Shown: positions 1 through 33,119 of the stretch, piece after piece
Position numbering within the stretch: position 1 is the first letter of the stretch
How the letters are laid out: each line of letters starts with the position of its first letter
NCBI GenBank assembly: GCA_035541455.1
Contig: DATKNH010000006.1
Coordinates: forward strand, 1 to 33,119
Length of the DNA stretch: 33,119 bases
Origin: Syntrophorhabdales bacterium
GTDB taxonomy: Bacteria; Desulfobacterota; Syntrophorhabdia; Syntrophorhabdales; WCHB1-27
Direction of reading: 5' to 3'
The notes under the pieces: generated by a model
Databases searched by the model: none
Told to the model about the DNA's origin: nothing
Seen by the model: only the letters and a program-made list of their open reading frames with translations
Translations under genes and position numbers: made by a program

Positions 1-1
1 G

Positions 2-670
2 TGTCCAGAGTCCGGGGGCTGGCTTCGTGGACCGCGGCCTCAAGAATGCCGTGACCCCGGCCGGCAACGCGGGCTCTTCTACGAATGGTTCATCCGCCTT
101 CCGCAGAAGCCATCGGGGGAAATTAACATCGTGCTCGAGTGCGGTGTCCTGAAGCCCAACGCGTTTGCCGCCTACAAGTACGGCTCCATCGAGCTGTGCG
201 CTGGTGAGACGGGCGAGCGGATCGGCGCCGGTACGTGTGTCCGTCAGGAGGTCGATCCGGGGGTGAGCCCGGTGAACAACACGGCGCTTCCCAAGATCAC
301 GGCAATCGCCTACCCTGGCCCCTACGCCGACCCTGCCTTTACCACTCCCTTCCACCTGACCGCCTTCAAGAACCCGAGTTCCTACACACTGGCCTTCGAC
401 CCGGTGACCCGGGCCATGTCCAACAACGTCAACGCCCAGGTACTGGACGGCTCCACAAACGCCAGGATCCTCCTGAAGGCCTGTATGGACAAGACCGTCG
501 TCACGAAGCTTCCCATGACCGGCCAGATCAATGCCCTGGGGGAAACGGAGTATGACCTCGAGGCGGGTGACCTGATCTGGGTGCGCATGGACATCCCCCG
601 CCAGAACTCGGTCGACGTGTACTGCCACGCGCAGTCAGCGAGAGTGGCGGGTATAGGAGAGGGCTTCTAA
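2..670 (+). CDS. Unrecognised protein, 5' end outside window, probable frameshift near base 72
   Basis: The reading frame is open from the left edge to the TAA at 668-670, so the start lies upstream. I do not recognise the family. From about base 74 the translation looks like genuine protein (FYEWFIRLPQ, then INIVLECGVLKPNAFAAYKYGS), with no membrane segment in the visible part and scattered cysteines. Before base 72 this frame reads as arginine/proline-rich noise, whereas the neighbouring frame (from base 3) reads as plausible protein (GAGFVDRGLKNAV). One extra G in the G run at 71-73 would join the two. So either the gene carries a one-base deletion or the sequence has an error there. A GTG at 131 could be called as the start, but protein-like sequence extends upstream of it. 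The length and role of the full gene are unknown. Confidence 0.6.
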   Translation, partial: CPESGGWLRGPRPQECRDPGRQRGLFYEWFIRLPQKPSGEINIVLECGVLKPNAFAAYKYGSIELCAGETGERIGAGTCVRQEVDPGVSPVNNTALPKITAIAYPGPYADPAFTTPFHLTAFKNPSSYTLAFDPVTRAMSNNVNAQVLDGSTNARILLKACMDKTVVTKLPMTGQINALGETEYDLEAGDLIWVRMDIPRQNSVDVYCHAQSARVAGIGEGF

Positions 671-699
671 GCCAAGCAACTGAACCGCTGATCCACCAA

Positions 700-737
700 C
701 GTGGGAAGGTAGAATTTCACTCCTCTTCCTTCCCGCG
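700..737 (+). terminator. Probable Rho-independent terminator of the first gene
   Basis: CGTGGGAAGG (700-709) pairs with CCTTCCCGCG (728-737), including one G-U pair, across an 18-nt loop. A T-rich run (TATTCTTTT) follows. It lies 30 bp past the stop of the first gene. The loop is long, so confidence is moderate. Confidence 0.4.
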
Positions 738-932
738 TATTCTTTTGGACCGCGTTCTTTCTCCTGGTAATCGTCTGTGTTTGACAGCCACCGGGATTGT
801 GCAGTTGTAGGTGAACTCGCCACTTTTCAAAACGAATAATTCCTTTCTTAGTTCTTTTGGATTGACAGCCAAGCGGAAACCTGGGTCAGGAAAACGGAGC
901 ATCCCACTGCCCAGGGTTTTTTGCTCCATGGG

Positions 933-961
933 TTGTCTAAGCGAGAAGAAGCGCTTATATT
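933..961 (+). promoter_or_regulatory. Sigma-70-like promoter upstream of the hybrid kinase
   Basis: TTGTCT (933-938), a 17-bp spacer and TATATT (956-961) match the -35 and -10 consensus at 4/6 and 5/6. Transcription from here would give a leader of about 140 nt before the kinase start at 1110. Confidence 0.4.
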
Positions 962-1109
962 CTCCGTGAATCGGTTTAGAGTGGGGGCCGGTCTATCTTT
1001 CGCTCTCCAAAGTACAAGACCAGATAGGAGTCATCTTGAGGCTCCTCCAGAGAAACACCGTTTCACATTCTCATCAACGTGATGACCCGATGACGAGGAG
1101 GCATGACGC

Positions 1110-4100
1110 ATGAGGAAACTGTCGCTCCAGAGAGCCTTTCCGCAGAGCATCAGGGGCAGGCTCATCCTGCTTATGCTCGCGGTGCTTGTCCCGATTCTCA
1201 TCCTGCAGGCATACACGTACTATGACGTGTACCGGGACCGACGAAACCAGGAACTCCTTGCCAACCTGGAAATGGGACGGGCAATGGGGAAAACGTTCGA
1301 GGGTTTCATTAACGATCTGTTACGGCAGGAGCTTGCGATAGGGTTGGCCGCCACCGCTTCACCGAGCATATCAGCTTCCGACTTTCGCCGGCTCCTCGAA
1401 AAGAGCGCGAAGGACAACCCCGCGGTCCGCCGCTTCAACTGGGTTGACCCGAACGGCATCGTCACCGCCTCCAGCATGCCCAGCGCTGTTGGGATCAGCA
1501 TAGCGGACCGTGACTACTTTCAGCAGGTCCGCTCGGGCCGTGAATGGTCGGTGAGCGAGCTCCTTCTCTCGAAAGTGGAGCAGCTGCCATCCTTTGGTGT
1601 ATGCCGGGCGATCCGCGATGCGAAGGGGACCTTCCTGGGGGTGGTCATGGCCGCCGTAGATCCCGAACGCATGGACGATGCCCTGGCAGTCCAACGGGCC
1701 GAACAGGGCGCCACGAGCCTCATAGACGACAAGGGCATGCTGGTCTACCGATACCCGCATGTCACGTGGACCTGGGAACAGCGAAGATGGCTCGAGATGC
1801 TGCCCATGCTCAAGAGGAGCCTGGCGGGCGAAGAACTCTCATTCGTGGATCTCTCCCCTATCAGCAAAACGAGCCGGATCATGGCAGCTGTCCCGATACG
1901 TTCGATCGGCTGGGTAGCCGCAGCGGGGCGCAATGAAGAAGACGCGATGCGGCCGGTGGTCTCCTTCATGCGGCGGCAAGGGATAGCCTTTGCCTCCGTC
2001 TGTTTTCTCGCCCTCCTCGCTGCCCTCGGCATCGCCCGCACCATCGCGTTACCCATAGAAAAACTTCAGGCTCACACGAGACTGCTGAAGGATGGAGACC
2101 TCGGCGCACGCATTGCCGAAGACGGCCCGTCCGAGCTCAAGGGACTTTCACAGACGTTCAACACCATGGCAGGGCAGCTGCAGGCGGACATCACCCGGCG
2201 GGAGGAGTCCGAACAGACGCTGCGGGAGAGCGAACAGCGCTACCGGAGCCTGGTAAGTCTCTCCCCGGACTGCATTGCGGTCCACCGCAACGGCTGCATG
2301 CGCTACGTCAACCCCGCCGGGACGCGCCTCCTGGGAGCCTCGAGCCCGCACGAGCTCATCGGAAAATCGATCTATGAGTACATCCCTCCGGAGAGGCTGG
2401 AGACTTCGCGGGCCCGTGTCCGGCAGGTGCAGGAGGAGGGACTCTCCACTCCGCTCCTCGAAGGGAAGTATCTGCGTCCCGACGGTACAGCCTTCTGGGG
2501 CGAGGCGACGGGCACCCCCATTACCTACGATGGCGAGCCCTCGGTGCAGCTTATCATCCGCGACGTCACCCAACGCAGGAAGGCCGAAGAACAATTGCAG
2601 GAATCGCACCGTCTCTTTCTCGACGTCATCGACGGCAGCCCCTCTCCCATTTTCCTGAAGGACCGGGAGGGAAGATTCATTACCATCAACGCGTCCTTGG
2701 AGAAGATGCTCGGGATAACAAGGGAAAAGCTTAAAGGTAAGACCGACTTCGATATAGCTACCAAGGACGTAGCCGATTACTGGCGCTCCCATGATGCCGA
2801 GGTCATGAGAACCGGTCAGCCCCTGCAGATCGAGGAGACAGCAGACTTACAGGACGGCCACCACGTGTTTCTGACGTGCAAGTTCCCTTTGGTCAACACC
2901 TCGGGTGAAGTCTACGGCGTTGGCGCCATCTCGCACGACATCACGGACCGTAAACGCACCGAGGAGGCGCTCAAGGAGAGCGAGCAGCGTTTCCGCACCT
3001 TGACTGAAGCTGCCCTGGAGGGCATCGGTGTCTCAGAAAATGGCCGGCTCGTGGACGCCAACGACCAGCTGCTCAAGATCCTCGGGGGTACTCGGGCCGA
3101 ACTCATCGGGAAGGAGATCGCGACGCTCGTGGCGCCCGAAGACCGAGATCGGGTGATGAGCCACATTAGGAGTGGCGTTGAGAGTCACCTCGAGCATCGG
3201 ATGTTCCGCCTGGATGGAACGCCGATCAGCGTCGAGACACACGGCCGGACGATTGGGAATCAAGGCCGGCAGATGCGGATCACGGCCATAAGAGACATCA
3301 CGGAGCGCAAGCAAGCGGAGAAGGAACTTCAGAAGCTGGCATCTGTGGTGAGGTTCAGCGGCGAACTCGTCAACGTGTCGACCCTCGACGGAAAGATGGT
3401 CTTCCTCAACGAAGCGGGTGCGCGAATGCTCGGCGTAGAACCCGAAGAGGTTGAGCGCACAGACATCTTGCAGGTGATACCGGATCACCTACAGGAAAAA
3501 GCACGGGCCGAAGTCCTTCCTGCATTACGGGAGCATGGCGCATGGGAGGGTGACCTGCAATATCGCAATCTCAAGACCGGCGCACTGACGGACGTGCACG
3601 CCATGTGCTTCACGATCGCTGACCCCCAGACTGCGGAGCCTCTTTTTCTCGCCAATGTCTCACTCGACATCACGCAGCGCAAGAGAGTGGAGAAGGCCTT
3701 GCACGAAAGCGAGGAGAAGTTCAGGCTCATCGCCACGAACACTCCCGACCACATTCTCATGCAGGACGCTCAGCTTCGTTATACCTGGGTGTTGAATCCT
3801 CAGCTAGGTTTGACTGAGGAGGATATGCTTGGGAAGACTGATTTTGACATTCTTTCTGAACATGATGCAAAAACGCTCACTATCATCAAGAGGCGGGTAC
3901 TTGAGACGGGCACCACTGAATATGTGAGTTCCCCTCTTAAAGCCCCCGACGGCGCCGTGCACTACTTTGAAGGCTCATATATTCCGAAACGTGATGCACG
4001 AGGCCGGACCAACGGCATCATCGGCTATTTCCGGAACGTAACGGCGCGGGTGAAGATGGAGGAGGCTCTCCGGAAGGCCCACGACGAATTGGAGAGGCGC

Positions 4101-5336
4101 GTTGAGGAGCGGACCGCTGAGCTGACCCAGGCGTATAAAAGGCTGGAAACAGAGATGACCGAGCGCGCGAAAGTGGAAGAGCAGCTCTGGCAGGCTCAGA
4201 AGATGGAGGCCATCGGCACCCTCGCCGGCGGTATCGCCCATGACTTCAACAACGTGCTCGCGGCCATTATCGGCTTCACAGAACTGGCAAAGGATAACAT
4301 CCCGGCGGACGCGGATGCCCAGCATCACCTGAACCGGATATTTCAGTCGGGCCTCAGGGGGAGAGACCTCGTCAAGCAGATCCTCGCCTTCAGCCGGAAA
4401 GCAAAAGGAGAGCGGAAGGAGCTGAGCTTTACGCCTTTGATCAACGAGACGCACGCGCTGCTCAGATCCTCCCTGCCGAGCACCATACAGATGCCCCTCC
4501 TGATCAGTACGAACGACGATCATGTGTTCGCAGATGCCACGCAGCTCCAGCAGGTCCTCATGAACCTCGCCACCAATGCTGCCGATGCCATGCGGGAGGA
4601 GGGAGGACAGCTCACGATAGCGCTCTCCTCGGTCGTCTTTCCCGAAGGCAGCGTGCTACCCGATCCCGATATGAGCCCGGGCACCTACCTTAAGCTCACG
4701 GTGAAAGATACGGGAATGGGCATGACCGAAGACGTACGACAGAGGATATTCGAGCCCTTCTTCACGACCAAGGAACTGGGAAAAGGTACGGGCATGGGCC
4801 TTGCCGTTGTCTACGGGGTCATCAAGAGTCACAATGGCGCCGTCACGGTGCAGAGTGAAGTCGGACAGGGATCAACCTTTGACGTGTTCCTGCCTCACGT
4901 GCAAAAACCCGAGGCCACAAGGGAAGAAACAAGGGCCTTCGCGTTACCCAGAGGCACCGAGCGGATACTCTTTGTCGACGACGAGGAGCTGCTCATGGAG
5001 ATGGGACAAAGTATGCTTGAGCACCTCGGGTACCAGGTGACGGTGGCCGCAAACGGCGCGGAAGCCTGGAACCTCTTTCTTGAGGATCCTTCACGCTTCG
5101 ATCTTGTCATCACGGACCAGACCATGCCGGACGTGACCGGGCTGACGCTGGCCCGGAAGATGCTCAGAGTACGGAAGGAACTGCCCATCATCCTCTGCAC
5201 GGGGTACAGCGAGATGGTGTCACCTGAAAAGGCAAAAGACGTGGGTATCTGTGCATTTGTCATGAAACCTGTGGTGAGAAAGGACCTGGCAGAGACGGTG
5301 CGCAGAGTGCTGGACGGGGCAACGGTCGGAATTTGA
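1110..5336 (+). CDS. Multi-PAS hybrid sensor histidine kinase with C-terminal receiver domain
   Basis: A 1408-residue membrane sensor kinase. Transmembrane helices lie at about 17-35 and 291-312 and flank a periplasmic dCache-type sensor (about 38-285). A HAMP domain follows (about 313-362), then five PAS domains starting near residues 374, 499, 624, 741 and 867, and a coiled coil (about 988-1035). The HisKA box GGIAHDFNN has the phospho-acceptor His at 1044. The HATPase shows an N box near 1152, DTGMGM near 1200, FEPFFTTK near 1214 and GKGTGMGL near 1224. The receiver (about 1283-1400) has its acceptor Asp at 1336 in [16 protein letters not shown] at 1095-1101 supports the ATG at 1110. No response regulator with an output domain lies nearby, so the partner is elsewhere. 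Five PAS domains behind a Cache domain suggest that several cytoplasmic signals are integrated with one external ligand. The ligand cannot be inferred. Confidence 0.95.
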
Positions 5337-5350
5337 CGTTGACGTTCCAC

Positions 5351-5391
5351 TTGCTTCCAGACGGTTGACCTGAAGCAAATGCCGTCAACCG
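5351..5391. other. Two interlocked perfect inverted repeats between convergent genes
   Basis: TTGCTTC (5351-5357) pairs with GAAGCAA (5372-5378), and CGGTTGAC (5362-5369) pairs with GTCAACCG (5384-5391). The arms alternate 1-2-1'-2', so the stems either exclude each other or form an H-type pseudoknot with loops of 4, 2 and 5 nt. The site is 15 bp past the kinase stop and 82 bp before the end of the convergent methyltransferase-like gene. It may act as a 3'-end structure for either transcript, but there is no U tract. Confidence 0.45.
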
Positions 5392-5472
5392 GAAAACATA
5401 CGCTTTATGTAGATCAAAGGGGCGTCGAGGGAGTGGTGCCACAAGCGGCGGCCCTGTTAAGCGATTACAAAG

Positions 5473-6150
5473 TCAAAAAATTCCCGGTATCAGGTGCCAA
5501 CGCACTTTGGCGCAATAGTCTGCATATCCCTGAAGGTCCCGCAGAAGTACTTTCTCCTCATTTACAATCCGGAAATAAAGGACGAGTGTGAAGAGGGGAA
5601 TGAGCAGCAATGCCCACCACGAAGCAAGCGCGAGCGGCGTACCCACAATCAGAAACAGGGCGCCGGAGTACATCGGATGCCGGATGAGTCCGTATATGCC
5701 GGTCGAGATCACCTTTTGCCCTTCTTCGACACGGACATTCGCAGCTGCATACGTGTTTACCTTTGACACGAGATAGAAGATATAGAACGAGACCGCGACG
5801 AGGGCGTCTCCGAAGATCGAGACATACCATGGCACGTTCGACCAGCCAAAACGGAAATCAAGCGGCGGCACAATGATGAGCGCACCAAAGGAAACATAGA
5901 GAAAGAACATAATTACCTTTTGCGCAGGCTCCTTTTCGTGAGAAATGCCAGCTTCAATACGTCGCCTCAGCAATGCCGGATCGTGCTTTGCTAGATACAC
6001 CGTGTATGCGAGGGAGCAAACAATAAACGTGGCAACGTATGCCCATCCCTGCCAATACGTAAGCGTCCCTGCTGGAATAAAGAGAAGAGCAAGGATGACA
6101 ATCGTCCCGATAACGGATGAGCGGATGATGTGAGGAAGAGTTACTTTCAT
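5473..6150 (-). CDS. Isoprenylcysteine carboxyl methyltransferase-like membrane protein (copy A)
   Basis: A 225-residue polytopic membrane protein of the ICMT/phospholipid-methyltransferase superfamily. Hydrophobic segments lie at about 10-30, 36-54, 78-97, 108-129 and 162-195. The S-adenosylmethionine-site signature RHPMY is at 157-161, followed by the conserved acidic pair EE at 198-199 and the family-type C-terminal LIPGIF. In relatives these motifs bind the methyl donor in the membrane. The substrate of such bacterial proteins is usually unknown, and nothing here points to prenylated proteins. The ATG at 6150 was chosen because it puts the YW pair at residues 32-33, exactly as in the paralogue immediately upstream. 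The ribosome binding site is poor. The upstream gene ends 76 bp before it, so the two are probably co-transcribed. Confidence 0.85.
   Translation of the reverse strand: MKVTLPHIIRSSVIGTIVILALLFIPAGTLTYWQGWAYVATFIVCSLAYTVYLAKHDPALLRRRIEAGISHEKEPAQKVIMFFLYVSFGALIIVPPLDFRFGWSNVPWYVSIFGDALVAVSFYIFYLVSKVNTYAAANVRVEEGQKVISTGIYGLIRHPMYSGALFLIVGTPLALASWWALLLIPLFTLVLYFRIVNEEKVLLRDLQGYADYCAKVRWHLIPGIF
5476..5517. repeat. 3'-end direct repeat shared by the two methyltransferase-like genes, copy A
   Basis: About 42 bp covering the last 14 codons match 6229-6271 with one visible mismatch, although the two genes differ widely elsewhere. The second copy is the 3' end of the gene at 6227-6901. Confidence 0.7.
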
Positions 6151-6226
6151 AATACGAAATATAATTCTTTTTAGAGTCTTGAAAAAATGTACCGTTCCGG
6201 AACCTATTTTAAACTGGCAGCTGATT

Positions 6227-6901
6227 CTAAAAAATTCCCGGTATAAGGTGCCAACGCACTTTGGCGCAATACTCCGTATAGCCGGGTAAATTTTCGGTAA
6301 GGAATTGTTCTTCATCAAACAGCCTCCAGACGAGGCCGAAGATCGCGAGGACAGAAGCGATGAGCCCCCAGTAGGAACCGAGCGCCAAGGACACTCCGAT
6401 AGAGTAAACCGCAGCGCTTGAATACATCGGATTGCGTACGATGGCGTAGGGGCCGGTGGTGATCACTCTTTGGCCAGTGGTGATCTCGACGGTCGTGGAG
6501 CCAAAAGAGTTTTCTTTGAATACCCGGTAGACCATCCAAAGACTCACTATAATCAGGAGGTCGCCGACTATGGAGAGCCATGATGGCACGTTCGACCATG
6601 CGAAACGACGGTCCAGGCCGGGAATAATGAACGCAGCGATAGCCGGAAAGCCCGTGCACAACACTATAATCTTTTGAATGAGTCGTTGCTCCGCAGTCGG
6701 GCCACCCTTTGTTCTGTTTTCGAGAAGTATCGGATCTCTTATTATAGAAAGCGTCAGAAGAACACCTGATACGGCGCCTACCCCGAGATAGACCCATGCC
6801 TGCCAATAGTTGGTCGTCCCGGCCGATACAAGCAGAGTGACGCCTATGAGGACAGAGGCCATGGCGAACCCGAACCACATTTTTGCCTTAGGATTCTTCA
6901 T
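6227..6901 (-). CDS. Isoprenylcysteine carboxyl methyltransferase-like membrane protein (copy B)
   Basis: A 224-residue paralogue of the downstream gene, by eye about 40% identical and alignable almost without gaps from residue 1 (YW at 32-33 in both). It has the same pattern of hydrophobic helices, the acidic pair EE at 197-198 and the C-terminal LIPGIF. Unlike copy A, its donor-site motif reads RNPMY (156-160): the usually conserved His is replaced by Asn, so activity or donor binding may differ. The last 14 residues are identical to copy A and the DNA there is almost identical, much closer than the rest of the gene. An upstream in-frame ATG at 6919 would add six residues. Neither start has a strong Shine-Dalgarno sequence, and alignment with copy A favours 6901. 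Confidence 0.85.
   Translation of the reverse strand: MKNPKAKMWFGFAMASVLIGVTLLVSAGTTNYWQAWVYLGVGAVSGVLLTLSIIRDPILLENRTKGGPTAEQRLIQKIIVLCTGFPAIAAFIIPGLDRRFAWSNVPSWLSIVGDLLIIVSLWMVYRVFKENSFGSTTVEITTGQRVITTGPYAIVRNPMYSSAAVYSIGVSLALGSYWGLIASVLAIFGLVWRLFDEEQFLTENLPGYTEYCAKVRWHLIPGIF
6229..6271. repeat. 3'-end direct repeat shared by the two methyltransferase-like genes, copy B
   Basis: This is the partner of the 5476-5517 repeat. Similarity stops abruptly upstream, where the codons for CAKVRWHLIPGIF give way to diverged sequence. That suggests local gene conversion or a recent recombination end-point. Confidence 0.7.
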
Positions 6902-7015
6902 GACGTAATGATAATACATCCAGAAAGTTAGTGAACAGTCACAAAGTGAAGCGAGTAATAATCAAACGTACAGGATTCTCACGAGTAGCAGATTGCAGTA
7001 GAGGAATTGCGACAG

Positions 7016-7137
7016 ATGATTGATATTATTATTATTGGTGATTTCGCGCCCAGGTTTGTTGAGCTCACCGACCACGTGCTGTTTGGCGATGTCTGGGAAC
7101 GCCCGGAGCTACGGAGGGGCCTCGCTCACTGCGGCGC
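7016..7137 (+). pseudogene. Decayed 5' fragment of a carboxymuconolactone decarboxylase-like gene
   Basis: The ATG at 7016 is preceded by GAGGAA (7001-7006). The first 32 codons contain APRFVELTDHVLFGDVWERPEL, closely resembling the start of carboxymuconolactone decarboxylase (CMD/AhpD-like) proteins, in which this stretch is normally followed by SPRDRSLVTVAAL. After about base 7111 the frame continues as arginine- and histidine-rich sequence unlike the family. The expected SLT-A-A residues can be read in another frame at about 7119-7137, which suggests a frameshift followed by decay. The remaining frame to 7459 has no family-like content. Family assignment is from memory of the motif. Confidence 0.5.
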
Positions 7138-7534
7138 AGCGACACGGCTCGATCTCTCATGCATACCTGGTCTTTCCTTTGACCTACTCATCAACGATGA
7201 TCAGGCACACGCTCGCGGGAAGAGAACCCGTACATACGCTTGCACTTCTGCCCCACACGGCCCATCTCCACATCCGGGCGCCCGGTCTGTACGCAACGTC
7301 GGGGCCGACAGAATGGAAGAAAAGGGCATTGTCGCCTATCAAGCGGGTGGCGTGAAGGGTTCGGGCAGTAGTTCGTTTTGCATACTATGGAAAAATCAGA
7401 TACACTATCACTGGTGGCTTACCCACCTATTCGAAACTCCGCTAACCACACCCTGGTAGAGATCCGGCAATGTACTCAAATCCGTTCCGACTCTAGACCA
7501 CGGGAGAAGAGATTCCAAGAGACAGGAGTACGTT
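7138..7534. other. Gap between the decarboxylase remnant and mgsA
   Basis: The roughly 400 bp hold open frames in two registers, but neither resembles a known family or has a good start, and they may be degraded coding sequence. I see no clear terminator. The only promoter-like match is weak (TTGCAT at 7378, 17 bp, TACACT at 7401). Confidence 0.4.
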
Positions 7535-8008
7535 ATGGAGACGACAAAAACGATAGCACTCGTGGCACACGACAACCGCAAGAAAGATCTCATCGAATGG
7601 TTTGAATTTAACTACAAGTCACTGGTCCATCATAAACTGGTATGTACTGGCACAACGGGGAGGCTCATCGAAGATGTGATTCAAAGGAAGCTCGTGGAGG
7701 AGCAATTCGACTACCATATAGAACGATTGAAATCGGGACCCTTGGGCGGCGACCAACAGTTGGGTGCAATGATCGCCGAAGGCAAGGTCGATGCAGTCAT
7801 ATTTCTATGGGATCCGATGCAGCCTCACCCGCACGACGTGGATGTGAAGGCGCTGTTACGGATCGCCGTCCTCTACAATGTGCCCATAGCCTGTAACCGG
7901 GCCACAGCCGACTTCATCATGTCCTCTCCGTTGTTGCGTGAACCCTATGCACCACTCCAGCAGGATTATGACTCCTACATCGAGAGGCCCGTCGATCTGG
8001 ATCAGTGA
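7535..8008 (+). CDS. mgsA: Methylglyoxal synthase
   Basis: This cytoplasmic enzyme converts dihydroxyacetone phosphate to methylglyoxal and phosphate, a bypass of lower glycolysis used when phosphate is scarce or sugar phosphates accumulate. The 157-residue length is close to the E. coli enzyme (152). Visible family motifs are ALVAHDNRKK (His12), GPLGGDQQLGA, with Asp73 equivalent to the E. coli catalytic Asp71, the WDP motif (Asp93), and PHDVDVKALLR (His100, Asp101), which lines the active site. A GGAG-type ribosome binding site lies just before the ATG. It is followed by a sensor kinase gene. With no sugar catabolic genes here, its physiological trigger cannot be read from context. Confidence 0.95.
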   Translation: METTKTIALVAHDNRKKDLIEWFEFNYKSLVHHKLVCTGTTGRLIEDVIQRKLVEEQFDYHIERLKSGPLGGDQQLGAMIAEGKVDAVIFLWDPMQPHPHDVDVKALLRIAVLYNVPIACNRATADFIMSSPLLREPYAPLQQDYDSYIERPVDLDQ

Positions 8009-8035
8009 GGTCAGCAGCGCACAGAGGTTCCACGC

Positions 8036-8065
8036 TTGACAGCGGCTTTCATATATCGCTACAGT
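8036..8065 (+). promoter_or_regulatory. Possible sigma-70 promoter for the small sensor kinase
   Basis: TTGACA (8036-8041) is a perfect -35 box, followed after 18 bp by TACAGT (8060-8065, 4/6). It falls between the mgsA stop and the TTG start at 8086. It therefore supports separate transcription of the kinase and a start downstream of the GTG at 8005. Confidence 0.35.
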
Positions 8066-8085
8066 GTTTCTTTTTAGGAACATCC

Positions 8086-9135
8086 TTGGAGCCCTCCTCC
8101 CCCAATGCAAAGAGCCTGGTAACAAACAGGCGAATTCTTGCTGCCATCCTGATTGGTCTTTCTGTCGTGGTGATCACGTACCTTCACCACATCACAACGA
8201 ACGGCAATCAGCATCTTCATTCAATCTATGCCGAGCTTCACTATATACCTCTCCTTGCGGCGGGGCTTCTATTCGGATTTACAGGCGCACTGCTTACCTC
8301 CCTTATGGTTGCGCTGCTCTATGGGGGCTATATGATTGCTGACTGGCGCGGTGCTTCTCTGTGGCTGCTGGACAACTCGATCCATGTCATCTTCCCGGCC
8401 ATGTTCGCGCTACTCATCGGTTTCTTTGTGGATCTGAAGAATAGCAGCAGAAAACAGCTGGAAGAGCACCGGTACCTGTCAGGTCTTGGCCAGGCGGCGG
8501 CGATCATTGTGCACGATTTGAAGAACCCGCTTCTCAACCTGAAGGCCGCGATCAGGCGACTGGAAAAGGGGACGATTACGTGTGAAGAGGTGGTAAGCGG
8601 CCTAAGCGGCGCCGTTGAGAAGATGGAGCTGGTCATGGATGGTGCGCTTGATTTCTCAAAACCACTGCAGCTTAATCGAAGAGAACACGATGCTGCGAAA
8701 CTCATACGCGAGCTGCTCCAGACGTCCGCAGCGAAAGCGGAGCAGGAGGGGGTCGGATTGGTCATTGACGCCATAGAGCAGCCGCTCATGATTTCGGTGG
8801 ACCCCGCATATCTGGAGAGAGCGCTGGCGAACCTCGTCAACAACGCTATTGAGGCGTCGCAGACAGGGCAGAGCGTCTCAATACGCCTGCTCAAGAGGAA
8901 CAATATGGCGCTCATACGTATCAAAGATTATGGGAAGGGAATGGACAAGGACACTATCAAGCATCTTTTTATCCCTTTTTACAGCAAGAAGAGCAGCGGT
9001 ACGGGACTCGGCATGGCAGTGGCAAGAAAGATTATCGAAGAGCACAACGGGCAAATAACCGTAAAAAGCCGCCCATCTCATGGTACAAAGATAGCAATAC
9101 ATCTGCCTCTAGTGCTCACGGTCCAGGAGCGTTAG
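8086..9135 (+). CDS. Membrane sensor histidine kinase, no sensory PAS or receiver
   Basis: A two-component sensor with an integral-membrane input domain: hydrophobic segments at about residues 14-35, 54-83 and 94-115. The H box IIVHDLKNPLLNL has its acceptor His at 143, followed by the N box (NLVNNAIEA), DYGKGMDKD, a FIPFYSKK F box and a GTGLGMAVA G2 box. The start is ambiguous. A GTG at 8005 overlaps the mgsA stop and would add 27 residues, but it lacks a Shine-Dalgarno. The TTG at 8086 has AGGAA just upstream and follows a TTGACA promoter-like site, so I use it. No response regulator gene is adjacent. The membrane input region is of unknown specificity. The position after mgsA may mean joint expression by read-through. 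Confidence 0.85.
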   Translation: MEPSSPNAKSLVTNRRILAAILIGLSVVVITYLHHITTNGNQHLHSIYAELHYIPLLAAGLLFGFTGALLTSLMVALLYGGYMIADWRGASLWLLDNSIHVIFPAMFALLIGFFVDLKNSSRKQLEEHRYLSGLGQAAAIIVHDLKNPLLNLKAAIRRLEKGTITCEEVVSGLSGAVEKMELVMDGALDFSKPLQLNRREHDAAKLIRELLQTSAAKAEQEGVGLVIDAIEQPLMISVDPAYLERALANLVNNAIEASQTGQSVSIRLLKRNNMALIRIKDYGKGMDKDTIKHLFIPFYSKKSSGTGLGMAVARKIIEEHNGQITVKSRPSHGTKIAIHLPLVLTVQER

Positions 9136-9200
9136 ACTCGAATACCTGATTGCAGGCTCATTGTAGGAAGGTCGCCCATGTTACGGCAAGGAGGAGACAC

Positions 9201-9443
9201 GTGAACCCTGACCACGAGGAACAAATAAGAAAGATTATGGCTGAACTGCAGTGCTCTAAAGATTTCGTATGCCATAGATCAGGTTTCGCTAATCTCTGTA
9301 AAACAGGGGATATCGGCTCGGAGTCGTTTCTTGAGTGCCTGGAGAAAAATAGAGAAGGTTGCCTGTTCTTGCTGTCGTATGCAAACGTACATTTCTGCGA
9401 TTGTCCCCTTCGCGTCTATATTGCGAAGAAACTGCAAAGATGA
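9201..9443 (+). CDS. Small cysteine-rich conserved hypothetical protein
   Basis: An 80-residue soluble protein with seven cysteines (18, 24, 33, 46, 54, 66, 68). The last two form a C-D-C motif before a basic PLRVYIAKKL tail. GAGGAG at 9191-9196 selects the GTG at 9201; an upstream in-frame start at 9150 has no such signal. Similar small proteins are, to my recollection, scattered in deltaproteobacterial genomes without known function. The cysteine pattern suggests a metal or Fe-S site or disulfides, but no signal peptide is present, which favours a cytoplasmic metal site. It lies 65 bp after the sensor kinase on the same strand and may be co-transcribed with it. Function unknown. Confidence 0.65.
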   Translation: MNPDHEEQIRKIMAELQCSKDFVCHRSGFANLCKTGDIGSESFLECLEKNREGCLFLLSYANVHFCDCPLRVYIAKKLQR

Positions 9444-9520
9444 ATTCCGAGTTTGACTTGGATGGTCAGGCGCGCGCCCTGTACCGAGATTTAACATACT
9501 CTTTACGTAAACCGGCGGGA

Positions 9521-9937
9521 TCAAAAGACAACGATAGCCAGGCCGAGACTGGCCGCCACGAGTACGCATATCACGATAAGACAGGAGAAGCAGACGCGAC
9601 TGATACGGCCCAGTTCTTTCATGAACTCCATGAGATGGGAAATATCCTTCCCTGAGGTAGTCGCTATCAACTTGAGGGGTGTTGCGAGACGTATCACGGT
9701 TATGCTTACGTACATGACAAGAAGTGCAATGAGCACCCAGAGGCCATAATCCACCACGGTGAGAAACGTGCGGCCGCTCTCACTTACCAGCACCAGCTCC
9801 CTGGGGTCGACAAACGTGAGCACTATATAGATAGCGGTAAGGATGCCGGCGACAAGGATGGCCTTTCCCGCACGCGCAACCTCTGCTGCAACGTCCGACA
9901 GTGTCTGGCTCTGTTCCGGGCTGAATTCATAGTCCAT
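9521..9937 (-). CDS. Small integral membrane protein, third gene of the YgiB/YgiC-like cluster
   Basis: A 138-residue protein with hydrophobic helices at about 27-47, 65-88 and 115-138, and an acidic N-terminus. It has no recognised domain and does not look like the DUF350 protein that accompanies E. coli yjfC. GGGAGGA, five bases upstream, selects the ATG at 9937 over the ATG at 9952, which overlaps that site. The gene starts 55 bp after the ATP-grasp gene ends, on the same strand, which suggests one transcript. The shared-operon context hints at an envelope role, but this is inference. An opposing open frame at 9440-9655 overlaps its 3' end and is judged spurious. Confidence 0.65.
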   Translation of the reverse strand: MDYEFSPEQSQTLSDVAAEVARAGKAILVAGILTAIYIVLTFVDPRELVLVSESGRTFLTVVDYGLWVLIALLVMYVSITVIRLATPLKLIATTSGKDISHLMEFMKELGRISRVCFSCLIVICVLVAASLGLAIVVF

Positions 9938-9992
9938 TGCGTGTCCTCCCATGCGTACGTACTTCTTAGCTTTGGAAGCTGCCTTTCACCTC

Positions 9993-11111
9993 TCAGATCC
10001 TGAAAAGATGAGGAACGAAACGGCTGAGATTGTTCGTTATGGGTGTCGTGTCCTCCCGCATGCCGATTCCTCCCGCACGATCACCGATGATCCACGAACC
10101 TATGACAGGATAGTTGCCCTCGAAATCCGGTAGCTCTTTATACTCCTGGTAGATGGCCCTTTTTCCTTTTCGCACGAACCATGTGCCTGTCCTCACGTTC
10201 TCCCCTTCCCTGGAAAAGAAAGGTTTTTCAACGAACGTCCTGTCGCTGTTGGGCGGCTCGAAGAATGAGGGCAGGAGATTGGGGTGATTCGGGTACATCT
10301 CCCAGAGAAGCGGGAGTATAGCTTTGTTACTCAGAATCATCTTCCACGAGGGCTCAAAGAGTGAGAGCGTGGAGGTAAGCAACTGGTTGGAAAAAGACTC
10401 CGTGATGATCCACTCCCAGGGATAGAGCTTGAACATAAAGTTGATGGGTCTGTCCTGGAGATCCACAAACTGCCGTGCAGCGAGATCCCAGCCCACGTCG
10501 TCGATATAGATATGGTCGGTCTCAATACCCGCCTGAATGGCAAGATCTCTCAAATACTCTGTTGTGGTGAGATCCTCAAGAGTATCCTTCACGCACGAGA
10601 AGTAGAGGACGTCACCACCTACGGCACTTCTGATCCCCGTCTGGAATACGTCTAGGAGTTTCTCGTGGATCGAGTTGAACTGATCTTCTTTCGGCGCGTA
10701 ATCCTGGAGCCAGTAGTACTGCACGATGCTCGCCTCAAAGAGGGCTGTCGGCGTGTCGGCATTGAACTCGAGGAGCTTAGGCTCACCGTTGCCGTCGTAC
10801 CACAGGTCGAACCTGCCATAAATCGACGGCTCTCTCCTCTCCCACGAGTTCTCCACGTACCGGTGAAATGCCGCAGGGATGGCAAGCCTCTCGTAAAGCT
10901 GCTCCCTAACCACCCGATCCACCAGATCAAGACACATGCGGTAAAGCTCTTCGGTTGCCGCCTCCAGCCTATCCACTTCATCCGAGGTGAACTCATAGTA
11001 CGCAGATTCGTCCCAGTACGGCTTTCCCTCCATTTCATAGAAATGGAAACCGACTTCCTCGAGCCGTGCCTTCCAGTTCTTGCGAATATTCGAAACAGGA
11101 GATCGTTTCAT
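9993..11111 (-). CDS. Glutathionylspermidine synthase-family ATP-grasp protein (YgiC/YjfC-like)
   Basis: A 372-residue protein close in length to E. coli YgiC and YjfC (about 386). In the true synthetase this domain ligates glutathione to spermidine with ATP; YgiC and YjfC share the fold, but their substrate is unsettled. Visible features are GRFDLWYDGNGEPKLLEFNA with the conserved LEFNADTPT, a KLYPWEW segment, the nucleotide-binding FVEKPFFSREGENV, and a C-terminal GSWIIGDRAGGIGMRED. There is no N-terminal amidase domain, unlike bifunctional GspS. It follows a YgiB-like lipoprotein gene by only six bases, the same order as ygiB-ygiC in enterobacteria, which supports the family call. Glutathionylspermidine itself is not expected in a strict anaerobe, so another amine or peptide ligation is likely. 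Confidence 0.9.
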   Translation of the reverse strand: MKRSPVSNIRKNWKARLEEVGFHFYEMEGKPYWDESAYYEFTSDEVDRLEAATEELYRMCLDLVDRVVREQLYERLAIPAAFHRYVENSWERREPSIYGRFDLWYDGNGEPKLLEFNADTPTALFEASIVQYYWLQDYAPKEDQFNSIHEKLLDVFQTGIRSAVGGDVLYFSCVKDTLEDLTTTEYLRDLAIQAGIETDHIYIDDVGWDLAARQFVDLQDRPINFMFKLYPWEWIITESFSNQLLTSTLSLFEPSWKMILSNKAILPLLWEMYPNHPNLLPSFFEPPNSDRTFVEKPFFSREGENVRTGTWFVRKGKRAIYQEYKELPDFEGNYPVIGSWIIGDRAGGIGMREDTTPITNNLSRFVPHLFRI

Positions 11112-11117
11112 CCGGTG

Positions 11118-11417
11118 CTACCCATGCGAACCAAAGGAGCCGTGAAATCCCCATCCGCCGCGCACCACACCGACGCTTCTAGCAGTGCGTACAGAAGGAT
11201 TGTTGACGGGATCGCCACTGGAGCCACGGTACCATGGTCCATAGTAGGACCTGTAGTAGACACCCCCTCCCATATGCTCCCTTTCCTCGGTGCACTTAGA
11301 TGCGTCCCCGTAGTCCTTGACGCAATCATCCCAGCTTGCGTACTGGTTCCTCTGCTGACAACCGATGAGCACGCTCCCGGTTACCAGAACGAGCGTAATG
11401 ACTTTAGACTTTTTCAT
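11118..11417 (-). CDS. YgiB-like lipoprotein
   Basis: A 99-residue lipoprotein. A basic start and hydrophobic run are followed by the lipobox VLIGC with Cys20. The mature part has two further cysteines (32, 42), a short tyrosine-rich stretch (VYYRSYYGPWYRG) and a glycine/serine/histidine tail. This resembles the DUF1190/YgiB family in outline and, above all, in context, being directly upstream of the YgiC-like ATP-grasp gene. The ATG at 11417 is used because the lipobox then sits at a normal distance. Its Shine-Dalgarno (GGGAGAGG) is rather far upstream, about 13 bases. It lies 93 bp after the molybdopterin enzyme gene. Confidence 0.75.
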   Translation of the reverse strand: MKKSKVITLVLVTGSVLIGCQQRNQYASWDDCVKDYGDASKCTEEREHMGGGVYYRSYYGPWYRGSSGDPVNNPSVRTARSVGVVRGGWGFHGSFGSHG

Positions 11418-11510
11418 GCACGCAGAATAGCCTCTCCCTTCTCTCCTGAATATATCGGCAGACAAGAGAGAAAGAAAAGCGCATGAAAAAGGGCATGAAG
11501 AAATCGGTCA

Positions 11511-13562
11511 TCATGCGGGCGTTGCCTCACACACAAAAAGCCTGTTGGGATAGCCTCCCGAGACAGGGTCCCATACTGAATCGCTGGTGAGCAGATTGAT
11601 ATTGGGCTTGTTGTCTGTCGGATTTCCCCAGCCGAAGTCGACGGCGATCATACCGGGCCCAACATCTTCGGTAATCTTTGCCTTCACGATAATCTTTCCT
11701 CGAGGCGATGCCAACTCAACAGGGGTATCCTGCTGTATGCCTCTCTTTTGAGCATCAGCCGGATGTATGCTGAGAAGAGGGTCAGGATAGATCCTGCCGG
11801 CAGTGGGAAGATTGACCAGCTTCGTATGCACGTATTCGGCGGTCCTGCGCGTAGTGCCGAGGAGACTGTACTCCCTCGAAGCAGAGGCGTCCCCGAGAGA
11901 TTCCTCCGGGGACCGGAATGCCGGCAGAGCGCCGTAATTGGCCTTCTTGCATCTCTCAGAATAGCACTGAACCATGCGCGAAGGCGTCTGGAAGCCATCC
12001 TTTTCATACTTTCTGTAGACCATGGGCGAAGAGGCGTAGACTATCTGATTCTTCCTCAAATCATCCAGGGTGACACCCGCCGGCTTGACTGCAAAGTTGA
12101 TCCATTCCTCAGCGTTCTTGAAAGGGTAGCTCTGCTCGATGCCCATCCTCCGGGCGAGCTCATACTCGATCTCGAATACTGACTTCGATTCGCCGAGAGG
12201 CTCGACGAGTTTTTCCCGAAGCGCAAAGAACCCGCCACGGCTGCTCGAGTAGGCCCGGTAATCAACTGCTTCCAGGTCTGCGGCAGCCGGAAGAACGAGG
12301 TCTGCCATTTCAGTCGTTCCGGTCGGAAAGATATCAAGCACCATCAGAAAATCCAATTTCTGCAACGCCTGCATCGTGCGATTCTGGTTCGCCTGAACAA
12401 GTACAGGATTAGCGTGGTGCACAACCATGGCCCTGGGCCTGCCGGGCGCATCCTTGAGCAGCGCCTCTTTGATGAAAGGAAACGGCACCTGGGGAAATAA
12501 CGGGAACACTTCTTTGCCCATCGATTTCTTTTCCAGCTTTATCGTGGGCAACGCTGCCTGAGCAGCAAAGGGGAAGAAGACATTCCCACCCTCTTTCTCG
12601 ATATTGCCGGTGAGCGCGATCAACAGACAGATGGCTCTCGCCATGTCCACACCTGCGGTATGCATGTCGATCCCGTTCCCGTCGACGATCGTAGCTCCAT
12701 CGGCTTTTGCATAAAACCGCGCGATCTCTCTTATCTTCCCTGCAGAGACTGATGTGATCTTTTCTGCCCACTCGGGGGACGTAAGCTCCACGTGTTTCCT
12801 GATGTCATCAAAACCAGCCACCCATCGTTTCACGAAGGCTTCGTCGTAGAGTCCCTCGGCGATGATGGTGTGAGCCATTGCCAAGCCCAACGCCACGTCT
12901 GTGCCAATGTTGGGCCGGATCCAGTCATCAGCCAGCGGAACCGATTCCGAGTGAACCGGATCAACGACGATGATCCTTGCGCCTCTCTCCTTGAGCCGGG
13001 CCGGGATCTGGTGAAAGCCGTCATATGCAGCGTAGTTGCTGTACCGCGTCGTGTTCACCGGGTTCAAAGCCCAGAATATTGCGAGTTTCGTGTGCTCGTA
13101 ATCAGGCTCAGGTCTCCCCCCAAAGGCATCCATGAACGCGATTCGTCTTGGAACATGACAGAGATTCGCCGCGCCCGTAAGATTGGGAGAACCGTAGGCG
13201 CCCATGAACTGCAGGAACCCGTCCCTGCCTCCGTACGTGACCGGAGCTCCATGGCAATGCACAAGGCTCTCGGGTCCGTAACTCTCCCTTATCTTCGCAA
13301 GCCTGTCCGCAGCGATATCGAATGCTTCATCCCAGGTGATTCGGCTGAACCCTCCCTTTGTTTTCTTGCGCGGATAGGCAAGGCGCTCCTTTGACTCCAG
13401 CATCGGCTTTATCGCCTGGGCTTTGGGACACAGGTAGCCTTTGTTCACCGGATGGTCCGGATCTCCCTCCACGCGGGAGACGCGGCCGTCCTTGATATGG
13501 GCCTTGATGCCGCAGTTGGCATGGCAGAACCCGCACAGTGATCGCACAACTTTTTCATTCAT
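11511..13562 (-). CDS. Molybdopterin-dependent oxidoreductase, single-gene, [4Fe-4S] containing
   Basis: A 683-residue DMSO-reductase-superfamily catalytic subunit. The N-terminal CxxCx3C...C set (10, 13, 17, 45) binds a [4Fe-4S] cluster. The molybdopterin core follows, with GAANLCHVPRR, whose Cys is the likely Mo/W ligand. The dinucleotide-binding C-terminal domain (about 575-680) ends PNRLF. There is no Tat or Sec signal, so it should be cytoplasmic. No ferredoxin-like or membrane subunit is encoded next to it, unlike most PsrA/PhsA-type enzymes, so its electron partner is unknown. Similar lone enzymes include acetylene hydratase and hydroxylating or transhydroxylating types. The substrate cannot be assigned. 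Its promoter lies back to back with that of the flavin oxidoreductase. Confidence 0.9.
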   Translation of the reverse strand: MNEKVVRSLCGFCHANCGIKAHIKDGRVSRVEGDPDHPVNKGYLCPKAQAIKPMLESKERLAYPRKKTKGGFSRITWDEAFDIAADRLAKIRESYGPESLVHCHGAPVTYGGRDGFLQFMGAYGSPNLTGAANLCHVPRRIAFMDAFGGRPEPDYEHTKLAIFWALNPVNTTRYSNYAAYDGFHQIPARLKERGARIIVVDPVHSESVPLADDWIRPNIGTDVALGLAMAHTIIAEGLYDEAFVKRWVAGFDDIRKHVELTSPEWAEKITSVSAGKIREIARFYAKADGATIVDGNGIDMHTAGVDMARAICLLIALTGNIEKEGGNVFFPFAAQAALPTIKLEKKSMGKEVFPLFPQVPFPFIKEALLKDAPGRPRAMVVHHANPVLVQANQNRTMQALQKLDFLMVLDIFPTGTTEMADLVLPAAADLEAVDYRAYSSSRGGFFALREKLVEPLGESKSVFEIEYELARRMGIEQSYPFKNAEEWINFAVKPAGVTLDDLRKNQIVYASSPMVYRKYEKDGFQTPSRMVQCYSERCKKANYGALPAFRSPEESLGDASASREYSLLGTTRRTAEYVHTKLVNLPTAGRIYPDPLLSIHPADAQKRGIQQDTPVELASPRGKIIVKAKITEDVGPGMIAVDFGWGNPTDNKPNINLLTSDSVWDPVSGGYPNRLFVCEATPA

Positions 13563-13616
13563 CTCCCTCTCCTTCCATCTCGGTCGCCGGTACTGGAATT
13601 ACTTCCCCGTGTGACG

Positions 13617-13645
13617 AAAATAGCAGAGTCGCGCTGACCTGTCAA
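13617..13645 (-). promoter_or_regulatory. Promoter of the molybdopterin oxidoreductase operon
   Basis: On the minus strand TTGACA (13645-13640) is followed after 17 bp by TATTTT (13622-13617). The -35 is perfect and the -10 matches 4/6. It is about 55 bp upstream of the ATG at 13562. Confidence 0.5.
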
Positions 13646-13668
13646 TTAAAGGATATAGTCCGAGTTTG

Positions 13669-13698
13669 TTGACATCACCGGAACTGACTTGTTATATA
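13669..13698 (+). promoter_or_regulatory. Promoter of the NADH:flavin oxidoreductase gene
   Basis: TTGACA (13669-13674), an 18-bp spacer and TATATA (13693-13698). An imperfect 16-bp inverted repeat with TTGT...ACAA ends (13689-13704) overlaps the -10 box and could be an operator. Confidence 0.5.
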
Positions 13699-13741
13699 CG
13701 ACAATCAGAATGACGACATGTCTCACCTCGGAGGAATACGA

Positions 13742-14848
13742 ATGACGCATCTTTTCGAATCGACGACAATCAATGGCATGACACTGGCCAACCGTTTCGT
13801 AAGATCAGCCACATGGGAGGGATTGGCAACGCCCGAAGGCTACACGACCGACGCACTCACCAGATTACTGCTCGATCTGGCGCAGGGAAAAGTAGGGCTT
13901 ATCATTTCCAGCCACGCGTTCGTGAGTCGGGAGGGGTTGGCGGCGCCCGGCCAATTGGGCATCTATACCGACGATCATGTTGCTTCCCTCAAAACGATGG
14001 TGGATAAGGTGCACGCAGCGGGAGGCAGGATTGCTCTCCAGGTTTCGCACGGAGGAAGGTATGCCCTGAAGTTCAAGGACGCACTGCGCATCGGCCCCTC
14101 CATGATCGAGAGCAAAGGTGAGGTCCAGTGCCGGGAAATGACACAGGACGAAATAGGAGAAATGGTAAATAATTTCGCGCTCGCTGCGCGACGTGCCAAT
14201 TCAGCGGGATTCGACGCTGTGCAGATCCACGCGGCCCACGGTTATCTGGTGAGCGAGTTTCTCTCTCCCTACTTCAATAAGAGGACAGATTCTTATGGAG
14301 GCGCCGTGGCTAACAGAGCGAGGTTTCTGCTCGACATCGTGCATGCCATGCGACGCGAGGTGGGAGCGCGTTTTCCACTCTTCGTCAAGATCAACGCACA
14401 GGAATTTCTGGAGGGTGGCTACACGGTTGACGACATGCTCGCCGTTGCTTCTCTTCTCGAAGGAGCAAGCGTGGACGCCATAGAGATGAGCGGCGGCCAC
14501 CATGTCGACGGCATATTCGGAACATACTTCCCGGCGCGTCCGACCAAAACCGGCGCAAATGAGCGTCCTTACTATCTCGATGAGGCACGCCGCTATAAAC
14601 ACAATATTCGCATACCGCTTATGCTGGTGGGAGGCGTCCGCTCGCTGGAATGGGCGAAACGCATCCTGTCGGAAGGGTACGCGGATTACATTTCTCTGTG
14701 CAGGCCTTTTATACGGGAGCCAGGGCTCATCGGACGCTGGCAGTCAGGAGACGAGAGCCCATCCACGTGCATATCAGACAATGGCTGCTTCAAACCCGGC
14801 CTTGAGGGGAAAGGAATCTACTGCACGGTTGCGGCCAAAGAGCGCTAG
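13742..14848 (+). CDS. NADH:flavin oxidoreductase, old yellow enzyme family
   Basis: A 368-residue TIM-barrel FMN enzyme that reduces activated C=C bonds (enoates, enones or similar) with NAD(P)H. Motifs are NRFVRSATWEG near the start, LQVSHGGR, and HAAHGYLVSEFLSPYFNKR followed by DSYGG, with the active-site His pair and FMN contacts, and GGVRSLEWAKRIL with CRPFIREP near the C-terminus. It lacks the second (FAD/NADH) half found in 2,4-dienoyl-CoA reductases. The C-terminal CISDNGCFKPG...YC resembles the CxxCxxCF cysteine set of related proteins, but one position is Asp, so a cluster is doubtful. GGAGGA at 13729-13734 selects the ATG at 13742. Its stop overlaps that of the convergent zinc ribbon gene. 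Confidence 0.9.
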   Translation: MTHLFESTTINGMTLANRFVRSATWEGLATPEGYTTDALTRLLLDLAQGKVGLIISSHAFVSREGLAAPGQLGIYTDDHVASLKTMVDKVHAAGGRIALQVSHGGRYALKFKDALRIGPSMIESKGEVQCREMTQDEIGEMVNNFALAARRANSAGFDAVQIHAAHGYLVSEFLSPYFNKRTDSYGGAVANRARFLLDIVHAMRREVGARFPLFVKINAQEFLEGGYTVDDMLAVASLLEGASVDAIEMSGGHHVDGIFGTYFPARPTKTGANERPYYLDEARRYKHNIRIPLMLVGGVRSLEWAKRILSEGYADYISLCRPFIREPGLIGRWQSGDESPSTCISDNGCFKPGLEGKGIYCTVAAKER

Positions 14849-15015
14849 CTTTTCTTTGTCGTCTTCGCTATAAACGGGGAGAACGCCTGTTTTACTTTTT
14901 TGCTCTTGCACTTCGGGCATCTGAAGCGCTCCCTCTCCTTGTCGTACTCGCGTATGCTCAGTATCAGGGAAAACGCGTTGCCGCACTTCTCGCAATTAAA
15001 TTCGTACGTCGGCAT
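14845..15015 (-). CDS. FmdB-type small zinc ribbon protein
   Basis: A 56-residue protein beginning MPTYEFNCEKCGNAFSL, with two CxxC knuckles at 8/11 and 33/36 and a lysine-rich tail. This is the characteristic layout of FmdB/CxxC zinc ribbon proteins, a putative regulatory family named from the formylmethanofuran dehydrogenase operon. Its function is not established. An AGG-type ribosome binding site precedes the ATG at 15015. The TAG stop (14847-14845) overlaps the stop of the convergent flavin oxidoreductase by three bases. It is 84 bp downstream of the EamA transporter gene on the same strand. It is short, but the motif is clear. Confidence 0.85.
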   Translation of the reverse strand: MPTYEFNCEKCGNAFSLILSIREYDKERERFRCPKCKSKKVKQAFSPFIAKTTKKS

Positions 15016-15099
15016 AGCTACCTGCCTTCATGCTTATATTTGCCTTCATTCTAAAATGAAGCCGGCAGATTTGCAAATCAAATACGGATGGACGAATGA

Positions 15100-16041
15100 T
15101 CAGGAGCTTATGATCAGGATAGTGCCTGCGATCAGCAGGCCATTACCGATCAAGACCCATCGACTGAAGCTCTCGTACTGGCGATTAAAGATGAAGGCAA
15201 AGAGCAGAATCCACAGTGGCTGCGTGCGCAGCATAAGGCTCACGACAATCACCGATCCGAAGCCGAAGGAAAGATAGCGCAGGAGTTGGGCAACGCTCGT
15301 GGTCAGGCCAACAAGGATAGCCATGGGCAAAGGCTTCACACCTTCGCCCCGAATCTCGCGCCTCTTATCAGCACGTATCACGAAGGAAGGGCTGATCGCC
15401 ACTGATGCCGCGGCGTAGGCGATCAGCGTTCCCGCCACAGGGCTCCCTCCTGATTGAAGGCCGAATTTAATGAAAATGGAACTGCTCCCCCAGAACACGG
15501 CTGCTCCCGCCCCGTACAGAACACCGAAAAGCATGTTTCTCGCGGTGACTTCTTTGCCGTGAGAAACTGATTTGGTGGATGATTCCGCTGTGGTAGTCTC
15601 CTCCTTCAAAAGCATGAGAATAGGCCCCAGCAGGGTAAAGATGATGCCTAGGACTTCGAGCGGCGTCACGCTCTCTTTCAGTAGCAGCATAGCCAGAGCC
15701 ACCGTGGCGATGGGACTTAAACTGGTCACGATATTGGAACGATTCGAGCCGAGAAGCTGCAGGGATCGATACGCCCACGTGCGTCCGAGGGCAAAGTGGA
15801 TCACACCCGACAAAGCCCAGAAGAGATACGCTTTCCAGTGTAGCCCGCCTATGCCGTAGAGGTCACCTGTCAGGCCGGCTACCAGTATGAAAAACAGCAA
15901 ACCACTGAAGATGGACATCGTGGCGACATAGTCAGAGCTTACCCTGAGCACTCCCCGCCTGGCTACAATCGAGTTGATGCCAAAGAAAACCGCGGAACTT
16001 AGTCCTAAGAGAATACCAAGCACAGCGGCATTTTGACACAT
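15100..16041 (-). CDS. EamA-domain (DMT superfamily) permease
   Basis: A 313-residue inner-membrane transporter with two EamA repeats of five helices each (about 8-145 and 170-312), joined by a polar linker (TTTAESSTKSVSHGKE). The family exports or imports metabolites such as amino acids, purines or drugs; the substrate is not predictable. Conserved features are the LGRTWAYRSLQLLGSNRSNIVTSLSPI segment at the end of the first repeat and RYLSFGFGSVIVVSLMLRTQPLW in the second. The ATG at 16041 has a weak ribosome binding site. It begins 31 bp after the DUF885 gene, so co-transcription is likely. Confidence 0.9.
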   Translation of the reverse strand: MCQNAAVLGILLGLSSAVFFGINSIVARRGVLRVSSDYVATMSIFSGLLFFILVAGLTGDLYGIGGLHWKAYLFWALSGVIHFALGRTWAYRSLQLLGSNRSNIVTSLSPIATVALAMLLLKESVTPLEVLGIIFTLLGPILMLLKEETTTAESSTKSVSHGKEVTARNMLFGVLYGAGAAVFWGSSSIFIKFGLQSGGSPVAGTLIAYAAASVAISPSFVIRADKRREIRGEGVKPLPMAILVGLTTSVAQLLRYLSFGFGSVIVVSLMLRTQPLWILLFAFIFNRQYESFSRWVLIGNGLLIAGTILIISS

Positions 16042-16072
16042 TCAGAATTAAAGTGGAAGAGGATAGTCGACA

Positions 16073-17785
16073 TTACGTGCTCAACTGAGACTCAACCCAA
16101 CGGTTAATCTCTCCTTCCAGGAGAGCCAGCGGAAGCGGACCCTTGTCGAGAAGCGCGTTGTGAAAGCGGCGCAGATCAAACCGGGAGCCCAACTGCCTTT
16201 GTGCTTTTGCCCGCAATTCCTTCATCTTCAACTCCCCTATTTTGTAGGCCAGTGCCTGGCCCGGCCAGACAATGTAGCGATCCACCTCAACGGCAATATC
16301 CTGTTCTGTCTTGGCCGTGTTCTCCTGCATATAATCGATGGCCTGTTGGCGCGTCCAGCCAAACTGGTGCAGACCCGTGTCCACCACCAGTCTGCACGCT
16401 CTCCACATCTCGTACGTCAGTTGGCCGAACCTGGAATATGGGTCTGAGTAGAACCCCATGCTGGAGCCGAGACTCTCGGCGTAAAGCGCCCAGCCTTCAA
16501 TGTACGCGGTGTAGGATCCGTTGCGCCTGAAGTCGGGAAGATCGCGCAGTTCCTGAGCCCTTGCGATCTGCAGGTGATGTCCGGGCACTGCCTCGTGGAG
16601 AGTGAGCGCTTCCATTTCAAAGGTCGGGCGCATGTCGAGCTTGTACGTGTTAACCATGAAATACCCGGCCCGTGAACCATCGGCCGCCCCAGGATAGTAC
16701 TGGGCTGTTGTCTGGCTCGGCGCCTCGTAGTCGGGAAAAACCCGCACCCCATACGGTGTTCGCGGCAACTCTGCGAAAAGCTTCGGCAGCTCCGCATCGG
16801 CCCGCTTTGCAATGTCCCGGTATGCCCTGACCAGATCATCTGCACTTGTGAAATAGAAGCGCGGATCAGTGCGAAGAAAAGAGCCGAAGTCCTGCAGAGA
16901 ACCCTCGAATCCTGTCTCCCTGACAGCCGAATCCATCGCCAGCCGGATACGCCTTACCTCTTCGAGGCCTGTTTGATGGATGGCAGCGGGCGTAGCATCG
17001 CTGGTGGTATGTTCATAGACACAGTGCGCGTAATAGGCCTCGCCATCAGGAAGCGAGGAAGCAGCAACAGGACGGTCGCCGGCGGGGAGATACGTTCCGG
17101 TCACAAACTCCAGGAACTTCATGAGCGCAGGGAATACGCCATCACCGATAAGTTTGCGCGCAGCGGATCTCAGTTTTTCGCGCTCCGGCTCGGGTACGCC
17201 TTCAGACATCCGCGTAAGCGGCGCGTATAAAGCGCTCTGCTCGACATCTGTCACAAGCTGACCGCGGATCTGGTCGGGCACACCTCGGAGCGGCTCGCCC
17301 GGCTGTACCCATCCGAGCCGGATACCCTCATGGAGGAGTCCTATTGCCTGGTCGAGATACAGAGGGAATGCAGCAAGCCGCGCAAGGTACTTTCCATAAT
17401 CATCCCCCGTCATGAAAGGCGTTACTGATACCAGCTGCGGGAACATTAGCTGCGGCCCCCAGATCTGGTTGAGGATCATGACCGGAGGAAAGCGATGGGC
17501 CCGAACCGCGAGTTCCAGCTCCCAGAGAAGAAGGCTATGCGATAGCCTGTCCTCGATCGACAGGGCTGTTGTATCAACGCCGCGGACGCGCTCAAGCAGG
17601 CCGCGTTCATCTGCCTTGCGCCGCTCGACAGCATCGAGAGAAAGATCAGTGAGCCGGTCGTTGTATCTGTTGTCCCCGGTCCACGTGGAGAGTTCGGGAA
17701 ATTCCCTGAGCTGGCGTTCCCAGTACTCGCGCTGCAGCGCGTCGAACTCAACAGCTGCCTTGTTCTGCCCCTGTCCGTGGTCCAC
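16073..17785 (-). CDS. DUF885-family putative zinc metallopeptidase
   Basis: A 570-residue protein of the DUF885 family, a gluzincin-like group of predicted peptidases. The signature LHEAVPGHHLQIA (His397, Glu398, His403, His404) is the zinc-binding HExxPGHH motif. Downstream YIEGWALYAESLG carries the conserved second acidic site. No signal peptide or membrane segment is present, so it should be cytoplasmic. The start is a GTG at 17785 selected by AGGAGGA five bases upstream; the ATG at 17790 is out of frame. The length is normal for the family. Substrate unknown, presumably peptides. It leads a minus-strand group with the EamA permease, which might handle its products, but this is only inference. 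Confidence 0.9.
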   Translation of the reverse strand: MDHGQGQNKAAVEFDALQREYWERQLREFPELSTWTGDNRYNDRLTDLSLDAVERRKADERGLLERVRGVDTTALSIEDRLSHSLLLWELELAVRAHRFPPVMILNQIWGPQLMFPQLVSVTPFMTGDDYGKYLARLAAFPLYLDQAIGLLHEGIRLGWVQPGEPLRGVPDQIRGQLVTDVEQSALYAPLTRMSEGVPEPEREKLRSAARKLIGDGVFPALMKFLEFVTGTYLPAGDRPVAASSLPDGEAYYAHCVYEHTTSDATPAAIHQTGLEEVRRIRLAMDSAVRETGFEGSLQDFGSFLRTDPRFYFTSADDLVRAYRDIAKRADAELPKLFAELPRTPYGVRVFPDYEAPSQTTAQYYPGAADGSRAGYFMVNTYKLDMRPTFEMEALTLHEAVPGHHLQIARAQELRDLPDFRRNGSYTAYIEGWALYAESLGSSMGFYSDPYSRFGQLTYEMWRACRLVVDTGLHQFGWTRQQAIDYMQENTAKTEQDIAVEVDRYIVWPGQALAYKIGELKMKELRAKAQRQLGSRFDLRRFHNALLDKGPLPLALLEGEINRWVESQLST

Positions 17786-17873
17786 GACATTCCTCCTTTT
17801 TTGTCATCCTTTGCTTGACGGTTAAACGTCCGAACTGATTGTAACATGCATAACCCTAATATAGGACAGCAGC

Positions 17874-17902
17874 TTGACTTGGTGAAGCGATTCGGGTAGA
17901 TT
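17874..17902 (+). promoter_or_regulatory. Promoter of the Tat/haem C_GCAxxG protein
   Basis: TTGACT (17874-17879), a 17-bp spacer and TAGATT (17897-17902) match the sigma-70 consensus at 5/6 and 4/6, about 50 bp upstream of the ATG at 17952. Confidence 0.4.
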
Positions 17903-17951
17903 CAACGTCTGCGCCTATGGCTCTGCGACTATAGTATCAGGGGAGGTAACA

Positions 17952-18758
17952 ATGAGTGTTTCAAGAAGAGACGTGATAAAAGGCGGGGGAGCAATGCTGC
18001 TCGGTCTCATGGGAGCTGGCTCTGTAGTAAAACCGGGTAAGCTTTTTGGTGCGGGCGATGCGCAGGAGAAGTCCTCCCTTGAACTACCGTGGCCCTACAA
18101 GAGGTTGAACCCTGAAGCAGCCGCTGAAGCCGGCTACTACGGCTACTATGCGGGCGCCTGTTGTTACGGAGCCTTCGACAGCATCATCGGCGAGCTTCGC
18201 AAGGAGGTAGGTCACCCCTACACCGTGATCCCGACTGCAATGATGGTGTACGGCGAGGGAGGAGTGGCAAGCGAGGGGGCGCTCTGCGGCGCGCTGAACG
18301 GTGCCGCTGCGGCAATATTTCTCGTAACCGGCGGACTGGACAAGAAGTCAAGAGAGCCTGCGTTTGCACTTATACAGGAGCTTTACAAGTGGTACGAGCA
18401 GGAAGGGCTTCCCGATTACAGGCCAAAAAAGCCTAAGTTCGATATCGTCAAGTCGGTCTCCCGTTCCACTCTCTGCCACGTTTCAGTGAGCAGATGGTGC
18501 AAGACGTCCAAGTTCAAAGCGTTCTCCAACCAGAGGTCGGAACGATGCGGGTGGCTGACAGCTTCCGTGGCCAAGCGCACAGTGGAACTACTGAACAGTT
18601 ACGCGGAGAAAACATTTAAACCTGCCCATGCGATTGCGGCCGAGGCCCAGTCGTGCAGGCAATGCCATGACCAGGGCGGGGCGATCGAGAACACACGCGG
18701 GATGATGGACTGCGGAGGTTGCCATTTTACCCCGCGGAGCAAGCATCCGAAGATATAG
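17952..18758 (+). CDS. Tat-exported C_GCAxxG_C_C family protein with two haem c motifs
   Basis: A 268-residue protein. The N-terminus SRRDVIKGG with a hydrophobic run is a twin-arginine signal, so it is exported folded. The body carries C_GCAxxG_C_C features, with a vicinal Cys70-Cys71 pair in GACCYGAF and Cys112 in LCGALNGAAAAI; family members are proposed redox proteins. The C-terminus adds two CxxCH haem c motifs, CRQCH (235-239) and CGGCH (254-258). Cytochrome c maturation occurs in the periplasm, in agreement with the Tat signal. Several more cysteines lie between the two parts. GGGGAGG precedes the ATG. Together these suggest a periplasmic electron-transfer or redox enzyme. The partner and substrate are unknown, and it appears monocistronic. 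Confidence 0.85.
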   Translation: MSVSRRDVIKGGGAMLLGLMGAGSVVKPGKLFGAGDAQEKSSLELPWPYKRLNPEAAAEAGYYGYYAGACCYGAFDSIIGELRKEVGHPYTVIPTAMMVYGEGGVASEGALCGALNGAAAAIFLVTGGLDKKSREPAFALIQELYKWYEQEGLPDYRPKKPKFDIVKSVSRSTLCHVSVSRWCKTSKFKAFSNQRSERCGWLTASVAKRTVELLNSYAEKTFKPAHAIAAEAQSCRQCHDQGGAIENTRGMMDCGGCHFTPRSKHPKI

Positions 18759-18864
18759 ATTCCATCTCTTCCCTTTTTTAGCTTTGTTCCGTGGGAGAAC
18801 TCTTGCCAAATGTAGTTCTTTTGGCTTAATCTCTTTTACCTAAAGAAACCACCCTCATTGGTAC

Positions 18865-18893
18865 TTGACGTACGCCTCTGCTTCGGCTACCAT
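18865..18893 (+). promoter_or_regulatory. Possible promoter of the gene at 18953
   Basis: TTGACG (18865-18870), a 17-bp spacer and TACCAT (18888-18893), matching 5/6 and 4/6, about 60 bp before the ATG. Confidence 0.4.
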
Positions 18894-18952
18894 AGAAAGG
18901 GAGACTAGGGCGCCAGGGTTGCGCGGAGAGAAAGGGCAAAACCGGAACACGC

Positions 18953-19375
18953 ATGAAAACATCACATGACATGATCGTAGAGATGTTTCAGCGTTCAGCC
19001 TTTGGGCTTACGTTCGAGACTGAGGATATCCTCGGCTATCGCCTGCAGAGCGAGGTGCTGCGTGCCCTCTCCATCGACCTGAAGAAGCAGACAGTTGAAT
19101 ACGAGATCACCCAGAAGGGACTGCCCACAAAACGGCGAACAGAGTACTCTCCCAACCTTAACGAATTGATAAAAAAACTGCCTCTTACCACGGATGCTTT
19201 TGACGGGAAATTCCAGGGACTGCGCATCTCCGAACACGGTGTCTCTGTCGCGAATCCGAAACAATGCGTTCCGCGCAGCCGGGAAGATGATCCGTGGGAC
19301 ATGACCAGTTATTTCGATAACACGAACACGGGAAAATTCAAAAACAAATCCGGTCTCAAATTAGCTGACGAATAA
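18953..19375 (+). CDS. Hypothetical soluble protein
   Basis: A 140-residue protein that I do not recognise. It is mixed alpha/beta in appearance, with no signal peptide or membrane segment and a single cysteine. The N-terminal half has alternating hydrophobic residues (LGYRLQSEVLRALSIDLKK, then QTVEYEITQKG). The C-terminus is polar and probably disordered (MTSYFDNTNTGKFKNKSG). Its ribosome binding site is weak, but a reasonable promoter lies at 18865-18893. It converges with the tail-tube-like gene, whose stop is 54 bp away. Coding potential is supported by length and composition only. Confidence 0.6.
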   Translation: MKTSHDMIVEMFQRSAFGLTFETEDILGYRLQSEVLRALSIDLKKQTVEYEITQKGLPTKRRTEYSPNLNELIKKLPLTTDAFDGKFQGLRISEHGVSVANPKQCVPRSREDDPWDMTSYFDNTNTGKFKNKSGLKLADE

Positions 19376-19428
19376 TCCCGATAACCGGATGCCCTCCAGG
19401 GGCAGGCAGTATCGACAGTTAGCTTACG

Positions 19429-19932
19429 TTAGCTTACCCTCTCAAGCCCCTCGTAGACTATCTCGAACGTTTCCTGCGCAACCTCGTTACCCTTCCCTTC
19501 AAAACTCGGCGCCTGGTATTTGGCCGGCCAGGCATTGATCAACTTCCAGGCGGCGATATCGTTACCTTCCATATCGAGGCCAGTAATCGTAATGTTTCTA
19601 GGATCGACCTTTCCCTGGACGCCAGAATTGAACCATTCATAAAGGTCTTTCGACTGAGTGAGACCATACTTTAAGATCAGCGGACCGTATTTCGGTATTC
19701 CTCCCAGCTGCCTTACCTGGAGAGGATCAGCCCCTTCCCGGTATTCGATGCACTCAATTGCCGCCTCAATGCCTGACACGCAGCAGGGTCTTGTCTCTGG
19801 AAGACCATCTATCTCGACTCTGTAACGGCAATTCCTCAAAGGGTCTTTGCGTTGTAGGCTCATAAGAATTCCTCCCACGATCAGAATAACAACCACAATC
19901 ACCAACAGAAGAAGAACTAGCGGATGTCCCAT
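19429..19932 (-). CDS. T4 gp19-type tail tube homologue with N-terminal transmembrane anchor
   Basis: A 167-residue protein. Residues about 35-167 match the gp19/contractile-injection tail tube family: YRVEIDGLPE, VSGIEA...CIEYREGADP, a KYGPLILKYGLT strand, LYEWFNSGVQG, the WKLINAWPAKYQAP segment and the closing GNEVAQETFEIVYEGL. In phages and extracellular injection systems this protein stacks into the inner tube. Unusually, residues 4-25 form a strongly hydrophobic helix followed by a basic stretch, so it should be held in the inner membrane with the tube domain on one side. Four cysteines, including a Cys-Cys pair, are also atypical. No sheath, baseplate, spike or ATPase gene is in the window. 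The ribosome binding site is weak. The repeat at 19938-20139 starts within six bases of the ATG. Confidence 0.85.
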   Translation of the reverse strand: MGHPLVLLLLVIVVVILIVGGILMSLQRKDPLRNCRYRVEIDGLPETRPCCVSGIEAAIECIEYREGADPLQVRQLGGIPKYGPLILKYGLTQSKDLYEWFNSGVQGKVDPRNITITGLDMEGNDIAAWKLINAWPAKYQAPSFEGKGNEVAQETFEIVYEGLERVS

Positions 19933-19937
19933 AATTA

Positions 19938-20139
19938 ATAGATTCCCACGGACAAGCCCTTCGTACCAACGCTACGCGTTCGCGCAAACAGTCCGTGCAT
20001 TCATCCACGCTTGAAAGCGTGAGGTCCTCTGCCGGCTCGGCGCTGCCCGCAAGGAATCTATCTAGCGAGCACGGCGAGCGAGAAGGGGAGGCTCCACGTG
20101 GCTTGCCGCTGGAGGGGGCGACGCGAGCCCCACTAATAG
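19938..20139 (+). repeat. 202-bp dispersed repeat, copy 1
   Basis: It matches 30850-31050 in inverted orientation along its full length, with equal size within a base. The right-hand 80 bp are close to 88% identical by eye, and the left half is more diverged. Both copies begin ATAGATTCCCACGG and end near AGCCCCA..AATAG. This copy is flanked by a perfect 7-bp direct repeat TAATAGA (19936-19942 and 20134-20140). It contains no credible gene. It separates the phospholipase-D-like gene from the tail-tube-like gene and covers the latter's promoter region. Confidence 0.75.
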
Positions 20140-20147
20140 AGAACACC

Positions 20148-20195
20148 AGACTCCTGCCCGAGTCAAACGAGTCTAATTCCGCTCGTCAGGCGAGC
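20148..20195 (-). terminator. Hairpins downstream of the phospholipase D-like gene
   Basis: GCTCG (20181-20185) pairs with CGAGC (20191-20195) around a 5-nt loop, and AGACTC (20148-20153) pairs with GAGTCT (20169-20174). They lie 7-54 bp past the stop at 20202 on the minus strand. Only a short A/T-rich stretch follows, so termination is uncertain. Confidence 0.3.
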
Positions 20196-20201
20196 CCAGC
20201 T

Positions 20202-21926
20202 TCAGTCGCAAAAGAGATTCCGGTCAACGTACTTGATATCCTTCTCGTCAAAGTAGCGCAGAGCCCACCCTGACGTCTTGTCCAGTTTCAATACCTTGTC
20301 ATTCCCCTGGCTATCGGTTTTCTTTGCCCTGAATTCAAAGTGATCCACAAGCCTCACCGCTTCTATGGCGAACACCGTTGCAATATCTGTGTCTTCAACG
20401 CATACCAGGTTATCGCCATTGCTTTCCTCACCACCCAGAGCGAGGTTGGATGAACCGAAATAAACAGCCGCCTCCGGCCTGTTAAAATCTACTACCACAA
20501 ATTTGTGGTGTATGTTGTGGGCGTTGAAGGTCTCCTCTTTGTCAAAAGGCGGGGGCAAATCTTTTACCAGATTCTTGGCATTCACCAGGATCCCCTTTTT
20601 CGAGCCCGGCTTATATAAGGAGATGTATTTGGTGGAGTCAGTAATGCCATAGGTGAACAGCCCTTCATTGTTCTGAACAGATCTCAGTGTGGGATAGACC
20701 GGGCCGCCGCTGCTCTCATCCAGAGACATGATGCAAAACAGAACCGAACTTTTTGCGCCTGTTATACTGTCCGCCACACCTTTGAGCACCTGGTTCGCAA
20801 CATCGTCAGGGTGAGGAGAAAAGGTGAACGAGATATTCGGCAGGTTCTGACCCGCGACGTCAAAGGGCTTCGCGGCATATTGCGAGTGTGCGAATGTCTT
20901 CATCTTCGCCGCGCCCCAGGATGCTTCGAATACCTGTTCGTAAAGCCCGGCTATCTCTCCGTTAGTGAAGAGCACGACGTGATTGGCGTTCACACAGAAT
21001 CCTGTTACTGAAAAGTTGGTCGATCCCGTGAGCACTTTCGTGGGCGTACCATTCTCCTTCACAATGATAACTTTATGATGGCACAATCTCGAGAACCTTC
21101 CCCGAAACATAGCTGCTGCTCCCTGTTTGGCCGTGTTGAATGTGCTCTCAAAATCCGTTTCACTCGCGTTCTGTCCGGTATGGTCAGTTGAATTGTCCAG
21201 GATAACCCTTATTCTCCCCTCTGCTGCGAGTTGGAGGCACAGCTTCCCTACGACAGGCTCATCAAAATCATACGCGAACATATCGGCACTAAGGCTTTTA
21301 TTGTTCAGCACTTCCTGCAGCAGCGCTATAGTTTTCTGGCGCGCGGTATATCCCAGCCATCCGTAGACATCCTCATAGGTGTACTTGACGCCTTCATTGG
21401 TGCAAAACACTGAGGAAGTATCAAAGAGCCAGTTCCCTGTCGGTATGAGATTGTTGTTCTCACCAAATCTGCGAACAAAGGCCTGGGATGTGAGAAATGA
21501 CCTGGTGAAGCTTATACCCACTGATCGGTCACTATACCTGTCTACGTCTATGTCTACTTCGACGGTAAGGTCCTCGTCGAGCGGCTCCAGCGCATTATTC
21601 TGTGCGCTCCAATACCTGGGTGTGACGAAATACTTGTAGAGTCCGTATGATGGATTTGTCACGTTTTGATGAAAGGTACCAGGGACGTGGATCCATCTGA
21701 ACTTCTGAAAGGGGGCTTTATCCGATTCCGTGAGTGCGCCATCACCCTCAAAGTTGATCCTGTTTACAAGAAAATAGGAATGACCTGACGGGGTTTTGTA
21801 CCTGATTGAAAAACCAACGAAGTTACTTTTCAGCAGGTTTTCTTCGATATTGAAAGCGAGGAGCGTCATGGCATCTCCCCGATACGCCTTGACCGTTACG
21901 CCATTCTTAGCGTTGCGCTCGAACAT
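20202..21926 (-). CDS. Phospholipase D-superfamily protein with one canonical and one altered HKD site
   Basis: A 574-residue protein with two PLD-like domains after a beta-rich N-terminal region (about 1-150) that I do not recognise. The second active-site motif is canonical: His473, Lys475, Asp480, with GSSN downstream. The first has His283 and Lys285 plus GSTN downstream, but Lys290 replaces the Asp. Members hydrolyse or transfer phosphodiester bonds in lipids or nucleic acids; both motifs normally build one active site around His and Lys, so activity is still possible. No signal peptide or membrane segment is present. GGAGGA before the ATG at 21926, the promoter at 21955-21982 and the protein pattern agree on the start. 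It precedes the tail-tube-like gene on the same strand. Some PLD proteins are injected anti-bacterial effectors. Confidence 0.85.
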   Translation of the reverse strand: MFERNAKNGVTVKAYRGDAMTLLAFNIEENLLKSNFVGFSIRYKTPSGHSYFLVNRINFEGDGALTESDKAPFQKFRWIHVPGTFHQNVTNPSYGLYKYFVTPRYWSAQNNALEPLDEDLTVEVDIDVDRYSDRSVGISFTRSFLTSQAFVRRFGENNNLIPTGNWLFDTSSVFCTNEGVKYTYEDVYGWLGYTARQKTIALLQEVLNNKSLSADMFAYDFDEPVVGKLCLQLAAEGRIRVILDNSTDHTGQNASETDFESTFNTAKQGAAAMFRGRFSRLCHHKVIIVKENGTPTKVLTGSTNFSVTGFCVNANHVVLFTNGEIAGLYEQVFEASWGAAKMKTFAHSQYAAKPFDVAGQNLPNISFTFSPHPDDVANQVLKGVADSITGAKSSVLFCIMSLDESSGGPVYPTLRSVQNNEGLFTYGITDSTKYISLYKPGSKKGILVNAKNLVKDLPPPFDKEETFNAHNIHHKFVVVDFNRPEAAVYFGSSNLALGGEESNGDNLVCVEDTDIATVFAIEAVRLVDHFEFRAKKTDSQGNDKVLKLDKTSGWALRYFDEKDIKYVDRNLFCD

Positions 21927-21954
21927 GTTTTTCCTCCAGGCATCCCTTTTCCCT

Positions 21955-21982
21955 AGTATAGTTGATATATGGACAAAATCAA
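21955..21982 (-). promoter_or_regulatory. Promoter of the phospholipase D-like gene
   Basis: On the minus strand TTGATT (21982-21977), a 16-bp spacer and TATACT (21960-21955) match sigma-70 boxes at 4/6 and 5/6, about 29 bp before the ATG at 21926. Confidence 0.5.
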
Positions 21983-22004
21983 GGTGCTGCATTTGACAAT
22001 TTTA

Positions 22005-22033
22005 TTTGCAAATGTCCCTTGCCGCGCTATACT
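22005..22033 (+). promoter_or_regulatory. Possible promoter of the Bug/TctC gene
   Basis: TTTGCA (22005-22010), a 17-bp spacer and TATACT (22028-22033). The -10 is good and the -35 weak. A CATTTG...CAAATG inverted repeat (21990-22014) lies between this and the divergent promoter. Confidence 0.35.
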
Positions 22034-22091
22034 TGAGAGCCGGTCACAACGAGTGGCGGTTCAGTAACACGTACATAAGGGAGGCATAATC

Positions 22092-23066
22092 ATGAAGGCG
22101 CCGCATCCGTTTTGTTGTGCACTAATACTTCTGCTGGGACTCGCTCTATTACCTTCCGTTGCCTGTTTTGCCGCGGGATATCCCGATCGCCCGATCCAGG
22201 TCATTCTTCCTCATCCTGCCGGTTCTGTGGCAGACATAACCCTTCGCATGGCAGGCGATGAAATGGATAAGATTTTGGGCCAGCGAACTATCGTGCTTAA
22301 CAAGCCGGGTGCAGGGACCGTGTTGGGCGCAGATGCAGTCGTCAGGTCAAAGAAAGATGGGTACACTATTTTCTACGGTGGAGCTTCACCCACGATTTAC
22401 GCTCCGATCACCAACCCCGAGGTAGTTCATTATGACCCGGCCAAGGACCTCGAGCCGTTAGGTTTTCATTTCTTTCTGCCCACCGTGATAGGCGTCAGGA
22501 CAGACGCTCCTTGGAAGACTCTGGCTGAATTTCTTGATTATGCCAAAAAGAATCCCGGTAAGATTCGCATGACGTCAATCGGCGTCGGCTCGTCAACACA
22601 CTTTGCGATAGAGGTTTTTCAATCGATGACAGGCACGAGATATACACATGTGCCGTATGAAGGCGGAGAGACGGTCGTCACGGCCGTGCTGGGAGGGCAC
22701 GCTGAAGCCGCAATGGACGGCTTCCAGAAGCTGAAGCCCCACGTGGACGCCGGAAGGATGAGGATTCTCCTGATCGACCCCAAGATGCCGGCTTATCCTA
22801 ACATTCCATCACCAAAAGAACTGGGCTACAAACAGAGCCTGCCCGCCTCATGGTTCGGTTTCTGGAATCCAGCGGGCATCCCCGAAGAGGCGAAAAGAGT
22901 TCTGGTACCCGCAATCGAAAAGGCAATCAAGACGACGAAGCCAAAGATCGATCAGATGGGAGACATCTGCGAATACAAATCGCCTGCCGATATGAAGAAA
23001 CTGAGAGACGACGAATACCGTCAGATCTATGATATTGCGGTCAAAATAGGCCTTCGCAAGCAATAG
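22092..23066 (+). CDS. Tripartite tricarboxylate transporter-type (Bug/TctC) periplasmic binding protein
   Basis: A 324-residue exported solute-binding protein. A signal peptide (about 1-28, cleaved near CFA/AGYPD) is followed by the family's opening YPDRPIQVILPHPAGSVADITLR. Later family features are GAGTVLGADAVVRSKKDGYT and THVPYEGGETVVTAVLGGHAEAAMDG. Family members bind carboxylates (citrate, aromatic acids, other di- and monocarboxylates) for TctAB permeases or signalling. No TctA or TctB gene is present, so this is an orphan receptor, as is common in this family. GGGAGG lies upstream of the ATG. It precedes an acyl-CoA synthetase gene on the same strand by 186 bp, which suggests that its ligand may be the acid activated there, although this is inference. 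Confidence 0.9.
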   Translation: MKAPHPFCCALILLLGLALLPSVACFAAGYPDRPIQVILPHPAGSVADITLRMAGDEMDKILGQRTIVLNKPGAGTVLGADAVVRSKKDGYTIFYGGASPTIYAPITNPEVVHYDPAKDLEPLGFHFFLPTVIGVRTDAPWKTLAEFLDYAKKNPGKIRMTSIGVGSSTHFAIEVFQSMTGTRYTHVPYEGGETVVTAVLGGHAEAAMDGFQKLKPHVDAGRMRILLIDPKMPAYPNIPSPKELGYKQSLPASWFGFWNPAGIPEEAKRVLVPAIEKAIKTTKPKIDQMGDICEYKSPADMKKLRDDEYRQIYDIAVKIGLRKQ

Positions 23067-23196
23067 CACGCAGGCACGTCTCCGGCACGACAACCGTTCT
23101 TCTGAATCTCCGACACATACGGGTATCGCCATCACCCGGGAATCAGGCGGGTTGCGCATGTTCATAAGAAGTCTTACATTAACCCAGCACAGAACC

Positions 23197-23233
23197 ATGG
23201 CCCGGTCACGCAGGGGGATACCGGGCCATCCCC
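23197..23233 (+). other. Hairpin leader before the acyl-CoA synthetase gene
   Basis: ATGGCCCGGT (23197-23206) pairs perfectly with ACCGGGCCAT (23220-23229) around a 13-nt loop. An alternative stem, GGGGAT (23214-23219) with ATCCCC (23228-23233), shares the 3' arm, so the two exclude each other. It ends 20 bp before the ATG at 23253. It may be a terminator for the upstream gene, though it has no U tract, or a translation-control structure. Confidence 0.4.
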
Positions 23234-23252
23234 TCGACAAGGCACCTTCAGC

Positions 23253-25349
23253 ATGCTGGACGCATTATTTTCACCCAAGTCGATCACTGTCATCGGAGCT
23301 AGCGACAGCCCAGACAAGGTCGGCTATGCCATTTTGCACAACATCGTAAAGAGCGGCTTTCCAGGTGATGTCTATCCGGTCAATCCGGCAAGGGGCGAGA
23401 TCCTCGGCATTCGTTGCTACAAGGCGCTGGAGTCCATCGACAAAAAAATAGACCTCGCAATAATCGTCATTCCCGCACGCGTCGTGCCTGACACGCTGGA
23501 AGAATGCGGGAGACGCGGTGTGGGCGCATCCATCGTCATTTCAGCGGGGTTCCGGGAGACGGGCCGCGAAGGGCTGCAGGCAGAACGCAAGATAGCCGAG
23601 ATTGCCACCAAGTACCGGATGCCCATATTGGGTCCGAATTGCCTCGGGTTCATCAGCACCCTCGTTCCCATGAATGCGACATTTGCTGCAGGCATGCCGC
23701 CTCGCGGCAGTATCGCCCTGATGTCACAGTCTGGCGCTTTGTGCACCTCCATTCTTGATATCGCGCTCGCAGAGGACGTCGGCTTTTCACACTTCGTGAG
23801 CCTCGGGAACAAGGCGGACTTGAACGAGATCGATTTTCTCGAAGCCTGGGCTGACATGCCCGAGGCAAGGGTCGTTCTGGCATACCTGGAGGGCATCACG
23901 GATGGAGCCCGGTTCATCGAAGTGGCAAAACGGTTCACGAAACAGAAACCGATAATTGCCATTAAGGCAGGAGTGACCAGCAGCGGCTCGCGCGCTGTGA
24001 GCAGCCACACCGGCGCTCTGGCTGGAAGCGAGCGCGCTTACGAGGCGGCGTTCAAACAGGCGGGCGTGATCCGGGCAAGTTCCATCGATGAACTCTTCGA
24101 CTACGCGATCGCGTTTGCCCGTCAACCGCTGCCGCGCAATGATAGTGTCGTCATCGTCACAAACGCCGGAGGTCCGGGCATCATGGCCACAGACGCCATC
24201 GAACGGTCCGGTTTAAGGCTCGCCTCTCTGACCAATGAGACAATGGAAGCGTTGCGCAGAGCATTGCCACCGGCTGCAAGCGTACTCAATCCTGTGGATT
24301 TGCTGGGCGACGCGTCCACCGACCGTTATCGGTCCGCGCTCAGGCTGGTGCTCGCCGACCCGAATGCCGGTGCGCTCCTCGTGATCGTTACACCCCAGTT
24401 CGCCACAAAACTCGACGAGATAGCCGAAGTGGTGGCACAGACAGCGGAGGACATAGAGATACCGGTCTTCACCTGCTTCATGGGGGAAGCTTCTGTCGGT
24501 AATGCGGTGAAGACGCTCACACGCCACCACGTGCCAAACTACATGACACCTGAAGGAGCGATCATGGCGCTTGCAGGAATGGTCAGGCAGCGCCAGTGGC
24601 GTGAAAAGATCGCTGATCCGTACGAGGTGCTCGATCTGAATACAGAGCGTGTGCTCGAAATTTTTGAGAAGGTCAGGCGGGAAGGAAGAGTGAAGATCGG
24701 CGACGCCGAGGCGCGCGCTATCCTGGAAGCCTATCGGATTCCGCTCCCTAAAGCAAAACTCTGCAGAAGTGCGGAGGAAGCAGTCTCTTACGCGCAAGAA
24801 ATAGGCTTTCCAGTGGTCATGAAGATCGCCTCTCCTGATATACTGCACAAGACTGATATAGGAGGCGTAAGGCTCAATATACAGACAGCAACAGATGTAG
24901 CCGATTCCTATGATTTGCTCACCTTCCGCGCAGCGCGCTATATGCCGGAAGCCGAAATATGGGGCTGTCTGGTGCAACAGCAGGTGGTCGGCGGCAAAGA
25001 GGTTATTATAGGCATGACGCGCGATCCCCAGTTCGGGCCTCTTGTCATGTTCGGTCTTGGCGGCATCTACGTAGAAGCCCTGAAGGACGTCTCGTTCCGA
25101 ATTGCTCCCTTTTCGCGGCTGGATGCGCAGGAGATGATGCGGGAAATGAAGTCATTCAGTCTGCTGCAGGGAGTGCGAGGAGAAGCTCCTTCAGACATAC
25201 ATGCAGTGGCAGATATTCTTCTCAGGGTGTCTCAATTGGTTACTGATTTTCCTGATATTCTCGAGCTGGATATCAATCCGCTGATCGTTTTTGAAAATGG
25301 TAAAGGCGTCATGGGCATTGACATGAGGCTGGTGCTCGCGGGCTTATGA
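23253..25349 (+). CDS. Fused acetate/acyl-CoA synthetase (ADP-forming)
   Basis: A 698-residue enzyme with alpha and beta parts in one chain. It interconverts acyl-CoA, ADP and phosphate with the acid, ATP and CoA. The N-terminal CoA-binding domain (VIGASDSPDKVGYAILHN, then PVNPARGEILG) is followed by the ligase domains. The phospho-acceptor His252 lies in SSHTGALAGSERAYEAAF, with NAGGPGIMATDA after it. The C-terminal ATP-grasp part (about 480-698) contains GFPVVMKIASPDILHKTDIGGVRL. In fermenting or syntrophic anaerobes such enzymes make ATP from acyl-CoA, or activate acids cheaply; the acyl group is unknown. The ATG at 23253 has only a weak AAGG upstream. The next gene follows by 50 bp. Confidence 0.92.
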   Translation: MLDALFSPKSITVIGASDSPDKVGYAILHNIVKSGFPGDVYPVNPARGEILGIRCYKALESIDKKIDLAIIVIPARVVPDTLEECGRRGVGASIVISAGFRETGREGLQAERKIAEIATKYRMPILGPNCLGFISTLVPMNATFAAGMPPRGSIALMSQSGALCTSILDIALAEDVGFSHFVSLGNKADLNEIDFLEAWADMPEARVVLAYLEGITDGARFIEVAKRFTKQKPIIAIKAGVTSSGSRAVSSHTGALAGSERAYEAAFKQAGVIRASSIDELFDYAIAFARQPLPRNDSVVIVTNAGGPGIMATDAIERSGLRLASLTNETMEALRRALPPAASVLNPVDLLGDASTDRYRSALRLVLADPNAGALLVIVTPQFATKLDEIAEVVAQTAEDIEIPVFTCFMGEASVGNAVKTLTRHHVPNYMTPEGAIMALAGMVRQRQWREKIADPYEVLDLNTERVLEIFEKVRREGRVKIGDAEARAILEAYRIPLPKAKLCRSAEEAVSYAQEIGFPVVMKIASPDILHKTDIGGVRLNIQTATDVADSYDLLTFRAARYMPEAEIWGCLVQQQVVGGKEVIIGMTRDPQFGPLVMFGLGGIYVEALKDVSFRIAPFSRLDAQEMMREMKSFSLLQGVRGEAPSDIHAVADILLRVSQLVTDFPDILELDINPLIVFENGKGVMGIDMRLVLAGL

Positions 25350-25399
25350 GCGGACTGAAGCATAGATAACCTTTCGGTAGACCGGCCAAGGAGGTAATC

Positions 25400-26479
25400 A
25401 TGGCAATAACAGTCTATGTAACATCAACGGAACGATTTTCAGGAAAGACGGCCTTTTGCGTGGGCCTGCTCCGCTGGCTGAAACAGGCAGGACATACCGT
25501 TGGTTACATGAAACCTATAAGCACCTCGGCCCTTGGTACCGGCGATCAGGTAATCGACGAAGATGCGCGATTTATCAAGGCTGTTCTGGGGCTCTCTGAA
25601 CCGCTGGAAATAATGTCGCCCATTCTCTTTACCGACAAGGATGAAGAGGTCTTGCTCCGAACAACCGATCCGAGTGATTTCGAAGAACGGGTGCGCGCGG
25701 CACACGCTGTGGTCGCGGATGGAAAAGATGTGGTTATCATGGAAGGAGGAAGCAGCCTGCGTGAGGGCTGGATCATCAACCTTGCTCCTCCACGCCTCGC
25801 AGAACTTCTGGATGCCCATGTCCTGGTAGTGGTGCCCTATGCTGTCGGCCTGCACGCTGTGGATGACCTGCTGGCTGCCCGCTCCTGGCTCGCAGGAAGG
25901 CTGCTGGGGGGTGCCATAAATAGTGTTCCCAGGCACCGCATGGATTTCGTCAAAGGCGCCATAGAGCCATTTCTTAACCGCCATTCGCTTCCTGTGTTCG
26001 CCGTCGTACCTAAGGAAAAGTCCTTGTTCTCTGTGACCGTCAGCGAGTTGGCCCATGAACTGAACGGTGAAATCCTGTGCTGTACCAAGAGTATAGACGA
26101 GCTCGTGGAGAACATGGTCGTGGGTGCCATGGGCGTGGAAAGCGCGCTCTCTCACTTCCGCCGCGTGACAAAGAAAGCTGTCGTTACCGGCGGTGATCGT
26201 CCGGACATTCAGATGGCCGCCCTTGAAACATCGACGAGCTGTCTTATCCTGACGGGGGGCATGCCCCCCAATCCCCTGATTATCGGTCGTGCGGAGGACC
26301 GGAAGGTGCCGATCATCCTGACCCGGCACGACACTTTTCAGACCGTTGGCATCGCAAGTTCTTTCCTTGGCAAAACACGGTTCCATCAGGAAAAAAAGGT
26401 TCCCTATTTCGAGAAGCTGCTCGCCGGGCATATGAACTTCGACGCATTCCTCACAGCCCTGGGTATAAAGACCCACTGA
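25400..26479 (+). CDS. BioD-like/DRTGG 'phosphotransacetylase family' protein
   Basis: A 359-residue cytoplasmic protein. The N-terminal half is a dethiobiotin-synthetase-like P-loop domain (STERFSGKTAFCVGLL with Lys16, then VIMEGGSSLREGWIINL). The second half (about 215-330) is a DRTGG domain with CLILTGGMPPNPLIIGRAEDRKVPIILTRHDTF. The same two domains form the N-terminus of long bacterial phosphate acetyltransferases, where they are regulatory. The catalytic PTA domain is absent here, so acetyl transfer is unlikely. The standalone form often sits next to ADP-forming acyl-CoA synthetase genes and may regulate them or bind a nucleotide. GGAGG precedes the ATG, and the gene is surely co-transcribed with the synthetase upstream. 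Confidence 0.85.
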   Translation: MAITVYVTSTERFSGKTAFCVGLLRWLKQAGHTVGYMKPISTSALGTGDQVIDEDARFIKAVLGLSEPLEIMSPILFTDKDEEVLLRTTDPSDFEERVRAAHAVVADGKDVVIMEGGSSLREGWIINLAPPRLAELLDAHVLVVVPYAVGLHAVDDLLAARSWLAGRLLGGAINSVPRHRMDFVKGAIEPFLNRHSLPVFAVVPKEKSLFSVTVSELAHELNGEILCCTKSIDELVENMVVGAMGVESALSHFRRVTKKAVVTGGDRPDIQMAALETSTSCLILTGGMPPNPLIIGRAEDRKVPIILTRHDTFQTVGIASSFLGKTRFHQEKKVPYFEKLLAGHMNFDAFLTALGIKTH

Positions 26480-26628
26480 TGGCTGATCCTGCAACCATTC
26501 CCTGTCTGATTGCCTGCGGCAAATTCTGTTGTGGAGACGGCTGAAGTGTGGCAGACTTTACAGCCGGTGCACAGTTGCCTTCGCTATTACGGTCCTTATG
26601 TTCGCGATCTATCAGAGAGGAGGTCCGC

Positions 26629-27261
26629 ATGATTGGAAAAGTCATACTACCGATGTTAGTCTGCCTGCTGGCATTCGCCGGATGCGCAACGCCGCCGCCG
26701 GTGAAGCAGGCCATCGTCGACATTGACAAGGGCTACGCCACAAATGCAAAGATGATGGACCAGTACCGAACCCTTGTCCAGAATGTCAACGAGAGGCTCT
26801 TTTACTGGAATCGATACATAAGCCAGCGCCTCCTCCTCGACACAGCATTGCGGTCGATGACCGAGGACTACCCTGGCAATACTCCGGCCAGGGTCGACGA
26901 AAAAGCGGACCAGCTGGGACCGAAGCTCCTCGGCCTGGTGAATGAACTGAGGCTTGCCGGGCTTCCGGCGTCTAAAGGATCCAGCGGCGCCGTGATCTTT
27001 GCAGCAGGCAAACCGGATAATACCGCAGACAAAATAGCCCAGCGTCTTCCCGAAATCGTGAACCGGGTAGTGGAAAAGGTTGATGAGGATTATGTGAATC
27101 CGGCCAAAAGAGACATGACCGAATTCGATGCCTACCAGACCAATGTCTCCGCACTCCGACAAGTCAACGGAGCAATAAGGCGATACCTTGAGATAGACGT
27201 CACGGTGTCGCCGCAGGACGTGTCGGAGATTGCAGATTCCATAAGACAACTTCGCCGCTAG
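26629..27261 (+). CDS. Lipoprotein, first gene of a three-gene envelope operon
   Basis: A 210-residue lipoprotein of unknown family. The signal ends in the lipobox LAFAGC with Cys19, and the residue after it is Ala, which favours outer membrane sorting. The mature part is largely helical, with polar heptad-like stretches (DKGYATNAKMMDQYRTLVQNVNERL and DKIAQRLPEIVNRVVEKVDEDY). GAGGAGG just upstream selects the ATG at 26629; an upstream in-frame start at 26548 would bury the signal. The next gene starts 10 bp after its stop. No homology is recognised. Confidence 0.75.
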   Translation: MIGKVILPMLVCLLAFAGCATPPPVKQAIVDIDKGYATNAKMMDQYRTLVQNVNERLFYWNRYISQRLLLDTALRSMTEDYPGNTPARVDEKADQLGPKLLGLVNELRLAGLPASKGSSGAVIFAAGKPDNTADKIAQRLPEIVNRVVEKVDEDYVNPAKRDMTEFDAYQTNVSALRQVNGAIRRYLEIDVTVSPQDVSEIADSIRQLRR

Positions 27262-27271
27262 GGGGTGGCCG

Positions 27272-27967
27272 ATGAGATATTTCGTCTTGTCCTTTCTGTT
27301 GCTTTTCACCGCTTTTGGCTGCTCGTCAATCAACAGTCAATCCGTGCGCGACTTGATCCACCTGCAAACAGAGAAGATCGACCAAGCTTCCAAGAACGCT
27401 CAGACACTCACCAGTGGTACTGAAGAAGCGATTAAGAATTGGCAGAAGAGTGTGGCCTCCCTCAGCGGGGCTCTTGAAAACCAGAGAAAGATCGAAAGCG
27501 TAAACTCGCTTATCTTCTCGGCAAACCGGTCTCTTGCGACTGAAAAAGGCATTAATGCGCACGCCTCACTGTACATGATCGGCCAGGTGTACCTCAAAGA
27601 TCGCATGGGGTTTGAACAGACGGTGCTCGATCAGTTTGATCAGGACTACGGCGCTTTGAGAACATTGGCCAGGCAGATCGGCGAATCGTGGAAGGCTCTT
27701 CAAAAGACGCAACAGGCAGTCGATGATTTTTCGCAAAGATCGTCTCTCGCAAGCGTGGACACAAACCTCGTGCGCTCGCTCATAATCGATTTCAAAGGTG
27801 ACACCGCGGCAATCGACCAGGTGCTGATACGCTCCACACAGGTGAACGACGCGCTCAGGAAAGCCTCGGGGATGGGGTTACCCCGGGGAAATGAACTTTC
27901 AGGAGTGCAGGGGCTGAATGAGGATCTAATCAACCTGCTACAGCAGATCAAGACTAAGAGCCCATAA
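27272..27967 (+). CDS. Helical lipoprotein, second gene of the envelope operon
   Basis: A 231-residue lipoprotein with the lipobox TAFGC (Cys17) followed by SSIN. The mature protein is almost entirely predicted helix with coiled-coil character (about 30-180), for example QSVRDLIHLQTEKIDQASKNAQTL and FEQTVLDQFDQDYGALRTLARQIG, and has no further cysteine. A purine-rich GGGGG site precedes the ATG. It sits between another lipoprotein gene and a coiled-coil gene on the same strand, so the products probably work together. Family and function are not recognised. Confidence 0.75.
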   Translation: MRYFVLSFLLLFTAFGCSSINSQSVRDLIHLQTEKIDQASKNAQTLTSGTEEAIKNWQKSVASLSGALENQRKIESVNSLIFSANRSLATEKGINAHASLYMIGQVYLKDRMGFEQTVLDQFDQDYGALRTLARQIGESWKALQKTQQAVDDFSQRSSLASVDTNLVRSLIIDFKGDTAAIDQVLIRSTQVNDALRKASGMGLPRGNELSGVQGLNEDLINLLQQIKTKSP

Positions 27968-28005
27968 GCCGGCGGACGATAACCCTGACATTAAAGGAGA
28001 CCCAC

Positions 28006-28518
28006 ATGAGCATCGAATTCAGTTTTAAAGGTGTGAGCGACTTCATGAAACAGAACGCCGACCTTATCGATCAAATCAAGGATACCGGATCGAATCTCTC
28101 GTCTCTGGCTGACCAACTGGAAGCAAACCGCAAACAGGCAGACCAACTGTCAGCGAGTATGCAAAAGATCCCGTTCCAGATTGCCAAGGATCAGGGCATT
28201 CAGAAAAAGCAGGCCCAACTTCTGTCAGACATTGAAGCAATGAAAGCAAAAATTGATTCTTACAAAGACGATCCGGCTAGCATGGGGCTGTACCAGGCCA
28301 AACTTGGTACGCTTTACCAGCAACTTGCAGATACCTATATCCAGGATACAATAAGCAAGATAATCGTTTTCACCCAACCTGAAGTAGACGAGATTCACAA
28401 CCTGCTCGCAAATGCGACGCTAGATGCGGCTGCGCGTCAGAAGCAGGCCGCTGTGCTTCAAGCGGCGACACAAGTCGGAAAAGTGGTCTTGAAACTGCTG
28501 CTAAAGCTGACCGCCTGA
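28006..28518 (+). CDS. Coiled-coil protein without signal peptide, third gene of the envelope operon
   Basis: A 170-residue protein, mostly alpha-helical. A coiled coil runs about 15-115 (MKQNADLIDQIKDTGS, then LADQLEANRKQADQLSASMQ, then LLSDIEAMKAKIDSY), followed by a second helical part and a hydrophobic amphipathic C-terminus (VGKVVLKLLLKLTA) that might touch a membrane. It has no cysteine and no export signal, so it should stay in the cytoplasm. GGAG precedes the ATG, and it starts 38 bp after the second lipoprotein gene. Family not recognised. The adjacent lipoproteins are of similar helical make-up. Confidence 0.7.
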   Translation: MSIEFSFKGVSDFMKQNADLIDQIKDTGSNLSSLADQLEANRKQADQLSASMQKIPFQIAKDQGIQKKQAQLLSDIEAMKAKIDSYKDDPASMGLYQAKLGTLYQQLADTYIQDTISKIIVFTQPEVDEIHNLLANATLDAAARQKQAAVLQAATQVGKVVLKLLLKLTA

Positions 28519-28543
28519 CAAGGGCAAGGGTCCACTGCATATC

Positions 28544-28559
28544 TCGACCGTATTGTCGA
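28544..28559 (+). promoter_or_regulatory. Dyad site, candidate sigma-54 activator binding site
   Basis: TCGAC (28544-28548) and GTCGA (28555-28559) form a 16-bp interrupted palindrome about 118-133 bp upstream of the -24 element at 28677, the usual distance for an enhancer-binding protein. No second copy is obvious. Confidence 0.3.
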
Positions 28560-28676
28560 AGTTTTGCGCAGCTCCGACATTCTCGTACATTCAACGTCCG
28601 CCGCACCTGGTTCCCCACGTCTCCCTGCAGCAAGCAAAATGGCCTGAGAAGCCACGATAGCCCTTCCAAATAGGTT

Positions 28677-28692
28677 TGGCACACGTGTTGCT
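28677..28692 (+). promoter_or_regulatory. Sigma-54 (RpoN) promoter
   Basis: TGGCAC (28677-28682), five bases, then TTGCT (28688-28692): a match to the -24/-12 consensus with GG and GC exactly 10 bp apart. Transcription should start near 28703, about 59 nt before the ATG of the small exported protein at 28762. Confidence 0.6.
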
Positions 28693-28761
28693 TAAGCTTA
28701 TGTCACGAGACAACGGGGGGCCACCAGCAATCTCGATACTCTAAACGCAAAGGAGGAATGC

Positions 28762-29103
28762 ATGAAACATGTAGTGGCAAGTACACTCTCTCTGGCAGTA
28801 GCCGCGGCTTTCTTTCTTGTACCTCTCGCCCATGGCCAGTCGACGAATGATCCCGGCATACAGCAGAGGATGCAGAACCAGGACCGAAGGATTGACCAGG
28901 GCATCAACAGCGGCCAACTGACGCCGAAGGAGGCAGGCAGGCTGGAGACAGAGCAGGCAAAGATTAAGCAGGATGAACTGAGGGCAAAGTCGGATGGGAA
29001 TCTCACGCAAAAGGAACGGACAAAGCTGACAAAGGAACAGAACCGGGCAAGTAAGGACATTCACAGGCTTAAACACAACAATCGACACACAGGCACAAAC
29101 TAG
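28762..29103 (+). CDS. Small exported helical protein behind a sigma-54 promoter
   Basis: A 113-residue secreted or periplasmic protein. The signal peptide (about 1-25, cleavage near AHG/QST) is followed by a highly charged helical region with two similar units: NSGQLTPKEAGRLETEQAKI and SDGNLTQKERTKLTKEQNRA. Each reads as a loop with G-x-L-T followed by a helix of Lys/Glu-rich sequence. No cysteine is present. AAAGGAGGA lies upstream of the ATG. The gene is preceded by a near-perfect RpoN promoter and followed by an 11-bp hairpin, so it seems to form its own transcript. Similar small exported proteins occur in deltaproteobacteria, to my recollection, without known function. Confidence 0.75.
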   Translation: MKHVVASTLSLAVAAAFFLVPLAHGQSTNDPGIQQRMQNQDRRIDQGINSGQLTPKEAGRLETEQAKIKQDELRAKSDGNLTQKERTKLTKEQNRASKDIHRLKHNNRHTGTN

Positions 29104-29133
29104 AAAAACAGGCAGCATTGCTAAACCCCAATG

Positions 29134-29162
29134 AAGCCCTGACTCTCCATCAGTCAGGGCTT
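29134..29162 (+). terminator. Hairpin terminator after the small exported protein
   Basis: AAGCCCTGACT (29134-29144) pairs perfectly with AGTCAGGGCTT (29152-29162) around a 7-nt loop, 31 bp past the stop. The U tract is short (TTTCCC), so efficiency is uncertain. Confidence 0.6.
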
Positions 29163-29385
29163 TCCCAATACATCTCTTATGTGCGATCTCTCAACACTGA
29201 GGCGGATTTCGATGGATAACGAGAAGCTCCGGCGGCTGGTAGTCTTTTTCGGGTAGTGAGGAAAGGGTTTGAGATGCCAGAAGCTCCGAGCCGTGGCGGA
29301 CACAGGTGTACCTGGCGGTACACCGAGAACAGACGCGGCGAAAGGCGACAAAGCAGACCAGCCTTTAACTCGCCACCCTGGCGAT
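29163..29385. other. Hairpin-containing gap between the exported protein gene and xthA
   Basis: No gene is credible here. It holds a perfect 8-bp stem with a 4-nt loop (GGTGTACC at 29305-29312 with GGTACACC at 29317-29324), a 5-bp stem near 29370 and a 10-bp direct repeat AGAAGCTCCG (29222-29231 and 29279-29288). It is directly downstream of the xthA stop. Confidence 0.4.
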
Positions 29386-30135
29386 TCAGTCGCGGAAGGT
29401 GGCCATCACCGGCGCATGATCACTCGTCCCCACCTCCGTCAAAACCTTACACGAAACCACGCTGTCGAAAAGGGATTGGCTGGCAAGCACGTAATCCAGC
29501 CGCCAGCCTATGTTGCGCTGTCTTAAATTGCGCCACGGCGCCCACCACGTGAAAAGCTGATCGTTCAAAGGATCGAGCGCCCGACCAACGTCCACAAGGC
29601 CTTGCGAGATGATTCGCTCCAACTGCGCCCTCTCCTCCGGGAGCTGCCCTATAGCCTTCAGCTTCCTCTCCTTAGGGTGGACGTCGATGTCTGCCCGCGT
29701 CACATTCAAGTCGCCGCACAAAATAAGCCCGAGACCCTTCCCACAAAAATCCGCCGCCCACTTTTCCAGCGATTCGAGAAAGCTCATCTTGGCAGCGAAG
29801 TCCTTACCGCCGTTGGGCACGTATATGGACGCAACCGTTATACCACTCAACCGGAGCGTTACAATCCGGTTCTCAACATCGAAGGCAGGGTGCGAATAAA
29901 CCGGCTCCGTGCGGCAGATCTCTTTCCTGACGTGAAGAGCAACGCCTGAGTAACCCTTCCCTCCGTGCCAGTAGCACCAGTATTCATCCAGTTCGCTCCC
30001 TGTCGCAGGAACCTGCCCCGGCAGGGCCTTGATCTCCTGAAGGCAAAGAACGTCCGGCCGATCGCGAGCAATCCATTCGCAAAGCTGCGCATAACGAGCC
30101 CGGATACCATTAACATTCCATGTGGCGATCTTCAT
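29386..30135 (-). CDS. xthA: Exodeoxyribonuclease III (AP endonuclease)
   Basis: A 249-residue exonuclease III/AP endonuclease acting in base excision repair. The metal and catalytic residues of the family are visible: WNVNGIRA (Asn7), LQEIKA (Glu34), GDLNVTRADIDVH with the Asp-x-Asn pair, and the closing GTSDHAPVMATF with the catalytic Asp-His. The length is slightly below the E. coli enzyme (268). The ATG at 30135 places MKIATWN at the very start, as in homologues; a GTG at 30150 would add five residues. It stands alone on its strand. Confidence 0.92.
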   Translation of the reverse strand: MKIATWNVNGIRARYAQLCEWIARDRPDVLCLQEIKALPGQVPATGSELDEYWCYWHGGKGYSGVALHVRKEICRTEPVYSHPAFDVENRIVTLRLSGITVASIYVPNGGKDFAAKMSFLESLEKWAADFCGKGLGLILCGDLNVTRADIDVHPKERKLKAIGQLPEERAQLERIISQGLVDVGRALDPLNDQLFTWWAPWRNLRQRNIGWRLDYVLASQSLFDSVVSCKVLTEVGTSDHAPVMATFRD

Positions 30136-30152
30136 CTTTATGCCACTCACCT

Positions 30153-30181
30153 TTGGCAGTGCCTGTATTTAAATTTATTCT
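30153..30181 (+). promoter_or_regulatory. Promoter of the retropepsin-like gene
   Basis: TTGGCA (30153-30158), a 17-bp spacer and TATTCT (30176-30181), matching 5/6 and 4/6. It lies just upstream of the divergent xthA start. Confidence 0.35.
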
Positions 30182-30292
30182 AACAATTCTGATGCGAACA
30201 AGAAAGTTTGACGTGAGGATAATGTGCTTGCCGGAAGCGAGGAACTGTGGCAAACTTTTCACCGAACACGCAACGACGGAAGGGGAACGACA

Positions 30293-30826
30293 TTGCAGAG
30301 CTGCCGGAATTTCACCTGTTATATGTTTGTCGTACTCTCTATCTTGGGTCAGGTTGGTTTTGGGCTTGCCGCTGCAAAGGATACGTCCGGTAGCGAGAAC
30401 TGGCGGCGAATCGATGAGACGGTAATTTACAGGAGCAATGCACCGACAAAAGTCATTGTGGTCGGGAACTCGGTGATTGTTCCTGTGACCTTCGTCTATG
30501 AAGGCACCCAGGTTGATGCTCAACTCCTGCTTGATACTGGGGCCTCGGGAACAGTTATCAATACTGATATCGCAGACCGTCTGCATATCAATCTGAACGC
30601 CGCCAAAGGAATGCGAGGGCGAGTCGTTGGCGGCGATGTCATCGAGGGCTTCCAGATTACAGTGAATCGTCTCATGGTCGGCCCTCACACAAAGGAGAAT
30701 GCACGAGTCTTTGTGATTCCCCACAAAGGTCCTGCAGCACGGTATGACGGGCTCCTCGGGATGGATGTATTACGCGGCCTCAAATACACGGTCGATTTCG
30801 AGAAACAGCTCATTGTATGGGAATAG
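30293..30826 (+). CDS. Membrane-anchored retropepsin-like aspartic protease
   Basis: A protein of about 177 residues with an N-terminal hydrophobic helix (about 11-28, signal or anchor) and a single retropepsin-like domain. The catalytic motif LLLDTGASGTVIN has its Asp at 81, and the second structural hallmark is YDGLLGMDVLRGLKYTVDF. Such bacterial proteases need two chains to make an active site. They are periplasmic or membrane-tethered, with few known substrates. AAGGGGAA just upstream supports a TTG start at 30293; an ATG at 30323 (MFVVLS) is an alternative, and a longer frame from 30224 has no ribosome binding site. It is alone on its strand and ends 24 bp before repeat copy 2. Confidence 0.8.
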   Translation: MQSCRNFTCYMFVVLSILGQVGFGLAAAKDTSGSENWRRIDETVIYRSNAPTKVIVVGNSVIVPVTFVYEGTQVDAQLLLDTGASGTVINTDIADRLHINLNAAKGMRGRVVGGDVIEGFQITVNRLMVGPHTKENARVFVIPHKGPAARYDGLLGMDVLRGLKYTVDFEKQLIVWE

Positions 30827-30849
30827 CCAACCGGCTTCCAACAGCACAC

Positions 30850-31050
30850 CTATTCCTGGGGCTCGCGTCGCCCCCTCCAGTGGCAGAGCCACATGGAGCC
30901 TCCTCCTCTCGCGAGCTGTGCTCGCTAGATAGATTTCCACGGACGACGCGAGCTGTCGAGGACTATGCACTTGTGCGTGGGTGGGCGTCTTCTGTCCGCG
31001 CACGACGCATGCTGCAAGAGTACCACGGGCTTGCCCCCGTGGGAATCTAT
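30850..31050 (-). repeat. 202-bp dispersed repeat, copy 2 (inverted)
   Basis: The inverted copy of 19938-20139. In element orientation it opens with a perfect 7-bp hairpin, CCACGGG and CCCGTGG flanking a short loop (in the plus strand near 31023-31043), which is degraded in copy 1. CTATT occurs at both outer ends (30850-30854 and 31047-31051). The end at 31047-31049 supplies the TAG stop of the MFS transporter gene. A 99-residue open frame through it is repeat sequence, not a gene. Confidence 0.75.
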
Positions 31051-32231
31051 TTTCTGACCGGCAATAGCAGCAATAACGACACTACGGAAGCTGACGCTGC
31101 GAGGGCAAAGGCATAATAGTAATTCCCGCTCGCATCTATGGTCCAGCCGCTAAGAACAGGAGCGATTACTGATCCCACTCCATGGAAGAGAGTCCAGATT
31201 CCAATAATGCTTCCGGAATACCTCCCGGGGAATAGATCGCGTGCAGAGGCCGCATAGACCGCCCAGAGGGTTCCATATCCTATGCCGAATAGAGCCGAGA
31301 ATATCCACAAAACGGACAACTCACGCGCGTACGCCATCCCGAATGACCCGGAAGCTACCAGCAGTCCGCACAGCATCATAATCCTGATCCTGCCTGTTCT
31401 GTCCGAGATATGTGCCAGAATCAGTTTGCCCGTTGCACCTGCTGCTGCCACCACGAATAAAAGGCCAGTGGCAGAGGCGTAGGGTATCATCAATCTCTGC
31501 GTTGCATAGGTGACGAGAAACGTGAATGGAATAATTACTGAGAAGCTGATGAACAGGTAAGACAAACCGATCAAATAGAATCGTGTGTCCCGGAAAATTT
31601 GGCTATAGGATCCATGAGCGGAACCCTCTACCCTTTGCGCATTTGCCGGATTGAAAGCAGCGGCTTCAGTCTCCGGGCGACTCTTTATCAGAAAGAAATT
31701 CATGGCTGCCACAACCAATGCGGTCACACCAAGACATAGCCAGACCGTTCTCCAATCATGATCTCTGATAATGACCGGGACCAGAATGCTCCAACAGCCG
31801 ATACCTGCCGTGGTTCCAAGATCTACAAACGAAAGAGCAATACCTCTCCTCTTAGGGCTGACCCACCTCATCACGACCGCAACCACCGGTGCCCAGCATG
31901 CGGAATGGCCTATTCCTGTAATGGCGAAAAAGATGGATGCCTGAACGACCGAGGAAGATACTGACATAAGGCACGCACCTGCACCGAGAATTGCCACAAA
32001 CACCGAAAGAATAATCTTTGCGTCAAACCTGTCTACAAGAATACCAACCACTGGCGAAAGCATTGTAGCTGCAATAAAATAGGAGGCAAAAATAACTCCA
32101 GCCTGTGCTTTCGATATGTTAAGTGCAGACAACATGTACGGCAGAATCAATCCGTAGCCAAATCTGATAGCAAACGCGGCGAAAAGTGTAAAAAAGCCGG
32201 CAGTAATTATAGCTACAACACGCTTTGACAT
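31047..32231 (-). CDS. MFS transporter, oxalate/formate antiporter-like (OFA) group
   Basis: A 394-residue, 12-helix major facilitator. The loop 2-3 signature GILVDRFDAKIILS, the motif WVSPKRRGIALSFVDLG in the first half and GKLILAHISDRTGRIRIM in the second half are typical, with a long polar central loop (RPETEAAAFNPANAQRVEGSAHG). OFA-type members carry mono- and dicarboxylates; the exact substrate is open. The ATG at 32231 has an AGG-type site upstream, while a TTG at 32240 would add three residues. The stop codon lies at the edge of repeat copy 2, and the residues just before it (LPVRK) are still compatible with a normal C-terminus. An imperfect dyad GGTGTTGATAACAACC (about 32249-32264) upstream may be an operator. 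Confidence 0.9.
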   Translation of the reverse strand: MSKRVVAIITAGFFTLFAAFAIRFGYGLILPYMLSALNISKAQAGVIFASYFIAATMLSPVVGILVDRFDAKIILSVFVAILGAGACLMSVSSSVVQASIFFAITGIGHSACWAPVVAVVMRWVSPKRRGIALSFVDLGTTAGIGCWSILVPVIIRDHDWRTVWLCLGVTALVVAAMNFFLIKSRPETEAAAFNPANAQRVEGSAHGSYSQIFRDTRFYLIGLSYLFISFSVIIPFTFLVTYATQRLMIPYASATGLLFVVAAAGATGKLILAHISDRTGRIRIMMLCGLLVASGSFGMAYARELSVLWIFSALFGIGYGTLWAVYAASARDLFPGRYSGSIIGIWTLFHGVGSVIAPVLSGWTIDASGNYYYAFALAASASVVSLLLLLPVRK

Positions 32232-32323
32232 TCTATCCAACCTGTAAGGGTGTTGATAACAACCAAATCAGCGGTCGCTGAAGAACATCCGCCGCATTGC
32301 CTTCTCGGGCCAGTCCTCAACCA

Positions 32324-32701
32324 CTAGACTTTCCCATCGATAACAACATGCTCGACAGTGAAGAACGCCGAGGACGCTTCCAAGTCGAGGAATTTTGCTT
32401 CGTCCTCAATAAACATCACGCGCAATTTCTGACCTTCGGGTGAATTGATGGCCGCGAGGAAATCTTCTTCCGACTGCCACCATATCTCGCCAACCCCGTC
32501 ATACGCCTCCACTGTCCCTCGAGATTTTCGAATATTTTCATTGAGCGGCGAATCGATGGTATGGCTCTGTACATAACGCACTGCCCTGTAGGTGTCTGCA
32601 AACTCCTTGAATAAGGGACCGTGATGATTGAGCCAATACTCTTGAAACTCGGCCCGTGACATCTTCGGGTGACGCTTTGCACACATGACAAATTTGATCA
32701 T
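32324..32701 (-). CDS. EthD-domain protein
   Basis: A 125-residue protein of the EthD/dimeric alpha-beta barrel group. It begins MIKFVMCAKRHPKMSRAEFQEYWLNHHGPL, the family hallmark, and ends with VEHVVIDGK. EthD proteins are small, often dimeric, and found with degradation of ethers, aromatics and polyketides, mostly with unknown chemistry. AGGAG eight bases before the ATG at 32701 selects this start over longer frames to 32788. It follows the MazF gene by 79 bp and precedes the MFS gene by 92 bp on the same strand, but no shared pathway is evident. Confidence 0.85.
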   Translation of the reverse strand: MIKFVMCAKRHPKMSRAEFQEYWLNHHGPLFKEFADTYRAVRYVQSHTIDSPLNENIRKSRGTVEAYDGVGEIWWQSEEDFLAAINSPEGQKLRVMFIEDEAKFLDLEASSAFFTVEHVVIDGKV

Positions 32702-32780
32702 ATGTTCAACTCCTTCTGGGTCCAACAAAAAGCTCACCGGGAGGCGGGCGCCTTGGCTGGCGATCCGCTGCATGGCATGG

Positions 32781-33116
32781 TTACGCAATGATCTCGGTTA
32801 GGCCCTCGACCACCTGGACCATTTCTTCCTGAGAAACCTTACCCAGGAGCCTTCCAATTCTCTCCGCGGAGAGGGTTCGAATTTGACTGATCTTAACCCA
32901 TGACCGTTTTGGTAGATTTACTCCTCTCAACTCAAGAGTCAAAGGGAAACCCGCCTTCTGGGGCTGGCTTGTGATAGTCACAGCTATGACCGTTCCCGAC
33001 CGCTCATTAAAGATATCGTGGCTGAGGATCAAAACCGGGCGCAGTCCGGCTTGCTCCCTGCCTCTTGTCGGGTTTAGGTCCGCCCATCGGATCTCGCCCC
33101 TCAATATTCTGGCCAT
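32781..33116 (-). CDS. MazF/PemK-family endoribonuclease toxin
   Basis: A 111-residue MazF-type toxin that cleaves RNA at short sequences. The family pattern is GEIRWADLNPTRGREQAGLRPVLILS with the conserved Arg-Pro-Val, then VIAVTITSQ and the closing SWVKISQIRTLSAERIGRLLG. The length is normal. The antitoxin usually lies directly upstream, which here is beyond the right edge, so its presence cannot be judged. The ATG at 33116 leaves only three bases before the window ends. Confidence 0.9.
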   Translation of the reverse strand: MARILRGEIRWADLNPTRGREQAGLRPVLILSHDIFNERSGTVIAVTITSQPQKAGFPLTLELRGVNLPKRSWVKISQIRTLSAERIGRLLGKVSQEEMVQVVEGLTEIIA

Positions 33117-33119
33117 TGG

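Follow-up and report, generated by a model that had tools for sequence, protein, structure and literature searches.

A split-Soret-type di-haem cytochrome c gene in a Syntrophorhabdales genome and a probable selenocysteine form among its relatives

The gene described here lies on a stretch of 33,119 nucleotides of contig DATKNH010000006.1 (the window, by which we mean the whole stretch that was analysed) and encodes a protein that almost certainly belongs to the wider split-Soret cytochrome c family. To the overall reading, which adds to this assignment a proposed course from folding to electron exchange, we give a probability of roughly 0.85. An earlier note on the same DNA had described a C_GCAxxG_C_C (PF09719) domain, a Tat-type signal and a two-haem tail joined in one protein, and all three are there: the domain passes the Pfam gathering cut-off (50.1 bits against 27), the signal carries the sequence SRRDVIK and the tail the motifs CRQCH and CGGCH. 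However, the emphasis of that note on an unusual fusion did not survive the comparison with known proteins. The architecture is already known, and the window gene taken on its own is an ordinary annotation. The features of the gene are collected in Table 1.

Table 1. Features of the split-Soret-type cytochrome c gene and its upstream region (positions in the window)
Feature	Position	Strand	Basis or remark
Split-Soret-type di-haem cytochrome c gene	17952..18758	+	Complete ORF, ATG start, 268 aa
Probable ribosome-binding site GGGGAGGT	17940..17947	+	From sequence; ends 4 nt before ATG
Sigma-70-like promoter match, 9/12	17874..17902	+	Consensus only
Tat-type (twin-arginine) signal, from residue 1 to roughly residue 35	17952..18056	+	Motif, RR conservation
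Cys70 (TGT)	18159..18161	+	Cys in 56/59 distinct proteins; TGA in other three
Cys112	18285..18287	+	Cys in 60/60 rows including 1H21
Cys175 and His176	18474..18479	+	Cys175 in 60/60 rows; His176 in 56/56 haem-bearing proteins, proposed haem axial ligand
Cys199	18546..18548	+	Cys in 60/60 rows
Haem motif 1, CRQCH, residues 235-239	18654..18668	+	Sequence, alignment
Haem motif 2, CGGCH, residues 254-258	18711..18725	+	Sequence, alignment
His265, C-terminal	18744..18746	+	Retained where two haem motifs are present; proposed axial ligand of haem 2

The only significant sequence match in the PDB was 1H21, the split-Soret cytochrome c of D. desulfuricans ATCC 27774 (ssc, Ddes_2150), which aligned over residues 46-260 with an E value of 7.8e-44, the other two rows having E values of 0.75 and 0.81. 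Confidence in the AlphaFold2 model of the window protein is modest (mean pLDDT 60.8, with the haem tail, residues 232-268, below 50), and with this model 1H21 was the sole Foldseek match at E<=0.001 (E 1.1e-8). It was also the only one of the 95 chains aligned with VIA-align to exceed a Z of 5 (Z 17.9, with an rmsd of 5.5 over 199 residues), the next row being at Z 3.4. The split-Soret equivalog model of NCBIfam, NF047622, matched residues 4-260 with 210.7 bits (E 2.6e-62); as this match begins at residue 4, the model also covers the signal region. Since the score does not reach the cut-off of 400, the protein is placed in the wider split-Soret family only. PF09719, moreover, matches 1H21 itself (residues 18-235, 52.1 bits), and as 1H21 agrees with the window protein in both sequence and fold, the supposed fusion is in fact the standard split-Soret architecture.

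The D. desulfuricans protein shares with that of the window the fold, the PF09719 domain, the four conserved cysteines (C70, C112, C175 and C199 in the family alignment), an LCH motif and the two C-terminal CxxCH motifs. However, the two proteins are 38% identical in the Foldseek alignment and stand in separate clades of the tree. The D. desulfuricans protein has an N-terminal iron centre, is a homodimer, binds its haems by bis-His ligation and shows a split Soret band; Abreu et al. in 2003 and Matias et al. in 1997 are reported to have dealt with the metal centre, the dimer and the bis-His haems of split-Soret cytochrome c. To our knowledge this cytochrome has been crystallised and yet has no settled role. 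A passage of PMC8840924 speaks of the stacking of its haems.

The window protein has its Pfam domain in common with the C_GCAxxG_C_C (seleno)proteins (PF09719/TIGR01909), and the naming of this domain in the earlier note stood as far as the Pfam family is concerned, but the "GCA" motif appears to lack its cysteine, that region reading GEGG in a weak alignment (E 0.14). The TIGR01909 model of C-GCAxxG-C-C (seleno)proteins gave 30.5 bits, and the window protein therefore falls short of its cut-off of 47.4. A short C_GCAxxG_C_C member encoded in the same genome (L107) has, unlike the window protein, neither a signal nor a haem motif. No second copy of the window protein was found in its own genome at E<=0.001 in a whole-protein search. 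The promoter scan gave three matches against a shuffle mean of 0.6, and the terminator scan a single match, within the gene, against 1.3 in shuffles. Scans of the window found no repeats or tRNAs, and a search of a plasmid collection returned no match.

In order to describe the family, 59 distinct proteins were compared, the window's included, after removal of the window's own copy (L001), of identical proteins and of two fragments, L010 and L068. For the conservation columns 1H21 was added as a 60th row, and loci L077-L106 lie outside the 59. Two CxxCH motifs follow the domain in 39 of these proteins, one in 17 and none in three, and since at least one motif is present in 56 of the 59 the tail is not a product of chance. 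Cys112, Cys175 and Cys199 are invariant, and the Cys70 column holds Cys in 57 of the 60 rows and a gap in three (L048, L064 and L066). His176, kept in every haem-bearing protein, is replaced by Thr and Ser in the tail-less L057 and L058, respectively; L054, the motif of which reads CMQCD and which has no CxxCH, nonetheless keeps it. All 39 two-haem forms have a histidine beyond the last haem motif, versus one of the 17 one-haem forms. We propose His176 and this C-terminal histidine, which is His265 in the window protein, as candidate axial ligands of the haems.

The tree was built from 63 rows, with L078-L081 added and L054 omitted. In it the one-haem forms make up one branch (support 100/99) and L057 and L058 another (100/100), so that the covariation of the histidines rests on few events. 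The window protein pairs with L002 (100/100), apart from 1H21. The earlier note had regarded homologues without the CxxCH tail as a case against its reading. Such homologues do exist, as do those with a single motif, but they do not refute it, because the one-haem forms and the L057/L058 pair are side branches (L054 lies outside the tree). L057 and L058, encoded in genomes G246 and G288, are haem-less and tail-less relatives with a twin-arginine start, and both genomes also encode a two-haem split-Soret copy (L034 and L040). The natural one-haem and haem-less forms serve as comparisons, with His176 and His265 as testable haem ligands.

The motif SRRDVIK occupies residues 4-10 of the window protein. 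Its two arginines are present in 9 of 9 rows when the window protein is set beside eight relatives, and a twin arginine is found in 57 of the 59 distinct proteins; as for the two exceptions, L046 has an in-frame stop just upstream and L060 shows an HRR that lies beyond the limits of the script. With 13.8 bits the window protein is below the Pfam TAT_signal cut-off of 22.7, and the genome has two TatC genes. From the motif alone we infer that the protein would be exported by the Tat pathway. Predicted Tat signals on split-Soret cytochromes are already in print, and passages of PMC4429474 and PMC3623810 describe them for archaeal proteins and for Shewanella SO0939, which in this respect are like the window protein.

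The earlier note had made its reading depend on cytochrome c maturation genes, and these were found in the genome. Two CcsB-type genes scored 256.4 and 268.2 bits with TIGR03144 (cut-off 187.6), one of them placed directly after ResB and the other adjoining hemA. By this gene content (CcsB-type and ResB) cytochrome c maturation in the window genome is of System II, the search for System I having covered only PF01578, both of whose two matches are CcsB-type. Judged in the same way, the cell should be able to make the protein.

We suggest the following course for the window protein. The N-terminal helical domain would fold in the cytoplasm and take up a metal centre on Cys70, Cys112, Cys175 and Cys199, the folded protein would be exported by Tat, and in the periplasm its C-terminal tail would receive two haems through the System II proteins. 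Pairing of two chains would then bring four bis-His haems into a stack at one end, and electrons would pass between the metal or thiol site and the haems. The analysis itself shows the homology, the fold, the motifs and their conservation, and the genes for maturation and export; the metal centre, the dimer, the ligands and the electron path are what we infer for this protein. Periplasmic electron transfer is plausible, and a soluble periplasmic electron-exchange protein is the role to which we lean, with some reserve. A passage of PMC4215793 gives mutants in the split-Soret genes of D. alaskensis as having no fitness defect under the conditions tested.

Neighbouring genes were compared using ORFs of at least 90 aa at 13 loci and in positions 8000-28500 of the window. 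The window gene is flanked on the left by a DUF885 gene on the opposite strand and on the right by a 140-aa ORF, for which no Pfam match was found either in the window genome or in that of L002. These two neighbours and a gp19-family gene are common only to L002, the relative from the same genus. At other loci, a histidine kinase and a sigma-54 regulator are placed just upstream of the homologue in L069 and L076, and an ArsR-family gene adjoins it, on the upstream side in L072 and on the downstream side in L076. A PF03601 gene is found just downstream of the homologue in L069 (8999-10528) and in L003 (1774-3192), where the proteins, of the YeiH-type putative sulphate exporters, scored 93.0 and 76.5 bits with TIGR00698 (cut-off 232.6). 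We regard this neighbour as a lead towards sulphur compounds. Since these annotated neighbours are all absent beside the window gene, we name no general operon partner, and neither Pfam nor the neighbour comparison revealed a gene for a redox partner beside it.

The gp19-family gene mentioned above (19429-19932, reverse strand) belongs to the T4 gp19/contractile tail tube family (PF06841, TIGR02241), has an N-terminal hydrophobic stretch and is kept in L002; Pfam detected no further tail families among the 32 window ORFs scanned. The reverse strand of the window also encodes a protein of 596 aa with PLD-like domains (PF13091; 20202-21992), a molybdopterin oxidoreductase of 683 aa with an Fe4S4 domain (11511-13562), two overlapping phospholipid-methyltransferase-like ORFs (PEMT/ICMT; 5473-6919) and, at the window edge, a PemK/MazF-like toxin-family ORF (PF02452; 32781-33116).

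In the window gene Cys70 has an ordinary cysteine codon, TGT. In seven other genomes an in-frame TGA was found at the corresponding position, in eight locus rows (L048:1702, L064:1690, L066:1708 and L077-L081), of which L048 and L077 are one gene; L048, L064 and L066 are the three TGA proteins among the 59. When the order of genome G186 was searched with the L048 protein, matches were obtained in 88 of 146 genomes, with the TGA form in five of these, and G173 and G400 bring the genomes with this form to seven. In this survey loci were scanned with a motif filter, the stop column was the sole basis for judging most matches that had no locus, and some matches were fragments short of the site. 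A match in G432 with one TGA and two TAA was not flagged as a TGA form. SelB was above its cut-off in all three TGA genomes checked (G186, G173 and G400); the cut-off is also passed by the window genome, with two matches, and by G406, and 2 of 14 control genomes pass it.

In the 16 codons that follow the TGA, five close forms agree fully in their codon in 9 of 12 constant columns other than Met and Trp, against 17 of 116 such columns elsewhere in the same five forms (Fisher p 2.4e-5). Codon identity just after the TGA is as expected of a selenocysteine insertion element inside the gene. The hairpin energies after the TGA were not clearly better than those of shuffles (z 0.42, 0.12 and -0.77; -0.40 and -1.04), and the case for selenocysteine therefore relies on codon conservation. 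We consider that the TGA at the Cys70 position probably encodes selenocysteine. The branch with the seven selenocysteine rows has a support of 86/84, is not starred, has long branches and includes L067, which has Cys; both one origin followed by loss and two separate origins are possible for this form. In the window genome itself, the gene of the short PF09719 protein L107 (1456-1896, contig C149 of G000) carries a TGA in frame, at residue 18, which probably also encodes selenocysteine. A literature search returned no paper joining "selenoprotein" and "split-soret". C-GCAxxG-C-C is listed as a selenoprotein family in two reviews, PMC9312934 and PMC13188914, in table rows that make no mention of haem; the example given in those rows, WP_012158890.1, may or may not be a split-Soret cytochrome.

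The probable selenocysteine form in relatives favours a reactive site at Cys70, and with it a second reading, in which split-Soret cytochrome c is a redox enzyme with Cys70 as a catalytic thiol (in some relatives a selenol), or as a ligand of a metal that binds the substrate, while electrons are fed or drained by the stacked haems. We hold this reading to be tentative. The TGA in seven genomes, the SelB of those checked, the codon identity after the TGA and the TGA of the short L107 protein all speak for it, and selenocysteine is, as general knowledge has it, usually found at reactive sites. Nevertheless this position is occupied by Cys in most homologues, as it is in the window protein, selenocysteine might serve merely as a metal ligand, the hairpin energies are no clearer than stated above, and the TGA residue of the short protein (P0001 in the alignment with the split-Soret set) lands a few positions off Cys70 in a weak alignment (E 0.14). 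The broader statement, that split-Soret cytochromes are thiol/selenol redox enzymes in which a reactive Cys70 is wired to the stacked haems and one branch has selenocysteine, appears to us a shade more doubtful. All three members of the selenocysteine branch that fall in the phylum sample carry dsrA.

Homologues of the window protein were found in 5 of the 46 genomes of the order, its own included (E<=1e-10), and in 49 of 395 genomes sampled from the phylum (E<=1e-8). Such a patchy distribution could mean that the lineage can do without the gene or is losing it, which we find very unlikely, as the frame is intact, the conserved Cys and His and both haem motifs are retained, and G044, the sole other genome of the genus searched, also has the gene intact, at 79% identity. 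The window genome, which its nearest named relatives place probably in the Thermodesulfobacteriota, has a dsrA match (E 1.9e-170). In tallies counted by hand, with three draws of 395 genomes taken as the same and with no correction for kinship, dsrA matches were commoner in holders of a homologue (33 of 49 vs 157 of 346, Fisher p 0.006), and so were NrfA-type matches (26 of 49 vs 93 of 346, Fisher p 0.0004). According to a passage of PMC5701242, nitrate gave higher levels of ssc in D. desulfuricans than sulphate did, and NO lowered them. A link to nitrate was considered and rejected, the PF02335 match of the window genome being weak (176.6 bits) and five genomes with near relatives of the window protein (G001, G022, G124, G237 and G352) having no NrfA-type match at E<=1e-40.

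Least credible of all is that a C_GCAxxG_C_C domain and a cytochrome tail were newly fused in this lineage to serve extracellular electron transfer: domain, signal and haem motifs are all present and a passage of PMC3623810 lists Shewanella SO0939 as extracellular, which is a prediction only, but the D. desulfuricans protein has the same architecture, two haem motifs recur in 39 of the 59 proteins, and no outer-membrane conduit family is among the Pfam matches of the 32 window ORFs.

We retain the reading of the window protein as a split-Soret cytochrome c. The novelty sits in its relatives, with their probable selenocysteine form, and not in the window gene. The natural exchange of Cys70 for an apparent selenocysteine marks a likely reactive residue, and if the enzyme reading were true, the split-Soret cytochromes would amount to a family of selenium-containing haem proteins, and the bond made or broken by their Tat-exported domain in the periplasm would be one of sulphur, selenium or a metal.

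Follow-up and report, generated by a model that had tools for sequence, protein, structure and literature searches.

Tail-tube proteins are known from phage tails, CIS and T6SS, where they are soluble components. The described proteins closest to the one considered here are the CIS inner tubes (Cis1/Afp1/Pvc1, including AlgoCIS 7adz_1a and Anabaena All3324), and two systems in which a CIS meets a membrane also make useful comparisons. In Anabaena, a thylakoid-anchored CIS, which is a full machine, has its anchor in the fibre-like Cis13 and a baseplate extension (PMC8894136). In Streptomyces, CisA is a single-pass (bitopic) membrane protein whose cytoplasmic domain is thought to meet the CIS, and this separate membrane adaptor is encoded in the CIS cluster of a bacterium with a full CIS (PMC12237407). 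On orphan, membrane or domesticated tube proteins, the titles and abstracts of the open-access literature offered nothing on point.

Our interest is in P0001, a predicted membrane-anchored inner-tube subunit maintained by selection in a soil bacterium in which no injection machine is detected. The window comprises an entire contig of 33,119 bases, and the features of the gene itself are as follows.

19429..19932, minus strand: P0001, a membrane-anchored (as predicted) orphan CIS tube homologue of 167 aa (profiles, PDB match, AF2, Foldseek)
19432..19836, minus strand: gp19/CIS tube domain, residues 33-167 (PF06841 at 33-164; Foldseek 7adz_1a, E 7.2e-11)
19861..19932, minus strand: hydrophobic N-terminal extension, codons 1-24 (helix at residues 4-25), up to M24, where the ancestral tube began (dN/dS, codon-position counts, AF2)
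19861..19876, minus strand: GGAGG with an in-frame ATG (codon 24) 7 nt later, perhaps an internal start giving a soluble tube of 144 aa (anti-SD energy; weak)

Residues 27-167 of P0001 resemble the CIS inner tubes in fold, length and sequence (structure-alignment identity 36% with AlgoCIS 7adz_1a and 33% with Anabaena All3324); unlike them, P0001 has a predicted membrane helix and an altered F-x-E-V-S-G motif, and lacks a sheath, a gp25 or a cluster. With the Anabaena thylakoid system it would share a CIS-derived structure tied to a membrane, although there the anchor is not in the inner tube, and with CisA a bitopic layout with a cytoplasmic domain (predicted for P0001), although CisA is no tube subunit. 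A sequence-only reading had placed the gene at 19429-19932; the coordinates stand, with the correction that the open reading frame is read from the minus strand (19932→19429), since 4 stops interrupt the plus strand across the same interval.

The evidence for the tube fold is extensive. In Pfam, PF06841 (T4-like tail tube gp19) matches residues 33-164 with an E-value of 5.9e-36 and a score of 123.7 bits against a cut-off of 28.2, covering model positions 1-134 of 134, and TIGR02241 matches at 1.9e-33 (115.2 bits, cut-off 62.4). By sequence, the nearest solved structures in the PDB are the AlgoCIS tube 7adz (1.2e-21) and Anabaena All3324 (5.1e-20). An AF2 model built from 18 relatives (mean pLDDT 85) has a helix at residues 4-25 followed by the gp19 tube fold, and a Foldseek search of the PDB with this model is led by CIS tubes at a probability of 1.00, with Hcp and phage tubes after them; against 7adz_1a the E-value is 7.2e-11 and the TM-score 0.73 by target. 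P0001 is a true CIS inner-tube homologue, and the gp19 pattern proposed earlier from the letters for residues 35-167 is borne out by both profiles and by the match of its model to solved CIS tubes. It does score far below the equivalog cut-offs for the CIS1 inner tube and CIS5 tube adaptor (NF053769, 49 bits against 220; NF053770, 71.6 against 260). The four cysteines first pointed out from the sequence are present as C35, C50, C51 and C61, of which C51 is an Arg in the congener described below. The family motif reads P-C-C-V-S-G, and P0001 retains 65% of the family-conserved columns, compared with 87% in a soluble paralogue and 64-100% in CIS tubes; since the motif is altered and these columns are less well kept than in most CIS tubes, the capacity to assemble rings may have been lost.

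The extension that precedes this domain is 23 residues long and sits exactly before the methionine at which normal tubes begin; because every ordinary CIS tube in our alignment starts at the position of M24, a mis-called start was a serious worry. Under that explanation the real product would be an ordinary soluble tube made from M24, and the hydrophobic codons upstream an untranslated leader. A Shine-Dalgarno-like GGGAGGAAT lies 7 nt upstream of M24 in both species, with an anti-SD energy of -10.2 kcal/mol in each (ranking among the top 2% of ATGs across the window), whereas M1 has none or a weak one (-4.2 and +0.8 in the two species). The comparison that speaks against it is with the congener, the Syntrophobacterales bacterium Chersky.21_67 MAG (79% complete), whose gene is the only close relative of P0001 found in two genome collections; only these two species carry this exact gene. 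The ortholog is 74% identical over its whole length and has the same N-terminus, the two sharing MGHPLxLLLLxIVxxILIVGGILM, with a mean Kyte-Doolittle value for the hydrophobic segment of 3.63 in P0001 and 3.36 in the congener. Among codons 1-24, 7 differ synonymously and 4 by a conservative replacement; the changes fall 5/1/8 on codon positions 1/2/3, no stop occurs, and dN/dS is 0.10 here and 0.15 over codons 25-167. In neutral simulations with an equal number of changes, so few replacements without a stop arose in 0.4% of trials, and few replacements with hydrophobicity kept in only 0.06%. In addition, the DNA just upstream of codon 1 is unrelated between the species (30-35% identity), and the congener has an in-frame stop two codons before M1. 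From the low dN/dS, the simulations, the unconserved upstream DNA and the shared extension we conclude that the segment is translated and that selection maintains its hydrophobic character. Purifying selection acts on the helix and the tube domain alike, and P0001 is probably an integral membrane protein, with a predicted, translated helix long enough to span the membrane, so that the helix first noticed at residues 4-25 survives as a prediction backed by its hydrophobicity and its coding-sequence conservation. A mis-called start we consider unlikely. The earlier reading thus survives both conditions it had named against itself, a missing match to the tube fold and a wrongly called start.

As for the ribosome site at M24, GGAGG is found in 19 of the 46 Gly-Gly codon pairs in the contig (41%), so the site can be a by-product of VGGIL. 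We had entertained it as proof of a second start and downgraded it after this count; with GGAGG so common in such pairs, it is a lead that falls short of showing two products. Around the starts of P0001, RNA structure is ordinary (z 0.03).

Is there a machine for this subunit to serve? The host genome is 97% complete in 173 contigs, and the absence of CIS parts across it rests on family searches. Both sheath models, PF17482 and PF04984, are silent in it, although the same searches are positive in CIS-bearing relatives, and the gp25-like baseplate family PF04965 is silent too; with neither sheath nor gp25, the genome has no detectable working CIS. It does hold a second tube homologue, on contig C167, which is soluble, has no helix and is 46% identical to P0001. 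There (4462-6599) a radical-SAM gene (563 aa) is followed after 5 bases by the soluble orphan, which has a strong Shine-Dalgarno, the two forming an operon-like pair on a contig without CIS genes. The congener, for its part, has an orphan, apparently intact sheath gene (PF04984 and PF17482; contig C382, 4344-5967) directly after a nucleoside 2-deoxyribosyltransferase-like gene.

A real CIS might of course sit in the unassembled 3% of the genome, with the anchored tube as its membrane adaptor, and an assembly in 173 pieces and the presence of a sheath gene in the less complete congener leave some room for this. We nevertheless think it very improbable, given the completeness of the genome, the silence of two sheath models and gp25 together, the position of the congener's sheath gene, single and among non-CIS genes on an 8.6-kb contig, and the fact that no CIS-cluster tube recovered in our survey of the phylum carries a hydrophobic segment. 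The scattering of a second orphan tube in one species and an orphan sheath in the other could also be read as the debris of a lost CIS, with P0001 a decaying leftover and its helix an accident, and the faster loss of family-conserved residues would agree with this. The dN/dS since the species split, low for domain and helix alike, and a frame intact in both genomes tell against it, and we regard such a relic as quite improbable. Decay, mis-annotation and a hidden CIS are all less likely than a tube subunit put to use by its host.

The survey, which covered one phylum and scored hydrophobic segments by Kyte-Doolittle, found a PF06841 protein in 30 of 395 genomes drawn. In other genomes, the five neighbourhoods inspected (L028-L032) have their tubes within CIS clusters. 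Eight tube-bearing genomes lack a sheath by either model (the host, G070, G079, G099, G101, G102, G247 and G386, the last only 82% complete), and six of these eight have an orphan tube-fold protein with a hydrophobic N-terminus, as does only the congener among sheath-bearing genomes (Fisher p 2.5e-4, for a label chosen after the data had been seen). The premise that tube proteins are soluble is therefore correct but incomplete, since hydrophobic N-termini also occur on orphan tubes in other sheath-less genomes of the phylum. Besides P0001, these proteins are encoded as follows.

L063, 7372-8061, minus strand: orphan gp19-fold protein, sheath-less genome
L064, 9661-10269, minus strand: orphan gp19-fold protein, sheath-less genome
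L065, 1419-2498, plus strand: orphan gp19-fold protein, sheath-less genome
L066, 9558-10166, plus strand: orphan gp19-fold protein, sheath-less genome
L067, 9354-9965, plus strand: orphan gp19-fold protein, sheath-less genome

The proteins of these five genomes (G070, G079, G101, G102 and G247), whose N-termini are signal-peptide-like or TM-like, are like P0001 in combining a lone tube fold, a sheath-less genome and a hydrophobic N-terminus, and unlike it in belonging to other tube lineages and in their mostly charged n-regions, which would probably place their tube-fold domains outside the cytoplasm; since they probably face outward, they need not share the job of P0001. In a tree built from 41 tube domains, about 5 changes are required to account for the labelled proteins, at least 2 of them forced by well-supported branches, and the AU test rejects a single clade (p 7.9e-7, though long branches call for caution); P0001 and its ortholog fall nearest the CIS tube of G195 and not the host's own second copy. 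As the labelled proteins do not form a single clade, the gain of membrane or export segments by orphan tube genes seems to have happened on more than one occasion, and we read the pattern as CIS tube subunits having been domesticated recurrently at the envelope. If this is true, the annotation 'phage tail protein' would conceal a class of proteins that serve the host envelope. Searches at class level around G070 and G247 added no further members. Among individual loci, the L064 gene has a multihaem cytochrome as a neighbour and a secretin-like gene 6 kb away, the L065 protein contains two PF06841 stretches (Pfam), and sheath-less G099 has a soluble orphan tube homologue (L069, 8840-9361) beside a peptidoglycan-binding/peptidase-like gene.

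How P0001 might lie in the membrane is suggested by its charges: no Arg or Lys precedes the helix, and the first 15 residues counted from M24 contain five in either species, so that by the positive-inside rule the tube domain is predicted to face the cytoplasm. The same basic residues also occur in soluble tubes, and so were not necessarily selected for topology. We propose, with moderate confidence, that P0001 is a CIS tube subunit domesticated for host use, in which the N-terminal helix would hold the protein at the inner membrane, its tube domain on the cytoplasmic side, and that the anchored subunits may keep the self-association of the tube and form a ring or short stack of rings working as a fixed membrane scaffold or platform; ring formation and role are guesses. 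Translation from M24 might, again as a guess, add soluble subunits to the anchored ones. A bolder version, which we offer tentatively and with considerable doubt, is that CIS-less bacteria have repeatedly made the tube subunit an envelope protein, and that in this genus anchored and internal-start soluble subunits form a fixed tube-like ring at the inner membrane, on its cytoplasmic side, which would be a new cellular structure assembled from parts of phage tails. No pathway is indicated, since conservation of partner genes goes no further than loose synteny. Of three earlier suggestions, a pore is at most a conceivable role; a docking ring finds no support, because without sheath and gp25 the host has no CIS of its own for it to serve, and a receptor for tail-like particles arriving from outside is unlikely for a domain predicted to be cytoplasmic.

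A role in immunity deserves to be weighed too. An anchored subunit could act as a decoy, co-assembling in the cytoplasm with the tubes of an invading phage or CIS and pinning or poisoning them, and both a tube domain predicted to lie where tails assemble and the orphan state of its gene, in a host that lacks a CIS, would suit this. The gene, however, has no defence-system match and lies in no defence island, and phage tubes in the collections resemble its product only distantly: P0001 has no close relatives in viral contigs, and its phage matches are 5 distant Streptomyces phage tubes with at most 26% identity. Among plasmids there are matches in 80 records, and in the 20 listed the alignment begins at residue 24 or later, none reaching the helix. 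The one neighbour of possible relevance is the following.

20202-21992, minus strand: PLD-like protein of 596 aa with two HKD-like motifs and an additional N-terminal domain (partial DrmC (DISARM) match, 2e-11)

Its match to DrmC is only partial, and the congener's 490 nt upstream hold no PLD gene; we judge the decoy decidedly unlikely. An operon link to this gene, 269 nt upstream of P0001, was rejected, the corresponding DNA of the congener being unrelated.

The remaining neighbours speak to the age of the locus, and three of them recur in the congener.

16073..17785, minus strand: DUF885 peptidase-like gene, kept in the congener at L004:5801-7603 (PF05960, 1e-170)
17952..18758, plus strand: split-Soret cytochrome c-like protein, kept in the congener at L004:4886-5692 (NF047622, 2.6e-62, under the curated cut-off)
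18953..19375, plus strand: 140-aa gene, convergent neighbour, with a homologue near the congener's tube gene (no family match)

In the congener these three lie close to the tube gene, some 3 kb of other genes intervening, which points to an old chromosomal place rather than a recent phage insertion. Together with these and the two-domain PLD-like gene, the 10 kb on either side contain genes for a molybdopterin oxidoreductase, an FMN oxidoreductase, an EamA transporter, a TctC receptor, an acyl-CoA synthetase-like protein and a DRTGG/AAA_26 protein. These flanking genes are of metabolic or other unrelated kinds. Profile searches found no sheath, baseplate or spike among the genes scanned across the whole 33-kb contig, which extends what had been said of 10 kb; the parallel statement about AAA genes holds for CIS AAA proteins but not for AAA domains as such, an AAA_26 domain being present at 25400-26476 in the DRTGG protein, which is of phosphotransacetylase type. 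Beyond it, at 26548-28518 on the plus strand, are three successive genes without a Pfam match, the first two lipoprotein-like and the third weakly matched by hemolysin and tape-measure families of PHROG.
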